Of a stretch of 64,000 nt of DNA, positions 1 through 64,000 are shown piece by piece (position 1 is the first letter of the stretch; each line of letters opens with the position of its first letter). Where the stretch lies: contig NZ_CP011492.1 of assembly GCF_001011035.1 (NCBI RefSeq), positions 6,379,447 through 6,443,446 on the forward strand, in the 5' to 3' direction. The DNA is from Streptomyces sp. CNQ-509. GTDB taxonomy: Bacteria; Actinomycetota; Actinomycetes; Streptomycetales; Streptomycetaceae. Position numbers and translations under genes: made by a program. The notes beneath the pieces were generated by a model that saw nothing but the letters and a program-made list of their open reading frames with translations, was not told the origin of the DNA and did not search any database.

Positions 1-836
1 ACGTAGTCCGCGCCCAGCTCGAGCTCCCCGCGCGCGTACAACTGCGCCATCCGCGCCGACGTGCCCGTGCCGCAGGGGGAGCGGTCGAACCAGCCCGGGT
101 GGATGACCATCGCGTTGCGCGCGTCCGCCGGGCCGCCCGCGGGCGGCGCCGTCAACTGGACGTGCTTGCAGCCCGAGATCCGGGGGTCCGCCGGGTGCAC
201 CGGCCTGTTCCGCTCGTTGACCGCGTCCATGATCGCCAGGCCCGCGGTGAGCATCCGCTCCTTCTCCGCCTTCGCGAACGGGATGCCCAGGCGCTCGATC
301 GGCAGGATGGCGTAGAAGTTGCCCCCGAACGCCATGTCGTACGTGACCCGCCCCAGGCCCGGTACCTCCACCGCCGCGTCCAGCTCCAGCGCGAACGACG
401 GCACGTTGCGGAACGACACCGACTCCGCCTTGCCGCCCGAGACCGTGACCCGGGCGGTCACCAGCCCCGCGGGCGTGTCGAGACGGACCTCCGTGACCGG
501 CTCGGTGACCGTGACCATCCCGGTCTCGACCAGCACCGAGGCCACCCCGATCGTGCCGTGCCCGCACATCGGCAGCAGCCCGGAGACCTCGATGTAGAGC
601 ACGCCGTAGTCGGCGTCCGGCCGGGTCGGCGGCTGGAGGATCGCGCCGCTCATCGCGGCGTGCCCGCGCGGCTCGTTCACCAGCAGTTGCCGGATGTCGT
701 CCAGGTGCTCGGCGAAGTACGCGCGGCGCTCGGCCATCGTGGCGCCCGGGACCACCCCGACGCCGCCGGTGATCACCCGGGTCGGCATGCCCTCGGTGTG
801 CGAGTCGACGGCCGTGAAGTAGCGGGAGGCGCGCAT
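1..836 (-). CDS. 4-hydroxyproline epimerase / proline racemase family (3' end cut by window)
   Basis: A pyridoxal-independent epimerase of the proline racemase family. In this setting it most likely interconverts trans-4-hydroxy-L-proline and cis-4-hydroxy-D-proline, the first step of hydroxyproline catabolism. Both catalytic cysteine motifs are visible, MCGHGTIG about residue 90 and DRSPCGTGTSA near the window edge, as is the N-terminal FTAVDSHTEGMPTR motif. About 279 codons are present and the C-terminus lies outside the window. The ATG start has only a weak ribosome site; it follows the stop of a 17-codon ORF by one base, so translational coupling is likely. The dehydrogenase subunits just upstream favour an epimerase over a plain proline racemase, but the substrate is inferred from context. 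Confidence 0.88.
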   Translation of the reverse strand, partial: MRASRYFTAVDSHTEGMPTRVITGGVGVVPGATMAERRAYFAEHLDDIRQLLVNEPRGHAAMSGAILQPPTRPDADYGVLYIEVSGLLPMCGHGTIGVASVLVETGMVTVTEPVTEVRLDTPAGLVTARVTVSGGKAESVSFRNVPSFALELDAAVEVPGLGRVTYDMAFGGNFYAILPIERLGIPFAKAEKERMLTAGLAIMDAVNERNRPVHPADPRISGCKHVQLTAPPAGGPADARNAMVIHPGWFDRSPCGTGTSARMAQLYARGELELGADY

Positions 837-837
837 G

Positions 838-891
838 TCACACCCCCGCCGGGTGGGCCGGGGCGGCTCTGTCCAGGGTGTCGTGCGGCAT
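838..891 (-). CDS. 17-codon ORF translationally coupled to the epimerase
   Basis: A short ORF (MPHDTLDRAAPAHPAGV) with the best ribosome-binding site in the neighbourhood (AAGGAGAG, four bases before ATG). Its stop is followed by one base and then the epimerase ATG (TGACATG). The epimerase has no comparable ribosome site of its own, so ribosomes probably load here and reinitiate. There is no proline run or other obvious attenuation sequence, although 3 of 17 residues are proline. It could be a coupling leader, a decayed N-terminus of the epimerase, or a tiny protein. I do not recognise a family. Confidence 0.45.
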   Translation of the reverse strand: MPHDTLDRAAPAHPAGV

Positions 892-932
892 GGCGCTCTC
901 CTTGAAAGGACGGTGTGGCGGTACGGGGACGG

Positions 933-2294
933 TCACGTTCCCGGCTCCGGGTCCGCGGGCGGCTCGGCCAGCTCGCCCAGCCGTACCGGCGACGCGATCG
1001 GGCGGCGCGCGAACGCCGCCGCGTCCGCCAGGCCCGTCAGGCAGGCGACGTTGGGGCCGCACACGCGGCCCTGGCACTGGCCGAGCCCCGCCCTGCTGAC
1101 CAGCTTCACGGCCCGGACCCCGAGCGCCTCGCGCTCCCGCACCGCGCGGCGCAGTTCGCCGTACGGGACCTCCTCGCAGCGGCACACCAGGGTGTCGTCG
1201 GCCAGCCAGGTGCGCCACCCGTCCGGCACCGGGTACGCCCGCGCCAGCGCGGCGGCGAACCCGCGTCCGGCCCGTACCCGGCGCAGCGCCGCCGCCGGGG
1301 GCGCCGGGCGGGCGCCGAGGAGCTTCGCGGCGGCGACGCCCGCGACCTCGCCCTCCGCGGCGGCGGGGCCGGCGCCGCCGACCCCCGTCAGCTCGCCCGC
1401 CGCGAACACCCCCGGCACCGAGGTGGCCTGCGCCGCGTCGACTGCGACGAACCCGCCGTCGAGCGCGCAGCCCGCGGCGAGGGCGGTCTCCACCTGCGGG
1501 ACGAACCCGAAGCCGACGCACACCGCGTCGGCCTCCACCCGCCGCTCGCTGCCCGGCACGATCTCCCAGCCGGAAGTGAGGCGCGCGGTGGTGACCGCCT
1601 CCACGCGGTCCGTGCCGTGCGCGGCGACGACGGCGGTGCGGCGCCGGTAGGGGATGCGGTGGCGGGCCAGGAGCGCGCCGTACCCGGCGAGTTCGCCGGA
1701 CTTGCGCCATCCGGCGACGGCGTCGGCGGGCCGGCGCAGCCAGGCCGTGACCGGCTCGGCGGCCTCCAGCACCCCGGCCACCCCGGCCCCGGCCGCCGTC
1801 AGCGACGCGGCGACCGGCAACAGGAAAGGACCGGTGCCCGCCACCAGGACCCGCTCGCCGACGCGCACGCCCTGCCCCTTCGCCAGCGCCTGCGCGGCGC
1901 CCGCGGTGTAGACGCCGGGCAGGTCCCAGCCGGGGAACGGCAGCGCCCTGTCGTACGCCCCGGTGGCCAGCACCAGCGCGCGGGTCGCCACGCTGCGCGC
2001 GGTACGGCCGGGGCCGTCGGCGGGGCCGGTGTGCAGGTGCACCCGGTGCCCGCCTTCCGGCACGGGCTCCAGCGCCCAGACGACGGTGTGCGGCAGATGC
2101 CCGACGCCGGGCGGCAGCGCGAACCGGTCGCGGCCCGCAAGGGAGTTCTGCCGGTGGTACTGGCCGCCGAGCGCCGCGCCGGAGTCCACGAGCAGGACGC
2201 GGACGCCGTGCCGGGCCGCGGCCCGGGCGGCGGCCATCCCGGCGGGGCCGCCGCCGATGACGACGACGGGCCCTTCCACCCGGGGCCCGCTCAC
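933..2294 (-). CDS. FAD/NAD(P)-binding oxidoreductase, D-hydroxyproline dehydrogenase alpha-type subunit
   Basis: A 453-residue flavoprotein. It opens with a Rossmann FAD motif (VVVIGGGPAG, residues 10-19) and has a second dinucleotide-binding region in the middle. Near the C-terminus it carries a BFD-like iron-sulfur motif with cysteines at about 371, 373, 407 and 412. This matches the subunit that passes electrons in heteromeric hydroxyproline/D-amino-acid dehydrogenases of the LhpB-LhpE-LhpF type. The GTG start overlaps the stop of the 2Fe-2S gene by four bases (GTGA); an earlier in-frame ATG would add 21 arginine-rich residues and is less likely. The product would oxidise cis-4-hydroxy-D-proline together with the two upstream-encoded subunits. 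Confidence 0.85.
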   Translation of the reverse strand: MSGPRVEGPVVVIGGGPAGMAAARAAARHGVRVLLVDSGAALGGQYHRQNSLAGRDRFALPPGVGHLPHTVVWALEPVPEGGHRVHLHTGPADGPGRTARSVATRALVLATGAYDRALPFPGWDLPGVYTAGAAQALAKGQGVRVGERVLVAGTGPFLLPVAASLTAAGAGVAGVLEAAEPVTAWLRRPADAVAGWRKSGELAGYGALLARHRIPYRRRTAVVAAHGTDRVEAVTTARLTSGWEIVPGSERRVEADAVCVGFGFVPQVETALAAGCALDGGFVAVDAAQATSVPGVFAAGELTGVGGAGPAAAEGEVAGVAAAKLLGARPAPPAAALRRVRAGRGFAAALARAYPVPDGWRTWLADDTLVCRCEEVPYGELRRAVREREALGVRAVKLVSRAGLGQCQGRVCGPNVACLTGLADAAAFARRPIASPVRLGELAEPPADPEPGT

Positions 2295-2680
2295 GCCGGC
2301 AGCTCCGCGCCGTCCTGGCTGCGGATGTCGTCGCCGTCGCGGACGAGGCGCTGGCATGCGCGGACGTCGGCGGCCCCGTTGACGACCACGAGGCAGTCGT
2401 GGCAGACGCCGATGCCGCAGAAGACGCCGCGCGGCCGGCCGCCGCCGCGGGTCGTGCGCCAGGACACCCGGCCGAGCGCCAGCAGCAGCCCGGCGACGGT
2501 CCGCCCCGCCTCGGTGACGAGTTCCTCCCCGTCGACCCGCACGCTCAACGGGTCCCCGCCCCGTCCCGCCGGGGCCGCGCCCGGACGCCGCTCACCGGCC
2601 CCCGCCGCACGGTCCGGCAACGGTCCTCCCGCACCGGCCCCGCCGCCGCGCCACGCCCGCCCCCGCCTACGCCGGTTCAT
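2291..2680 (-). CDS. (2Fe-2S)-binding subunit of the hydroxyproline dehydrogenase
   Basis: A small ferredoxin-like protein of 129 residues. The 2Fe-2S ligands are visible as C88, C93 and C96 (FCGIGVCHDC) with a fourth at C109. Residues 1-42 are Arg/Gly/Pro-rich and unlike the usual compact ~90-residue family member, so the true start may lie downstream, though I see no better start with a ribosome site. The gene overlaps the end of the upstream amine oxidase by 14 bases and the following FAD oxidoreductase by four. This is the gamma subunit of the three-gene dehydrogenase. Confidence 0.82.
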   Translation of the reverse strand: MNRRRRGRAWRGGGAGAGGPLPDRAAGAGERRPGAAPAGRGGDPLSVRVDGEELVTEAGRTVAGLLLALGRVSWRTTRGGGRPRGVFCGIGVCHDCLVVVNGAADVRACQRLVRDGDDIRSQDGAELPA

Positions 2681-3863
2681 CCGCCGCCTCCGCCTCCGCC
2701 ATGACTCCCGGCCGGTCCACCCGGAACGGCTCCGCGGGCACCTCGGGTGCCCGCCCCGTGAACAGGTCCGCCAGCAACTTCCCGGTGCCCGCCGCCAGCC
2801 CGATGCCCGCGCCCTCGTGGCCCGTGGCGTGCCAGAGCCCGGGGCGCCGCGGGTCCTCGCCGATCACCGGCAGGTGGTCGGGGACGTACGGCCGGAAGCC
2901 GCCGTACGCGCGGATCACCGGGACTCCGGCGAGCACGGGGAACAGCCCGGCCGCCTTGCGCGCCAGCTCGCGCAGCACCGCCACCCGCACCGTCTCGTCG
3001 AAGCCGGCCCGCTCCCGGCTGGAGCCGACGAGCACCGTCCCGGCACGTGTGGCCTCCACGACGGTCGACGTCTGCAGCGCCGCGGTGCCGCCGGCGACCG
3101 CGCCGACGTAGTCGGCGTCGTAGACCTTGTGGCGCACCGTGCCCGCCGGCACCGCGGCGGTGACGAGGACGAGACCGCGCCGCGGCAGTACCGCGACCGG
3201 CGCCCCCGCCGCCGCGGCGAACCGGCCGGCCCACGGGCCGCAGGCGTTGACGACCGCGCCGCACGGCACCGTGCCCCGGTCGGTGCGCACGCCGGTGACG
3301 GCGCCCCCGGCTCCGGTCTCGACCCCGCGCGCGGTGACACCGGCGCGCACCCGCCCGCCCCGCTCCCGTACCGCCGCCAGCAGCGCGGTCGTCGCGAGCA
3401 CCGGCTGCAACTGGCCGTCCTGCGGGTAGTGGACGGCCGCCGTGACGTCCACGGTGAGGTGCGGCTCCAGCGCCCCGGCCTCCGCGGGGGTCACCGGCTC
3501 CGCCCGGACGCCCGCGGTGCGCTGGGCCGCGGCGAAGTCCGCGAGCGCGCTCGCCGCCGCGGGCGCGGTGGCGACGACGAGGCCGCCCTTGGCCTCCCAC
3601 TCCGCCTCCGCGCGGCGCGGACCGAGCAGGTCGCGCAGTTCCGCGAGCAGAGGGGGCCAGCGGCGGCGGGAGCACTGGGCGAGGGCCAGTTCGGGTCCCG
3701 GCGCCTTGTCGGAGACCAGGACGTTGCCCTCACCCGCGGCGGTGGTGCCGCTCGCGGGGGCGCCGCGGTCGAGCACGGCCACCGAGAGCCCGGCGGCGGT
3801 CAGCGCCTCGGCGCAGGCCGCGCCGATCACGCCGGCGCCCACGACCACGACGTCGTACGCCAC
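2667..3863 (-). CDS. FAD-dependent amine oxidase (DadA/DAO-like), hydroxyproline dehydrogenase beta-type subunit
   Basis: A 398-residue FAD oxidase of the D-amino-acid oxidase/glycine oxidase fold. The N-terminal dinucleotide motif VVVVGAGVIG covers residues 5-14, and a C-terminal HATGHEGAGIGLAAGTG stretch is typical of the family's FAD contact. It is the likely catalytic subunit oxidising cis-4-hydroxy-D-proline to pyrroline-4-hydroxy-2-carboxylate, with electrons passed to the iron-sulfur partners. I chose the GTG at 3863 because GGAGG lies nine bases upstream; an in-frame upstream ATG would read through that site. It is first in a tightly overlapping operon, and a candidate operator lies immediately upstream. 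Confidence 0.85.
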   Translation of the reverse strand: MAYDVVVVGAGVIGAACAEALTAAGLSVAVLDRGAPASGTTAAGEGNVLVSDKAPGPELALAQCSRRRWPPLLAELRDLLGPRRAEAEWEAKGGLVVATAPAAASALADFAAAQRTAGVRAEPVTPAEAGALEPHLTVDVTAAVHYPQDGQLQPVLATTALLAAVRERGGRVRAGVTARGVETGAGGAVTGVRTDRGTVPCGAVVNACGPWAGRFAAAAGAPVAVLPRRGLVLVTAAVPAGTVRHKVYDADYVGAVAGGTAALQTSTVVEATRAGTVLVGSSRERAGFDETVRVAVLRELARKAAGLFPVLAGVPVIRAYGGFRPYVPDHLPVIGEDPRRPGLWHATGHEGAGIGLAAGTGKLLADLFTGRAPEVPAEPFRVDRPGVMAEAEAADEPA

Positions 3864-3877
3864 CTGCCGCCCACCTC

Positions 3878-3908
3878 CGTTCATTAAAACGAACGCCAAC
3901 GAGCGTAT
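3878..3908 (-). promoter_or_regulatory. Candidate operator/promoter of the hydroxyproline operon
   Basis: AT-richer patch directly before the operon. It has an inverted repeat, CGTTC at 3878-3882 and GAACG at 3891-3895 around an ATTAAAAC core, and the 10-mer ACGAGCGTAT at 3899-3908. The same 10-mer recurs at 4617-4626 upstream of the XRE-cupin regulator. A shared site in front of both units suggests binding by that regulator. This is inferred from sequence only. Confidence 0.4.
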
Positions 3909-3927
3909 GGAGGGCGCCGATCGGCGG

Positions 3928-4563
3928 TCAAGCCCCTGTTCCGGGGACGCGAGGTGCGTTCTGCCGCGGCGCCGGCACGGCGCACGAGGCGACCGGCGGG
4001 ACCGGGTGCGCGGCGGCCGGGTACTCCAGCATCAGCACCGAGAGCACCGGGCCCCCGACCGTCTCGTAGACGTGCGGGGCGGCGGCCGGGAAGCAGACGT
4101 AGTCGCCGGGGCCCAGCTCGTACGGTGCCTCCGGCGGGCCCACCCGGAGCCGCCCGGAGGTGACGACGACGTGCTCGCGCCCGGGGTGGCCCGCCGAGTG
4201 CTGCACCTCGCCGGGGCGCACCCGCTGGTCGTACAGCTCGACGACCGTGTCGGTGAGGTCCATCCGGCGCAGCATCCGCAGGTCGACCGCGTTGCTGCTG
4301 AGCACGTCGAGGCCCGCCGAGCGCACCAGCAGCACGTCGGGGTCCTCGCGCTCGGTGAGCAGCGAGGACACCGGCACCCCCAGAGCGTTCGACAAACTGA
4401 ACACCGTCTCGATGGTGGGGTTCCCGGTCCCGGACTCCAGTTGCGACAGCGTGCCCTTGGCGATCCCGGAGGCGCGCGCCAGCCCGGAGAGGGAGAGCCC
4501 CGCCCGGGCGCGCAGCGCCCGCAGGTTGGCCCCGAGCACCCGGCCTGCCTGTTCGCGTACCAC
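3928..4563 (-). CDS. XRE-family regulator with C-terminal cupin sensor domain
   Basis: A 211-residue transcription factor. Residues about 9-64 form a lambda-repressor-type helix-turn-helix (LSGLARASGIAKGTLSQLE); residues about 110-180 form a single cupin barrel (HSAGHPGREHVVV, ELGPGDYVCFPAAAPH) that would sense a small molecule. GTG start with AGGAGGT four bases upstream. It sits 64 bases upstream of the hydroxyproline dehydrogenase genes on the same strand and is the obvious candidate regulator of that operon, with hydroxyproline or a breakdown product as plausible ligand. The ligand is inferred, not shown. Confidence 0.85.
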   Translation of the reverse strand: MVREQAGRVLGANLRALRARAGLSLSGLARASGIAKGTLSQLESGTGNPTIETVFSLSNALGVPVSSLLTEREDPDVLLVRSAGLDVLSSNAVDLRMLRRMDLTDTVVELYDQRVRPGEVQHSAGHPGREHVVVTSGRLRVGPPEAPYELGPGDYVCFPAAAPHVYETVGGPVLSVLMLEYPAAAHPVPPVASCAVPAPRQNAPRVPGTGA

Positions 4564-4616
4564 CGGACCTCCTCGACAGTCGTGCGAGAGGCTACCCCGC
4601 GCCCGGCGAGGCGGCG

Positions 4617-4641
4617 ACGAGCGTATTGGCTATTCGCGTAT
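4617..4641. promoter_or_regulatory. Second copy of the ACGAGCGTAT motif, upstream of the XRE-cupin gene
   Basis: ACGAGCGTAT at 4617-4626 repeats the 10-mer found before the dehydrogenase operon. A further GCGTAT follows at 4636-4641, giving two GCGTAT half-sites 15 bases apart. It lies 54 bases upstream of the GTG of the regulator and could serve autoregulation. Confidence 0.35.
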
Positions 4642-4823
4642 CGTCGGTTTCATTGGTCGGCCCATTGACGCGGGATTTGACCCCAATTCCCCGTGGAATA
4701 GGGGCCGTTGTTACTCAGGGGTTGTCGTGTGCATGTCCTGGATGTTTTCATGGCCGACCGGACAGCGCGCGCACAATCCTTGATCCCCCCACATCCACCC
4801 CCCACCTGAAGAAGGAGACCAGG

Positions 4824-5942
4824 ATGGCAGCACATCCGGGTTTCGACCGCCGCGCCCTGCTGCGCGGCGGACTGACCGCCTCCGCGGCCGGTGCGCTCGG
4901 CCTCGGCGCTGCGGGGCTCGCACACGCCGCGCCCAGCTCAGCGACCCTGGCCGCGCCCGGCGCGGCCACCGCCCCGGCGCGCGGCGCCCGCGCGCTCGCG
5001 GCGCCCGAGCCGCGCATCTACGGCACCGCGGAATGGGGTGCCCGACCCCCGGCGACCGACATCGTCATCCTCGACCACGTGCCGACGTACATCGCCGTCC
5101 ACCACACCGCGGAACCGGGCAACAGCGAGGATTACTCGCTCGAACACGCCATGGAAATCTGCCGGTCCATCCAGAACTTCCACATGGACACCCAGGGGTG
5201 GGGCGACACCGGCCAGCAGTTCACCATCAGCCGCGGCGGATACTGCCTCGAAGGCCGGCACGAGAGCCTGGGCGTCGTGCGCGGCGGCACCCAGCACGTG
5301 CAGGGCGCCAATGTCGGCGGCCGCAACAGCGAGGTCATCGGCATCGAGAACGAGGGCCTCTACACCGACGTCGACGTGCCCACCGCGCTGTGGGACTCGC
5401 TCGTCGCGATGGTCGCCTGGATCGCCGGCCAGTACGGGCGGCCGGTCGAGAACATCCAGGGCCACCGCGACTTCAACTCCACCGAGTGCCCCGGCGACGT
5501 GCTCTACGCCCGCCTGCCGGAGCTGCGCGACGCGGTGGCCGGGGTGCTCGGCGCCCCGAAGCCCGAGCGGACCGCCGTCTGGCCGCTGCTGCGCCCCGGC
5601 GACAGCGGCCCCGTGGTGCGCGCGGCGCAGCACCTGCTGCGCGCCCGCGGGTTCACCGGGCTGCCCGCCGACGGGCTCTTCGGCCCGGAGACGAAGCGGG
5701 CCGTGGCCAAGCTCGCCGAGGAGGGCGGTGTCGAGCGGCACTCCTGCTCGGCGGAGTTCCACAAGCGCAACGACGAGACCGGCTATCTCGGCGCGGACAT
5801 CTGGCCGATGATCACCCCGCGCGGGCGCGCCGGGGCGGGCGGCGAGGTCGGGAAGGCCGTCGAGGCGCTGCTCGGCCGCGGGCGGCGGGCGCCGGCGGGC
5901 CGGGAGCTGGACGCGACGGTGTGGAAGCAGTTGCTGTCCTGA
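4824..5942 (+). CDS. Secreted N-acetylmuramoyl-L-alanine amidase (PGRP/amidase_2) with peptidoglycan-binding domain
   Basis: A 372-residue secreted wall hydrolase that would cleave the MurNAc-L-Ala bond. It starts with a Tat signal (FDRRALLRGGL, then an Ala/Gly-rich hydrophobic stretch ending AHA). The PGRP-type amidase domain spans about residues 65-250, with zinc-ligand motifs AVHHTAEP (near 92), GHRDF (near 214) and CPGD (near 222). A peptidoglycan-binding_1 domain follows (LRPGDSGPVVRAAQHLL, about 258-310). The ATG is chosen for AGAAGGAGACC directly upstream. A roughly 260-bp gap separates it from the divergent XRE-cupin gene. A hairpin terminator follows. Confidence 0.92.
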   Translation: MAAHPGFDRRALLRGGLTASAAGALGLGAAGLAHAAPSSATLAAPGAATAPARGARALAAPEPRIYGTAEWGARPPATDIVILDHVPTYIAVHHTAEPGNSEDYSLEHAMEICRSIQNFHMDTQGWGDTGQQFTISRGGYCLEGRHESLGVVRGGTQHVQGANVGGRNSEVIGIENEGLYTDVDVPTALWDSLVAMVAWIAGQYGRPVENIQGHRDFNSTECPGDVLYARLPELRDAVAGVLGAPKPERTAVWPLLRPGDSGPVVRAAQHLLRARGFTGLPADGLFGPETKRAVAKLAEEGGVERHSCSAEFHKRNDETGYLGADIWPMITPRGRAGAGGEVGKAVEALLGRGRRAPAGRELDATVWKQLLS

Positions 5943-5965
5943 GGGCCTGAGCACGTACGGAACGG

Positions 5966-6012
5966 CACCGGCGACCGCCGCGCCCCCCGAGGGCCCGCGA
6001 CGGTCGCCGGTG
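5966..6012. terminator. Bidirectional hairpin terminator
   Basis: Perfect 12-bp inverted repeat CACCGGCGACCG (5966-5977) and CGGTCGCCGGTG (6001-6012) between two convergent genes; the right arm ends one base before the lipoprotein stop. The 23-base loop is long. Confidence 0.6.
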
Positions 6013-6693
6013 TCAGCGGCGGCCCGCCACGAACGGGCGGAGCCGGTCGGCGAGCGCTTCGCTCGTCACCAACTGGAAGTCCGTGGCCGGATACAGGGCC
6101 GAGTCGGGGCACGTCTGCTGCGGGCTCGTCGTGCCGTCCAGGGCGAACTTCGTCACCGGCTCGCCGGTGGCGGCCTCGAAGACCCGGAAGACGTAGCGCG
6201 CGCTCTGCACGTCGACCACGCCGTCGCCCGTGTTGTGCGAGCCGCCGAGATAGGTGCAGGTGCCCACGGTGCGGCTGTCGTGGCTGTCGTCGTCGTACTG
6301 GCAGACCACGAGCTGGGTGTCGGTGTTCGCGAAGTCCGGCGTCCAGTCGCCCGGAAGCTGGGGCGGCTCGCTCTCGTCGACGGCGATGTCGTCCTTGAAG
6401 AGCACGGCCGGATGCGGCCCGGGGCCCTCGTATGCGGGCCCGCCGGGAAGGTACGGCTTCACCTTGCCGGCCTCGAACGGCCCGGTGAAGTCGCAGGCGT
6501 CCTCGCTGCTCGCCACCGTCTGCCGCGCCGGCGGCGGCGTACGCGGCAGCGGGTCGGGGGAAGCGGTCGGGTCCGCCTCCTTCCGCCCCTTCGCGTCACC
6601 GCCGTCATCGCCCCCGGTGCAGGCCGCGGTCCCCGCCAGCCCGGCGACCGCGGCCAGCACGAGCCCGGCCACGCCCCGTCGCGCACGTCCCAC
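6013..6693 (-). CDS. Putative lipoprotein, unknown function
   Basis: A 226-residue exported protein. The N-terminus has basic residues, a hydrophobic stretch (GLVLAAVAGLAG) and a plausible lipobox ending TAAC, followed by a Gly/Asp-rich linker typical of surface lipoproteins. The mature part has several cysteines (ACDFTG, LVVCQYDD, GTCTYLGG, QQTCPDS) that could form disulfides. I do not recognise the family; Streptomyces carry many such DUF3558-like lipoproteins. The GTG at 6693 is preferred for GGGAGGAG upstream; an ATG at 6726 would add 11 residues. Convergent with the amidase. Confidence 0.72.
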   Translation of the reverse strand: MGRARRGVAGLVLAAVAGLAGTAACTGGDDGGDAKGRKEADPTASPDPLPRTPPPARQTVASSEDACDFTGPFEAGKVKPYLPGGPAYEGPGPHPAVLFKDDIAVDESEPPQLPGDWTPDFANTDTQLVVCQYDDDSHDSRTVGTCTYLGGSHNTGDGVVDVQSARYVFRVFEAATGEPVTKFALDGTTSPQQTCPDSALYPATDFQLVTSEALADRLRPFVAGRR

Positions 6694-6878
6694 GATGCCG
6701 CTCCTCCCGCCACGATCCGCCCGCACGATAATGCCCCGGGCCCGGGACGGGTCCCCCCGTCACGAGGTGATTCGCGCGCACCTGCCGCCAAGGTCGACTA
6801 CGGCGGCTCTCCAGGTGGTTGGGTAGGGGTCGAGCAGTGCCGGGGGGACGTGTGCTCCGGTGCGGAAGGAGGAGTGCC

Positions 6879-9194
6879 GTGGAGCCGCTGGCGGCTGGGG
6901 ATCCCGCCCGGGTGGGCGACTTCGTGCTACGCGGCCGGCTGGGCGCGGGCGGCATGGGGGAGGTGTTCCTCGGCCGGTCGCCCGGCGGGCGGGCCGCGGC
7001 GGTGAAGGTGGTGCACGCCCACCTGGCGCGGCAGCCCGAGTTCCGCGGCCGGTTCCGGCGGGAGGTGGCCGCCGCGCGGTCGGTCAGCGGCGCGTACACC
7101 GCGCCCGTGATGGCCGCGGGCCCGGAGGACGATCCGCCGTGGATCGCCACGCTCTACGTCCCCGGCCCCTCCCTGGCCGAAGCCGTGCGCGCGGCCGGGC
7201 CGTTCCCCGAGGACGCGGTGTGGCCGCTGGCCGCCGGGCTGGTCGAGGCGCTCCAGGCCATCCACGCCGAAGGGCTGCTCCACCGCGACCTCACGCCGTC
7301 GAACGTGCTGCTGGCCGCGGACGGCCCGCGGGTCATCGACTTCGGGATCTCCCGGGCCGTGGACGGCACCGTGCTCACCGGGACGGGCGCGACCATCGGC
7401 ACGCCGGGCTTCATGTGCCCGGAGCAGGCCCAGGACGGCGAAGTCCGCCAGCCGGGGGACGTCTTCTCCTTCGGCGCCGTACTGGCCTACGCCGCCGGCG
7501 GCGTCGAGCCGTTCGGGCACGGCGCGCCGCTGGGCGTGCTGCACCGCGTGGTGACGGCGGAACCGCACCTGGACGAGGTGCCCGAGCGGATACGTACCCT
7601 CGCCGCGGCGTGCCTGGCCAAGAACCCGGACGACCGGCCCACCCCCGCCGAACTCCTCGGCCTCATCGCCGCGGAGTGGGACCCGGGCGACGATTTCTCC
7701 GCCGCGGCGCCGTGGCCCGAGGCCGTGCACACCCTCATCGAGGCCCGCGCCGTACCCGGTACGGCGCGGGCCACCGAACCCGACGGCGCCCCGCCGCCCC
7801 CGCATGCCGCGCCCACGGCCACCGCGCCCCCGCGGTACACCCCGACGGAGCCGGGGCAGCCGCAGGAGCCGGAGCCGGAAGCCCCGCCCGCCCCCGCCGC
7901 CTCCGGCCGCGTACCGAAGGAGGACCGCCCCCGCGCGCTGCGGCGCCGCCACCGGCAGGCGCTCAAGCTCACCAGGTCGGGCCGGTACGAGGAAGCCGAA
8001 CGGCAGCTCGCCGCACTCGTCGCGGACCGGACCCGCGTGCTGGGACCCGACCATCCCGACGTGCAGTTCACCCGCCAGCACCAGGCCCGGGCGCTCGCGG
8101 AGACGGGCCGGTACGCGGAGGCCGAGCGGCTGCTGGCCGACGTCCTGCCGCGCATTCTGCGGCTGCGGGGGCCCGATCACCGGGACACGCTTCTCACCCG
8201 CCGGCACCACGCGGAAGCGCTCGGGAACGCGGGCCGGCCGGGGGAAGCCGTGCCCCTGCTCGCCGACCTCGTCGCCGACATGGTGCGCCTGCGCGGCCCC
8301 GACCACCCCGACACGCTGCTCACCCGCCATCTGCACGCCTGCAACCTCGCGGACACGGGGGACTACGCGCAGGCGGCGCGCCTCTTCGCCGACCTCCTCG
8401 ACGACCGGATCCGCGTGCACGGCCGCAACCACGAGAAGACCCTGGTCGCCCGCATGCTCCACGCCCACTACGTCGGATCGGCGGGGGAGTACGCGGAAGG
8501 CGCCCGCCTGATGAGCGAACTCATCCCCGACCTCTCCCGGGTGCGGGGGCCCGACCATGCCGAGACCCTGGCCGCCCGCGGCAGCAGGGCCCGCCATCTC
8601 GGGGAGGCCGGGGAGCACGCGGAGGCCGTGCGTGCGTACGCGGAACTGGCCGCCGACGCCGGTCGCGTCCTGGGTCCTGACCACGACGACACCCTGAGCG
8701 CGCGCGAGCGCCACGCTACTTATCTCGGCGCGGCGGGGGAGCACGTGGAGGCCGCCCGGCTGCACGCCGGACTGGCCGCCGACCACGCGCGCCTCCTGGG
8801 CCCCGACCACCGCGACACCCTGCTCGCCCGCCACCTCAGCGCGTGGGAGCTGGGAGAGGCGGGCGAATACGCCGAGGCGGCGCGGTTGATGGACGAGGTC
8901 GCGGCCGACTGGGAGCGCGTCATGGGGCCCGACTGCAAGGACACCATGAACGCGCGCTATTTCCACGCCCGTTACGTCGGCGGGGCGGGGGACCATGCCG
9001 AGGCGGCCCGGCTGCTGGCCGAGGTCGCGGCCGACTGGGCGCGCGTCGAGGGCCCCGGCAACCCGGAAGCCCTCTGCGTCCGCGAGTGGCAGGCGTTCCA
9101 CCTCGACGAGGCGGGGGAGCACGACGAGGCCGAGCGCCTGCGGGCCGAAGTCGCCGCCCACCGCACCGCCACCGAGGGAGAACCGGCGGTCTGA
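6879..9194 (+). CDS. Soluble Ser/Thr protein kinase fused to tetratricopeptide repeats
   Basis: A 771-residue fusion. Residues about 15-275 form an Hanks-type kinase: glycine loop GAGGMGEV (22-29), VAIK-type lysine AAVK (K43), catalytic loop HRDLTPSN, DFGIS, and GTPGFMCPEQ in the activation segment. A Pro/Ala/Glu-rich linker (about 290-350) leads into at least nine ~42-residue TPRs of the kinesin-light-chain type, recognised by the recurring GPDHxDTLxxR motif, to the C-terminus. There is no transmembrane helix or PASTA domain, so it should be cytoplasmic, with the TPR array choosing partners or substrates. GTG start with GAAGGAGGA upstream. Nothing adjacent suggests its target. Confidence 0.88.
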   Translation: MEPLAAGDPARVGDFVLRGRLGAGGMGEVFLGRSPGGRAAAVKVVHAHLARQPEFRGRFRREVAAARSVSGAYTAPVMAAGPEDDPPWIATLYVPGPSLAEAVRAAGPFPEDAVWPLAAGLVEALQAIHAEGLLHRDLTPSNVLLAADGPRVIDFGISRAVDGTVLTGTGATIGTPGFMCPEQAQDGEVRQPGDVFSFGAVLAYAAGGVEPFGHGAPLGVLHRVVTAEPHLDEVPERIRTLAAACLAKNPDDRPTPAELLGLIAAEWDPGDDFSAAAPWPEAVHTLIEARAVPGTARATEPDGAPPPPHAAPTATAPPRYTPTEPGQPQEPEPEAPPAPAASGRVPKEDRPRALRRRHRQALKLTRSGRYEEAERQLAALVADRTRVLGPDHPDVQFTRQHQARALAETGRYAEAERLLADVLPRILRLRGPDHRDTLLTRRHHAEALGNAGRPGEAVPLLADLVADMVRLRGPDHPDTLLTRHLHACNLADTGDYAQAARLFADLLDDRIRVHGRNHEKTLVARMLHAHYVGSAGEYAEGARLMSELIPDLSRVRGPDHAETLAARGSRARHLGEAGEHAEAVRAYAELAADAGRVLGPDHDDTLSARERHATYLGAAGEHVEAARLHAGLAADHARLLGPDHRDTLLARHLSAWELGEAGEYAEAARLMDEVAADWERVMGPDCKDTMNARYFHARYVGGAGDHAEAARLLAEVAADWARVEGPGNPEALCVREWQAFHLDEAGEHDEAERLRAEVAAHRTATEGEPAV

Positions 9195-9924
9195 CCCCCG
9201 GCGGCGGCATCCGGAGCGGTCTCAGGCCGCGGTGCCGGCGTCGGTCGTCATGGCCAACTCCCATCGGTGGCGGGGCACGTGCCGCTCGGAGCGTAAGCCG
9301 GGGCCCCCGGTCTCGCGGCGCTGGTCCGCACTCTCGCCGCCGCCGAGGGCTGGACGGCAGGCCGCCCGCCCGCCCATCGGTGAGTAAAGAAGTCGTCAAG
9401 AAGTGCGCGCCCGCGGGCGGGTGGAGGCGGGCCTTCCGTGGGGGCCGCCGCCGACCGCCGCGCGGCGGGCCCCTCAACCCGCCGCCTACCTGCGGCGGAG
9501 CACCGCCCGCGGCGTGCGTGCCGGCCGGATCCCGCGCGTGGCCGTGTCCGGTCCGCGTTCATGTTGTTGAAGAATGAATCAGTCCGCTTCGGGCTTTGCC
9601 GCCATCCCTCCTGCATGAAATCAAGTCAGTCCCAAGTGGGGCGATCCATACTGCGGACGTGGGGTGCGAGTCGCTCACACCTCTCCTGTCGATCCGTTAC
9701 GGATCCCGCAGAACCCGTTGCGGGCCGGGCCCAAAGGCTCCCGGACCCGGCCCGCACCGGTGACCGCACGGACTGTCCACGGCCCGGGTGGCACACCCCC
9801 GGGACCGTCTGGACACCACGACCCTCATCCCTCCCGCACCCCCTGATCCCCGTCCGCCACGGCGCCGTGGCGATCCGGCGTTCCGGGGCGCACACAAGTT
9901 CACAGTTCGATGGAGGCAATTTTC
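9195..9924. other. 730-bp gene-less stretch before the multicopper oxidase
   Basis: I see no convincing gene. Two features stand out: a perfect 15-bp palindrome GATCCGTTACGGATC at 9691-9705, and an inverted repeat GCGGGCCGGG (9720-9729) with CCCGGCCCGC (9746-9755). The palindrome could be an operator for the oxidase about 220 bp downstream; the second may be a transcript hairpin. Confidence 0.4.
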
Positions 9925-11385
9925 ATGGTGAGTCGGCGCAGGGTGCTCGCTGCGGGTATGGCAACGGCGTGCACGGGGGTGACCGGCGCGGCGTTAGTGC
10001 CGCTGGTGACCACACCGGCCGGGGCCGAGCCCGCCGGCGCGGAGCGGGCGGCGAACACCGCACTCGCGGTCACGCCCTTCACCCAGCCCATGCCGCGGCC
10101 CACGGTGCTGTCCCCGGTGTCGACGGCCGGCGGCGTCGACGTCTACGTCATGACGATGCAGCCGGGGACCGCGGAGATAATCCCCGGCGTCCAGTCGCAG
10201 GTGCTCACGTTCAACGGCAGCTTCCCCGGCCCGCTGATCAAGGCGCGCCGCGGCCGTCCCGTCGTCATCCAGCAGCGCAACCGGCTCGACGTGCCCGCGT
10301 CGGTGCACCTGCACGGCGGGGAGGTGGAGCCGCAGCACGACGGCCAGCCGATGGAGACCATAGCCCCGGGCGCCGACCGTACGTACTACTACCCCAACAC
10401 CCAGCCGCACGCCTCGCTCTGGTACCACGACCACGCCCACCACATCGAGTCCGAGAACGTCTACCGCGGGCTCTCCGGCCAGTACCTCATCACCGACGAG
10501 GTCGAAGAGGCGCTGCCGCTGCCCACCGGGCAGTACGACCTGCCCATCGCCATCCGCGACGCCAACGTGGACGCGACGGGACTGCACTACACGATGGGCG
10601 ACCGGCAGCGCTCCACGATGATCGCCAACGGCAAGGCGTACCCGTACGTCCAGGTCGCCGCCCGCAAGTACCGCATCCGGCTCCTCAACTCCTCCAACCA
10701 GCGCTTCATGGAACTGCGGCTGGAGGACGACAGCGAGATGATCCAGATCGGCTCCGACGGCGGGCTGCTGCCGCGCCCGTACCGCACCACCGCCATCCCG
10801 CTGTCCGCCGCCGAGCGCGCCGACGTCGTCATCGACTTCTCCCGCTACGCCGTCGGCAGCAGCGTCGTGCTGAAGAACACCGGCGGCTTCGGCACCCCCG
10901 AACTCGTCGGCCAGGTGCTGCGCTTCGACATCGTCAGGACCGCGAAGGACAGCAGCCGCGTGCCCGACGTGCTGCGCGAGCTGCCGCCGCTGCCGCAGCC
11001 GACCGCCGAGCGCACCGTCACCCTGCGGATGGACGAGGACGGCCGGCCGTCCCCGCAGGCGTACATAGACGAGAAGCTGTACGACCCGGCCCGGGTGGAC
11101 CAGCAGATCCGGTTCGGCGCCAGCGAGATCTGGACGATCAAGAACCTCAACCAGATCGCGTGGCACAACTTCCACATGCACCTCGTCCAGTTCCGCGTCC
11201 TGGAGCGCAACGGCCAGGCGCCGGGGCCGGGCGAGGCGGGGCTGAAGGACACCGTCAACCTGCGCCCGAACGAGACGGTCAAGGTCCAGGCGACGTTCGA
11301 CACCCACAAGGGCTCGTACGTCTACCACTGCCACATGCTCGACCACTCCGCGATGGGCATGATGGCGACGATGAAGATCGCCTGA
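9925..11385 (+). CDS. Secreted multicopper oxidase (CotA/phenoxazinone synthase-like)
   Basis: A 486-residue exported copper oxidase. It has a Tat signal ([14 protein letters not shown]) and three cupredoxin domains. All four copper motifs can be read: HLHGG (about residue 130), WYHDHAHH (about 166), HNFHMH (about 413) and [12 protein letters not shown] (about 468, containing the type-1 copper Cys, His and Met). It would couple one-electron oxidation of phenols or metals to reduction of O2 to water outside the membrane. The start chosen is the ATG at 9925 with GGAGG nine bases upstream; an upstream in-frame ATG overlaps that site. Followed by a strong hairpin terminator. Substrate unknown. 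Confidence 0.9.
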
Positions 11386-11405
11386 CCGGAACGGCCCGCC
11401 GACGT

Positions 11406-11431
11406 GCCGGCCGGGGGCCTCCCCGGCCGGC
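11406..11431 (+). terminator. Hairpin terminator after the multicopper oxidase
   Basis: Perfect 11-bp stem, GCCGGCCGGGG and CCCCGGCCGGC, with a four-base loop, 20 bases after the stop codon. Confidence 0.65.
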
Positions 11432-11515
11432 CTGGTCGTACTGCCCCGGCCCTGGTCGAGCACGACGCGGCCGACCGTCATTGACGTAAACATGACATCC
11501 GGTCACTGTGTGCCT

Positions 11516-12985
11516 ATGAAGCGCTTAGCGACGCTGACGGCGGCGGCCGCGCTGGCCGCCGGCTCCCTGGCCGCCGCCCCCGCCCCCACCTCCGCCGCGC
11601 AGCCCCCACCCGCCGCGCCCGAGCTCGCCCGGATCTGCAACGTCTACTGCGACGCCCGCGATCCCGCCCAGGCCACCCGCGACCGCACCGCGGTCACCGC
11701 CACCCTCTTCTCCCGCACCCTCGCGCTGCACGTGGACGACGACAGCGCCATGGGCTGGGCGACGATCGGCAACGGCAGCCCCGGCGACGAGGTCTGGCTC
11801 GACCGCTCCTTCGACGGCGGCCGCACCTGGGCCTCCGGCAGCCGGCTCGGCAACACCGCCGTCCCCGCCGGCCAGCGCGGCTGGCGCACCGGCATGTACA
11901 ACGTCGACGACTGGGCGAACCGCGGCGTCGGCGCCCTGCGCGCCTGCGGCAAGGCCGCCGACCGCCCCGACATCGCCTGCACCCCGTGGGCCCGCAGCAC
12001 CTGGAACGCCTGGGACCGCAGAACCGCCGCCGCCACCGCGCAGATGTCCTTCTACGACCAGGCCACCGGCCTCTTCGCCACCACCGGCTGGTGGAACTCC
12101 GCCAACGCCCTCACCGCCGTCATCGACAACATCCGCGTGAGCGGCATGCGCAGCTACGAGTACGCCATCGGGCACACCTACGACCGCCAGCTCGGCGCCC
12201 ACCAGGGTCAGTTCCGCAACGACTACATCGACGACACCGGCTGGTGGGGCCTGGCCTGGATCGCCGCGTACGACCTGACCGGCGACCGCCGCTACCTCGA
12301 CACGGCCCGCGCCGACGCCGACCACATGGCCGCGTACTGGGACGGCCGCTGCGGCGGCGGCGTGTGGTGGAGCCAGGCGAAGACGTACAAGAACGCCATC
12401 TCCAACTCCCTCTACATCCACCTCAACGCGGCCCTGCACAACCGCATCGCGGGCGACACCGCGTATCTGAAGCGGGCGCGCGACGGCTGGAGCTGGTTCC
12501 AGGGCACCGGCATGATCAACGGCTCCTCCCTGGTCAACGACGGCATCGACCTGGGCACCTGCCGCAACAACGGCCAGCCGGTCTGGTCGTACAACCAGGG
12601 CGTGCTGCTCGGCGCCCTCACCGAACTCCACCGCGCCACCGGCGACGACACCCTCCTGACCACCGCCCGCCGCCTCGCCGACGCCGCCACCACGGCGCCC
12701 TCACTGCACACCGCGGACGGCATCCTGCGCGACCCCTGCGAGTCGGGCGACTGCGGCGCCGACGGCCCGTCCTTCAAGGGCGCCCACGTCCGCGGCCTGG
12801 GCAAGCTCAACGCCGCCCTGCCCGACCACCCGTACACCGCCTACCTCACACGCCAGGCGGACCGCGCCCACGCCGCCGACCGCAACGCGCTCGACCAGTA
12901 CGGCCTGCGCTGGTACGGCCCCCTGGACACGACGGACGCGGCCCGCCAGCAGAGCGCCCTGGACCTGATGAACGCGGCCCCGTAG
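11516..12985 (+). CDS. Secreted glycoside hydrolase family 76 protein (alpha-1,6-mannanase-like)
   Basis: A 489-residue exported enzyme. It begins with a Sec signal peptide ([20 protein letters not shown]). The (alpha/alpha)6-barrel family signature is clear: the catalytic Asp pair in [12 protein letters not shown] at about residue 240, plus the [17 protein letters not shown] and YKNAISNSL motifs. Family members hydrolyse alpha-1,6-mannan backbones of fungal walls or actinobacterial lipomannan. The ATG at 11516 is chosen because it fits the signal peptide; no clear ribosome site is present. TTGACG at 11480-11485 may be a -35 element, giving a very short leader. A hairpin terminator follows. 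Confidence 0.85.
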
Positions 12986-13044
12986 CCGTTGTCACGGATC
13001 ACCGGGACCGCGCTCCCCGATTCCCGCGGTCGTCTCCTCCCGGG

Positions 13045-13074
13045 CCCGGGGCGCCGCCGGCGGCACGCCCCGGG
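13045..13074 (+). terminator. Hairpin terminator after the GH76 gene
   Basis: CCCGGGGCG (13045-13053) and CGCCCCGGG (13066-13074) form a perfect 9-bp stem; the loop contains a further self-complementary CCGCCGGCGG. Confidence 0.55.
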
Positions 13075-13197
13075 GGCGGTCACCCGACTGCGGGCGTAGC
13101 GCTGGTGTGTCCGGCGCGGGTGGCACAGGCTCGGGTCAGGACCCCTGGTGTGCGGCCCGCGGGAGGCGTGAGGCGCGCGGGAACGGAGAGTGGCGGG

Positions 13198-14082
13198 ATG
13201 GAGACTGCGCCGGTCGTCGTGGGCGTGGACGGCTCCGCGGCGGGCCTCGACGCGGTCGCGGTCGCCGCGCGCGAGGCGAAGCTGCGCGGCTGCCCCCTGC
13301 GGGTCGTGCACGCGTTCCTCTGGCCGGCCTTCGGCGCCTACCCCGGCGCCCCCGGGATGCTCCCGGGGGACACCGCGCTGCGCAAGGAGGCGGAGAAGGC
13401 CGTCGAGGACGCCGTGGCGCACGCCCGCTCGGCGGAGCCCCGGGTCACGGCCCACGGGGCCGTGGTGACCGGGGAGGCCATGGAGATCCTGGTCAGGGAG
13501 ACGAAGACCGCGCAGTTGGCGGTGGTCGCCGGCCGCGGCCTCAGCGCGTTCACCCGGCTGCTCGTGGGCTCGACGGCGGTCCACCTGTCCGCGTACGGCC
13601 ACTGCCCCGTGCTCGTCGTACGCGCCGGCGGCGCGGGCCCCCGCGGTCCCGTGCTGCTGGCGGTCGACGGCTCGCCGGCCGGGGCCGCCGCCGTCGAGTT
13701 CGCCTTCGCCGAGGCGGCCAGGCGGCGCGCGGGACTCGTCGCGCTGCACGTGTGGAGCGCCTGGACCAGGTACGCGCCGCGGCGGGACGAGCCCGCCAGG
13801 CCCACCGCGGACGGACCGGCCGCGGAGGGCGACCGGGTGCTCGCCGAGGCGCTGGCGGGCGCCGAGAAGTCGTATCCGGACGTACGGGTCGAACGTACCG
13901 CCGTCGAGGGCTCGGCCCGCGAACTGCTCATCGAGGCCAGCAAGGACGCCGGCCTCCTCGTCACCGGCGCCCGCGGCCACGGCGGCTTCGCCGGGCTGCT
14001 CCTCGGCTCGGTCAGCCAGGCGCTCCTGCAGCACGCGCACTGCCCGGTCGCCGTCGTACGCGGCGCGGGTGGGCGCTCCTGA
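13198..14082 (+). CDS. Tandem universal stress protein (UspA family)
   Basis: A 294-residue cytoplasmic protein with two Usp domains (about 1-145 and 150-290). Each starts with VVVGVDGS or VLLAVDGS and ends with the nucleotide-binding glycine motif, GRGLSAFTRLLVGST and GARGHGGFAGLLLGS, so ATP binding is likely in both halves. Such proteins act in stress or dormancy responses. ATG start with CGGAGAG seven bases before it. It precedes a baeRF-like gene by 86 bp on the same strand, a neighbour pair compatible with a stress role. Confidence 0.9.
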   Translation: METAPVVVGVDGSAAGLDAVAVAAREAKLRGCPLRVVHAFLWPAFGAYPGAPGMLPGDTALRKEAEKAVEDAVAHARSAEPRVTAHGAVVTGEAMEILVRETKTAQLAVVAGRGLSAFTRLLVGSTAVHLSAYGHCPVLVVRAGGAGPRGPVLLAVDGSPAGAAAVEFAFAEAARRRAGLVALHVWSAWTRYAPRRDEPARPTADGPAAEGDRVLAEALAGAEKSYPDVRVERTAVEGSARELLIEASKDAGLLVTGARGHGGFAGLLLGSVSQALLQHAHCPVAVVRGAGGRS

Positions 14083-14168
14083 CCGGCACCGGCCCCCACG
14101 CCCCGACCCCCGGCCCTGACCGGCCCTGATCCCGCCGCACCGACGGCCGAAGGACCTGGAGAGGCACG

Positions 14169-15266
14169 ATGGACACCTCGCTCACCCCCACGGCGCTCGC
14201 GGAACTGCGCGAGCGGCGCCCGTACCCCGCCGTGTCGCTCACGCTGCCCACGCACCGGCGCGCGCCCCGCAACGCGGAGGACTCCGTGCGGCTGCGCAAC
14301 GTCATCGCCGAGGCCGAGCGGCAGCTCGACCGCGACCCCGGCGTGACCCGCGCGGCCCGCGAGGAGATCCGCGCGCAGCTCGCCGCGGCCGTCGAGGAGA
14401 CCGACCTCTCCCTGGCGCTCGACGGCCTCGTCATCTTCGCCACCGTGGCCGAGCACCGGGTGTTCGCCCTCCCGCGCGCCGTCCCCGAGCGGGTCGTGCT
14501 GGCCGACTCCTTCCTCACCCGCAACCTGGTGGCGGCCTACGCGGCGCAGCGCCCGTACTGGGTGCTGTCCCTGGCCGCCGACCGCGTCACCCTGTGGAGC
14601 GGCTCGGGCGAGCGCGTCACCGAGGCCACCGCCGGGGGCTTCCCGATGACCAGGACGGTGGACAACCCGGACACGGAGCGGGAGGAGCGGATCGGGGACA
14701 CGCCCAGCAAGTTCCGCGACGAGGAGGTCCGCACCTTCCTGCGCGACGCCGATGCCGCGCTGCACGCCGTCCTCGCCCAGGACCCCCGGCCCCTCTACGC
14801 CACGGGCGAGGACGCCGCCCTGGCCCTCCTCGCCGGCACCGGCACCGCCTCCGCGACCGCCGTCCACATCCACCACGGCGGCCTGGCCCAGGGCCCGCCG
14901 GACGCGGTCGCCCGTGCCGTCGCCCCGGCCCGGGAGACCCAGGCCCGCCAGCACGCCGCCGCGGCCATCGCCGCCCTGGACGACGCCCGGGGCCGCCGGG
15001 CCTTCGCGGGCGGCGTGGACGAGGTCTGGTCGAAGGTCACCGACGGCCGCGTCCACCGCCTGGTCGTCGAGGAGAACTACCGCGTCACCGTGCGCTCGGC
15101 CGACGACGATCACCTGGTCCCGGCCGAGGACGACGACCCGCAGGCCCGCCACGACATCGTGGACGAGATCGTCGAGCAGGCCCTCGACACCGGCGCCGAC
15201 GTCACGTTCGTCCCCGACGACGCCCTCGCGGACCACGAGCGCATCGCGGCGGTGCTGCGCTACTGA
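14169..15266 (+). CDS. baeRF-family (release-factor-like) protein
   Basis: A 365-residue acidic protein. The order of motifs (RPYPAVSLTLPTHRRAP near the N-terminus, FATVAEHRVFALP, an alpha-beta domain ending VDEIVEQALDTGADVTFVPDD) matches the bacterial/archaeal eRF1-like (baeRF) family, whose actinobacterial members are often mislabelled chemotaxis protein. A stalled-ribosome or stress role has been proposed for the family but is not established. There is no GGQ motif of true class-1 release factors. Good ribosome site (GGAGAGG). The family assignment is from memory and moderately sure. Confidence 0.62.
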   Translation: MDTSLTPTALAELRERRPYPAVSLTLPTHRRAPRNAEDSVRLRNVIAEAERQLDRDPGVTRAAREEIRAQLAAAVEETDLSLALDGLVIFATVAEHRVFALPRAVPERVVLADSFLTRNLVAAYAAQRPYWVLSLAADRVTLWSGSGERVTEATAGGFPMTRTVDNPDTEREERIGDTPSKFRDEEVRTFLRDADAALHAVLAQDPRPLYATGEDAALALLAGTGTASATAVHIHHGGLAQGPPDAVARAVAPARETQARQHAAAAIAALDDARGRRAFAGGVDEVWSKVTDGRVHRLVVEENYRVTVRSADDDHLVPAEDDDPQARHDIVDEIVEQALDTGADVTFVPDDALADHERIAAVLRY

Positions 15267-15406
15267 GGCCGCGCCGGGGGACCGGGAGCCGAAGGCAGGC
15301 GCGCGGCGGGCGATGACTTCCGGGCGCCGGTGCCGTCGTAAAGGATGACAGCAAGCGGCGCGGGGCCACCCCGCCGCAGCCACCACCGGACCAGGAGCCA
15401 CCGACC

Positions 15407-15979
15407 ATGCGCACTCTCATCAGCACCGCCTTCGTCTCTCTCGACGGCGTCATGGAGGCCCCGGGCGGCGAGCCCGGCTACCGCAACTCCGGCTGGACCT
15501 TCAAGGAGACCGAGTTCCTTCCGGAGGCGTACGCGCTCAAGGGCGAGGAGCAGGAGGAAGCCGGCGCGCTGATGATGGGCCGCGTCAGCTACGAGGCGTT
15601 CAGCCCGGTGTGGCCGGGCATGGAGGAGTTCGCCAGATACAAGGTGCTGCCGAAGTACGTCGTCTCCACCACCCTCGCCGAGGACGACCTCGTCACCGAC
15701 TGGGGCGACATCACGATCCTCCGCTCCCTCGACGACGTCGCCGCCCTGAAGGAGACGGAGGGCGCGCCGATCATCGTCCACGGCAGCGCGACCCTCAACC
15801 ACGGCCTGGCGGACGCGGGCCTCATCGACCGCTACCACCTGCTGGTCTTCCCCCTGCTGCTGGGCGCGGGCAAGCGCCTCTACAGCGACACCTCCAAGGA
15901 CACCCAGAAGCTGAAGCTGGTCGCGGCGGAGGCGTACGCCAACGGCATCCAGAAGAACGTCTTCGACGTCCTCCACTGA
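15407..15979 (+). CDS. Dihydrofolate reductase-family (RibD C-terminal-like) protein
   Basis: A 190-residue protein with the RibD_C/DHFR fold: STAFVSLDGVMEAPGG at the N-terminus, the MMGRVSYEAFSPVW NADPH-contact region, and IIVHGSATLNHGLADAGLIDRYHLLVFPLLLGAG near the C-terminus. Members reduce pteridine-like or unknown substrates with NADPH; they are not the folate-pathway DHFR. ATG start with AGGAG ten bases upstream. Monocistronic, with a hairpin terminator overlapping its stop codon. Confidence 0.85.
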   Translation: MRTLISTAFVSLDGVMEAPGGEPGYRNSGWTFKETEFLPEAYALKGEEQEEAGALMMGRVSYEAFSPVWPGMEEFARYKVLPKYVVSTTLAEDDLVTDWGDITILRSLDDVAALKETEGAPIIVHGSATLNHGLADAGLIDRYHLLVFPLLLGAGKRLYSDTSKDTQKLKLVAAEAYANGIQKNVFDVLH

Positions 15980-16003
15980 ACCTCCCCGGCGGGCGGGGAG
16001 GTT
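15979..16003 (+). terminator. Hairpin terminator overlapping the stop of the DHFR-like gene
   Basis: Perfect 9-bp stem AACCTCCCC (15979-15987) and GGGGAGGTT (15995-16003) with a 7-base loop. Confidence 0.6.
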
Positions 16004-16231
16004 CCGGTGCGCGACGGGGTAACCGCCCTGGCAGGAGGGCGGGTCCGGGGCCCCGGGACCGGTGGGCGCGGTGGCCCTGACCGCTACCGCAGGGGGAGTC
16101 CAGCCCTAGGGGGCGAAGGGGGGGTAACCCCTACCAGGGCCGGGGGGAACCCGGATCGTGCCGGGCGCGGATGATCCGTAACTTCGAGGGTGGCATCGCA
16201 ACGGCGGTGCGCACCGACCTCGGAGGACACC

Positions 16232-16699
16232 GTGATCCAGCTCCCCAGCCGCCCGGCAGTCGCGGCCTTCACCCGGTTCGTGGCCTGCGGCGGCGGCGTC
16301 GGACTGGCCTCCAGCGGCGCGCTCGTGCTCCTCGACGGTGCCATGCCGATGATGGTCGCCAACGCGCTGATCACCGTGGTCTCGACGCTGCTGGCCACCG
16401 AGCTGCACGGCCGGGTGTCGTTCCGCAGCGAGCGCGGCGGCTGGCGCGTCCACCTCCAGTCGGCGCTGACGGTCGCCGTCTGCTACGCCTTCACCACCGC
16501 CGCGCTGCTGGCGCTGCACGCGGCGCAGGCGAACCCCTCGGTCGTCACCGAACAGGCCGTCTACCTCGCGGCGTCGGCCCTGGCGGGCATAGGCCGCTTC
16601 GCGGTCCTCCGCGCCGTCGTCTTCGCCGACGACCGCCGCACCCGCCGCGGCCACCGCACGCCGGCCCTCGCCCGGACGTCGGTGACGATGGCCGCGTAG
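16232..16699 (+). CDS. GtrA-like small membrane protein
   Basis: A 155-residue integral membrane protein with four hydrophobic segments (about 15-35, 40-60, 80-105, 115-135), the length and layout of GtrA family proteins, which help flip polyprenyl-linked sugars or carry teichoic/arabinogalactan precursors. The motif RFVACGGGVGLASSG matches the family's first helix. GTG start chosen for CGGAGGACACC directly before it. Monocistronic; separated from the convergent katG by a strong two-way terminator. Confidence 0.78.
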   Translation: MIQLPSRPAVAAFTRFVACGGGVGLASSGALVLLDGAMPMMVANALITVVSTLLATELHGRVSFRSERGGWRVHLQSALTVAVCYAFTTAALLALHAAQANPSVVTEQAVYLAASALAGIGRFAVLRAVVFADDRRTRRGHRTPALARTSVTMAA

Positions 16700-16736
16700 C
16701 GGCTCCGCACGGCCGGGCCCCGGCCCCTCGAAGACG

Positions 16737-16768
16737 GCCGGCCCCTCCCGCAAGCGGGAGGGGCCGGC
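16737..16768. terminator. Strong bidirectional terminator between gtrA-like and katG
   Basis: Perfect 15-bp stem: GCCGGCCCCTCCCGC (16737-16751) and its complement (16754-16768) with a 2-base spacer. Lies between two convergent genes. Confidence 0.75.
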
Positions 16769-16798
16769 ACATGGGGTCGGACGGGGGTCGGACCGGGA

Positions 16799-19301
<2,503 letters not shown>

Positions 19302-19385
19302 GAAGGACGCCAATTTAGTAACGGATCGGAGTGGCGCCCGCCCGCCGGATCCGGACACCTGTCCCAGGGCGGTGCCAACGGGGCC

Positions 19386-20477
19386 TCAGAGCCAGCCGTT
19401 GCGCCGGAACCCCCGGTGCACCACAGAGCACGCCACCGCGATGACCAGCAGCGTCGCCGGATACCCGTAGACCGACTCCAGCCCGGGCATGTGGTCGAAG
19501 TTCATCCCGTACACCCCGCACACCATGGTCGGGATCGCGATGATCGCCGCCCATGCCGTGATCTTTCGCATGTCCTCGTTCTGCGCCACGGTCACCTGCG
19601 CCAGATGCGCCTGGAGGATGGAGTCCAGCAGCGCGTCGTACGACGTGATCTGGTCGGTGATCCGCTGCAGGTGGTCGGCCACGTCCCGGAAGTAGGCCCG
19701 GATCCCCGGCGCGATGTGCGGCATGGGGCGGGTGGCGAGGCGCTGCAGCGGCCGGTCCAGCGGGGCGACGGCCCGGCGCAGCTCCAGCAGCTCGCGCTTG
19801 AGCTGGTAGATCCGGCCCGCGTCGCCGCTGCGGGCGTGCTCGCTGAAGACGGCGGTCTCCACGTCGTCGATGTCGCGCTGCACCGCGTCGGTCACCGCGA
19901 GGTAGTCGTCGACGACGTGGTCGGCTATCGCGTGCAGCACCGCCGCCGGGCCCTGCGCGAGCTGCTCGGGCGCCGCCTCCAGCGCCTCGCGCAGCGGGCC
20001 GAGGGAGCCGTGCGGCCCGTGCCTGACGGTGATCACGAAGTCGGGGCCCGCGAAGACCATCAGCTCGCCGGTGTCGACGACCTCGCTGGTCGCGGTGAGC
20101 TCCGCGTGCTCCACGTAGCGCGCGGTCTTGAAGACGGCGAAGAGCGTGTCGTCGTACTGCTCGACCTTCGGCCGCTGGTGCGCGTGCACCGCGTCCTCCA
20201 CCGCCAGCGGATGGAGCCCGAACAGGTCCGCGAGCCCGGCGAACTCCTCCTGCCGCGGCTCGTGCAGCCCGATCCACACGAAGCCGTGCCCGCGCCTGCG
20301 CACCTGCCGCAGCGCCTCGGCGGCCGGGCAGTTCCCCTGCTGGAGGCGCGCGCCGTCCAGGTACGACACGCAGTTCACCACCGCGGTGCCGAGCGGCGAG
20401 CGGGCGTGGTGGCTCAGGTCCACGGTGCGCCGGGGTGCCCTGCGCACCACGTGGCGGAGGCTCTTGATCATCGACAC
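19386..20477 (-). CDS. corA: CorA-family magnesium/cobalt transporter
   Basis: A 363-residue divalent-cation channel. A large cytoplasmic N-terminal domain with a long helix is followed by two transmembrane helices at the C-terminus; the selectivity motif GMN is visible in CGVYGMNFDHMPG at about residue 328, between TM1 (AAIIAIPTMV) and TM2 (ATLLVIAVACSVV). The GTG at 20477 has GAAGGAG six bases upstream; a later ATG at 20471 is too far away. Same strand as katG but separated by 355 bp with its own promoter region, so not an operon. Confidence 0.93.
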   Translation of the reverse strand: MSMIKSLRHVVRRAPRRTVDLSHHARSPLGTAVVNCVSYLDGARLQQGNCPAAEALRQVRRRGHGFVWIGLHEPRQEEFAGLADLFGLHPLAVEDAVHAHQRPKVEQYDDTLFAVFKTARYVEHAELTATSEVVDTGELMVFAGPDFVITVRHGPHGSLGPLREALEAAPEQLAQGPAAVLHAIADHVVDDYLAVTDAVQRDIDDVETAVFSEHARSGDAGRIYQLKRELLELRRAVAPLDRPLQRLATRPMPHIAPGIRAYFRDVADHLQRITDQITSYDALLDSILQAHLAQVTVAQNEDMRKITAWAAIIAIPTMVCGVYGMNFDHMPGLESVYGYPATLLVIAVACSVVHRGFRRNGWL

Positions 20478-20582
20478 TGCGGGCTCCTTCGGCGGACCGG
20501 TGCCAGTCTGCCACCGGTCCGCCGCGCGCCGGGCGCGTTGCGGCGATCATCCGCGGGCCGTGAGGGGAGCGGGGGAGCGCGG

Positions 20583-21935
20583 TCAGTCGGCGGCCGTGCG
20601 CCCCCGGCGGCGCTGCACGTAGATACGCCCGTCGCGGCCGCCGGTCCACTCCAGGCGTACGACGCCGGGGACGGCGGCGTCGTCGATGCGGGCGGGGTCG
20701 GCCCAGTAGCCGAAGTTGGGGTTGCGGAAGAACGTCGCCCACAGCCGGCCGCCCGCGTCGGCGAAGAAGTTGTTGTGCCCGGCGCCCACGCCCGCGGTCC
20801 AGCGCCTGGAGTACGGGCCCTCGAAGCGGTCGGCGACGGCCACCACCGCGTCGTACTGGTACTGCACGCGGCCGGCGCCGCCCGGCTCGTACGCGTGCCG
20901 CGTGCTGCCGTACGCGTCGAGCGAGGCCCGGTTCCACGCGGCGTGCAGCAGGAAGTACTTCCCGCGGTGCCGGAAGACGTACGCGCCCTCCAGATACGGC
21001 TCGGGGGAGTAGCGCTGCTGCTCGAAGCGCGGCAGGTCCGTCGCCGGGACGATGTCCTCCATGTCGTCGCGGAACTTCGCGTACAGGTCGTTGTGGAGGA
21101 CCAGCCAGGCGTCGCCGCCCTCGCTGTAGAGGCTGCCGTCGATGTGGTGGTACGCGCCGGGCTCGATGAACGACGGGCCGCCCTTGACCGGATCGCCGAA
21201 GGGCTTGTCGAGATTCCCCTCGACCAGCCGGTACGGGCCCTCCACCTCGCCCTCGCTCACCAGCATGAACGAGCCGACCAGGCGCGAGTGGTCGCCCATG
21301 CACGCCACGATGTACCAGCGGCCGTCGAAGTAGTGCACCTCCGGCGCCCAGGCGTTGGCGCGCTTGCCGAACATGTCGTCGTGCCAGTACTCCTGCCACG
21401 GCGCGACGACGGTACGCCCCGGCCGGTTCTCCCCGGCGAACTCCGGCGACCACACCTTGCCCTTCTCCGCGTCCGGCCGGATGCCGGTGGTGTCCGCCAG
21501 CTTCCAGGGGCCGCGCAGGGAGCGGGCCGTCCAGACGAAGATCCCGTCGTTCCACGGGCTCGCGGTCGTCAGCCCCGGGACGCGGGTGGTGCCGGTGGCG
21601 ACGTACAGCGGACGGCCGTCCACCGAGAAGCAGTTGACGTACGTGTCGCGCATCCACACGACGCCGCGCTCCTCGTCGCGGGGGCGCAACTCCAGCGGCA
21701 GCACGAAGGAGTTGTCGTCGCGCGGCCACAGGTCGGCGCGGGTGTCGGCGAGCCCGTACGGCTCGGGGTCCGGCCAGTTCCCCGAGGCGTTGCCGCCGCC
21801 CCCGGCCGGGGCGGCGGCGGGGGAAGGTCCCGCGGACGCCGGCACGGGCGCCAGCGCCGCCGCCGCTCCCACGGAGCCGGCGCCGGCCAGCAGGGACCGC
21901 CGGCCGATGGACGAACCGCTCGCTGAGTGGGTCAT
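20583..21935 (-). CDS. Secreted GH43-like five-bladed beta-propeller glycosidase
   Basis: A 450-residue exported protein. It has a Tat signal (SIGRRSLLAGAGSVGAAAAL) and a propeller with the repeated GxWYIVA, GPY and PSFIEPGAYHH features of GH43/GH117-like enzymes. Candidate acidic residues are seen in WMRDTYVN, SPWNDGIFVW, WAPEVHYFDG and FIEPGAYHHIDG. Substrate unknown. It is transcribed divergently from the ROK regulator gene, and the two promoters share a 23-bp inverted repeat, tying it to the sulfatase/ABC locus. ATG start with GGGAGGA upstream. It could belong to a neighbouring propeller family instead of GH43. Confidence 0.72.
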   Translation of the reverse strand: MTHSASGSSIGRRSLLAGAGSVGAAAALAPVPASAGPSPAAAPAGGGGNASGNWPDPEPYGLADTRADLWPRDDNSFVLPLELRPRDEERGVVWMRDTYVNCFSVDGRPLYVATGTTRVPGLTTASPWNDGIFVWTARSLRGPWKLADTTGIRPDAEKGKVWSPEFAGENRPGRTVVAPWQEYWHDDMFGKRANAWAPEVHYFDGRWYIVACMGDHSRLVGSFMLVSEGEVEGPYRLVEGNLDKPFGDPVKGGPSFIEPGAYHHIDGSLYSEGGDAWLVLHNDLYAKFRDDMEDIVPATDLPRFEQQRYSPEPYLEGAYVFRHRGKYFLLHAAWNRASLDAYGSTRHAYEPGGAGRVQYQYDAVVAVADRFEGPYSRRWTAGVGAGHNNFFADAGGRLWATFFRNPNFGYWADPARIDDAAVPGVVRLEWTGGRDGRIYVQRRRGRTAAD

Positions 21936-21999
21936 CTTCTTCTCGTCCTCCCTCGTCGTGCCGCGCACGCCGGCGGCCCCGGGACCTGTCCTGGCGCAC

Positions 22000-22042
22000 A
22001 GCATGCGAACGCCCCAAGATTTTCGTCAACAGGTCGGAAAAA
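22000..22042 (-). promoter_or_regulatory. ROK operator copy 1 with promoter for the GH43-like gene
   Basis: Positions 22020-22042 hold one copy of a 23-bp site whose exact reverse complement is at 22169-22191. On the minus strand the site reads TTTTTCCGACCTGTTGACG then AAAA. TTGACG acts as -35, and CATGCT (22000-22005) follows after 18 bases as -10. The predicted transcript starts near 21993, giving a ~58-base leader before the GH43-like ATG. Confidence 0.65.
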
Positions 22043-22168
22043 TAATCCGGCCGGGCCGTGATCGCCGCCCGGTCCGCGCCCGGGGCATCGCCGCAGGTCA
22101 CGCAGGATCCCATCGTGCGGCAGCGGCAACGGAGTTTTGTGACGGGAGTCTTGCGGCCGTGTGTTTCT

Positions 22169-22211
22169 TTTTTCCGACCTGTTGACGAAAAACTCGGGGC
22201 GTCCCCATGCT
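22169..22211 (+). promoter_or_regulatory. ROK operator copy 2 with promoter for the ROK-ABC-sulfatase operon
   Basis: Perfect inverted copy (22169-22191) of the site at 22020-22042. The promoter reads TTGACG (22182-22187), an 18-base spacer, then CATGCT (22206-22211), the same elements as on the other side. The predicted start is at or next to the ATG at 22219, so the ROK mRNA is probably leaderless. The operator covers the -35 hexamer, consistent with repression. Confidence 0.65.
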
Positions 22212-22218
22212 GTCGGCC

Positions 22219-23409
22219 ATGCACCCCTCCGCAGGCCCCCTCTCCCGCCTCCGCCGCGAGCACGAAGAGCTCGTGCTCTCCCTGCTGCGCAAGCACGGCC
22301 CCCTCAGCCGCGGCGAACTCGGGACCCGCTGCGGGCTCTCCCGCACCACGCTCTACGACATCGTCGGCGACCTCATCGCCAGCGGCGCCGTCGTCGCCGC
22401 CGTGCCGCTGGCAGAGGAGCGGCGGCGCGGCCGGCCCGTGGAGAAGCTCTCCCTCAACCCCGACGCCGGACAGGCCCTCGGCATCGACTTCGCCCGCCGC
22501 GCCGTCCACGTCGCCGCCGTCAACGTCGCCCACGAGATCGTCGGCTCCGCCAGCGAACAGCACGCCCCCGACCTCTCATGGGAGGAGCGCGTACGGCTCG
22601 CGGAACGGCTCGTCGGCACCCTCACCGGCGGCGTGCTGCGCCTCGGCGCGCTCGACGCCATCGGCGTCGGCGTCGTCGGCCCCATCGGCGCCCCCGGCGA
22701 CCTCACCGCCGGCGGCCGCCGCCTCGACGTGCTCTCGGACCTGCTGCGCAAGAGCTTCGGCGTGCCCGTACTCCTGGACAACAACACCCGCCTCGCCGCG
22801 CTCGCCGAAGCCACCTGGGGCGCCGCCGCCGACGACGCCGACGTCCTCTACCTGCGCGTCTCGCACGGCGTCGGCGGCGGCCTCATCGTCGGCGGCTCCC
22901 TGCACCGCGGCGCCTTCGGGCTCTCCGGCGAACTCGGCCACGTCACCGCCGTACCGGCCGGCGCGCCCTGCGAGTGCGGCGGCGCCGGCTGTCTGGAGAC
23001 CGTCGCCTCCGTCGGCGCCGTACTCGACGCCTACCGCGCCGCCGGCGGCCAGGCCGGCGACCTCGCCGCCTTCACCGCCGCGCTCTCCGCGGGCGACCCC
23101 GCGGCCCGCGCCGTCCTGGCCGTCGCCGGCGCCCACATCGGCACCGTGCTCGCCGCCGTCTGCAACGCCATAGGCCCCGGCGTCATCGTCATCGGCGGCG
23201 AACTCGCCCGCGCCGGCGAGGCGCTCACCGGCCCCATCGAGAAGGCGCTCGGCGCCCACATCATGCCCGCCTCCCGCGACCGCGTGGTGCTGCGCCCCGC
23301 GACCCTCGGCGCCACCGGCGGCGCGCTCGGCGCCATCGCGCTGGTGCTGCACGAATCCCCCCTGCTCTCCCACTACCCCGCAGACGCCGGTCCCCAGGAC
23401 GACGCGTGA
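22219..23409 (+). CDS. ROK-family transcriptional regulator
   Basis: A 396-residue NagC/XylR-type regulator. An N-terminal winged helix-turn-helix (about 10-70, [19 protein letters not shown]) is followed by a sugar-kinase-like ROK domain with the zinc motif [10 protein letters not shown] and the family signature ending [15 protein letters not shown]. Such proteins usually repress glycan-use genes and release DNA on binding a sugar. The ATG at 22219 is preferred because the -10 element overlaps the earlier ATG at 22207, making a leaderless message. It is the first gene of the transporter-sulfatase-GH43 operon; only 16 bases separate it from the permease. Confidence 0.9.
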
Positions 23410-23425
23410 GACGAACGAGGTACGT

Positions 23426-24238
23426 ATGGCCGTGATCACCACACCCCGCAAGCGGGCCGCCCGGCCACGTACGCGCCGCAGCGAGCGGCGCGGCCAGGTC
23501 CGCTCCCTCGCACTGAACCTCATCGCCCTCGCCGCGGGCGTGGCCCTCTGGGCGGTGCTGGCCGTGCTCAACGTCGAGAGCCTGCCGGGACCGCTCGCCG
23601 TGGCGCAGAAGGCCGGCGACCTCATCGCCGACGGCACCCTCGCCGACGACCTGCTCGCCAGCCTCCGCCGCGTCTTCACCGGCTTCGCGCTCGGCACCGC
23701 GCTGGCGATCCCCGTCGGCTTCCTCATGGGCTGGTACCCCACGGCCCGCGGCCTGCTGGAGCCGTACGTCCAGTTCTTCCGCACCATCCCGCCGCTGGCG
23801 CTCATCCCGCTGGCGATCGTGCTGATGGGCATCGGCGAGACGCCGAAGGTCTTCGTCATCTTCCTGGCGGCGTTCCTGTCGTGCGTCGTCGCCGCCTTCC
23901 AGGGCGTGGTCGACGTGGACCGCACCCTCATCAACGCCGCCCGGGTCCTCGGCGCCTCCGACCGCGTGATCTTCCTGAAGGTCGTGATCCCGGCGTCGAC
24001 CCCGTTCATCCTCGTCGGCATGCGCATCGGCCTCGGCGCCGCCTGGGCCACCGTGGTGGCCGCGGAGCTGATCGCCGCCCAGGAGGGCCTGGGCTTCCGC
24101 ATGCAGCACGCCCAGACCTACTACGACCTCGACACCATCTTCGTGGGACTCATCACCATCGGCGTGCTCGGCCTGGTCATGGACCGGCTGCTGCTGCTCG
24201 CCGAACGGCGTCTCACCGACTGGCAGGAGCGCCGTTGA
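23426..24238 (+). CDS. ABC transporter permease, SsuC/TauC/NrtB type
   Basis: A 270-residue inner-membrane permease with a BPD_transp_1 domain (about 70-250) and about six transmembrane helices. The cytoplasmic EAA-type loop ([21 protein letters not shown]) is clear. Subfamily traits (single permease, neighbouring ATPase and NMT1/SsuA-like binding protein) place it with importers for sulfonates, taurine, nitrate or thiamine precursors. A sulfatase downstream makes a sulfate ester or sulfonate the best guess; the ligand is inferred. It overlaps the ATPase gene by four bases. Confidence 0.9.
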
Positions 24239-25014
24239 CCGAGAAAATCTCCTTCCGGGACGTCGTGAAGACCTTCCCGATGAAGGGCACCGACTTCACC
24301 GCCCTCGACGGGGTGTCCCTGGACATCGCCGACCGCGAGTTCGTCACCGTCGTCGGCCCCTCGGGCTGCGGCAAGAGCACCCTGCTCAACATGGCCGCCG
24401 GGCTCACGGAACCCACCTCGGGCGACGTGCTGGTCGACGGCAGCCCCGTCACCGGTCCCGGGCCCGACCGCGGCGTGATCTTCCAGCAGTACGCCCTCTT
24501 CCCCTGGCTGACGGTGCGGCGGAACGTCGAGTTCGGGCTGAAGCTCGCCGGCCTCGCGGCGGACGAGCGCAGAAAGCGCGCCGACAGCGCCATCGAGCTG
24601 GTCGGCCTCACCGACTTCGCCGACGCGCTGCCCAAGACCCTCTCCGGCGGCATGAAGCAGCGCTGCGCCATCGCCCGCGCGTACGCGGTCAACCCGCAGG
24701 TGCTGCTCATGGACGAGCCGTTCGGGGCGCTGGACGCGCTGACCCGGGTGCAGTTGCAGGACCAGCTCCTGGACACCTGGAGCCAGGACAAGCGCACCGT
24801 CATGTTCATCACCCACGACGTCGACGAGGCGGTCTACCTGGCCAGCCGGGTGGTGGTGATGGCCGCCCGCCCCGGGCGCATCCACCGGATCGTCGACGTC
24901 GCCCTGCCCTACCCCCGTACCGAGGAGATCCGGCTGTCGCCCGAGTTCGGCCGGATACGCAACGAGGTCTGGCACTCCGTCTACCACCAGGGCGCCGCCC
25001 CGGCCGCCGCCTGA
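24235..25014 (+). CDS. ABC transporter ATPase, SsuB/TauB type
   Basis: A 259-residue ATP-binding subunit. Walker A is GPSGCGKST (about 43-51), Q-loop [10 protein letters not shown], signature LSGGMKQR, Walker [12 protein letters not shown] and H-loop FITHDVDEA; all are intact. It uses a TTG start overlapping the permease stop (TTGA), with GCAGGAGC just upstream; no in-frame ATG would keep the N-terminus. It powers uptake through the preceding permease with the following lipoprotein. Confidence 0.92.
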
Positions 25015-25076
25015 CCGCACCCCGACGCCCGTACACCGCACAGGACTTCAGCACACCCCGAAAGGACCACTCCGCC

Positions 25077-26060
25077 ATGCGTGCGACCCGTCGTACCCTC
25101 GCCCTCTCACTCACCGTAGCGCTCATATCACTCCCGGTCGCCGCCTGCTCCGACGACAGCGGCGGCGGTGACGGCAACACCGTCCGCTTCGGCTACATCA
25201 ACGACTACAACGGCGCCAGCCTGCTGGCGATCGCCGAGAAGCAGGGCCTGTGGAAGGAGGCCGGACTCGACGCCGAGGTCTCCGTCTTCAACAACGGCCC
25301 CATCCAGATCCAGGCCCTCGGCGCCGGCGACCTCGACTTCGGTTACATCGGCCCCGGCGCCATGTGGCTGCCCGCATCCGGCAAGGCCGACGTCATCGCC
25401 GTCAACACCCTCGGCTACGCCGACCGCGTCATCGCCCAGCCCGGCATCACCTCCCTCGCCGGCCTCAAGGGCAAGAAGGTCGGCGTCCCCGAGGGCACCT
25501 CCGGCGACATGGCGCTGGGCCTCGCCCTCCAGGAGGAGGGGATGTCCATCGACGACGTCGAGAAGGTGCCCATGGACCCCGCGACCATCGTCTCCGCGTT
25601 CTCCTCCGGGCAGATCGACGGGGCCGGTCTCTGGTACCCGATGATCGACGAGATCAAGGCCAAGGTTCCCGGCCTCGAAGAGGTCGCCAGCACCCGGGAC
25701 ATGCAGGACAGCTTCTTCCCCACCGCCTTCGTCGCCGGCACCGGCGTCGACCCCGAGCTGTCCACCAAGGTCGTCGGCGTGCTCCAGAAGGCCAACGACT
25801 GGCGCTTCGAGAACCCCGGGGAGTCCGTCGCCGAGACCGCCGCCATGCTCAAGCTCGACGAGAAGAAGGTGAAGGCCGACGCCGCCAACCAGGAGCTGCT
25901 GCCCACCAAGGACCTCGTCGCCAAGACCGAGGACGGCACCGTCGGCGACTGGCTGAACGACCTCGCCGAGTTCTTCGTCGGCACCGGCCAGCTCCAGGAG
26001 GCCCCCGACCCGGCGGACTACTACCTCGGTGACCTCTACACGAAGGCGTCCGCGAAGTGA
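25077..26060 (+). CDS. ABC transporter substrate-binding lipoprotein, SsuA/NMT1-like
   Basis: A 327-residue lipoprotein. The signal peptide ends in lipobox LPVAAC, followed by a Ser/Asp/Gly linker. The mature domain (about 35-320) has the NMT1/SsuA layout: FGYINDYNGASLLAIAEKQGLW at the start, then the family hinge motifs GAGDLDFGYIGPGA and GKKVGVPEGTSGD. It would bind the ligand at the membrane face and deliver it to the permease. ATG start 62 bases after the ATPase stop. It overlaps the sulfatase gene by four bases, which ties ligand capture to a sulfate-cleaving step. Confidence 0.9.
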   Translation: MRATRRTLALSLTVALISLPVAACSDDSGGGDGNTVRFGYINDYNGASLLAIAEKQGLWKEAGLDAEVSVFNNGPIQIQALGAGDLDFGYIGPGAMWLPASGKADVIAVNTLGYADRVIAQPGITSLAGLKGKKVGVPEGTSGDMALGLALQEEGMSIDDVEKVPMDPATIVSAFSSGQIDGAGLWYPMIDEIKAKVPGLEEVASTRDMQDSFFPTAFVAGTGVDPELSTKVVGVLQKANDWRFENPGESVAETAAMLKLDEKKVKADAANQELLPTKDLVAKTEDGTVGDWLNDLAEFFVGTGQLQEAPDPADYYLGDLYTKASAK

Positions 26061-27526
26061 ACCTGCTGTTCTTCATGACCGACCAGCACCGCGTCGACAC
26101 CCTGGGCTGTTACGGCAACCCGCACGTCGCCACCCCCCACCTCGACCGGCTCGCCGCCACCGGCACCCGGTTCGAGAGGTGCTACACCCCCACCGCCATC
26201 TGCACCCCCGCCCGCGCCAGCCTGCTCACGGGACAGGCGCCGTTCCGCCACCGGCTGCTCGCCAACTACGAACGCAACGTCGGCTATCTGGAGGACCTGC
26301 GGGACGACGCGTTCACCTTCCCCGGCGCGCTCGCCGCCCGCGACTACCAGCTCGGGCTCATCGGCAAGTGGCACGGCGGCACCCACCGCAACGCCGCCTC
26401 CTACGGCTTCGAAGGACCCGACCTGCCCGGCTGGCACAACCCCGTCGACCACCCCGACTACCTCGCCTACCTCGACGAGCGGGGGCTGCCGCCGTACCGG
26501 ATCTCGGAGCCGATCCGCGGCACCACCCCCAACGGCAACCCGGGCAACCTCCTCGCGGCCCGCCTCCACCAGCCGGCCGGGGCCACCTTCGAGCACTACC
26601 TCGCCACCCGCGCCATCGAGCACCTGGACGCCTACGCGGCCACCGGCCGCCCCTTCTTCCTCGCCACCCACTTCTTCGGCCCGCACCTGCCCTACCTGCT
26701 GCCCGACGAGTACTACGACATGTACGACCCGGATCTGGTCGAACTGCCGCCGTCCATCGCCGAGACCTTCGAGGGCAAGCCGGCGGTCCAGCGCAACTAC
26801 AGCGCCCACTGGACCTTCGACACCCTCCCCCTCGAGGTCACCCGCAAGCTGATCGCCGTCTACTGGGGCTACGTCACCCTCATCGACCGCCAGATCGGCC
26901 GCATCCTCGCCCGCCTCGACGAACTCGGCCTCACCGACGAGACCGCCGTCTTCTTCACCGCCGACCACGGCGAGTTCACCGGCGCCCACCGGCTCCACGA
27001 CAAGGGCCCGGCGATGTACGAGGACATCTACCGCATCCCCGGCATCGTCCGCGTCCCCGGTGCCCCGCCGCAGGTCAGGGACGAGTTCGTGACCCTGACC
27101 GACTGCACCGCCACCATCCTGGACCTCGCGGGATGCGACACCGCGCCCGCCGTCGACAGCCGCAGCCTGCTGCCGCTGGTCCGCGGCGAGCGCCCCGAGT
27201 GGCCCGCGGAACTGCTCGCCGAGTTCCACGGCCACCACTTCCCGTACCCGCAGCGCATGATCCGCGACGAGCGCTACAAGCTCGTCGTCAACCCCGAGTC
27301 CGTCAACGAGCTGTACGACCTGCACGCCGACCCGCACGAGCTGACCAACCGCTACGCGCACCCCGAGATGCTCCCCGTACGCCGCGGGCTGCTGCGCCGG
27401 CTGTACGACCTGCTGCGCGAGCGCGGCGACAACTTCTACCACTGGATGACGCCGATGTACGACGTCGGCGACCTCGACTACGACCCGACCCTCAGCGCAT
27501 TCGAACCGGAAGGAACCACCGCATGA
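26057..27526 (+). CDS. Cytoplasmic type I sulfatase (formylglycine-dependent)
   Basis: A 489-residue arylsulfatase-family enzyme. The formylglycine signature is complete: C49-T-P-A-R-A-S-L-L-T-G, where C49 must be converted by a formylglycine-generating enzyme encoded elsewhere. Metal-site residues appear in MTDQHR (about 7-12) and in the FFTADHGEFTGAHRL region (about 297-311). It has no signal peptide, so it should act on substrate after import. Start GTG overlaps the binding-protein stop (GTGA); its own stop overlaps the next ATG (ATGA). Tight coupling to an importer and a GH43 suggests desulfation of an imported sulfated saccharide or ester. Exact substrate unknown. Confidence 0.92.
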   Translation: MNLLFFMTDQHRVDTLGCYGNPHVATPHLDRLAATGTRFERCYTPTAICTPARASLLTGQAPFRHRLLANYERNVGYLEDLRDDAFTFPGALAARDYQLGLIGKWHGGTHRNAASYGFEGPDLPGWHNPVDHPDYLAYLDERGLPPYRISEPIRGTTPNGNPGNLLAARLHQPAGATFEHYLATRAIEHLDAYAATGRPFFLATHFFGPHLPYLLPDEYYDMYDPDLVELPPSIAETFEGKPAVQRNYSAHWTFDTLPLEVTRKLIAVYWGYVTLIDRQIGRILARLDELGLTDETAVFFTADHGEFTGAHRLHDKGPAMYEDIYRIPGIVRVPGAPPQVRDEFVTLTDCTATILDLAGCDTAPAVDSRSLLPLVRGERPEWPAELLAEFHGHHFPYPQRMIRDERYKLVVNPESVNELYDLHADPHELTNRYAHPEMLPVRRGLLRRLYDLLRERGDNFYHWMTPMYDVGDLDYDPTLSAFEPEGTTA

Positions 27527-29940
27527 GACGGACGTGGACACGGACCGCGCTGCTGCTGTGCGCGCTCCTCGCGGGACTGCTGCCGCTGTCGTCGGCGACG
27601 GCCGCGGACCCGGCCCCGGAGCCGGGTCCGGCCCAGGCCCCGGCGTCGGCGCCTGCTTCGGCTTCGGCTTCGGCTTCGGCTTCGGTTTCGGCGAAGGAGA
27701 GCACCCCCGGGACGTACACCAACCCGGTCACCGACGGCGTCGTCGACACCTTCCCCGACCCGGTGACGATCCGCGGCAAGGACGGCTACTGGTACTCCTA
27801 CGGCACCCAGAACCCCGTGTTCCAGACCGGCGGCGAGCAGGGCGAGCGGATGCTGCCCGTCCTGCGGTCGAAGGACCTGGCGAACTGGGAATACGCGGGC
27901 GAGGTCTTCACCCCCGAGACCCAGCCCGAGTGGCACCGCGGCTCCCGGCTGTGGGCCCCCGACATCCGCTACAACGACGGCCACTACACCCTCTACTACT
28001 CCGTCCCAGGACGTGACACCGTCGGCGGCGCCACCGCGCCCACCCCGACCGGACCGTGGACGGACACCGGCCCCGTGCTGCCCGCACCCAGCGGCTGCCC
28101 CACCGGCGGCATCGACCAGGCGCAGTTCACCGACCGCGACGGCAGGACGTACCTGTACTGGGGCAGTTACGACATCCTCTGCGTCGCCGAGATGAACGCC
28201 GACCGGACCCGCATCACCGGCGAGGTGACGAAGGTCGCCCAGGGCCGGCGCATGGAAGGCGCATTCGTCGTCCGCCGCGGCGACCACTACTACCTCTTCT
28301 ACTCCGACGCCGGCTGCTGCGACGGCGCGTACAGCGGCTACCAGGTCAAGGCAGGCCGCTCCACCAGCCCCACAGGACCGTTCCGCGACGACGAGGGCGT
28401 CGACCTGATGGCGCCGACCAGCAAGGGCGCCATCGTCCTCGGCGCCAACGGCAACCGCTGGATCGGCCCCGGGCACAACGGGCTCACCACCGACCTCGCC
28501 GGCCAGGACTGGCTCGTCTACCACGGCATCCCCGCCGACGCCCCCGACCTCGACCGCTTCCCCGAACTGCCCGACCGCCAGCTCACCCGGCGCCCGATGC
28601 TCATCGACCGGCTCGACTGGATCGGCGGCTGGCCCGTCGTCCGCGCCGGCGCCGGGCCCTCCGAGGGCCCGCAGCGCGCCCCCGTCACCGGCTGGGACGC
28701 CGGCGGCACCTTCGCCGGCGGCTCCCTCGACGGCTGGCGCGCCGAGGGCGCCGGCACCGGCGGCTGGTCGGTCGCGGACGACGCCGACTCCGGCCCGTAC
28801 GCGACCCACGGGGGCGGCGACGGCGCGGCGTTCCTCGTCACCGACCGGTCCGCGCCGCGGGACCTGCGCGCCGAGGCCGACCTGCGGGTGACCTCGTCCG
28901 ACGGTGCCGCGGGCCTCACCGTCGGCTACCGCGACCCGCGCAACCACACCACCGTCTGGCTCGACCGCGCACGCGGCGCGCTGGTCACCGACGTCGTCGT
29001 GGGCGGCCGCAGCCGCGGCGAGCAGGTGACGCCGCTGCCCGCCTCGTACGACTGGGACTCCTGGCACAACGTCACCGCCGAGATCCGCGGCGGCCGCATG
29101 AGCGTCGAGGTGAGCGGCGACCGGCTGCGCGACGCCGTCGCCGCCCAGGAGCGGAAGCTGCCGGGGGCGGCCGTCGGGACGGGCGCGGTCGGCACCGCGG
29201 CCCGCGGCGGCGGCGCGGCGGCCGACAACGTCGGCGCGGCCCGGCTCCACGAACCGGTCACCAAGCGCGTACCCGAGCCGGCCACGGGCCGTCTCCTGCC
29301 CGGCTACGGCGACGAGTTCGACACCCCCGCCGTGCCCGGCACCGGGCCCGGCTCCCCGTGGCGGTGGCTGCGCGGCCCGGCGCCCGGCGTGACCGCGGAC
29401 GGCGGCGAACTGGTCTGGCCCACGCAGAACGGCGAGCTGCACCTGAACAACAACACCGCCTCCGTCCTGCTGCGGGACGCCCCCGAAGGCGACTACACGG
29501 TGACGGCGAAGCTCGACTTCGACCCCGCCCAGCCCAACCAGCAGGCCGGACTGCTCCTTTACGCCGACGACGACAAGTACGTCAAGATGACCCACTCCGC
29601 GCTGCCGCTGAACCGCGGCGGCGGCACGGTCCTCGACGTCAGCGAGTTCGGCAAGGAAGGCGGCCGCCCCACCACCTCGCCGCCGACGCCCGTCGCCAAC
29701 GCGCCCATGTTCGGCGGCCCCACCGCGGACACCATGTGGCTGCGGCTGTCGTACCACCACGACGCGGACAACGGCGAGCACGAGGTGCGCGCGGCCACCA
29801 GCCGCGACGGCCGCGCCTGGGTGCACAACGGCGTGTGGACGCTGCCCGGGGACGAGCGGCTGCAGACCGGGCTGGTGTCGATGAACAAGGAAGGAGCGGT
29901 CGCGAAGTTCGACTACGTACGCACCCACCGGAGCCGGTGA
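27523..29940 (+). CDS. Secreted GH43 glycosidase with two C-terminal beta-sandwich domains
   Basis: An 805-residue exported enzyme. A Sec signal peptide (1-27) and an Ala/Ser/Pro linker with an (Ala-Ser)n run precede a GH43 propeller (about 63-375). The three expected acids are seen in FPDP (D79), WAPDIRY and GRRMEGAFVV. Two beta-sandwich modules follow: one about 400-590 resembling a LamG/DUF1080-type fold, another about 600-805 like the GH43_C2/DUF1349 domain. It would release terminal sugars outside the cell for the importer encoded upstream. The start overlaps the sulfatase stop; GGAAGGA is the ribosome site. Last gene of the operon; a ROK-type site follows before the next gene. Confidence 0.9.
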   Translation: MRRTWTRTALLLCALLAGLLPLSSATAADPAPEPGPAQAPASAPASASASASASVSAKESTPGTYTNPVTDGVVDTFPDPVTIRGKDGYWYSYGTQNPVFQTGGEQGERMLPVLRSKDLANWEYAGEVFTPETQPEWHRGSRLWAPDIRYNDGHYTLYYSVPGRDTVGGATAPTPTGPWTDTGPVLPAPSGCPTGGIDQAQFTDRDGRTYLYWGSYDILCVAEMNADRTRITGEVTKVAQGRRMEGAFVVRRGDHYYLFYSDAGCCDGAYSGYQVKAGRSTSPTGPFRDDEGVDLMAPTSKGAIVLGANGNRWIGPGHNGLTTDLAGQDWLVYHGIPADAPDLDRFPELPDRQLTRRPMLIDRLDWIGGWPVVRAGAGPSEGPQRAPVTGWDAGGTFAGGSLDGWRAEGAGTGGWSVADDADSGPYATHGGGDGAAFLVTDRSAPRDLRAEADLRVTSSDGAAGLTVGYRDPRNHTTVWLDRARGALVTDVVVGGRSRGEQVTPLPASYDWDSWHNVTAEIRGGRMSVEVSGDRLRDAVAAQERKLPGAAVGTGAVGTAARGGGAAADNVGAARLHEPVTKRVPEPATGRLLPGYGDEFDTPAVPGTGPGSPWRWLRGPAPGVTADGGELVWPTQNGELHLNNNTASVLLRDAPEGDYTVTAKLDFDPAQPNQQAGLLLYADDDKYVKMTHSALPLNRGGGTVLDVSEFGKEGGRPTTSPPTPVANAPMFGGPTADTMWLRLSYHHDADNGEHEVRAATSRDGRAWVHNGVWTLPGDERLQTGLVSMNKEGAVAKFDYVRTHRSR
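27655..27690 (+). repeat. Hexanucleotide repeat GCTTCG x5 + GTTTCG inside the GH43 gene
   Basis: In-frame 6-bp repeat encoding an Ala-Ser run in the linker between signal peptide and catalytic domain. Copy-number change would alter linker length without a frameshift. Confidence 0.8.
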
Positions 29941-29955
29941 TCGCAGGCTGATCGG

Positions 29956-29994
29956 TTCCGACGTCTTGACGATCGGCCCGGCCGCGCTCACGGT
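29956..29994 (+). promoter_or_regulatory. Third, diverged ROK-type operator with promoter
   Basis: TTCCGACGTCTTGACGA (29956-29972) matches the central TTCCGACCTGTTGACGA of the two perfect sites except for CTG to GTC. As there, TTGACG would be the -35; CACGGT (29989-29994) after 17 bases is the best -10. It lies 16 bases after the GH43 stop and points into the phosphodiester glycosidase gene, placing that gene in the same regulon. Confidence 0.5.
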
Positions 29995-30011
29995 TGCTGA
30001 GGCTGGTCCAC

Positions 30012-30046
30012 CGGCCCCGCCGGCACTCCTGGTGCCGGCGGGGCCG
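30012..30046 (+). terminator. Hairpin between GH43 and phosphodiester glycosidase genes (terminator or attenuator)
   Basis: 15-bp perfect stem, CGGCCCCGCCGGCAC and its complement, with a 5-base loop. It would end the upstream operon; if the promoter at 29966-29994 is real, the hairpin lies inside its leader and could act as an attenuator. Confidence 0.6.
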
Positions 30047-30085
30047 CCTCGTGCGTCCCCCGTACGTCACCTCGGAGAGGTCCTC

Positions 30086-31729
30086 GTGAACAGCAAACTG
30101 CTCGGCGCGGGCACGGTCCTGGCGCTCCTCGCCTCCGCCGCCGCGATGCCCCCGGCGTCTGCTTCGGTGCCGGCGTCGTCCGCCCCCTCCGCCCCGGCCT
30201 CCCAGGCGGCGGCGAAGCCCCTGCCGCTGGGCGACCCGGGCCTGACCGAGACCAGGACCACCGAGACGCTGCAGCCCGGCGTCACCCTCACCCGCATCGT
30301 CCGCGGCGCCGGCAGCCCCCGGCTCCCGTGGACCGTCGAGGTGTCCATCCCCGGCGGTGAAGGCTCGCCCGACCCCGACGCGCCGCCCGCCGCCCTGCGG
30401 GACCGGGCCAGCGCCGAGGAGCTGGCCGCGAAGCTCACCGGCGCCGGCTTCGCCGCCCGCGCCGAGGAGGTCACGACGCCCGCGCTCGCCGACTTCGCCG
30501 GGGGCACCCTCGGCTGGCGGGTCCGCGTCGGGTCGTTCGACGGGCAGGCCGCCGCGAACGCCGAACGGGCCCGGCTGGTCGCCGCCGGCTATACCGGCTC
30601 CGCCGCGTACACCGGCTGGGACGGCGACCCCGGCGTCCGCGGCACCTGGCGGGTCGACGTGCTCACCGTCGACCCGCGCACCTTCCGCGGCGGGCTCACC
30701 GCCTCGTACGGTCCCGACCTGGAGAACCGCGAGAAGACCAGCGAACTCGCCGCCGCCGCGGGCGCGACCGCCGGGGTCAACGCCGGGTTCTTCGTCCTCG
30801 ACCCGAAGGCCGGCGCCCCCGGCGACCCCGCGGGCGCCGGCGTCTACGACGGCCGCGTGCTCAGCGAGTCCGTCGGCACCCGGCCCGCGCTGGTGCTGCG
30901 CGAGTCGGCCCGGGACACGAGCGTCACCCGGCTTGGCTGGCAGGGCAGCGTCACCGCCCGCGGCGGCGCGCTGCCGCTGGACGGCATCGACCGCGTACCG
31001 GGCCTCATCCGCAACTGCGGCGGCACCGCCGACGACACCCCGACACCCCTTCCGCGGCACGACGTGACCTGCACCGACGACGACGAAGTCGTCGCCTTCA
31101 CCGGGGAGTACGGGGCCCGCACCCCCGCGGGCGACGGCACCGAGACCGTGCTCGACGCCCGCGGCCGGGTCGTCGAGGTGCGCTCCCCGCGCGGCGGCCC
31201 GCTGCCGGCCGGCGGCACCTCCGTCCAGGCCACCGGCGCGCACGCCGACGACCTGGCCGCCCTCGCCCGCCCCGGCGAGCACCTGCGCGTACGCCACGGG
31301 CTGCACGACGACCGCGGCCGTCCGCTGGCCACCCCGCCCGGCACGGCGGTCGCGGGCGGCGGTCCCGAACTCGTCCGCGACGGCCGCACGCACGTCACGC
31401 CCGCCGCGGACGGCATGGTCCAGCCGGCGAACCCGAGCTTCTACTACGGCTGGATGCACAAGCGGAACCCGCGCACCCTCGCCGGCGTCGACGCCGCGGG
31501 CCGCACCGTCCTCGTCACCGCGGACGGCCGCGCCACGGACTCCCTCGGCCTCAGCATCCCCGAAAGCGCCGACGTCGCCCGCGCACTGGGGCTCCGCGAC
31601 GCCGTGAACCTCGACGGCGGCGGCTCGACCACGATGGCCGTCGGCGGCGAAGTGATCAACGACCCGTCCGACGCGGCGGGGGAGCGGCCGGTCGGCGACG
31701 CGCTGCTGATCCTGCCGAAGCGGCACTGA
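30086..31729 (+). CDS. Secreted SPOR-domain/phosphodiester glycosidase (NAGPA) family protein
   Basis: A 547-residue exported protein. Signal peptide at 1-30; a region at about 150-190 with SPOR-like GWRVRVGSFDGQAAANAERARL; then a C-terminal NAGPA-type phosphodiester glycosidase domain (about 230-545) recognised by GVNAGFF and NLDGGGSTTMAV. Family members hydrolyse GlcNAc-1-phosphodiesters or related linkages, or modify wall polymers. GTG start with GGAGAGG upstream. It is the first gene after the sulfatase operon, with its own ROK-like site, so it likely acts on the same polymer. Substrate inferred from context only. Confidence 0.82.
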   Translation: MNSKLLGAGTVLALLASAAAMPPASASVPASSAPSAPASQAAAKPLPLGDPGLTETRTTETLQPGVTLTRIVRGAGSPRLPWTVEVSIPGGEGSPDPDAPPAALRDRASAEELAAKLTGAGFAARAEEVTTPALADFAGGTLGWRVRVGSFDGQAAANAERARLVAAGYTGSAAYTGWDGDPGVRGTWRVDVLTVDPRTFRGGLTASYGPDLENREKTSELAAAAGATAGVNAGFFVLDPKAGAPGDPAGAGVYDGRVLSESVGTRPALVLRESARDTSVTRLGWQGSVTARGGALPLDGIDRVPGLIRNCGGTADDTPTPLPRHDVTCTDDDEVVAFTGEYGARTPAGDGTETVLDARGRVVEVRSPRGGPLPAGGTSVQATGAHADDLAALARPGEHLRVRHGLHDDRGRPLATPPGTAVAGGGPELVRDGRTHVTPAADGMVQPANPSFYYGWMHKRNPRTLAGVDAAGRTVLVTADGRATDSLGLSIPESADVARALGLRDAVNLDGGGSTTMAVGGEVINDPSDAAGERPVGDALLILPKRH

Positions 31730-31747
31730 CGACGTTTCCCGCGCCGA

Positions 31748-31775
31748 GAACACGCACGTCCGAACACGCACGTCC
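31748..31775 (+). repeat. Perfect 14-bp tandem repeat upstream of the esterase
   Basis: GAACACGCACGTCC occurs twice without spacing, 30 bases before the esterase ATG. Two adjacent binding sites for a regulator are possible. Confidence 0.6.
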
Positions 31776-31804
31776 AGCGACCCACACCACCAACGGGAGC
31801 CGCC

Positions 31805-32827
31805 ATGACAGCAGTTCAGACCGTGAGAAACCGCTTGCTACCGATCCTCACCGCCCTCCTCCTCACCCTCGTCCCCGCCGCCCCGACGCTGGCCGCGGCC
31901 GCCCCGGAAGCCCTCGCGGGAGCCGCCGCGCAGGGCGGGCCCCGGGGTGACGCCGAGGTCGTCGGCGTCGAACAGGTCGGCGAGCGCCTGGTGGACCTGT
32001 CGGTTCGGTCCCCCGCTCTCGGTGGCCGCACCGTCCCCGTACGCCTGCTGACCCCCGACGGCTGGGACGCCAGGGAGCGCGGCCGGAACTGGCCCACCCT
32101 GTGGCTGCTGCACGGCTGCTGCGGCGACTACACGTCGTGGACGTCGGCGACCGACGTCGAGGACACCGACGACCTGCGGAACGTCCTCGTCGTCATGCCC
32201 GAGGCCGGCTGGAACGGCTGGTACAGCGACTGGTGGAACTTCGGCGCGGGCGGCGACCCGGCGTGGGAGACCTTCCACACCGACGAGCTGCGCCGCCTGC
32301 TGGAGAGCGACTGGGGGGCAAGCAGCAACCGCGCGGTCGCGGGCCTGTCGATGGGCGGCCAGGGCGCCCTGATGTACGCGGCCCGCCACCGCGGCATGTT
32401 CCGCGCCGCCGCCGCCTACTCCGGCGCCGCACACCCGCTGCTCAACGACGAGTCGGTCAACCGCATCATGGGCTTCTTCGCCGGCCAGGGCGACGACCCG
32501 CGCCGCGTCTGGGGCGACCCGGTCGACCAGCGCGCCATCTGGCAGGCCCACGACCCGTACTACCTGGCGAAGAAGCTGAAGTCGACGCCGGTCTACCTCT
32601 CCTGCGGCGACGGCACGGCGGGCCCGCTGGACCCGCCCGGCGCGAGGGACGCCCTGGAGGCGGACTTCAACAGGCAGAACGAGGCGCTGGCCGACGAGCT
32701 GAAGCGGGTCGGCGCAAAAAGGGTGATCACCAACCTCTACGGTCCCGGCACCCACCGCTGGGCCTACTGGGAGCGGGAGTTGCACGCCTCGCTGCCGATG
32801 CTGCTGGACGCGCTGAAGGTGCGCTGA
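31805..32827 (+). CDS. Secreted alpha/beta-hydrolase esterase (esterase D/antigen 85-like)
   Basis: A 340-residue exported hydrolase. A signal peptide (about 1-31, ending AAAAPEA) precedes an esterase_PHB/antigen-85-like fold. The nucleophile elbow is GLSMGGQ with Ser182; the oxyanion region WLLHGCCGDYTSW is typical; the catalytic His is probably in GPGTHRWAYW near the C-terminus and the Asp or Glu upstream. It could remove acyl or feruloyl groups from the polysaccharide attacked by the upstream enzymes, or be a general esterase. ATG start after ACGGGAGCC. The stop lies in an 11-bp tandem repeat, and a hairpin terminator follows. Confidence 0.85.
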   Translation: MTAVQTVRNRLLPILTALLLTLVPAAPTLAAAAPEALAGAAAQGGPRGDAEVVGVEQVGERLVDLSVRSPALGGRTVPVRLLTPDGWDARERGRNWPTLWLLHGCCGDYTSWTSATDVEDTDDLRNVLVVMPEAGWNGWYSDWWNFGAGGDPAWETFHTDELRRLLESDWGASSNRAVAGLSMGGQGALMYAARHRGMFRAAAAYSGAAHPLLNDESVNRIMGFFAGQGDDPRRVWGDPVDQRAIWQAHDPYYLAKKLKSTPVYLSCGDGTAGPLDPPGARDALEADFNRQNEALADELKRVGAKRVITNLYGPGTHRWAYWERELHASLPMLLDALKVR

Positions 32828-32850
32828 CGGTGCGCTGACGGTGCGCTGAC
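32818..32850 (+). repeat. Three 11-bp repeats supplying stops in all three frames
   Basis: GGTGCGCTGAC three times in a row. The first holds the esterase stop; because the unit is 11 bp, the three TGA codons (32825, 32836, 32847) fall in three different frames. Confidence 0.85.
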
Positions 32851-32863
32851 GAACCCGTACAGG

Positions 32864-32890
32864 ACCCGCCCAGCCGCCGGTTGGGCGGGT
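32864..32890 (+). terminator. Hairpin terminator after the esterase
   Basis: ACCCGCCCAGCC and GGTTGGGCGGGT form a 12-bp stem with one G-T pair and a 3-base loop. Confidence 0.65.
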
Positions 32891-32972
32891 TACTCACTGG
32901 ACTGGAGCAGTCACGGTCCGTAATCATGGCGGTGTCGGAGTTCCGGCAGTGACACATGAGAGGTGGCCGGAC

Positions 32973-33821
32973 ATGGGGAAAGTCGGCAACGTCAGCCTGT
33001 ACGGGGGCGAGTCGGAGGCGGCGGACAATCTCAAGACTTTCGGGGCGATGCTGAAGGTGCTCCGGGACGAGGCGGGGCTGACGCAGGAGGCGCTGGCCGA
33101 CGGCCTGGGATACTCGGTGGAACACATCTCCAAGATCGAGCGGGGCGGCCGGTTCCCGCCGAGGGACCTGGACAAGCTGGCGGAGGAGGTGCTGGGCCCG
33201 CTGGCGGCGAGGCTGCTGCGGGAGACGCGCCTGAGCCTGACGAGGAAGGCGGGCCTGGCGTCGCGGTTCAGGCACTGGGCGGTGATCGAGCAGGAGGCGC
33301 TGACGCTGTACGCGTACGAGTGCCGCACGATTCCGGGGCTGTTGCAGCCGGAGGCGTACATCCGCGCCGTATTCGAGGTCGTTCTTCCCCCGCTGGTCGA
33401 AGAGCAGATCGAGCAGCGGGTCGCGGCAAGGCTGGAACGGCAGGCCGTGCTTGATCAGCGGCCGAACACGTTCTTCGGCTTCATCCTGGAACAGGCGCTG
33501 CTGGACCGGCAGATGGGCGGCGCGGAGGTCGCTCGCCGCCTGCTCGACCACCTGCTCGCGACGGGCGAACGGCGCAACGTCGAGATCCAGGTGATGCCGC
33601 GTCGGATGGAGAACCACGCCGGGGGAGACGGCTCTCTCTACCTCGCCGAAACCGTCGACCACAAGTGGCTTGGCTACTCCGAGGGACAGCGGTCGAGCAA
33701 TCTGATCAGCGACCTGGCCGATGTGGGTATGCTCCAGCAGCGCTACCGGAAGCTCAGTTCCCAGGCGCTCAGCCACGAAGCTACGGTGGACTTGTTGCAG
33801 CAGATGCGAGGAGACCTATGA
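32973..33821 (+). CDS. XRE-family regulator with DUF5753 domain
   Basis: A 282-residue Streptomyces-type regulator. Helix-turn-helix at about 20-75 (LTQEALADGLGYSVEHISKIERG), then a DUF5753 domain (about 95-275; TIPGLLQPEAYIRAVF, MPRRMENHAGGDGSLYL). Such proteins are paired with a small DUF397 partner, which begins four bases before this stop. The pairs behave like antitoxin/regulator systems and often control development or antibiotics. ATG at 32973 is chosen for GAGAGGTGG upstream; a GTG at 32949 would add eight residues. A decayed copy of its DUF5753 part lies 1.6 kb downstream. Confidence 0.9.
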   Translation: MGKVGNVSLYGGESEAADNLKTFGAMLKVLRDEAGLTQEALADGLGYSVEHISKIERGGRFPPRDLDKLAEEVLGPLAARLLRETRLSLTRKAGLASRFRHWAVIEQEALTLYAYECRTIPGLLQPEAYIRAVFEVVLPPLVEEQIEQRVAARLERQAVLDQRPNTFFGFILEQALLDRQMGGAEVARRLLDHLLATGERRNVEIQVMPRRMENHAGGDGSLYLAETVDHKWLGYSEGQRSSNLISDLADVGMLQQRYRKLSSQALSHEATVDLLQQMRGDL

Positions 33822-34009
33822 GCAGGATCGGACCGGAGTGGTTCAAGAGCAGCTACAGCGGTGGCGATGGCGACAACTGCATCGAGGTCGCCGTCACTCC
33901 GCAGGCTGTCCTCGTCCGTGACACCAAGGACCGGGAGGGCGGTCAGCTCTCCGTGACCCCCGCGGCCTGGGCCGACTTCGTCACCTTCGCCAAGGCCGTC
34001 GAACTCTGA
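33818..34009 (+). CDS. DUF397 protein, partner of the XRE regulator
   Basis: A 63-residue protein with the family motif FKSSYSGGDGDNCIEVA and the C-terminal end SVTPAAWADFVTFAKA. Its ATG overlaps the upstream stop (ATGA), showing coupled translation with the XRE gene. In known pairs the DUF397 protein acts with or against its XRE partner; the direction here cannot be told from sequence. Confidence 0.9.
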   Translation: MSRIGPEWFKSSYSGGDGDNCIEVAVTPQAVLVRDTKDREGGQLSVTPAAWADFVTFAKAVEL

Positions 34010-34204
34010 GCACCCCCCGTCCGTGCGGCCGTACCCCGGCAGGCCGCGCGGACGGCCCAGGCCGCAAGCCTGCCGTGTCCGGCCCACCGGACTCTCGGGC
34101 AGGAGGACTGCCATGCCTCTTACGTGCAGGGCGGCTTTCGGTGTCAGTCCCGGGCGGTAGCGTGCGCGCCGCACTCAACCACTCGATTCCGCACCGGGGA
34201 TGAC

Positions 34205-34804
34205 ATGACCGACGCCTACTCACCCATTTCCGAACTGAACCTGCTCAAGGAGTTCTCCGACGGACCTGGAGACTCCTACTTCTCGGACGGGTTCGAGTTC
34301 TACGAGTACGGCCGGCCCGACGCCGGTCTGGTGGAGTGGCTGAGCCTGGAGAGGCGGGAAGAGGAAGCGCGAAGCCACCTCGACCGGCTCACCCCGTTCG
34401 CCCAGGCCACCGCCTCCGGTTCGTTCTACGCCCTGTGGCACTGCGACGACCGCGCCGACCTCGCCACGCTTCCCGTCGTCCGTTTCGGCGACGAAGGCCA
34501 TCTCGACATCATCGACGGCCTGCGGAACATGTTCCGGCTGCTTGCGATCGACGACGAGTGGTTCAGCCCCTGGGACGAGGAGCGCGAGGCGGACCCGGAC
34601 GAGGAGCACTCCCCTGGGCACGAGGCGTACGTGGTCTGGCTGGAGGAGACGTTCGGCCTGACCCCTCCCACCGATGCGGAAGCCGACGAGATCCTGGGGT
34701 CGGGCGGCAAGAAGTACGGCACCCGGTTCGTGGACTGGCTGGAGGAGTTCGCGTCCGAGGGGGACGACTTTGATCCTTTGCGCAAGGTGTTCGCCGACTC
34801 CTGA
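34205..34804 (+). CDS. Small acidic protein, unknown function (SUKH/SMI1-like?)
   Basis: A 199-residue, strongly acidic cytoplasmic protein with many Glu/Asp and Trp residues (EWLSLERREEEARSH, YALWHCDDRADLATLPVVRFGDEGH, DDEWFSPWDEE). The order of a leucine-rich helix, a short beta-sheet with VVRFGDEG, and a conserved Trp/Asp cluster recalls SMI1/KNR4-type immunity proteins, but I cannot assign the family. ATG start with GGGGATGAC upstream. It lies 195 bp after the XRE-DUF397 pair and may travel with it. Confidence 0.68.
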   Translation: MTDAYSPISELNLLKEFSDGPGDSYFSDGFEFYEYGRPDAGLVEWLSLERREEEARSHLDRLTPFAQATASGSFYALWHCDDRADLATLPVVRFGDEGHLDIIDGLRNMFRLLAIDDEWFSPWDEEREADPDEEHSPGHEAYVVWLEETFGLTPPTDAEADEILGSGGKKYGTRFVDWLEEFASEGDDFDPLRKVFADS

Positions 34805-34890
34805 ACGTGAATGCCTCGTGCCGGTCGGCCATCCGCGTCGTCGGTCCCGGGGCCGTCCGGGGCGGCGGCGCGGCGAGCCGATGAGTGCCG

Positions 34891-34958
34891 CCGAGACGAA
34901 CTCGCGGTAACCCATCCGCCAAATCGCCCCAAACGCCCATGCGGCTCGATTTTTGCTC
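34891..34958. repeat. Outlying copy of the ~70-bp hairpin repeat
   Basis: Most diverged of five copies. It shares the core AACTCGCGGTAACCCA, then AAACGCCCAT about 30 bases in, and ends with a GATTTTTGCTC version of the closing GAGTTTTGCCC arm. Confidence 0.6.
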
Positions 34959-35078
34959 ATCGAGACGCAGGCGCCGTGGTGGAGGTCGCTTTTCCCCTCG
35001 GGCGGCTGCCCGCGGCCGGGAAGCGAGCTGTCCGGGAAGACCGCCGGAGAAGTTCGCCCGGCTGCCGCCCGCCCGGCC

Positions 35079-35120
35079 GAGGCTGGTCCGCCATGGTGAG
35101 AGGCTGGTCCGCCATGGTGA
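35079..35120. repeat. 21-bp tandem duplication
   Basis: Two perfect adjacent copies of a 21-bp unit containing GGCTGGTCCGCCATGGTGA, just before the decayed XRE fragment. Confidence 0.8.
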
Positions 35121-35204
35121 GAAGAACGACGCGACACCTCCTCGCCGCCGCAGCGGCGATCGCCGTTGGTCGCCACGGGTCCCGCCGCGGCGGCCCGGCC
35201 GCCG

Positions 35205-35390
35205 CCCGAACAGGTACTTCGGTTTCATCGTGAGCAGGAACTGCTGGAACGGCAGATGGGCGGGGTGGAGGTCACCCGCGTCCTTTTCGACCGTCTCCTG
35301 TTGCTGGGCGAACGGCGAAAACCGAGATCTAGGTGCTGCCGCGGCGAACGGAGAAGCATGTGGGGGAGAGACGCCTTCGGCGCCCAGTTC
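35205..35390 (+). pseudogene. Decayed fragment of a XRE/DUF5753 regulator
   Basis: DNA-level match to 33454-33640 of the intact XRE gene: both contain CGGCAGATGGGCGG, GGGCGAACGGCG and a GGGGGAGA run in the same order and spacing. The copy carries frameshifts and an in-frame TAG (GAGATCTAG where the intact gene has GAGATCCAG), and has neither 5' nor 3' end. It abuts the left edge of the large palindrome. Confidence 0.7.
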
Positions 35391-36512
35391 GACACTCCCA
35401 TCTCCCCTCACGCCCGCCCAAGGGTATGCGCCCGCTCTGACAAAGAGCCCGTGTCACCGGCGTCGACGGCTGGTGTGTCGTGTGCGTGGGGCGGGTGCGG
35501 GGGTACGTGTCGGGGTGGTCGGTCGTCCGTGGGGTGGGCCGGGTCCGGTGGGTCCGTGTCGGGGTGGGCGCCTGTCCGTGACGGAGGCGGCGTCGGTGGG
35601 GTCCGTGTCGGTGCTGGCCTGTGTCGTGGGGGCTCCCCCCGGGCCACCCCACTCCTGAGTGTGCGGGCCTGCGTCCGGCGTCAAGGGCGTTTCCCTTCGC
35701 TTCGCTGCGGGAACGTCGCTTCGCGATGGGGCTTCGCCCCACCCTTGACCCCGGACTCCGGCCCGTGACAGACCGGCGGCTAAGGGTGGCCCGAGGGGAG
35801 CGGGCGTCCTTTGACAGGGCTACGGATGCCGTGCCCGGATGACGGGGGCCGGAGGCCAGGGGTGAGCTTGCCCGGGTAGCGGGGCAGCCCCGGCGGACGG
35901 GGGCCGACCCACCCGAGCCGGGCCCGCCCCGGTCACGGGCGGCACGGAAGGCGGAGGCCGGGCACCGGAAGGGGGTCCGCCCTGGGGCGCGGAGGCTCCG
36001 GTGGACGGGGGGCGGAGCCCCGGGGGTGGGGTTCGTCCCGGTCGCGGATGGGCCGGTGGGCGGGGGGTGGAGGCCGGTGTCGGGTCTGCTCCGGTCGCGG
36101 GCGTCCCGGTGGACCGGAGTGCCGGGCAGCGAGGTCGGGTCCGTTTCGGTCGCGGGGGGGGCCGGTGGACGCGGGGCCGGGGGCCGGTGCCGGGCTCGCT
36201 CCGGTCGCGGGCGGATGTCGGCTCGGTGTGGGGCTGGGCCGGGCGGCGCTCGATCGCGGGCGCCCTTGGTGAGTCGGCGGGAACCGGCGTTGGTCCGGTT
36301 GAGTTTGTGCATGGGCCGCATGGGCTGCCGCATGGGCTGCCAGGGGAAGCCCTCGTGTGGGAGTCTTGTGCGGAGGAATCTGGCCGTAATTCGCGGTAGC
36401 GCCCCTGATCCGGGCCGATCCGGGCCCTGAAGGTCATATTCCGCCCAGCCAGGCGTGCCAGCGGGCCTCGGTCTTTACCTGCCGCCGCCCAGGCGGCCCG
36501 GAAGGGGCGCTT

Positions 36513-36994
36513 CCGGCGCGAAGTCACCGCAACCAGCCCGCCGAATCAGGGCAAATCGCCCTCGGAGTTCGAGTTTTGCCCGATGTCGCGTGCCGACCTG
36601 CCCCGGGCCGCGCGTGTCACCGCCCGGCCGCCCCGGAATGCGGGTCACCGGCACAAACTCGCCACCACAGGCCCGCCAAGCCAGGCTAGATCGCCCATGG
36701 GGAGAGAGTTTCGCCCCGCGGCACGCACAAACCCGCTCGTAGACCCGCCGGCAGCCCCGAATCCGCGGCCTGGAGCGGCCTGTGCGCACGCGGCCGGGGC
36801 AAACTCACGGTTACCCCCCCCAAACTAAGCTAAAACGCCCACGGGGGTGGAGTTTTGCCCCGCGGCACGCACAAACCCACCCGAGGCCCTGAACTCGCGG
36901 CCTGGAGCGGCCTGTGCGCACGCCACCGGGGCAAACTCGCGGTAACCCACCCACCAAACTAATCCAAAACGCCCACGCGCCACGACTTTCGCCC
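36513..36994. repeat. Array of four ~70-bp hairpin repeats (period 132-146 bp)
   Basis: Copies at 36513-36582, 36648-36718, 36794-36862 and 36926-36994. The best copy opens CCGGGGCAAACTC and closes GAGTTTTGCCCC, which are complementary, around a ~45-base interior with AAACTAAGCTAAAACGCCCA. Between the last copies a shared spacer, GCGGCCTGGAGCGGCCTGTG, recurs. Arm bases differ between copies but pairing is largely kept, which suggests a selected structure. Confidence 0.7.
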
Positions 36995-37632
36995 ACCCAC
37001 GCACGCACACCCCGCGACCCAGCAGACCCGACTGAGCCCCGATCCGACGTCCACCACCACCAAACCCTCCCCGCCCACCGGGCCTGCCCCCGTCTGCCGG
37101 GCGCCTCGGCACCCGGGGGCCCAACACCCGGGCTCCGGCACCCGCCCGCCGGAGCGTCGGCGACGGCAGCGGGCCCCACACCGGCCTCCGTCCCTCGGTC
37201 TTCCGGGCGCCTCGGCGCCCGGGACGGCCCCAACTCCCGGGCTCCGGCACCCGCCCGCCGGAGCGACCGCGACCGGGCGGGCCCGGCACCGGCCTCCCGC
37301 CCTCCGTCCACCGGGCCGCCCGCCATCAGGGCGGCCCCGATCGCAGCTCTCCGGCCCCCGTCCACCGGGGCGCCCGCGATCCGGGCGGGCCCGGATCCGG
37401 TGCTCGGGCCCCCCGTCCGCCGGGCATGGCATCCGTAGCCCTTGTCGGAGGGTGCCCGCTCCCCTCGGGCCACCCTTAGCTGCCGGTCGTTACGGGCCGG
37501 AGTCCGGGGTCAAGGGTGGGGCGAAGCCCCATCGCGAAGCGACGTTCCCGCAGCGAAGCGGAGGGAAACGCCCTTGACGTCGGACGCAGGCCCGACAATC
37601 AACAAGCAGGGTGGCCCGGGGGGAGCCCCAAC

Positions 37633-37761
37633 GACACGGACCCACCCCGACACGGACCCACCCCGACACGGACCCACCCCGACACGGACCCACCCCGACA
37701 CGGACCCACCCCGACACGGACCCACCCCGGCACCGCCCCACCCCGACACCGGCCCCACCCC
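37633..37761. repeat. 16-bp minisatellite inside the right palindrome arm
   Basis: GACACGGACCCACCCC repeated six times perfectly (37633-37728), then two degenerate copies. The left arm has only two or three diverged units, so the tract expanded after the arms formed. Confidence 0.9.
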
Positions 37762-37971
37762 ACGGACGACCGACCACCCCGACGCGTACCCCCGCACCCG
37801 CCCCACGCACACGACAGACCAGTCGTCGACGCCGGTGACCCGGGCTCTTTGTCAGAGCGGGCGCATACCCTTGGGCGGGCGTGAGGGGGCGTGGGTTCTG
37901 GGCGAACAGCGGATCCCCCCGGCACCGCCCCACCCCCCGGCACCGGCACCGCCGCCGCCCCGGTCGGCATC

Positions 37972-38116
37972 GTCAACACCCCTGCACCACGAGGCGTTCA
38001 CGCGGCAGCCGCTGCACCAGTCGCAGGGCGAGCACGAACTCGTGGTGCGCATGGACGAGGACGCCTATCAGAACTTCAACCTGGACTGCCTGCAACTGGA
38101 TCTCCTCCGCGGGTGA
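37972..38116 (+). pseudogene. Unidentified coding remnant to the right of the repeat island
   Basis: The last ~45 codons of an open frame regain normal coding composition (HELVVRMDEDAYQNFNLD, then LQLDLLRG before TGA). There is no start codon with a ribosome site, and the upstream part is repeat sequence. It looks like the 3' end of a gene cut off by the island. I do not recognise it. Confidence 0.35.
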
Positions 38117-38387
38117 CCTGAAGCGGTTCCCGGCCGGGGCGGCGGGCTCGTTGCCGTTGCCCCGGCCGGGGCTGCTGTTGTGGGAGCGGCGGAGCCGGGG
38201 GAGCCGTACCACGCGCTCGCCTCCCGCTACGCCAGAGCCGCCCGCCACGCGTGGTAAGCCGCGCGTCCCCGGCCGGCGCCACCGTGCGGGTGCCCTCCCT
38301 GGGCGCGGCCTCTACCCTCTACTGTCGGTCCGCCCGCAGCGGCTGCGCGGGCCGTGGAGTCCGGGACGGTACGGGACGGGGTGCGCG

Positions 38388-39203
38388 ATGGCGGGTGTGA
38401 ACGGTGGCGGGGAGCGGGTGCGCACGTACCGCGGGAACCTCGCGTCGATGGTCTTGCTCGCCCTGCTGTGCGCCCTCTTCGGCGCCCTCTTCGTCTTCTT
38501 CGGGCTGCTGCTGGTCATCGGGGCGGACGCGCCCGCCGCCGTCGCGATCCCGTTCTGCGCCGTCGCGCTGGGCCTGTTCCTGCTCACGTTCTGCGTCGTG
38601 CGCGGGGTGACGGTCGTCGACGACGGCGGCATCACGATCCGCTGGCTGCGCACCAGGCGGCTGGCCTGGCCCGACCTGCTCGCCGTCGAACTGGAGCACA
38701 ACGTGCCCGCGTCGGCGGAGCGCAAGCGCCCCGTCATGGGCGTCGTCGTCTACCACCGCGACGGCCGCCGGCTGACGCTGCCCAACGTCATCGACACCCG
38801 CGGCCTGGTCGCCCACCGGGAGGTGCAGGCGATCCGCGAGGTCTGGGAGCGCCGCCGCGGCGAGGACTGGACGCCGCGGCCGGAGGTGACCGCCGCCGCA
38901 CGGGCGAAGGCCGACGCCGCCGAGCGCAACGAGAACGCCCTCGTCGAGGCCATGGGCTTCAGCCTGACCGCGGTCCGCGTGCTGGTCGGCTGCATCCTGG
39001 TCGTCGCCGTCGTCTTCCTGGCCACGGGCAACGCCGACGCCTTCCCGGACATCCCCGGCGGGGTCATCGCGGTCGTCTTCGCCGCCGTGGCCGTCGCCCC
39101 CGTCGCGATCGCGCTGGCGGGCAGGGCCCGTAGACGACGTGGCGAGGGCGAGGGCGAGGGCGAGGGCCCGGACCGGGAGGGCGACGAGGCGCCGCCCTGG
39201 TGA
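38388..39203 (+). CDS. PH-domain-like membrane protein, unknown function
   Basis: A 271-residue membrane protein. Two hydrophobic helices at about 18-65 precede a bacterial PH-like domain (about 65-130: GVTVVDDGGITIRWLRTRRLAWPDL, VVYHRDGRRLTLPN). Two more helices follow at about 190-250, then a charged tail with a Gly-Glu run encoded by a small repeat. The arrangement is common in actinobacterial bPH proteins of unknown role. ATG start with a GACGGGG stretch upstream; a GTG nine bases later is possible. Convergent with the M23 gene. Confidence 0.72.
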   Translation: MAGVNGGGERVRTYRGNLASMVLLALLCALFGALFVFFGLLLVIGADAPAAVAIPFCAVALGLFLLTFCVVRGVTVVDDGGITIRWLRTRRLAWPDLLAVELEHNVPASAERKRPVMGVVVYHRDGRRLTLPNVIDTRGLVAHREVQAIREVWERRRGEDWTPRPEVTAAARAKADAAERNENALVEAMGFSLTAVRVLVGCILVVAVVFLATGNADAFPDIPGGVIAVVFAAVAVAPVAIALAGRARRRRGEGEGEGEGPDREGDEAPPW

Positions 39204-39357
39204 GGCGGGCCCGGCGCGGGATCTCGGCGCAGGGCCCGGATCAGGATCCGGAGCGGGCACCAGTGCGGGCCCTCCGCGCGCCGCCCGGCCCGGACCCGGT
39301 GCAGGACCCGGCGCAGGAGCCGGCGCGGGACGCCGGCCCCTGCGGGTCCGAGGGGGT

Positions 39358-40185
39358 TCAGCAGAGCGGCACGCCCGGGAGCTGCGCGGCCGGATGGTCG
39401 ATGTAGATGTTGGAGATGAATCCGCGCTGGTCACGCAGGCGGCTCCACCAGTCGTTCGTGTAGCCCTCGGCGTTGACCACGTCGCCCCTCTTCTGGCACT
39501 CGACGAAGACGCTCGTCGGACCGGAAAGGGTCGTCACCACCGGGGCGCTGAGACGCGCGTCCGCGCGGACGCGCACGCCGCTGCCCCAGGTGGTGAAGTT
39601 GGTGTTGCCGCAGTTGTCGCTGCGCAGGTGGTACTGGCCGTACGAGCCCGGATACGGCAGCGCCGAGCCGTTGATGCGGATGTCCTGGCCGACGCCGTTG
39701 AGCAGTTGCTCGTAGTGGATGTGCGCGCCGGAGGAGTTGCCGGTGCTGCCCGTGATGCCGATCTGCTGGCCCTGCGCGACCGATTGGCCGTTGGCCACGG
39801 AGAACGACGCCAAGTGGAAGTAGTACGTCTTCCAGCCGCCGCCGTGGTCGATGACGATGTAGTTGCCCGCGCCGCTCGGCTGGCTGTGCCGGGTCGCGGT
39901 GCCCGCCGCTGACGCGACCTGCGGCGTGCCCGCCGTGGTCCCGCCGTCGGAGCGGATGAAGTCCAGCGCGCGGCGCACCTCGGCGCTGTGGTGGCTGTAC
40001 GTCCACTGCTGGCCGCACGGGAACGGCGCCTTGAAGTTCGGCGCCAGCTCGGGGCCCGTGTCGGCCTGCGCGGGCACCGCCGCGGTCAGTCCCAGCAGTG
40101 CCAGCAGCGCCGCGACGACGGCGGCCGCGGCCCGCCGCGCCGGACGGCGGGCGGGGGCGGAGGAATGGAGGGGTCTGCGAGGCAT
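39358..40185 (-). CDS. Secreted M23-family (LytM/LasA-like) metallopeptidase with SH3-like domain
   Basis: A 275-residue exported peptidase. Signal peptide 1-41 (ending VPAQA). The M23 domain spans about 60-185: zinc ligands read as YSHHSAEVRRALDF (His and Asp), YYFHLASF and GAHIHYEQ (HxH). It would cut peptide cross-links of peptidoglycan. Residues about 195-275 form a bacterial SH3-like domain (VRVRADARLSAPVVTTLSGPT) ending in PGVPLC. The tail closely matches that of the gene before it. ATG start with AAGGAGGCGACCCG; 46 bases after the upstream stop, so one transcript. Confidence 0.88.
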   Translation of the reverse strand: MPRRPLHSSAPARRPARRAAAAVVAALLALLGLTAAVPAQADTGPELAPNFKAPFPCGQQWTYSHHSAEVRRALDFIRSDGGTTAGTPQVASAAGTATRHSQPSGAGNYIVIDHGGGWKTYYFHLASFSVANGQSVAQGQQIGITGSTGNSSGAHIHYEQLLNGVGQDIRINGSALPYPGSYGQYHLRSDNCGNTNFTTWGSGVRVRADARLSAPVVTTLSGPTSVFVECQKRGDVVNAEGYTNDWWSRLRDQRGFISNIYIDHPAAQLPGVPLC

Positions 40186-40231
40186 CGGGTCGCCTCCTTC
40201 GGTGGGGGTGGAGGGGTGGGGGGTGGCGCGT

Positions 40232-41497
40232 TCAGCACTCGGGGACGCCCGGCAGCCAGGCGTCGGCGACGTCGATGAAGATGTTGGAGATGTAGCCGCC
40301 GTAGTCGGGCAGGTAGGCCCAGGCGTCGTTGGTGTGGCCGTCGTACGTGATCTGCTCGCCGCGCTCCTGGCACTCCACTCGCACCTGCGTGGGACCGGGC
40401 AGGGTGGTCAGCACCGCGGAGGAGGTGTTCGACGCCTGGCGGACCCGCACGTCGGTGCCCCAGGTGGGGAACCGCTTGCCGGTCTGGTCGCCGGTCCACA
40501 GGAACGTCACGTCGACCCAGCCGTTGTCGTTGAGGCCGACGTTGTAGAACGTGCCGTCGGCGAGGTCGATGCCCGCCGGGTTCGCGACCCGGCGGCCGAA
40601 CTCGTCGCGCCCGCCGTTGTAGCCGTTCTGGTACGCCGCCTGCGCCTCCGGCATGCCCTGCGGCAGGTCACGCCACGATTCGCGCACCGACGGCGGACTC
40701 CAGTAGTCGTCCTTGGTGTTCCACGGCCCCACGTCCCACACCGGCGCCGTCTCGCACCGCGCCGGGCCGCAGACCTGCACCGAGTACTCGGCGCTGCCCT
40801 TCGGGGACAGCCCGCGCCGCGACGGCAGGGCCACGAAGTGGTCGTTGGGCTGGATGACATGGCCGTTGGCGGTCGTGCCGCCCACCAGGCCCTCGCGGGT
40901 GGCGAACAGCCGGTACGTCAGCGGCGCCGCGGCGGCGCGGGCGCGCGGCGCCGCGTCGGTGTCGGCCCGTAGCCGCAGCCCCTGGACCGCCGGCGCGGCG
41001 CCGGTGCCGGAGGCGCGCAGCGTCAGCCGGGCCTGGACGTCGGTGACCGCGAACGGCAGCCGGGCCGCCTCCGCCGCCTCCGCGCCCGCCGGCAGCCACT
41101 CCGTCCAGCCGCCGTCCTGTGCCCGGCCGCGGACGTCGACCGCGACCCCGGCGCCCGCCGGGACCCGGGCGTCCAGCTCGGCCCGTACCCGGTTGACGGG
41201 ACGGTCGAGCCGCTCCGGGGCCAGGACCTGGCTGCCCTCGCCGGGGACCGACCCCAGGGACGCGGGCGCGGCCGTCCGCGAACGCAGCCGCAGATCGCCC
41301 TGTACGTACCGGACGTTGACGTCGTCCGCGCCGACGTCCGCGAGGTCCGCCCGCCAGGTGGCGGGCGGCGCGGGGCCGCCGGCCCCCGCCGAGCCGCCGG
41401 CCGCCCCGGCATACGCCGGGTGCGCGACGGCGGCCGCGCAGATCACGCCGGTCAGCGCAACCCTGCGCCACCGGCTCCGTGTTGGTGTGCGCTGCAT
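40232..41497 (-). CDS. Secreted protein with double-psi-barrel-like and SH3-like domains
   Basis: A 421-residue exported protein. Signal peptide 1-31 (ending AYAGA). The N-terminal half has a beta-rich region also found before Streptomyces wall amidases (WTEWLPAGAEA). Residues about 235-345 look like a double-psi beta-barrel (VWDVGPWN, then GIDLADGTFYNVGLNDNGW), the fold of RlpA and expansins. Residues about 345-421 form an SH3-like domain matching the M23 partner (WGTDVRVRQ, YISNIFID, LPGVPEC). Likely a wall-loosening or -binding partner of the peptidase. ATG chosen for GGGAAGGAGCC; an upstream in-frame start would not give a signal peptide. Confidence 0.75.
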   Translation of the reverse strand: MQRTPTRSRWRRVALTGVICAAAVAHPAYAGAAGGSAGAGGPAPPATWRADLADVGADDVNVRYVQGDLRLRSRTAAPASLGSVPGEGSQVLAPERLDRPVNRVRAELDARVPAGAGVAVDVRGRAQDGGWTEWLPAGAEAAEAARLPFAVTDVQARLTLRASGTGAAPAVQGLRLRADTDAAPRARAAAAPLTYRLFATREGLVGGTTANGHVIQPNDHFVALPSRRGLSPKGSAEYSVQVCGPARCETAPVWDVGPWNTKDDYWSPPSVRESWRDLPQGMPEAQAAYQNGYNGGRDEFGRRVANPAGIDLADGTFYNVGLNDNGWVDVTFLWTGDQTGKRFPTWGTDVRVRQASNTSSAVLTTLPGPTQVRVECQERGEQITYDGHTNDAWAYLPDYGGYISNIFIDVADAWLPGVPEC

Positions 41498-41685
41498 CTG
41501 GCTCCTTCCCGTGTTCCGTAGCTGCTCGCGAAGGTGCTGGCCGTGCGGCGACGCATCGTAGGCACCCCGCGACCCCCGTGCCGCACGGGTTTTCCGCCAC
41601 CGTCGAAAACCCGAGCCCACCGCCGCCCGAACGGGAGCGGTCCCGCGCCGGAGACAGCGCAGGCCGCGGGTGGTTACCCTCGGGT

Positions 41686-42690
41686 ATGGCCGGAAAGCTT
41701 CATGTCCACTTCAACGATCGGGACTTCCGCCACGTCCAGCTCGCCCGCACCGCCGACCCGATCTGGGAGGCGATCCTCGGGCTGCACGTCGCGTACACCC
41801 CCGCACCCCGCCTCCCCGCCCGGCTGCGCCCCTGGCACCGCCGCGCCCGCCACCGGCTGCAAGAGCACGACCTGCGCCGCACCTGCCGGTTCGTCAACGG
41901 CATCGCACCCGCCGACGCCACCTACTTCCCCGACTTCCTCACCCCCGCAGAATCCGAAGACGGCATCACCGCCGCCCTGCGCACCCTGCGCGCCACCCCC
42001 GCCACCCGCCTCGCCCGCGAAATCCGCCTCGCCGCCCGGCACCGCCCCCTGCCCTCCTGGACCCGCCGCCTCGCCGCCGGCGACCGCACCGTACTCGCCG
42101 ACCTCGCCGACGCCTTACACCACCTCCACCACCACCTCGTCGCCCCCGACTGGAGCGAAATAGAAGCCACCGTCGCCGCCGACCGCGCCCGCCAGCTCGA
42201 AGCCCTCGAAGCCGGCCTCCCCGCCGTCCTCGCCACCCTCGAACCCTTCACCTGGACCGACCCCGTCCTCACCGCCCCCTACCCCGTCGACTCCACCCTC
42301 CACCTGCACGGCCGCGGACTCCGCCTCATCCCCTCCTACTTCTGCCACACCACCCCCATCGCCCTCGCCGACCCCGGACTCCCACCCGTCGTCGTCCACC
42401 CCGTACGCCGCCACCCCGCCCCGCCCCCCGCCAACGGCCCCACCCCCCACCGCGACACCGCACTCGCCGCACTCCTCGGCACCAGCCGCGCCCGCGTCCT
42501 CGCCGCCCTCACCCCCACCACCGTCCCCGCCACCACCGGCGGCATCGCCGCCCGCCTCGGCATGCCCGCCTCCTCCGTCAGCGGCCACCTCACCGTGCTG
42601 CGCCGCGCAGGACTCGCGGAAAGCGAACGCGCAGGACCCCACGTCGTCCACCGCCTCACCGCCCGCGGCCGGCACCTCCTCGACGCCTGA
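41686..42690 (+). CDS. ArsR-type winged-helix regulator
   Basis: A 334-residue regulator with its DNA-binding winged helix at the C-terminal side (about 250-330: GIAARLGMPASSVSGHLTVLRRAGLAESERAG), preceded by an all-alpha domain with a Trp/His-rich centre (LHHLHHHLVAPDWSEIE). This layout occurs in the actinobacterial DUF5937/ArsR group. TACCCT five bases before the ATG could be a -10 for a leaderless message; no ribosome site is visible. It lies upstream of the jelly-roll/PhoD operon and may regulate it. Codon use is unusual (many GAA, strong C at third positions). Confidence 0.78.
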   Translation: MAGKLHVHFNDRDFRHVQLARTADPIWEAILGLHVAYTPAPRLPARLRPWHRRARHRLQEHDLRRTCRFVNGIAPADATYFPDFLTPAESEDGITAALRTLRATPATRLAREIRLAARHRPLPSWTRRLAAGDRTVLADLADALHHLHHHLVAPDWSEIEATVAADRARQLEALEAGLPAVLATLEPFTWTDPVLTAPYPVDSTLHLHGRGLRLIPSYFCHTTPIALADPGLPPVVVHPVRRHPAPPPANGPTPHRDTALAALLGTSRARVLAALTPTTVPATTGGIAARLGMPASSVSGHLTVLRRAGLAESERAGPHVVHRLTARGRHLLDA

Positions 42691-42745
42691 CCCGTACAAC
42701 CCGCGCCCCCCCGGCGCCCGGCACCATTCGCCGCACGTCCCCCGC

Positions 42746-42773
42746 AGGTTCACCCACCGCTGGTGTGATACCT
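42746..42773 (+). promoter_or_regulatory. Candidate operator before the jelly-roll/phoD operon
   Basis: Imperfect inverted repeat, AGGTTCACCCACC facing GGTGTGATACCT, 34 bases before the GTG. GTTCACC also fits one repeat of a Streptomyces PHO box, but I do not see the second direct repeat a PhoP site needs. TACCTG could be the -10. Confidence 0.35.
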
Positions 42774-42806
42774 GCGCCCCCCACCCCGACCACCAGGGAG
42801 GCAGGC

Positions 42807-43388
42807 GTGAACCTCGTCGTCAACGGCGACGCAGAGACCGGACCCGGAGGCACCCCGGACCCCGTCACCACCGTCCACGGCTGGCGCCTCACCCACGGCG
42901 CCCCCGCCCTCGTCCCCTACGACCTCGGCGGCGGCTACCCCACCCCCGGCGACCCCGGCCCCGCCCACCGCGGCACCCGCTTCTTCACCGGCGGCAACAG
43001 CCCCCGCACCGCACTCCTCCAGGACATCGACCTCCCCCGCACAGGCCCCACCGGACACAAGGCCATCGACGCCGGCCGCGTCCACTACACCCTCACCGCC
43101 TGGCTCGGCGGCTACGCCGGCCAGCAAGACGGCGCCCGCCTCTCCGCCGAACTCCGCGACACCCGGGGCACCCCCCTCGCCCTCACCGTCCTCGGCCCCG
43201 TCACCGCGGAAGAACGCGCCGGCCGCACCGCCCTCCTCGAACGCACCGCCACCGCCCCCGTACCCCCCGGCGCCCGCACCGCCCGCCTCCTCCTCACCCT
43301 CACCCGCGCCGGCGGCACCGCCAACGACGGCTACGCCGACGCCCTCAGCCTCACCCTCACCACCACCCGCCGAGGAGGCCGCCCGTGA
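42807..43388 (+). CDS. Predicted jelly-roll (CBM-like) protein coupled to PhoD
   Basis: A 193-residue protein starting NLVVNGDAETGPGG, the opening of galactose-binding-like/CBM4-9 jelly rolls, with beta-strands throughout and a closing YADALSLTLTT strand. No signal peptide is evident, odd beside a Tat-exported phosphatase; it may ride out with its partner or stay inside. GTG start with AGGGAGGCAGGC. Its stop overlaps the PhoD GTG (GTGA), so the two are translated together. Function unknown. Confidence 0.75.
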   Translation: MNLVVNGDAETGPGGTPDPVTTVHGWRLTHGAPALVPYDLGGGYPTPGDPGPAHRGTRFFTGGNSPRTALLQDIDLPRTGPTGHKAIDAGRVHYTLTAWLGGYAGQQDGARLSAELRDTRGTPLALTVLGPVTAEERAGRTALLERTATAPVPPGARTARLLLTLTRAGGTANDGYADALSLTLTTTRRGGRP

Positions 43389-44950
43389 CCGTCGACCGCC
43401 GCACCCTCCTCAAGTCCGCGGCCGCCGCCGGCGCCCTCGGCGCCGCCTGGCCCCTCACCGCGGGACTCAGCCCCGCCCAGGCCCGCGCCGCCGCCGAAAG
43501 ACTCGGCGCCGCATACGACACCGCACCCTTCACCCTCGGCGTCGCCTCCGGCGACCCCCAGCCCGACTCCGTCCTGCTCTGGACCCGCCTCGCCCCCGAA
43601 CCCCTCGCCGCCGAACAAGACCTCCCCGACATCGTCGAAGTCCGCTGGGCCCTCGCCGAAGACCCCGGACTCCGCCGCGTCGTCGCCCGCGGCACCACAC
43701 CCGCCTCCGCCACCCTCGGCCACAGCGTCCACGTCCCCGTCACCGGCCTCACCCCCGGCCGCACCTACCACTACGCCTTCAGCGCCCTCGGCCGCACCAG
43801 CCGCACCGGCCGCACCCGCACCGCCCCCGGCGGCACCGTCGGCCGCGTCCGCTTCGCCGCCGCCAACTGCCAGGCATTCCACGACGGCTACTACGCCGCC
43901 CACCGCGGCATCGCCGCCGAGAACGTCGACTTCGTCCTCCACCTCGGCGACTACATCTACGAACACGGCCAAGTCGGCGGCGTACCCGAAGACCACGTCC
44001 GCGACCACGACGGACCCGAGATCCTCACCCTCGCCGACTACCGCAAACGCCACGCCCTCTACAAAGGCGACCCCGCACTCCGCGACGCCCACGCCGCCCA
44101 CCCCTGGTTCCTCACCTGGGACGACCACGAAGTCGTCAACGACTACAGCGGAAGCACCGGCGGCGCCCCCTTCGTACGCCGCCGCGCCGCCGCCTACCAG
44201 GCGTGGTACGAACACATGCCGCACCGCGACTCCTTCGGCGACTCCGCCCTCCCCGACCCGGAGATCCACCGCACCCGCGACTGGGGCGGACTCGTCCAGC
44301 TCGCCATCCTCGACCTGCGCTCCCACCGCTCCGCGCAGAACCTCCCCGACGGCACCATCCTCGGCACCGACCAGAAGAACTGGCTCAAGCACCACATCGA
44401 CAACGCCCCCGACACCTGGCACGTCTGGGCCAACTCGATCATGCTCAGCCAGCTCCGCGGCTCACCCGGCGGCCCGTACATGTTCACCGACCAGTGGGAC
44501 GGCTTCCTCGCCGAACGCAAGGAAATCCTCCAGCACGTCCACGCCGCCGGCCTCGAAGACCTCGTCGTCGTCACCGGCGACTGGCACTCCGCCTTCGTCG
44601 ACGACATCCGCACCGACTACGACGACCCCGAATCACCGCTCGTCGGCACCGAGTTCACCGCCCACTCCGTCACCTCCGGCGCGTACTCACCGGACTGGAA
44701 CCGGACCAACGGCCCCGTCATGGGCGCCGCCAACCCGCATCTCAAGTACTTCGAGGGCAACCGCTACGGCTACGACGTCTACGACGTCACCCCCGGACGC
44801 TTCAGCGCCCACATGCGCGTCATCGGCGACCGCCGCGACCCCGACTCGCCCGTCACCACGCTCACCACCTTCCACGTCGACCGTGGCAGCACCGGCAGCT
44901 ACGAGGACCAAGCGACGAAGAACTCCCCCGCCCAGTACCGCCGCGACTGA
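43385..44950 (+). CDS. phoD: Secreted PhoD-family alkaline phosphatase/phosphodiesterase
   Basis: A 521-residue Tat-exported phosphatase (VDRRTLLKSAAAAG). A short N-terminal beta-domain (about 40-150) is followed by the metallophosphatase. Metal-site motifs are visible in NCQAFHDGYY, LHLGDYIYEHG, WDDHEVVNDY and TGDWHSAF. PhoD enzymes hydrolyse phosphomono- and diesters, including teichoic acids, outside the cell using Ca/Fe. GTG start overlaps the jelly-roll gene stop; ribosome site GAGGAGG. Usually under PhoR-PhoP control; evidence for a PHO box here is weak. Confidence 0.93.
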   Translation: MTVDRRTLLKSAAAAGALGAAWPLTAGLSPAQARAAAERLGAAYDTAPFTLGVASGDPQPDSVLLWTRLAPEPLAAEQDLPDIVEVRWALAEDPGLRRVVARGTTPASATLGHSVHVPVTGLTPGRTYHYAFSALGRTSRTGRTRTAPGGTVGRVRFAAANCQAFHDGYYAAHRGIAAENVDFVLHLGDYIYEHGQVGGVPEDHVRDHDGPEILTLADYRKRHALYKGDPALRDAHAAHPWFLTWDDHEVVNDYSGSTGGAPFVRRRAAAYQAWYEHMPHRDSFGDSALPDPEIHRTRDWGGLVQLAILDLRSHRSAQNLPDGTILGTDQKNWLKHHIDNAPDTWHVWANSIMLSQLRGSPGGPYMFTDQWDGFLAERKEILQHVHAAGLEDLVVVTGDWHSAFVDDIRTDYDDPESPLVGTEFTAHSVTSGAYSPDWNRTNGPVMGAANPHLKYFEGNRYGYDVYDVTPGRFSAHMRVIGDRRDPDSPVTTLTTFHVDRGSTGSYEDQATKNSPAQYRRD

Positions 44951-45246
44951 CCCGCGCGACCGGAACACGCAGGCGGTCGGCACCCGGCCGGCCCCGCACG
45001 CCGCCGGCCGCACGGCGTACGGGACCGGGCCGGGTTGCCGCCTGGGGATCCCGCCCGATCGTCCGCCGCGCCCAACACCCAAGTCAATCCTCGGATTTGC
45101 TTAACACGAGCCGAGCGGAACCTTGGAGTCGCACAGGACGCAAAGACCCGGAATCCCGTGTGTCCCTGCGCGGTCACCTGTTCGGCCCATCGATAGACTC
45201 GCCCGATGGCCGCACCGGGAGCACGCGGAACCGCAGAGGAGGCACG

Positions 45247-45618
45247 TTGACCGGACATGACGTCACCGACGAGCAGTGGCAGGGGCTCGCCGAAGTCGTC
45301 CCCCTGCGCGGCAACGAATGGCCCTCCTGGACCGGGCACCAAGCCCTCGACGACCCCGAAGTCGACGCCGACCAGCGGCAGTTCGTCGTCATCCGCTGCC
45401 AGGTCTTCGCCGACGCCCGGCGCGTCGCCGAATACCTGATAGCGCAAGTCCCCGTCCTGCTCGACCTCACCGGCGCCGAGATCGACGTCGCCAAACGCAT
45501 CCTCGACTTCGCCAGCGGCGTCACCTTCGGCATCCAGAGCACCATGCACCGCGTCGACCGCAACGTCTTCCTCCTCGCCCCCCTCGGCACGGAAGTCGAA
45601 CCGGTCGCCGGCCACTGA
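45247..45618 (+). CDS. SepF-like cell-division protein paralogue
   Basis: A 123-residue protein. Residues about 40-120 show the SepF core: FVVIRCQVFADARRVAEYL, VPVLLDLTGAEIDVAKRILDFASGVTFG and a C-terminal VFLLAP strand. SepF dimers anchor FtsZ to the membrane. This is not the sepF of the division cluster; it has a divergent N-terminus without a clear amphipathic anchor, like the extra SepF-like proteins (SflA/SflB) of Streptomyces. TTG start with AGAGGAGG four bases before it; no in-frame ATG is available. It stands alone, followed by a strong terminator. Confidence 0.78.
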   Translation: MTGHDVTDEQWQGLAEVVPLRGNEWPSWTGHQALDDPEVDADQRQFVVIRCQVFADARRVAEYLIAQVPVLLDLTGAEIDVAKRILDFASGVTFGIQSTMHRVDRNVFLLAPLGTEVEPVAGH

Positions 45619-45661
45619 CGGCCCCGTCGCACACCGGCCGCCGGCACGGCGTCCTTACCGT

Positions 45662-45710
45662 GCCCGAACGGGCGGGCCCCACGCATCCGCGGGGGCTCGC
45701 CCGTTCGGGC
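45662..45710 (+). terminator. Strong hairpin terminator after the SepF-like gene
   Basis: Perfect 13-bp stem GCCCGAACGGGCG (45662-45674) and CGCCCGTTCGGGC (45698-45710), extended inward by GCCCC/GGGGC pairs. Confidence 0.7.
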
Positions 45711-45767
45711 GAAGGTGCCGCTGCCGGAACGGTTCCGCGGCCGGTGCGCTCAATAGCGTCAGGGAAC

Positions 45768-47051
45768 ATGACCTCCCCCACCGGGCACCCTCCCCGCGCC
45801 CCCCGCGACCTCCTGCGCGACCCGCCGCGGGACACCACCCTGCGCACCGCCCACACCGGCCGCCACCCCCACACCGACCGCGCCACCCTCGGCGAACTCC
45901 GCGTCTCCGCCTTCAAGTCGCACCGCGGCACCCGGCTCGGCCTCGGCCCCGTCACCCTGCTCACCGGCGGCAGCGGCAGCGGCAAGACCGCGGCCCTCGA
46001 AGCCTGCGGCGTCCTGGCCAGACTCGGCGCAGGAGCCACCCTGGAAGAGGCGTTCGCCCCGGTGCCGGGAGGCGCCGCCGCCTGCGTACCGCAGCGGGCC
46101 AGACCAGACTCCGCAGGACGCCGCGGCGTCCGCCTCGGCTGCACCGTCCGCGGCCCCCTCGGCGACGTACGACTCGACGTCGCCGTACAGGCGGAACCCG
46201 AACTCCGCATCGTCGGCGAACGCCTCACCGGCGCCGGACACACCCTGCTCGCCACCGCACTCCGCGACCCCCGCCGCGACCGCGTCCAGGCCACCTGGCA
46301 CACCGCGGGCCCCGCCCCCGTCACCCGCGCCCCGCTCCCCGACGACCGGCTCGGCACCGCTCTCTTACCGCTCCGCATCGGCGGCCGCACGGACGGCGAA
46401 CAACTCGTGCTCGCCGCCGCGGAACAAGCCGTCCTCGCCCTCCGCTCCGTCTACCCCTGCGACCCGCACCCCGCCCTGATGCGCGCCGCCACGGCCGTGC
46501 CCATCGGCGGCGAACAACTCACCCCCGACAGCCGCAATCTCCCCGCCGTCCTGCGCCGCGTACGCGACGAGTGCAGCCTGCGGCACGCGGCTCTCGTGGA
46601 CGCCGTGCGCGGCGGCTGCGCGGGCCCGGTCCACGACCTGACGACGGAGGAGTACGGGGACGGGCTGGTCCGCGCCGTGCTGCTGCGCGAACCGGGCCGG
46701 CGCAGCACCCCGGTCGAGACCCTGGGCGACGGCGAGTTGCGCTATCTCGCGCTGGCGCTGGTCCTGCTCACCGGACCCGGGGTGCTGGCGGTGGACCCGG
46801 CCTCGGAGGTGCTGCCGGCCCGCCAGGTGCTGACGGTCCTGGCCGACGGGCTCGACCGGAGCATGGACGCCCGCCAGGCGGGCGAACTCGTGGCGCTGTC
46901 CGGGCGGATGGGCGAGCGCGGCCACATCCGGGTGCTGGGCTCGGTCGGCGACCCGTCGCTTGCGCAGGCGGAGTGCGCCACGGCGGTGCCGCTGCCGCAA
47001 CGGCGGGAGCGGCCGGGGCCGCAGGGGGAGGGCGCGAAGGGGGAGGAATGA
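45768..47051 (+). CDS. SMC/RecF-like P-loop ATPase, unknown role
   Basis: A 427-residue protein. Residues about 48-75 carry an SMC/RecF-type N-terminus (LGELRVSAFKSHRG, then Walker A TGGSGSGKTAAL). A C-terminal signature LGDGELRYLALALVLL and a degenerate Walker B (GVLAVDPASE, where DEP is usual) complete an ABC-type ATPase with a short middle insert, like the AAA_21 proteins of phage-defence or DNA-repair type. No effector gene is joined to it. ATG start after AGGGAAC. Codon use changes abruptly near 46,560 from C-ending/GAA-rich to G-ending. Confidence 0.72.
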   Translation: MTSPTGHPPRAPRDLLRDPPRDTTLRTAHTGRHPHTDRATLGELRVSAFKSHRGTRLGLGPVTLLTGGSGSGKTAALEACGVLARLGAGATLEEAFAPVPGGAAACVPQRARPDSAGRRGVRLGCTVRGPLGDVRLDVAVQAEPELRIVGERLTGAGHTLLATALRDPRRDRVQATWHTAGPAPVTRAPLPDDRLGTALLPLRIGGRTDGEQLVLAAAEQAVLALRSVYPCDPHPALMRAATAVPIGGEQLTPDSRNLPAVLRRVRDECSLRHAALVDAVRGGCAGPVHDLTTEEYGDGLVRAVLLREPGRRSTPVETLGDGELRYLALALVLLTGPGVLAVDPASEVLPARQVLTVLADGLDRSMDARQAGELVALSGRMGERGHIRVLGSVGDPSLAQAECATAVPLPQRRERPGPQGEGAKGEE

Positions 47052-47063
47052 CGGAGGAATGAC
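47042..47063 (+). repeat. 11-bp tandem repeat over the stop codon
   Basis: GGAGGAATGAC twice; the first copy holds the stop of the P-loop gene, the second puts a TGA in another frame. Same design as at 32818-32850. Confidence 0.75.
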
Positions 47064-47079
47064 GACGGGATGACGGCGT

Positions 47080-47118
47080 ACGACTGGCGGATGTCAGATG
47101 GCGAAATCTGTCAGTCGT
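47080..47118. promoter_or_regulatory. Nested palindrome upstream of the SDR gene
   Basis: Outer arms ACGACTG (47080-47086) and CAGTCGT (47112-47118) enclose inner arms CAGAT (47095-47099) and ATCTG (47106-47110). It lies about 105 bases before the SDR ATG and could be an operator. Confidence 0.45.
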
Positions 47119-47224
47119 CAGGTCGTGGGAAAAGGCGTTGCGGGGCAGGCGGGGGTGTGCCCGATCATGGGGAGCCGCCGATTCCGGCGAGGCGCCCCCA
47201 CGAACGACCCGAAACGGAGTGCCC

Positions 47225-48001
47225 ATGCCCCTCCAGGGCCGGACCGCACTGGTCACCGGCGTGAGCCGTGAGCAGGGAATCGGGTTCGCCATCGCCCGCC
47301 GGCTACTGGCCGACGGCACGCGCGTCTTCGCGCACGGCTGGACGCCGCACGACGACGAGATGCCCTGGGGCGCCGACCGCGGCGGCACCGCGGCCGTCAC
47401 CGCCGCCCTCGGCGGCGAGGGCGGCCGGCTCGCCTACGCCCACGCCGACCTCGCGGAACCCGGCGCCCCTGCCGCGCTGCTGGCCGCGGCGGGGGAGCGG
47501 TACGGGATGGTGGACACCCTGGTCGTCAACCACGCCCGCAGCTCCACGTACGACCTCGACGGGCTGACGGCCGCCGAACTGGACCTGTGCTGGGCGGTGA
47601 ACGTCCGGGCCACGCTGCTGCTCGTGCAGGCGTACGCGGCGCAGTACGACGCGGCGGCGGGGAAGGAGCGGGGCGGCGGCCGGGTCGTGCTCTTCACCTC
47701 CGGGCAGCATCTGGCACCGATGAGCCAGGAGATCCCGTACGCCGCCACGAAGGGGGCGCTCCAGCAGTTGACGCTGACGCTCTCGGACGCCCTCGTCGAC
47801 CGCGGCATCACCGTGAACTGCGTCAACCCCGGCCCCACGGACACCGGTTGGGCGACCGACGAACTGGCCGCCCAGGTGGGCCGGGCGCTGCCCCGCGGAA
47901 CGTGGAACACGCCGGACGAGGCGGCGGCCGTGGTGGACGCGGCGACGATCACGGGCAACACGGTCGACGCGGAATCGGGCTTCCGTCGCTGGGTGTACTA
48001 G
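47225..48001 (+). CDS. Short-chain dehydrogenase/reductase
   Basis: A 258-residue classical-type SDR. The cofactor loop GVSREQGIG (about 12-20) is the Gly-rich motif; VNHARSS replaces the usual NNAG; the catalytic YxxxK is YAATK with Ser in FTSGQHL. The C-terminus reads NPGPTDTGW. NAD(P)-dependent oxidoreductase, substrate unknown; similar proteins are annotated as 3-oxoacyl-ACP reductase-like. ATG start with CGGAGTGCCC. Convergent with the PucR-like regulator. Confidence 0.85.
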   Translation: MPLQGRTALVTGVSREQGIGFAIARRLLADGTRVFAHGWTPHDDEMPWGADRGGTAAVTAALGGEGGRLAYAHADLAEPGAPAALLAAAGERYGMVDTLVVNHARSSTYDLDGLTAAELDLCWAVNVRATLLLVQAYAAQYDAAAGKERGGGRVVLFTSGQHLAPMSQEIPYAATKGALQQLTLTLSDALVDRGITVNCVNPGPTDTGWATDELAAQVGRALPRGTWNTPDEAAAVVDAATITGNTVDAESGFRRWVY

Positions 48002-48116
48002 GCCCTGTTCCAGGTGCGGATCACGGGTTCGGGGAGTCGTCGGCGGGCCAGGACAAGGCGGGTCGTCGCCGTGTGAGCAGCCCGCATCCTGCTCCGATGA
48101 TCCCGGTGGGGCCAGA

Positions 48117-49682
48117 TCACACGCGAGGGGTCGGACCCGCTTGGGCGCTCTTCGAGGAGTCCCCTCCCTTCCGGGTGCCCATCGCGGTGGTGCTGATGTG
48201 GAGAGCGTGGACGACGTCGTGGATGCCGGCCCCGGCGGTCAGCAGGTCGCGGCGGAGGTGGGCTTCTGCGGTACGCAGGTGGGCGCGGACGGTGTTGCGG
48301 CTGATGCCGAGCCGGCGGGCGGCTTGCTGGCCGTCGGTGTTGGCGTCGATCCACGCCTGAAGGGTGCGGCGCTGCCGGGGTTGCAGGGGCAGCAGGAACG
48401 TCCGGGCCCAGGCGGCGGCGGGTTCGGAATGCAGCAAGTCCTCCAGTCTGGGGGGTGTTGGGCGCTCATCGGGTTCATGTGCGGTTAAAGGGCCGGCGAG
48501 TGCGAGGGCGAGATGGACGGCGGCGCGGGCGTGGACGTCGGCGAGATCCAGGCCGAGGGCCCGTTCCACGCGCCTGATGTGGGCCGTGACGGTGTTGCGG
48601 CTGAGGTCGAGCAGGCGGGCCACCGCCGCTCGGGGCATGCTCATCAGGAGACGGGTGATGTCGACGCTGGTCTGCGGAAGAGTGTCCAGTGGGCGCAGGA
48701 ACGTGCGGGCCCAGGCGAGCGCGGGCCGGCGGGGCAGAACGTTGTCCAAGAGCGTCTGCCCCTGGTAGGAGACCACATGGCCGGGAGTGGAGCGGGCGGC
48801 AGCCAGGGCGTGGGCGGCCTGACCGTACGCCTCGGCCGTCGCGCCGAGCGGATGCGGACCGCTGATGCCCATCGCGTAACCGGGGTTCTCCCGCACCACG
48901 CGGCGCAACTCCTCGGCCAGGCCACCGGTGCGGCCGCCCGGGCCGCCCCCGCCCCCGCCCCCGCCCCCGGCAACGGTGTCCTCGGCGATGAGACAGATCA
49001 CGTGCTCCTTGAAGACAGGGCAGTGCACCATCAGATCGGGGCCGTGGTAGCCGGAGGGATCCTGGTAGACCCGTACGATCCGGTCGCGGTCGGCCGGCGA
49101 GCAGTGCAGCAGAAGGACCCGCAGCCGCTCGGCCTTCAGTAGCGGGGGCACGGCGCCGGTCGTCATGCGGCGCGCCAGCACCGGCCCTCCGGCGAGCAGC
49201 GCCGAGAGCACGCCGAACCGCACCTGGCGCGCCTTGTACTGGAAGCCGCGCCACGTCCGCTCGCCGTCCGTGGCGCGGCGCAGCAGGGTGATGACTGTGC
49301 CGGTGTGCGAGATCAGCGCAACGGTCTCCGGACTCGGCGCCGACCGGGCGACGGCCACCAGTACAGGGCGCGACTCGTGCACACCGAGAACCTCGCAGTG
49401 CACGTTCCATTCGCCGGCCCGGGTTGCGGCCGCGGCCAACTGCCCGCCGGACAGCCGCGCGAGCAGCGGAGCGAGTGAAGGCAGGATCTCCCGGGGAAAG
49501 CCCGCGGTGGACGAGTCCACCGTGAATCCGTCCTCGGCGACCAGCGCGAAGTCCGCGCCCGTGTGCCGGTGCAGCCAGTCGAGGATCTCCCGCGTATCGG
49601 GCTCGTCCCGGCGGGATGCCTGACGTCTGACCTCACGCAGCAGCCCGTCGGGCCCTCCGATGTCCCCACGCGCTACGTCCAC
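48117..49682 (-). CDS. PucR/CdaR-type regulator with duplicated HTH
   Basis: A 521-residue regulator. An N-terminal sensor-like region (about 20-250) is followed by a glycine run (GGGGGGGGG about 248-256, from a CCCCCG repeat), a GGDEF-like region typical of PucR proteins, and two copies of the C-terminal HTH_30: ISRNTVRAHLRTAEAHLRRDL at the very end and LSRNTVTAHIRRVERALGLDL about 95 residues earlier. Two HTH domains are unusual. GTG start with GGAGGGG eight bases upstream. Target and ligand unknown. Confidence 0.85.
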   Translation of the reverse strand: MDVARGDIGGPDGLLREVRRQASRRDEPDTREILDWLHRHTGADFALVAEDGFTVDSSTAGFPREILPSLAPLLARLSGGQLAAAATRAGEWNVHCEVLGVHESRPVLVAVARSAPSPETVALISHTGTVITLLRRATDGERTWRGFQYKARQVRFGVLSALLAGGPVLARRMTTGAVPPLLKAERLRVLLLHCSPADRDRIVRVYQDPSGYHGPDLMVHCPVFKEHVICLIAEDTVAGGGGGGGGGPGGRTGGLAEELRRVVRENPGYAMGISGPHPLGATAEAYGQAAHALAAARSTPGHVVSYQGQTLLDNVLPRRPALAWARTFLRPLDTLPQTSVDITRLLMSMPRAAVARLLDLSRNTVTAHIRRVERALGLDLADVHARAAVHLALALAGPLTAHEPDERPTPPRLEDLLHSEPAAAWARTFLLPLQPRQRRTLQAWIDANTDGQQAARRLGISRNTVRAHLRTAEAHLRRDLLTAGAGIHDVVHALHISTTAMGTRKGGDSSKSAQAGPTPRV

Positions 49683-49882
49683 GACGGTCGCCCCTCCGCC
49701 TTCGTCCTGACTCCCCCGGCCTGCGGACGGCCGGCCGCAGCTCCGCCTGGTCGTCAGCGGGTCTGCGCGGCCGTATTCGCCGCCTGCGTCGCCCGGCGAT
49801 ACCGGTACCGGAATTCTGGCGGGCGCGTCTTGACGAAACCTGGACGGGATCTGGTCCGGAGGCAGGACGGCGGCGAGGTCGC

Positions 49883-52723
49883 CTACGGGGTTTGCAGGCG
49901 GGTCCGGGGTTCGGCGGCGGCCGGGTGGCGGAGGTCTTCGAAGATGCGCAGGGCTCGTGTCCAGGAGGCCCGGGCGGCGGCGTTGTCGCCGGTGTCGGCC
50001 TGCGCGTCGCCCAGGGCGGTGTGTGCCTTGGCGGCGTTCAGCAGGTCCGCGGCGTCGGGGGATTCCAGCAGGTCGAGCGCACGTCTGAAGCAGGAGATCG
50101 CCTCGTGTGGGTCGCCGAGGCGGTGGTGGGCGCGGCCCAGGGTGTCCCAGGTGATGCCCATGAAGTACAGGTCGCCCACGCTCTCCTGTACGGCCAGTGC
50201 CAGCCGGGAGCGGGCGAGTGACGACTCGGGCTTTCCGAGCAGGCCGTAGATCCAGCCGATGAGGTTGAGTTCGCGGCCCTGGCCGCGGCGGTCACCGGCC
50301 GCGCGGTAGAGGGCGAGGGATGTGCGTGCATGCCGGAGGGCCGGCACCGGGTCGTCCTGTACCTCGTGCAGGTTGGCTATGTAGTGGTGGACCTCCGCCT
50401 GACCGGCAAGGTCGTCATGGGCGCGGAAGAGCTCGTAGGCGCTGTCCAGATGCTCGCGGGCCTGATCGGGGGCGCCGAGGCGGAAGGCGGAGCGGGCCTG
50501 GTCGCACAGGACGGCGGCCAGCTCGGCGTCGCCCGCGGGGTCGCCGACGGTCCTGCGGGCTGCCGCGAGGACGGTCTGGAGCAGTCGGTTCTGCTCGATC
50601 CAGCGCCCGTCGCGGTCGAGGTGGTTGCCCAGCCTGCGGCCCAGACGTACGGCATGCTCGTCGAGATCGGTGTGCACGGCAAGTCGTACGGCCTCGGTGA
50701 GGGTACGCCGCTCGGTGGTGAACCAGGCGTAGGCCGACGGTGCCTCGGTGAAGGTCTCGGGGGTGATGCCGGACGGGGCGGGGCCGAGGTCCGTGAGCCG
50801 GTCACGGTGTGCCCACAGGGTGCGGCACGCGCCGTGCGCCGAGTGCAGGTAGTAGTCGAGCACGCGCCGCACGGCTGCCCGGCGCCGCTCTTCCTCATCC
50901 TCTTCGCGCGCCAGCTCGGCGGCGTAGTCGCGCAGCAGGTCGTGCAGGACGAATCTGCCCGGCGCCCGCTCATCGAGCACGCTGGCCCAGGTCAACTCGC
51001 GCAGGAGGGAGCGGGCCTGCGGCAGTTCGATGCCGGCGAGGGCGGCTGCCGCGCCGGTGCCGAACTCCGGTCCCGGGTGCAGACCGAGCAGACGGAACAG
51101 CCGGGCGGTGGCGGGGCTGAGGATGCGGTACGACCAGGAGAACACCGTCCGTACGTCCGCCGTCAGCGCGCGGCCGCCGGAGTCGGGGGTCTGGTCGGCC
51201 AGAGCGGTGAGCGTGAGGCCGGGACGGGCGGCGAGGTGGGCGGCGGCCAGCGCCAGGGCCAGCGGCAGCCGCACACATCCCTTCACGATGTCCGCCACCG
51301 CGTCCCCCCGGCCCTCCAACTGGTCGGCTGTCAGGCGCCGCACGAGCAGTTGCCGCGCCTCTTCGGTGCTGAACGGCTCCAGCACGATCTGATCCGCACC
51401 CGTCTGGGCGACGAGGCTGGGAAGCCGGTGGCGGCTGGTGACCAGGGTGGCGCAGCCCGGGGCGCCGGGCAGCAGCGGCAGCACCTGGCAGTCGTCCCGG
51501 GCGTTGTCGAGCACCACCAGCATCCGCCGGCCCGCCAGCAGGCTGCGGAAGAGCCCGGTGCGTGCGTCGGTGCCCTCGGGAATTTGGCTGTCGGGGATCC
51601 GCAACGCCTGCAGAAAGGCCCGCAGCACCTCGGCCGGACCCGTGGGACTGTCCGCCGCCGCGAACCCGCGCAGGTTCACGTACAACTGTCCGTCCGGGAA
51701 ACGCTCCGCGGCACGGTGGGCCCAGTGCACCGCCAGCGCGGTCTTCCCCACCCCGGCCGTACCGACCACCGCACAGATCGACGCATCCGGCGAACCCCCA
51801 TCGGCCCCCGGCAGCAACCGCTCCAGACGACGCAGATACGTCTCCCGCCCGGTGAACCCGGCCACGCCCGGCGGCAACTGCGCGGGGCGTACGGCCGGCG
51901 GGGCATCCTCGGGCACGGCCCTCTCCTCGTCCGCGGGAGAGCCGTGCGGCTCCTGACGCCGGTTCAGGACGGGGCTGCGGCGGAGGATCCGCTCGTGCAA
52001 CCGGCGCAGCTCGGGACCCGGTTCCTCGCCGATCCCCGCGACGAGGGATGCGCGTGTGCGGGCGTACACCTGCAGGGCATCGGACTGCCGCCCGGAACGG
52101 TACAGCGCCAGCATCAACTGCGCCGCCAGCGGCTCGGCCAGCGGGTGCTCCACGACCTCCGCGGACAGACCCGCAACCGACTCCGCGTGCCGGCCCAGCT
52201 CCAGCTCGACGTCGTACCACTCGGTCAGCAGTGAGACCCGCTCCCGCTCCAACCCGGCCCGTACCTGCTCCGCCCACTCCCCCCGCAGCCCGGCCAGCGG
52301 CGTGCCACGCCACAGAGCGCTCGCCTCACCGAACAGCTTCGCCGCCCGCTCCGGATCGTCGGAACGCTCCGACCTTCCCTGACCGGCCAGCGCGCGAGCG
52401 CGTTGCAGATCGACGCTCTCCAGGGCGATGTCCAGCGCATATCCGCCGTTGCCACGGCGCAGTACGGGAACGTACGGACCGTCCTGCGCGGCCTGCCGCA
52501 GCAAGCGACGCAGCCGGGAGACGTACGTATACAGCACATCACGAGCGGCGCCGGACGACTCGCCGCGCCAGACGTGCCTGATCAACGTCTCGACCATGAC
52601 CGGCCTGCCGGGGGCCATCGCCAGCACCGCGAGCACACAACGCTGCTGCGGCGGCCCCAGCGGGTACTGCCGACCGTCCGCTCCGCGGAGTTCCATCGGG
52701 CCCAGCAGTCGCAACTCGCTCAC
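49883..52723 (-). CDS. AfsR-type SARP regulator with NB-ARC ATPase and TPR domains
   Basis: A 946-residue regulator. OmpR-like winged helix at about 1-95 (LRLLGPMELRGADGRQYPLG) and a bacterial transcriptional activation domain (BTAD, about 100-245) form the SARP unit. NB-ARC follows with Walker A VVGTAGVGKTALA (about 318-330) and Walker B RRMLVVLDNARDD. About 700-930 are tetratricopeptide repeats. These proteins activate secondary-metabolite or developmental promoters; AfsR itself is switched by Ser/Thr kinases, and a kinase gene is in the window but far away. GTG start with GGAGG upstream. No biosynthetic cluster is visible nearby. Confidence 0.92.
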   Translation of the reverse strand: MSELRLLGPMELRGADGRQYPLGPPQQRCVLAVLAMAPGRPVMVETLIRHVWRGESSGAARDVLYTYVSRLRRLLRQAAQDGPYVPVLRRGNGGYALDIALESVDLQRARALAGQGRSERSDDPERAAKLFGEASALWRGTPLAGLRGEWAEQVRAGLERERVSLLTEWYDVELELGRHAESVAGLSAEVVEHPLAEPLAAQLMLALYRSGRQSDALQVYARTRASLVAGIGEEPGPELRRLHERILRRSPVLNRRQEPHGSPADEERAVPEDAPPAVRPAQLPPGVAGFTGRETYLRRLERLLPGADGGSPDASICAVVGTAGVGKTALAVHWAHRAAERFPDGQLYVNLRGFAAADSPTGPAEVLRAFLQALRIPDSQIPEGTDARTGLFRSLLAGRRMLVVLDNARDDCQVLPLLPGAPGCATLVTSRHRLPSLVAQTGADQIVLEPFSTEEARQLLVRRLTADQLEGRGDAVADIVKGCVRLPLALALAAAHLAARPGLTLTALADQTPDSGGRALTADVRTVFSWSYRILSPATARLFRLLGLHPGPEFGTGAAAALAGIELPQARSLLRELTWASVLDERAPGRFVLHDLLRDYAAELAREEDEEERRRAAVRRVLDYYLHSAHGACRTLWAHRDRLTDLGPAPSGITPETFTEAPSAYAWFTTERRTLTEAVRLAVHTDLDEHAVRLGRRLGNHLDRDGRWIEQNRLLQTVLAAARRTVGDPAGDAELAAVLCDQARSAFRLGAPDQAREHLDSAYELFRAHDDLAGQAEVHHYIANLHEVQDDPVPALRHARTSLALYRAAGDRRGQGRELNLIGWIYGLLGKPESSLARSRLALAVQESVGDLYFMGITWDTLGRAHHRLGDPHEAISCFRRALDLLESPDAADLLNAAKAHTALGDAQADTGDNAAARASWTRALRIFEDLRHPAAAEPRTRLQTP

Positions 52724-52895
52724 TGCGTCGTTCCTCCGCTTGTTCCGCTCCGAGGGCATCTTGTTCCGCCCCGGGAGCATGTCGTCACGCATTCACCTTG
52801 CGCATGCGCACCTCGTCCGCCGACGGGAAAGTCCCCCTCGGGGAGGCGTCGGCGGTATCGCGGGGATCGGCGCGAGCGCGGCCCGTCCGTGAACG

Positions 52896-52969
52896 AGGCT
52901 AGGGACGCGCGAGCGACCCGCCAATGTGCACGATGCTCAATTCCGGGCACCGGATGTGCACGATGCTCA
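52896..52969 (-). promoter_or_regulatory. SARP promoter with two 16-bp direct repeats
   Basis: Minus-strand promoter: -35 TTGGCG (52919-52924), 17-base spacer, -10 TAGCCT (52896-52901). Directly upstream lie two perfect direct repeats reading TGAGCATCGTGCACAT on that strand (52924-52939 and 52954-52969), 30 bp apart, the first touching the -35. This is the position expected for an activator of the SARP type. The remaining ~330 bp to the next ORF show nothing else I can support. Confidence 0.55.
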
Positions 52970-53306
52970 GCCCACCCGGGCCGGTCATGGGGTCCTACCT
53001 TGATCGTGGGTTGGACGGGCCGTCGTAGGGTCCGGAGGCCCGGAGACTCCGGGTATGGCTTTCGTGGGGTTGCCCTCGATGGTTGAGCTCACCTGGCCGC
53101 CCGGAGTTCTCACGGCGACTCGGTTATCCTCGCTCGGGAGAAGTTCGGCGAGCTTCTGGCGGGGAAATCCCCCCGCCGCCCTGGTCACCGGGTTCGAGAC
53201 CGCAGGCCCGCGGGTCTGCGGCTTTGGCCTCGACCGTCGTGCGGACGCAGTCGCCGCCCTGGCCGAAGGCCCTCTGGTCACCGACCGGCCGCCTCCACCC
53301 CGGTCC

Positions 53307-53522
53307 ATGCACCCGGAGAGCGAGGCCCTGATCGAGCAGGAGACCCGGGAGGCGTTCACCGGGGTGGACGGCAAGCGCCCCGCCGCGTGGCAGCTCGCGT
53401 GGGCCCTGCAGGACCAGGTGCGGCTCTTCCAGACGCGCGCCTCCCACTCCGACGACGTCACGGACGTCGCGCTGGCGAACCTGCGCCTGGCCTCCCGGAC
53501 AGGGGCCGCCCTGTCCGCATAG
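53307..53522 (+). CDS. Small hypothetical protein
   Basis: A possible 71-residue helical protein (MHPESEALIEQETREAF, then AWALQDQVRLFQTRASHSD, ending SRTGAALSA). Codon composition is coding-like, but there is no clear ribosome site and it sits among insertion-sequence debris. I do not recognise it; it may be the 3' end of a disrupted gene. Confidence 0.35.
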   Translation: MHPESEALIEQETREAFTGVDGKRPAAWQLAWALQDQVRLFQTRASHSDDVTDVALANLRLASRTGAALSA

Positions 53523-53655
53523 CCCCTCACCGAGCCCGGCACCGAGGCAGAAGTGACCGTCGATCGCGCACCGCGACCAGTCCAGCTCGCCAGGTGCGCC
53601 GAGTTCGTCGAGGACCAGGCGGTGGAGCTTGGCGTGTAAGGCGTGGTCGCCGCGG
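53523..53655 (-). pseudogene. Fragment of an IS5-type transposase
   Basis: On the minus strand one frame reads HAKLHRLVLDELGAPGEL then DWSRCAIDGHF, a stretch characteristic of the N-terminal part of actinobacterial IS5-family transposases (typically LDWSRxAIDxxxVRA). Only about 45 codons survive, with no DDE motifs or visible terminal repeats. It marks an old insertion between the SARP and TetR genes. Confidence 0.6.
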
Positions 53656-53667
53656 CGGCGCCGTCCC

Positions 53668-53889
53668 TCACGTCGAGACGTCGACCTCCACGTCGAACTT
53701 GAGCGTGGCCGGCTGCCCCTGGCCGATGCCCCGGTAGGTCACCTTGCCGGTGGGCGTGTACCCGTGCGCCCATGCCTCGTCGATGACGAGTTGACGCTCC
53801 TTCGGGAACGGCTCGCCGCGCCTGACGCGGGCGTCGAAGCGCCGGGCGCGGTCACGGTCGGCGTCGAGTTCGACGCGCAGCAGCGTCAT
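53668..53889 (-). CDS. Small hypothetical protein overlapping the TetR gene
   Basis: A 73-residue ORF (MTLLRVELDADRDRARRFDA at the start, then GYTPTGKVTYRGIGQGQP and a FDVEVDV ending). Its ATG lies 38 bases inside the 3' end of the TetR gene in another frame, with GGGAG about ten bases upstream, so the two may be cotranslated. It is charged and probably cytoplasmic. Family unknown. Truncation by the adjacent transposase remnant is possible. Confidence 0.5.
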   Translation of the reverse strand: MTLLRVELDADRDRARRFDARVRRGEPFPKERQLVIDEAWAHGYTPTGKVTYRGIGQGQPATLKFDVEVDVST

Positions 53890-54589
53890 GGGTCACCGCT
53901 CCCAGGATCGTGTGGACGCCGGCGGCGAAGAGTTCTTCGTCGGGCCACCGGTCGTCCAGGTGGCCGTGCTCGTGGAGCGTCGGGTACAGGTCGGTGCGGG
54001 CGGCCAGGTGGGCTTGCGCCTCGGCGCGGACGGCTGGGTCCCGCCCCCGCTGCCAGGTCGCTTCCACCAGGGCCGCGCCGATCGCGTAGTTCGCGAGCAG
54101 ATGAGTCGCCAGGGCGAGGGCCCGGCCCGTCAGGCCGCCGCGGACGAGCGCGGACTGGAGGAACTCGGTGCGCGCGAGGACGTTCGGGCCGAGCATCGGC
54201 CTGCCCACGAGGGCAGGTGACCACGGGTGCCGCAGCATCGCCGCGTGCCAGCCCACCACCAGACGTTCGACGTCCAGGGCCCACTCCGGGCCGGGTTCCG
54301 GGATGGGCACCTGCGCGAAGATGTGGTCGAAGGCCAGATCCAGGACGTCCTCCCTGGACGCCACGTGCCAGTACAGCGCGGTGGCGCTCACCTCGAGGCG
54401 CTGGGCCAGGCCGCGCATCGTCAGCCGGTCGGCGCCGCCCTCGTCCAGCAGCGCCACGGCCGCGTCGGCGATGCGCGCCTGCGAGAGCGGAGAGGCCCGG
54501 CCGGGCCTCTCCGGCCCCTTCCGCAGCCAGACGCCCCTGCCGGCCGCGGCGGTGCGGCTGCCCCCGCCCTCGGAACCGTCGGACTCCAC
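53852..54589 (-). CDS. TetR-family regulator
   Basis: A 245-residue repressor. The TetR_N helix-turn-helix is at about 40-85 (IADAAVALLDEGGADRLTMRGLAQRLEVSATALYWHVASREDVL), followed by a TetR_C-type ligand domain (about 105-235). The YWHV recognition helix is typical of the TetR_C/antibiotic-efflux subgroup. GTG start with GGGAGGG upstream. Divergent from the mazG-like gene, with an AT-rich operator between them; no efflux pump is adjacent, and the downstream 73-residue ORF is its only same-strand neighbour. Confidence 0.88.
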   Translation of the reverse strand: MESDGSEGGGSRTAAAGRGVWLRKGPERPGRASPLSQARIADAAVALLDEGGADRLTMRGLAQRLEVSATALYWHVASREDVLDLAFDHIFAQVPIPEPGPEWALDVERLVVGWHAAMLRHPWSPALVGRPMLGPNVLARTEFLQSALVRGGLTGRALALATHLLANYAIGAALVEATWQRGRDPAVRAEAQAHLAARTDLYPTLHEHGHLDDRWPDEELFAAGVHTILGAVTHDAAARRTRRRP

Positions 54590-54613
54590 GCAACCCTCCC
54601 GGCCGTCCGGAAC

Positions 54614-54642
54614 ATTGTAAAGTTTACTGTACGTCGTTAAGT
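54614..54642 (-). promoter_or_regulatory. TetR promoter with overlapping operator
   Basis: On the minus strand TACAAT (54614-54619) is a near-consensus -10. It overlaps the palindrome GTAAAGTTTAC (54617-54627). Further upstream, TTAAGTTAA-type repeats occur at 54637-54645. The arrangement fits autorepression. Confidence 0.5.
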
Positions 54643-54706
54643 TAAGTCGGGCAAGGGAGCGCCGGCGGGCGCCTCCACCGGTGGCCCGGGTGGTAGACAG
54701 GGGCGC

Positions 54707-55054
54707 ATGAGCGACGACGTGCAGGCACTGCAGAAGCGGCTCGTGGCGTTCGCCGCGGCGCGGGACTGGGAGCAGTACCACACCCCCAAGAACCTGGCCG
54801 CGGCGCTGAGCGTGGAGGCCGCGGAGCTGGTGGAGGTCTTCCAGTGGCTGACGCCCGAGGAGTCCGCGCGGATCATGGCGGATCCGGACGCGGCGCACCG
54901 GGTGGCGGACGAGGTCGCGGACGTGCTGTCGTACCTGCTGCAGTTCTGCTCGGTGGTGGGGGTGGACCCGCTGGCGGCGCTGGCGGCGAAGATCGAGCGC
55001 AACGAGGAGCGGTTCCCGGCGCCGCGGGACCCGGAGCCGGGGGAGGGGCGTTGA
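54707..55054 (+). CDS. MazG-like nucleotide pyrophosphohydrolase (RS21-C6 type)
   Basis: A 115-residue all-alpha NTP pyrophosphatase. The metal-binding motif is visible as EAAELVEVFQW (Glu ladder) and ADEVADVLSYLLQFC, the ExxE and ExxD pairs of MazG-type enzymes. It would hydrolyse non-canonical dNTPs such as modified dCTP to the monophosphate. ATG start. Its stop overlaps the TTG start of the homocysteine methyltransferase (TTGA), so the two are coupled although no pathway links them. Confidence 0.85.
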   Translation: MSDDVQALQKRLVAFAAARDWEQYHTPKNLAAALSVEAAELVEVFQWLTPEESARIMADPDAAHRVADEVADVLSYLLQFCSVVGVDPLAALAAKIERNEERFPAPRDPEPGEGR

Positions 55055-55989
55055 GACCCGCGTCGTCGTTCGCGGACGCGGTCGGGCGCGCCGCGTCCTG
55101 CGGTCCGCCGCTGGTGCTGGACGGGGGTCTGTCGAACCAGCTCGAAGCGCAGGGCTGCGATCTTCGCGACGCGCTGTGGTCGGCCCGGGTGCTCGCGGAG
55201 GAGCCGGCGCAGATCGAGGCCGCGCACGCCGCGTACGTACGGGCCGGGGCGGACGTGCTGCTGACGGCGAGCTACCAGGCGACGTTCGAGGGCTTCGCGC
55301 GCCGGGGCGCCGGCCGGGCGGAGGCGGCCGGGCTGCTGGCGGGCAGCGTGGCGCTGGCCCGGCGGGTGGCGGACGAGGCGCCCCGGCCGGTGTGGGTGGC
55401 GGCGTCGGCGGGCCCGTACGGGGCGATGCTGGCGGACGGTTCGGAGTACCACGGCCGGTACGGGGACGGGATGGGCGTCGCGGAGCTGGAGCGCTTCCAC
55501 CGGCCCCGGCTGGAGGTGCTGGCGGCGGCGGAGCCGGACGTGCTGGCGCTGGAGACGGTCCCGGGCGTGACGGAGGCGACGGCGCTGCTGCGCGCGGCGG
55601 CGGGTCTGGGCGTACCGGTGTGGCTGACGTACACGGTCGCGGGCGGGGCGACCCGGGCGGGCGAGCCGCTGGCAGACGCCTTCGCGCTCGCGGCGGACGA
55701 CGAGGCGGTGGCGGCGGTGGGGGTCAACTGCTGCGCGCCGGAGGACGTCGCGTACGCGGTGGAGACGGCGGCGCGCGTCACGGGCAGACCGGTGCTGGCG
55801 TACCCCAACAGCGGCGAGACCTGGAACGCGGAGACGCATGCCTGGCGCGGCCCCGGCTCGTTCGACGCCCAGGCCGCGGCCGGCTGGCGGCGCGCGGGGG
55901 CCGCCGCCGTGGGCGGCTGCTGCCGCGTCGGCCCGCAGGCGATCGCCGCCCTGGCGGCGGAACTCCACGGGAGCGGCACGCCCGGGTGA
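55051..55989 (+). CDS. mmuM: Homocysteine S-methyltransferase
   Basis: A 312-residue zinc enzyme that would transfer a methyl group from S-methylmethionine or similar donor to homocysteine, giving methionine. Zinc ligands are seen in VGVNCCAPEDV (about 230) and GGCCRVGP (about 295); the N-terminal DGGLSNQLEAQG and the ASYQATFEGF motif are family hallmarks. TTG start overlapping the upstream stop, with GGGAGGGGCG before it. Its stop codon is the first element of the 19-bp repeat array that follows. Confidence 0.9.
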   Translation: MRPASSFADAVGRAASCGPPLVLDGGLSNQLEAQGCDLRDALWSARVLAEEPAQIEAAHAAYVRAGADVLLTASYQATFEGFARRGAGRAEAAGLLAGSVALARRVADEAPRPVWVAASAGPYGAMLADGSEYHGRYGDGMGVAELERFHRPRLEVLAAAEPDVLALETVPGVTEATALLRAAAGLGVPVWLTYTVAGGATRAGEPLADAFALAADDEAVAAVGVNCCAPEDVAYAVETAARVTGRPVLAYPNSGETWNAETHAWRGPGSFDAQAAAGWRRAGAAAVGGCCRVGPQAIAALAAELHGSGTPG

Positions 55990-56197
55990 GCACTGCTCCC
56001 GTGGGTGAGCACCGCTCCGCGCGGTGAGCGGCCGACGCCTCGGTGACCACCGCTCCCGACCGCGAGCACCGCTCTGCGCCGAGAACACCGACCGCCGCCG
56101 GAGAGCGCCGCTCTCGCGTGCGGCCGCCGCTCTCCTGCGAGACCACCGCTCCCGGCCGCGAGCGCCGACCCGTACCAAGAGCACCGCTCTCGCGCCC
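55988..56197. repeat. Eleven-unit 19-bp palindromic repeat array before the hen1-pnkp operon
   Basis: Units begin at 55988, 56007, 56026, 56045, 56064, 56083, 56103, 56122, 56141, 56160 and 56179: spacing 19 bp throughout except one step of 20. Each begins with a version of GAGCACCGCTC, a GAGC-N3-GCTC palindrome; units 1, 2, 5, 7 and 11 keep both arms and units 4 and 9 differ by one base (GACC). The other eight bases vary, so the site core appears selected. The first unit overlaps the mmuM stop. Confidence 0.85.
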
Positions 56198-56256
56198 CCC
56201 GCCCCCGCCCGAAACCCGATGGCCCGCGCCCCGCCCCGCACGAAATACTCGCTCAC

Positions 56257-57783
56257 GTGTTCTTCACCATCACCGCGACCGGCACCGACGCCGCGCCCGC
56301 CACCGACCTCGGCTTCCTCCTGCACAAGCACCCCGGCAAGGCGCAGGAGTTCGCCACTGCACGCGGCACGGCCCACGTCTTCTACCCCGAGGCGACTCCC
56401 GCCCGCTGCACCGCCGCGCTGCTCCTCGAAGTGGACCCCGTCGGCCTCGTGCGCGCCGCGAAGGGCAAGGACAGGGGCGGCAAGGGCAAGAGCCCCGACT
56501 CCGCCCTCGCGCAGTACGTCAACGACCGGCCGTACGCGGCGTCCTCCCTCCTCGCCGTCGCGCTCGGCCGCGTCTTCCGCACCGCCATGACCGGCACCAG
56601 CCGCACCCACCCCGAGCGCGCCGCCCAGCCCCTCCCGCTGCGCATCGAGGTCCCCGCCGTCCCCGCCCGCGGCGGCCCCGAACTGGTCGCCCGGCTCTTC
56701 GCGCCCATGGGCTGGCGGGTCACCGCCGACGCCGTGCCGCTGGACCCCGCGTTCCCCGAGTGGGGCGACTCGCGGTACGTGTCCCTCGTCCTCGACGGCG
56801 AGGTGCGGCTCGCCGACGCGCTGCGCCACCTGTACGTCCTGCTGCCGGTGCTCGACGACGCCAAGCACTACGGCGTCGCCCCCGACGAGGTCGACAAGCT
56901 GCTGCGCGCCGGGGAGGGCTGGCTGGAGGACCACCCCGAGCAGCGCCTCATCACCGGCCGGTACCTCTCCCGCCGCTGGTCGCTGGCGCGCGAGGCGCTG
57001 GAGCGGCTGGAGCTGGCCCGCCTCGCCGAGTCCGACGACGCCGAGCCCGAGGAGCTGGACAACGCCGTGGACGAGGCGACCGACACCGAGGAGAAGCCGG
57101 TGCCGCTCGCGGTGCAGCGCCGCGCCGCCATCGCCGAGGCGCTGCGCGCCGCGGGCGCGGCCCGGGTGCTCGACCTCGGCTGCGGCCAGGGCCAGTTGGT
57201 CAAGGAGCTGCTGAACGACCCGCGGTTCACCGAGATCGTCGGCGTCGACGTGTCCGTACGCGCCCTCGCCGCCGCCGCCCGCCGGCTGCGGCTGGAGCGC
57301 ATGGGCGAGCGGCAGGCCGCGCGCGTGTCGCTGCTGCAGAGCGCGCTCACGTACACCGACCGCAGGCTCGCGGGCTATGACGCCGCCGTGCTGAGCGAGG
57401 TCGTGGAGCACGTCGACCCGCCGCGGCTGCCCGCCCTGGAGTACGCCGTGTTCGGCTCCGCCCGGCCCGCGACGGTGGTCGTGACGACGCCCAACTCCGA
57501 GTACAACGTGCGCTGGGAGTCGCTGCCCGCCGGCCACGTCCGGCACGCGGACCACCGCTTCGAGTGGACCCGGGCGGAGTTCCGCGCCTGGGCGGAACCG
57601 GTCGCGGCCAGGTTCGGCTACGCGGTGGCGTACGAGGGCGTGGGCCAGGACGACCCGGAGGTCGGCCACCCGACCCAGCTCGCGGTCTTCACCAGGACCG
57701 CCGCCCGCAGCGGCACCGAACCGGCCACCGGCACCACCACCGGGACGACCGGCCCCGACCACACCCCGAAGGAGGCGTCATGA
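56257..57783 (+). CDS. hen1: Bacterial Hen1: 3'-terminal RNA ribose 2'-O-methyltransferase
   Basis: A 508-residue RNA-repair enzyme. The N-terminal half (about 1-245) is the Hen1-N domain that works with Pnkp in ligation. The C-terminal SAM methyltransferase (about 285-480) has SAM motif ARVLDLGCGQGQL and the metal-site motif SEVVEHVDPPRL (Glu-Glu-His, with a further His downstream), used for 2'-O-methylation of the repaired 3' end so it resists re-cleavage. GTG start; AATACT (56244-56249) eight bases before it could be a -10, making the message leaderless. Its stop overlaps the pnkp ATG. Confidence 0.93.
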   Translation: MFFTITATGTDAAPATDLGFLLHKHPGKAQEFATARGTAHVFYPEATPARCTAALLLEVDPVGLVRAAKGKDRGGKGKSPDSALAQYVNDRPYAASSLLAVALGRVFRTAMTGTSRTHPERAAQPLPLRIEVPAVPARGGPELVARLFAPMGWRVTADAVPLDPAFPEWGDSRYVSLVLDGEVRLADALRHLYVLLPVLDDAKHYGVAPDEVDKLLRAGEGWLEDHPEQRLITGRYLSRRWSLAREALERLELARLAESDDAEPEELDNAVDEATDTEEKPVPLAVQRRAAIAEALRAAGAARVLDLGCGQGQLVKELLNDPRFTEIVGVDVSVRALAAAARRLRLERMGERQAARVSLLQSALTYTDRRLAGYDAAVLSEVVEHVDPPRLPALEYAVFGSARPATVVVTTPNSEYNVRWESLPAGHVRHADHRFEWTRAEFRAWAEPVAARFGYAVAYEGVGQDDPEVGHPTQLAVFTRTAARSGTEPATGTTTGTTGPDHTPKEAS

Positions 57784-60446
57784 GCGACACCACCCCGGCA
57801 CCCGGCACCGCCGCCCGCCGCCTCGGCGTCCCCGACCTCTGTCTCGTCGTCCTCATCGGCACCACGGGCTCCGGCAAGTCCACCTTCGCCCGCCGGCACT
57901 TCAAGCCGACCGAGGTCCTCTCCTCCGACTTCTGCCGCGGCCTCGTCGCCGACGACGAGAACGACCAGTCCGCCTCCGGCGACGCCTTCGACGTCCTCCA
58001 CTACATCGCCGGCAAGCGCCTCGCCGCGGGCCGGCTCACCGTCGTCGACGCCACCAGCGTCCAGCCCGAGGCCCGCCGTCAGCTCGTCCGGCTCGCCCGC
58101 GAGCACGACGTGCTGCCCGTCGCGATCGTCCTCGACGTCCCCGAGAGCGTCTGCCGCGAGCGCAACGCCGCCCGCCCCGACCGCGCCGGCATGGGCGCCC
58201 ACGTCATCCCGCGGCAGCGCCGCGAGCTGCGCCGCGGTCTGCGCGGGCTGCAGCGCGAGGGCTTCCGCACCGTGCACCACCTGCGCGGCACGGACGAGAT
58301 CGACGCCGCCCAGGTCGTGCTGGAGCGCCGCTACAACGATCTGGCCCACCTCACGGGACCGTTCGACCTCATCGGCGACGTGCACGGCTGCGCCCGCGAG
58401 CTGGAGACGCTGCTGACGAGTCTCGGGTACGAGGACGGGGTGCACCCCGCGGGCCGTACGGCGGTCTTCGTCGGCGACCTCGTCGACCGCGGCCCGGACA
58501 GCCCCGGTGTGCTGCGCCGCGTCATGGGCATGGTCGCCGCGGGCAGCGCGCTGTGCGTGCCCGGCAACCACGAGAACAAGCTGGGCCGCCTCCTGCACGG
58601 CCGCAACGTCAAGCTGACGCACGGCCTCGCCGAGACCGTCGAGCAGCTGGAGCGGGCGGAGGAGGCGGAGCCCGGGTTCCGCGAGCGGGTGCGGACGTTC
58701 GTCGACGGGCTCGTCAGCCACTACGTCCTCGACGGCGGCCGGCTCGTCGTCAGCCACGCCGGCCTGCCGGAGAAGTACCACGGCCGCACCTCCGGCCGGG
58801 TGCGCTCCTTCGCGCTGTACGGGGACACGACGGGCGAGACCGACGAGTACGGGCTGCCGGTGCGCTACCCGTGGGCCGAGGAGTACCGCGGGCGTGCCGC
58901 CGTCGTCTACGGCCACACCCCGACGCCGGAGGCGTCGTGGATCAACAACACCCTCTGCCTGGACACCGGCTGCGTCTTCGGCGGCAAGCTGACCGCGCTG
59001 CGCTGGCCGGAGCGCGAGCTGGTCGACGTCCCGGCCGAGCGCGTCTGGTACGAGCCGGTCAAGCCCCTCGCGGCCGGCGCCGCCGGTACGGACTCCGCAC
59101 CGGCGGGTACGGCGGGCGACCGCCCGCTGGACCTCGCCGACGTGCAGGGCCGCCGCGTCGTCGAGACCGGCCAGCACGGCCGCGTCGCCGTACGGGAGGA
59201 GAACGCGGCGGCGGCTCTGGAGGTCATGAGCCGCTTCGCGGTCGACCCGCGGCTGCTGCTCTACCTGCCGCCGACGATGGCGCCGACCGCCACCTCCGCC
59301 GAGGAGGGGCATCTGGAGCACCCGGCGGAGGCGTTCGCGGCGTACCGCGCGGACGGCGTGGCGCGGGTGGTGTGCGAGGAGAAGCACATGGGATCGCGCG
59401 CCGTGGCGCTGGTGTGCCGGGACGCGGGCGTCGCGGAGAAGCGCTTCGGCCTGCCGCCGGGCGCGGGCGTGACGGGCGCGCTGCACACGCGCACGGGCCG
59501 CCCGTTCTTCCCGGACGCCGAGCGCACCGAGCAGGTGGTCGCCCGCGTCCGCGACGCGGCGACGGCGGCCGGGCTGTGGGAGGAGCTGGGGACGGACTGG
59601 CTGCTGCTCGACGCCGAGCTGCTGCCGTGGTCGCTGAAGGCGGGCGGGCTGCTGCGGCAGCAGTACGCCGCGGTGGGCGCGGCCTCGCGGGCGGTGTTCC
59701 CGGGTGCGCTGGCGGCGCTGGAGGCGACGCGCACGCGCCTGGCGGCCGCCGCGCCCGCGGTACCGCCGGCCGCGGGCACCGACCCCGCAACCGCCTCGGA
59801 CTCCGGCCCTGTCACCGCGCTCGCCGCCCTCCTCGACCGCCAGCGCGAGCGGGCCGCCGACGCCGAGTCGTTCTCGGCCGCGTACCGCCGCTACTGCTGG
59901 CCGGTCGACGGGCTCGACGGCGTGCGCCTGGCCCCGTTCCAGCTCCTCGCCACCGAGGGCCGGAGCCTGGCGGGCGAGCCGCACGACGTGCAGCTCGCCC
60001 TCCTCGACCGGCTGGTGGCGCAGGACGACACCGGCCTGCTCCAGCGCACCGGTCGGCTGTACGTCGACACCGGCGACGACGCGTCGGTGGCCGCGGGCGT
60101 GGCCTGGTGGCAGGAGATGACGGCGGCCGGCGGCGAGGGCATGGTCGTCAAGCCGCTCCAGGCGCTCGTACGGAGCGGGGAGGGCCGGCTCGTCCAGCCC
60201 GGCGTCAAGTGCCGCGGCCGGGAGTACCTGCGGATCATCTACGGCCCGGAGTACACCCGGCCGGAGAACCTGACCCGGCTGCGCAGCCGCTACCTGGGGC
60301 ACAAGCGCTCCCTGGCGCTGCGCGAGTACGCGCTCGGCCTCGAAGCGCTGGACCGGCTGGCGGCGGGGGAGCCGCTGTGGCGGGTGCACGAGGCGGTGTT
60401 CGCGGTGCTGGCACTGGAGTCGGAGCCGGTGGACCCGCGGCTGTGA
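57780..60446 (+). CDS. pnkp: Pnkp: polynucleotide kinase-phosphatase-ligase of the RNA repair system
   Basis: An 888-residue trifunctional enzyme. 5'-kinase (about 20-180): Walker A IGTTGSGKST. Phosphatase (about 190-450): DLIGDVHGC, GDLVDRGPDSP, PGNHENK and SHAG, a binuclear metallophosphoesterase. Ligase/adenylyltransferase (about 480-880): lysine motif EKHMGSRA (K about 535) and VVKPL. It heals and seals RNA breaks left by ribotoxins, together with Hen1. ATG overlaps the hen1 stop (ATGA) and GAAGGAGG is the ribosome site. A strong hairpin ends the operon. Confidence 0.95.
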   Translation: MSDTTPAPGTAARRLGVPDLCLVVLIGTTGSGKSTFARRHFKPTEVLSSDFCRGLVADDENDQSASGDAFDVLHYIAGKRLAAGRLTVVDATSVQPEARRQLVRLAREHDVLPVAIVLDVPESVCRERNAARPDRAGMGAHVIPRQRRELRRGLRGLQREGFRTVHHLRGTDEIDAAQVVLERRYNDLAHLTGPFDLIGDVHGCARELETLLTSLGYEDGVHPAGRTAVFVGDLVDRGPDSPGVLRRVMGMVAAGSALCVPGNHENKLGRLLHGRNVKLTHGLAETVEQLERAEEAEPGFRERVRTFVDGLVSHYVLDGGRLVVSHAGLPEKYHGRTSGRVRSFALYGDTTGETDEYGLPVRYPWAEEYRGRAAVVYGHTPTPEASWINNTLCLDTGCVFGGKLTALRWPERELVDVPAERVWYEPVKPLAAGAAGTDSAPAGTAGDRPLDLADVQGRRVVETGQHGRVAVREENAAAALEVMSRFAVDPRLLLYLPPTMAPTATSAEEGHLEHPAEAFAAYRADGVARVVCEEKHMGSRAVALVCRDAGVAEKRFGLPPGAGVTGALHTRTGRPFFPDAERTEQVVARVRDAATAAGLWEELGTDWLLLDAELLPWSLKAGGLLRQQYAAVGAASRAVFPGALAALEATRTRLAAAAPAVPPAAGTDPATASDSGPVTALAALLDRQRERAADAESFSAAYRRYCWPVDGLDGVRLAPFQLLATEGRSLAGEPHDVQLALLDRLVAQDDTGLLQRTGRLYVDTGDDASVAAGVAWWQEMTAAGGEGMVVKPLQALVRSGEGRLVQPGVKCRGREYLRIIYGPEYTRPENLTRLRSRYLGHKRSLALREYALGLEALDRLAAGEPLWRVHEAVFAVLALESEPVDPRL

Positions 60447-60450
60447 GACG

Positions 60451-60483
60451 GGCGGGCCCGCGCACCACCACCGCGGGCCCGCC
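60451..60483 (+). terminator. Hairpin terminator after pnkp
   Basis: Perfect 12-bp stem GGCGGGCCCGCG (60451-60462) and CGCGGGCCCGCC (60472-60483), five bases after the stop. Confidence 0.7.
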
Positions 60484-60563
60484 GCACCCCCGCCCTCCCG
60501 CGCCGTTTCCGTCACTGATCCCGAACCGCTGCCCCGCGCCGCCCCGCGTGGCAGTCTGATCCC

Positions 60564-61805
60564 ATGCCAGCGCCCTCATTCCGCGTCGACTCAGAGGCCG
60601 GTCGCCTGCGCCGCGTGATACTCCACCGGCCGGACATGGAGCTGAAGCGGCTCACGCCCCGCAACAAGGACGCCCTCCTCTTCGACGACGTGCTCTGGGT
60701 CCGCCGGGCCCGCGAGGAGCACGACGGCTTCGCCGACGTGCTGCGCGACCGCGGCGTGCAGGTCCACCTCTTCGGCGACCTGCTCGCCGAGAGCCTGGAC
60801 CTGCCCGAGGCGCGGGCGCTGGTCCTCGACCGGGTCTTCGACGAGAAGGAGTACGGGCCGCTCGCCACCGAGAAGCTCCGCTCCACCTTCGACTCCATGG
60901 ACTCCGCGGCGCTCGTGGAGGCGCTGGTCGGCGGGATGACGAAGCGCGAGTATCTGGACGGGTTCGCCGAGCCGGCGTCGGTGCGCTTCCACGTGATGGA
61001 CCCGGACGACTTCCTCCTCGGCCCGCTGCCGAACCATCTGTTCACCCGGGACACCTCCTGCTGGGTCTACGACGGGGTGTCGATCAACGCGATGCGCTGG
61101 CCGGCGCGGCAGCGCGAGACGGTCCACTTCGAGGCGATCTACAAGCACCACCCGCTCTTCGCAGGGCCGGAGTCGGGCGAGTTCCACGTCTGGTCCGGCG
61201 GCCAGGAGGACTACCCGTCGACCATCGAGGGCGGCGACGTGCTGGTCATCGGCAACGGCGCCGTGCTCATCGGGATGAGCGAGCGGACCACGCCGCAGGC
61301 GGTGGAACTGCTGGCGCGCGGGCTCTTCGCGGCGGGCTCCGCGCGGACGATCGTGGCGCTGGACATGCCGAAGGCGCGGGCGTTCATGCACCTCGACACG
61401 GTGATGACGATGATCGACGGCGACACGTTCACGCAGTACGCGGGCCTGGGCATGCTGCGCTCGTACACCATCGAGCCCGGCTCGGGCAGCGACGATCTGA
61501 AGGTCACCGACCATCCGCCGGAGCACATGCACAACGCCGTCGCCGCCGCGCTGGGCCTGGACGGGATCCGGGTGCTGACGGCGACGCAGGACGTGCACGC
61601 CGCGGAGCGGGAGCAGTGGGACGACGGCTGCAACGTGCTGGCGGTGGAGCCGGGCGTGGTGGTGGCGTACGAGCGGAACTCGACCACGAACACGTTCCTG
61701 CGCAAGCAGGGCATCGAGGTGATCGAGATCCGCGGCAGCGAACTGGGCCGGGGCCGGGGCGGCCCGCGGTGCATGAGCTGCCCCGTCGAGCGCGACCCGG
61801 TCTAG
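60564..61805 (+). CDS. arcA: Arginine deiminase
   Basis: A 413-residue enzyme converting arginine to citrulline and ammonia, the usual length. The catalytic Cys is in [12 protein letters not shown] at the C-terminus; the guanidino-binding Asp and His are in FTRDTS and the [11 protein letters not shown] motif. First step of the arginine deiminase pathway; ornithine carbamoyltransferase begins 1.6 kb downstream, while carbamate kinase is not in the window. ATG start; no clear ribosome site, but the N-terminus aligns with the family. Confidence 0.93.
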
Positions 61806-61821
61806 GCATCGGGGTGCCGGC

Positions 61822-62210
61822 TCAGATCTGGTTGGTGCCTCCGTCGACGTAGAGGTTCGCACCGACGACGTAGCTGCTCTGCTCCGAGGCGAGGAAGGCC
61901 ACGACCGCGGCGGCCTCCTCGGGCCGGCCCATGCGGCCCTTGGCCACCGTCGCGGCGACGTTCTCCTTCACGGCCCGCGCGGTCTCCTCGTCGCCGAAGG
62001 CGGCGGTGCCCCGGGGGTCTCGATCCATGCGGGCGAGACGACGTTGACCCGGATGCCGCGGTCCTTCAGCTCGTTGGACCACGTCCGCGCGAAGGACCGG
62101 ACCGCCGCCTTCGACGCCGCGTACGCGCCGAACGCCTCCACGCCGCGGTCGCCTGCGGTCGAGCCGACCAGGACGACCGAGGCCCCGTCGTTGCGCAGCG
62201 CTCACGTTTC
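61822..62210 (-). pseudogene. Truncated, frameshifted short-chain dehydrogenase
   Basis: The minus strand encodes the C-terminal half of an SDR, including YAASKAA (YxxxK), KDRGIRVNVVSPAWIET and ASEQSSYVVGANLYVDGG at the end. The two halves are in different frames: a one-base loss in a C5G4 run near 62012-62020 separates WIETPG from TAAFGDEE. The N-terminal Rossmann half is absent; the remnant ends where the AraC promoter region begins. It was probably the target gene of the divergent AraC regulator. Confidence 0.8.
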
Positions 62211-62300
62211 CCCTGCGCATCGATACTGCGGGAAGAGCGAAGTACGATCCATGATGGAGGGTCCGGACTTCTTTACGTATCGTCCAGGAGGAGGTGCCCG

Positions 62301-63251
62301 GTGCTCGGCTTCCGTGATCCCGTGGCCGACGCGATCGGCCTGCTCCGGCCCCGCACGGTGATCGGCCCCAGCCTCCGGGCCACGGGCGAGTGGGCGTTGC
62401 GCTTCGACCCTTTCCCGCACGTGCGCATCGGGGGTCTCGTGCGCGGCACGTGCTGGCTCATCCTCGAAGGGCGCGAGCCGGTGCTCCTGCGGGAGGGCGA
62501 CACCTTCATGCTGGGCAACCCCCCGCCCTACGTGCTCGCCACCTCGCCCGACGTCAGCCCGCGTCCCGCGGAGCCGGTGCTGGCGGGGGCGGCGTACGGG
62601 TTCGTGCGGATCGGCCCGGAGGCCGAGGACGACCTCTACCTCTGCATCGGGCACATCGCGTTCGACGAGCGGAACGCGGGCCTCCTCACCGACCTCCTGC
62701 CGCCGCTCGTGATCGTCCGCGTGTCCGATCCCCACGGCGGGCGGCTCGCGCAACTGATCGATCTCCTTGCCACCGAGGTCGGCGTCACCGCGGCCGGCGG
62801 CCCGCTGGTGCAGAACCACCTCGCGCAGATCCTGCTCGTGCACATGCTGCGCGCCCACGCAGGCCAGACGGACCGGCCCACCGGCTGGCTGGGTGCCCTC
62901 AACGACGACGGCGTCGGCGCCGCGCTGCGCGCCGTGCACGCCGACGTGGCCCACTCCTGGAGCCTCAAGGAGCTGGCGGAGATCAGCCGCATGTCGCGTT
63001 CCGCGTTCGCGCGGGCCTTCAAGAGCCACGTCGGGGTCCCGCCCCTGGAGTACCTGATCCAGTGGCGCATGAGCCTCGCCCGCGACGCCCTCGCCCGGGA
63101 CACGCTGCCGATCTCCGAGCTGGCGCGGGCCACGGGCTACCTCTCCGAGAGCGCGTTCAGCACCGCGTTCCGCCGCGTGGTCGGCTCGTCGCCCGCACAG
63201 TTCCGGAGCCGGGCGCGGCAGCCGCCGCAGCCGACCGCGAACGGAAGCTGA
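62301..63251 (+). CDS. AraC-family regulator with cupin_6 domain
   Basis: A 316-residue regulator. The N-terminal AraC_binding_2/cupin_6 region (about 1-190) has [11 protein letters not shown]; the paired helix-turn-helix (about 210-305) has [21 protein letters not shown] and [27 protein letters not shown] start with AGGAGGAGG. It diverges from the SDR remnant, the common arrangement of AraC/SDR pairs, so its original target may be lost. It lies between the two arginine-deiminase pathway genes. Confidence 0.88.
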
Positions 63252-63260
63252 CGGAAGCTG
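63241..63260 (+). repeat. 10-bp tandem repeat over the stop codon of the AraC gene
   Basis: ACGGAAGCTG twice; TGA occurs at 63249 and again at 63259 in another frame. Third example of a tandem repeat spanning a stop in the window. Confidence 0.7.
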
Positions 63261-63349
63261 ACGGGGGCGTCCTGTGCACCACTGCCGTGAGGCGGGTAGG
63301 CGTCACCGGCGTGACGGTGGTGACGGGGCCCGGCCCACCGGGCGGTCTG

Positions 63350-63372
63350 TATAGTGATGCGTTCGCACGCAT
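63350..63372 (+). promoter_or_regulatory. Promoter and palindromic operator of arcB
   Basis: TATAGT (63350-63355) is a good -10. It is followed at once by the perfect palindrome ATGCGTTCGCACGCAT (63357-63372, 6-bp arms), which would cover the transcription start. AGGAGCG follows as ribosome site. Confidence 0.5.
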
Positions 63373-63394
63373 AGAATCTCAGGAGCGCGGAACC

Positions 63395-64000
63395 ATGGCG
63401 ATAGACCTCACCGGCCGGACCTTCGTCAAGGAGCTGGACTGCACCGCCGAGGAGCTGCACCACCTCCTGGCGCTGGCCGCCGAGCTGAAGGCGGCGAAGC
63501 GGGCGGGCACCGAGCGGCGGCGGCTGGCCGGGAAGAACGTCGCGCTGGTCTTCGAGAAGACCTCGACGCGCACCCGCGCCGCGTTCGAGGTCGCGGCGGC
63601 GGACCAGGGCGCGTCCACCACGTACATGGACCCGGCCGGCTCGCAGCTCGGCCACAAGGAGTCGGTGAAGGACACCGCCCGGGTGCTCGGGCGGATGTAC
63701 GACGCCATCCAGTACCGCGGCGCCGCCCAGTCGGCCGTCGAGGAGCTGGCCGCGTACGCGGGCGTGCCCGTCTACAACGGCCTGACCGACGAGTGGCACC
63801 CCACGCAGATGCTCGCCGACGTGCTCACCATGTCCGAGCACCGCCCGGGCCCGGTCGGGGAGATCGCGTACGCCTACCTCGGCGACGCCCGCTTCAACAT
63901 GGGCAACTCCTACCTCGTCACCGCCGCCCTGCTCGGCATGGACGTGCGCATCGTCGCGCCCCGGGAGTACTGGCCCGCCGACGCCGTCGTCGCCGGGGCC
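63395..64000 (+). CDS. arcB: Ornithine carbamoyltransferase (3' end cut by window)
   Basis: The first 202 codons of an OTC. The carbamoyl-phosphate motif STRTR lies at about 55-59; HPTQMLADV follows at about 136; the N-terminal opening [18 protein letters not shown] and GNSYLV support the assignment. In the deiminase pathway it turns citrulline plus phosphate into ornithine and carbamoyl phosphate, which fits arcA nearby, so the catabolic name is preferred over argF; this rests on context. ATG start with AGGAGCG. The ornithine-site motif lies beyond the window. Confidence 0.88.

Follow-up and report, generated by a model that had tools for sequence, protein, structure and literature searches.

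REP/BIME and MIRU-type repeats are short, interspersed, and intergenic. The arrays that we describe here resemble them in being short repeats scattered between genes, but their unit matches sites upstream of a particular tetR gene. In this they are like the autoregulatory operators of the TetR family (TetR_C_33 group), where a two-fold symmetric site lies by a tetR gene whose divergent neighbor encodes an enzyme. Unlike those operators, the sites here are tiled at 19-bp or, less often, 15-bp steps, and arrays are also found outside promoters. If the arrays bind TetR, they would be natural operator arrays of variable length, which to our knowledge are otherwise familiar mainly from engineered constructs. 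Excerpts of a study of BldC in Streptomyces (PMC5859096) describe a MerR-like protein that binds direct repeats. Several copies of one protein on a series of sites would be a point in common, but the present units have two-fold symmetry and show linkage to a TetR gene. Similarly, decoy sites engineered in Escherichia coli, as outlined in excerpts of PMC7826281, are extra binding sites able to titrate a regulator, which the present sites putatively are as well. Those decoys are synthetic, whereas the present arrays are natural, chromosomal, and variable in length. Among the matches listed in a search of open-license PMC papers, in the parts of their text that the search returned, none dealt with these arrays or with the control of hen1-pnkp in Streptomyces. 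A dispersed kind of operator array, of which we found no description in that literature, is likely.

The array that we started from lies in the window (the whole stretch of DNA analyzed, 64,000 nucleotides of the Streptomyces sp. CNQ-509 genome), directly before the hen1-pnkp RNA-repair operon. Gene coordinates are those of a custom gene caller, with approximate start codons. The features of the locus are as follows:

55114 to 55989, plus strand: homocysteine S-methyltransferase gene (PF02574, E 1.1e-69; start approximate).
55971 to 55981, no strand: weak twelfth unit that keeps 6 of the 8 core positions; it precedes unit one by 17 bp and falls within the end of the upstream gene.
55988 to 56197, no strand: 11-unit array with a step of 19 bp (20 bp once); the symmetric site has the core GAGCRSYGCTC and the extended form GR-GAGC-RSY-GCTC-YC.
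56211 to 56256, plus strand: putative hen1 promoter block, GAAA ... AATACT (AATACT at 56244 to 56249), ending at the GTG and leaderless-like; compared by eye.
56257 to 57783, plus strand: hen1, 3'-terminal RNA ribose 2'-O-methyltransferase (TIGR04074, 1.4e-204; PF12623).
57780 to 60446, plus strand: pnkp, polynucleotide kinase-phosphatase with a ligase domain (TIGR04075, 1359 bits; PF16542).

The first unit starts at the second base of the methyltransferase stop codon (55987 to 55989), and 59 bp separate the end of the array from the hen1 GTG. Unit starts are at 55988, 56007, 56026, 56045, 56064, 56083, 56103, 56122, 56141, 56160, and 56179; the step is 19 bp in nine cases and 20 bp in one. 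GAGC-N3-GCTC is exact in 5 of the 11 units, carries one mismatch in 2, and carries two or three mismatches in 4. Over the whole window, the motif with up to one mismatch was observed 53 times against 75.7 expected and is thus not overrepresented. The phased-chain score of the array is 36, while the best of 40 third-order Markov copies of the window scored 6.5 and bases 1 to 55900 of the real window scored 4.0. It is therefore the phased clustering, as opposed to the frequency of the motif, that is beyond chance, and the eleven units first reported by a sequence-only reading of this DNA are borne out. The same reading had placed all sites on one face of the DNA, which is wrong by arithmetic: 19 bp is about 1.8 turns of B-DNA, so neighboring sites are rotated by roughly 65 to 70 degrees. 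CRISPR arrays have repeats of roughly 24 to 40 bp and spacers of similar length; with a core of 11 to 15 bp, a spacer of 4 to 8 bp, and a 19-bp step, the present array is not one of them.

A BLAST search with the hen1 array against its own genome returned further arrays. Exact double sites are present at 5 places (control pattern, 0), and double sites with up to two mismatches gave 27 matches compared with 6 for the reversed control. We interpret these as seven array places, near 1689183, 3762519, 3768579, 3771044, 3959318, 6435434 (hen1), and 7627400; the array at 3768579 falls within an open reading frame for an ABC transporter. Five other matches are single and do not exceed the control level. 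Across 392 Streptomyces genomes, exact doubles were present in 136 (control, 3), and 164 had a three-unit match when up to three mismatches were allowed (reversed control, 1). A scan of 84,980 species yielded 96 stretches (L076 to L171). We looked at the matched units of 80 of these; judged by eye, most of those in which the spacers vary come from actinobacteria (Streptomyces, Actinokineospora, Amycolatopsis, Yinghuangia, and Plantactinospora). The nonactinobacterial stretches are mostly uniform tandem repeats, many with an 18-bp step, and were not used. No exact three-unit match was found in viral contigs.

Abutting sites, 15 bp apart, were found as well. The longest array (L112, 6409 to 7678) has about 60 phased positions; within chains of at least three, 33 of these positions reach a score of 9 or higher out of 11. 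By eye, the site centers of this array are mostly G in the left half and C in the right half, like two facing opposite polarities. When we sorted 56 array regions by context, 20 overlapped a called gene (five of these are tetR loci) and 6 had a called gene on one side only. The others lay between divergent genes (13 regions: 11 tetR loci and one orthologous pair), tandem genes (12), or convergent genes (5). The placement of arrays outside tetR loci is unlike that of ordinary operators.

Many arrays in Streptomyces, Actinokineospora, and Plantactinospora adjoin a TetR gene, usually divergent from a gene for a deazaflavin/F420-dependent reductase (PF04075, TIGR00026). The TetR protein has the domains TetR_N and TetR_C_33, and among proteins of solved structure it is closest in sequence to Rv1816 (5d1r) and SCO4313 (2oi8). 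The linkage is the same in Actinokineospora and Plantactinospora, where the proteins are 49 to 55% identical to the Streptomyces query. Where a TetR-like helix was in reach of a fetched array, it was SSA[LVI]YRY at 33 loci (32 distinct places, since L190 and L226 are one), 118 to 202 nt from the nearest site, and a different helix at 1 locus.

To avoid circularity, we picked loci by their match to the TetR protein and ignored the array. A match at E 1e-20 or better is present in 364 of the 392 genomes. All of the 30 best-matched loci have 4 to 9 sites in the 260 bp upstream (23.7 sites per kb versus 3.2 in the remainder of these loci). All of 20 further tetR loci, from genomes without a three-unit match, have 3 to 6 sites in the 280 bp upstream (14.6 versus 2.3 per kb), and 19 of these 20 have at least two sites in phase. 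Overall, at least three upstream sites were present at 50 of 50 tetR loci, which are among the closest homologs of the query (E up to about 1e-103). Phased upstream sites were also found at six of six additional homolog loci, some of them more distant. In the paralog control, eight related loci had a single upstream site among them (0.5 per kb). Sites at every one of the 50 tetR loci, set against paralogs that have none or nearly none, argue that the unit is the operator of that TetR; the position in the tetR promoter, the two-fold symmetry, and the specificity to one TetR over its paralogs are those of a TetR operator. We conclude, from comparison of sequences, that the unit is a predicted operator of this TetR and that the arrays would be amplified copies of it. 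We infer that the basic state consists of a few sites at the tetR promoter, with the dispersed arrays being secondary.

The distribution across genomes points the same way. Three-unit arrays are present in 151 of 274 genomes with a close TetR homolog and in 13 of 118 without one (Fisher p 1.7e-17, phylogeny ignored), at a cutoff of 1e-65 that was set after seeing the data and with 7 candidates scored per genome. At 1e-50, the counts are 151 of 286 versus 13 of 106 (p 4e-14). A three-unit match is missing in 123 of the 274 genomes with a close homolog. Of the 13 array genomes without one, two (G022 and G026) have their sites in conserved coding sequence, and two others (G074 and G103) are assemblies that are 82% and 78% complete.

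We propose the following explanation. The repressor would be a TetR_N plus TetR_C_33 protein with the helix SSA[LVI]YRY[FY], whose gene is usually divergent from the reductase gene. In the basic state, three to nine sites would lie in the divergent promoter, where both genes are presumably under repression by TetR dimers. In many Streptomyces, and in Actinokineospora and Amycolatopsis, the operator is also present in tandem at other places, mostly between tandem or convergent genes, and the hen1 array would be one such dispersed array. In relatives that keep the TetR, dimers may sit side by side on the array, which would then act mainly as a decoy or local roadblock and not as a dedicated hen1 switch. 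We consider it probable, taken as a whole, that the unit is a TetR operator and that the hen1 array is a dispersed copy, orphaned in this genome and mainly a decoy or roadblock where the TetR is kept. The sites, how they are dispersed, their linkage to tetR, the deletion, and the varying copy number are visible in the sequences; binding, repression, and the decoy effect are what we infer. For the dispersed arrays in general, we lean toward operator copies with mainly a decoy function or none, and a satellite-like spread would fit too. At hen1, the array is probably a leftover or a decoy and not a switch of the operon. This replaces a guess about one operon with a hypothesis about a whole family, testable on one purified protein.

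The genome of the window has lost this tetR. A deletion of about 1.1 kb took the tetR, its operators, and the 5' two-thirds of the divergent F420-reductase gene. When the tetR locus of S. aculeolatus (L269) was compared with this genome, L269 positions 1 to 1005, 1046 to 1086, and 2220 to 3677 matched, while positions 1006 to 1045 and 1087 to 2219 were missing; the latter segment holds the operators and the whole tetR. The matching blocks, 521138 to 522135 and 519588 to 521017, flank a short gap. Of the reductase gene, about 160 bp from its 3' part are left, and roughly 80 bases without a match take the place of the remainder of that gene, the operators, and all of tetR. A TetR profile search of this genome, with all 147 candidates scored, found no close member (best E 1.2e-10), compared with E 2.0e-89 to 6.8e-92 for the close TetR of G129, G071, and S. 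aculeolatus. The three TetR_C_33 matches in this genome belong to other proteins, which lack arrays. For S. phytophilus the search gave only a paralog, in an assembly (same contigs as G074) that is 82% complete. The deletion would leave the hen1 array an orphan, most likely without its cognate protein; it and the other six arrays are probably orphaned in this strain unless another protein reads them.

A more far-reaching version, which we regard as quite unlikely, is that scattered tandem arrays of up to about 60 phased positions, copied from the operator of one TetR regulator, form a natural repressor sponge in Actinobacteria. Changes in their length would tune the free repressor or build local nucleoprotein stretches, and the present genome would be a natural knockout in which the sponge outlived the repressor. 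If the arrays bind TetR, close relatives with and without the repressor, having 0 to 19 units at the same spot, amount to a natural experiment on titration by decoy sites.

We compared the hen1 locus in four close relatives, whose hen1 genes are 93 to 95% identical. The array has 7 units in G129, 13 in G071, 19 in S. phytophilus, and 0 in S. aculeolatus, compared with 11 and a weak twelfth in the window. In S. aculeolatus, the promoter-like block follows almost directly after the methyltransferase stop codon and is intact without the array. In the hen1 tree of the close relatives, the node that decides between gain of the array and its loss in S. aculeolatus has a support of 0.093. The array is thus hypervariable and dispensable for the layout of the locus.

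Such variability is also what a neutral or selfish minisatellite would produce, with units copied by slippage or recombination and alike only through an origin in the tetR promoter. Of the rival explanations this is the most plausible, though we think it unlikely. Near-identical neighboring units in the G071 array fit it, as do the 20 tetR-bearing genomes that have no three-unit array. Against it stands the anatomy of the site. From 80 chains with 707 units (some chains overlap, so the units are partly nonindependent) at 67 loci, we derived the consensus G-R-GAGC-RSY-GCTC-Y-C with about four free bases between sites, two-fold symmetric and suited to a dimer. The loci were picked by eye as actinobacterial and mostly heterogeneous; uniform arrays (L096 and L138, for instance) were excluded. 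Consensus is 61 to 81% at the eight core positions but close to background at the four free spacer positions, a difference not expected from copying and drift, which should erode core and spacer equally. This counterevidence is weakened because the units were found by matching the core, which inflates its conservation, and because some of the chains overlap.

The core of the arrays does not clearly decay after loss of the tetR, which would be expected if another regulator bound them in this genome. In three of four like-for-like arrays, conservation of the core is lower here than in a close relative. For the hen1 array, the core positions kept of 8 are 6.83 against 6.86, 7.15, and 7.21 (small numbers), and pooled core sets, which are not like for like, gave 7.03 against 6.76. 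A candidate regulator is an ABATE/CGNR protein encoded beside an array. That array lies between the gene for the CGNR zinc-finger/ABATE regulator and an MFS transporter gene (L065, 1446 to 1530; L081, 6318 to 6385), in the window's genome as well as in S. aculeolatus. The proposal draws on this one pair of loci, however, and we consider it improbable.

It is very improbable that the array acts as RNA, with a series of short hairpins in the 3' region of the methyltransferase mRNA serving as a terminator or stabilizing the transcript. A stem of 4 bp and a loop of 3 nt are possible for each core, and several dispersed arrays follow stop codons. If pairing were under selection, compensatory double changes should be in excess, but complementary double mutants at the four core pairs numbered 6, 27, 11, and 7 against 5.9, 27.2, 10.6, and 6.8 expected (622 units). 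For one core pair, both sides were intact in 343 cases against 320.9 expected (shuffle p 0.0035; another pair, p 0.04), a slight excess that a site kept or lost whole would also produce. Rfam, searched over 55000 to 58000 at E up to 1, had nothing at the array and a single subthreshold match at 57836 to 57897. At the tetR locus, moreover, the sites lie upstream of both divergent genes. Since compensatory changes in the arms are missing, what is conserved seems to be a symmetric double-stranded DNA site and not a hairpin, and we set aside an RNA or cruciform function. Taken with the two-fold symmetry and the position upstream of one TetR family gene in 50 of 50 cases, this supports the interpretation of the units as probable protein-binding sites, which had been the starting suggestion.

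That suggestion had gone further and made the array the control element of hen1-pnkp, an operator through which a cooperative protein would control RNA repair. The array does lie just upstream of the promoter-like block, and when we looked for it before hen1 in related genomes it was present in three of the four close relatives. However, it was absent from S. aculeolatus, where the block is intact, and from all of the 29 other, more distant Streptomyces loci fetched (no two phased sites within 500 bp). The hen1 locus of G312 has no array either. Conservation upstream of hen1 as expected of a dedicated regulatory element was therefore not found. The unit number runs from 0 to 19, kindred arrays lie beside or inside unrelated genes, and the gene for the likely binder is deleted in this genome, so that we give this proposal little credence. 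A palindromic array before hen1 should not be taken as an RNA-repair control element. The block at 56211 to 56256 is itself likely the leaderless promoter of the operon. By eye, all four close relatives and about a dozen of the 29 distant loci have blocks of this kind ahead of hen1, whether the array is present or absent; in the distant loci they read like GAAAATGCCTGGTCGG ... CATACTCGGACACGTG directly before the GTG.

Several arrays recur at particular genes. Three lie within 9 kb around a cytochrome bd operon (contig C1 of the window's genome, 3762519 to 3771073; L034, L040, and L039): one before cydA (PF01654), one inside the ABC transporter frame, and one where the next gene, sensor-kinase-like, ends. 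S. aculeolatus (L163) has two of the three at the same places. Together with the F420/quinone-reductase partner of tetR, these arrays hint at a respiratory regulon. Arrays also recur across Streptomyces species within an oxidoreductase gene (Gfo/Idh/MocA-like by eye) and within or ahead of an Rsm22 gene (PF09243). L120 has arrays at 3342 to 3465, 6689 to 6833, and 7291 to 7339, and L132, L184, L192, L193, and L194 are similar. Double sites of types B and C, in XdhC-like and kinase-like genes (names by eye), are common to several species and look like conserved coding sequence, so we rejected them. The oxidoreductase gene (type D) and the Rsm22 region (three arrays in L120) are less easily dismissed as coding conservation. 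Two Bacillus records (L103 and L130) contain long arrays of GAGCGATGCTC or GAGCATCGCTC units at 20-bp steps, up to 37 per chain, which are probably unrelated.
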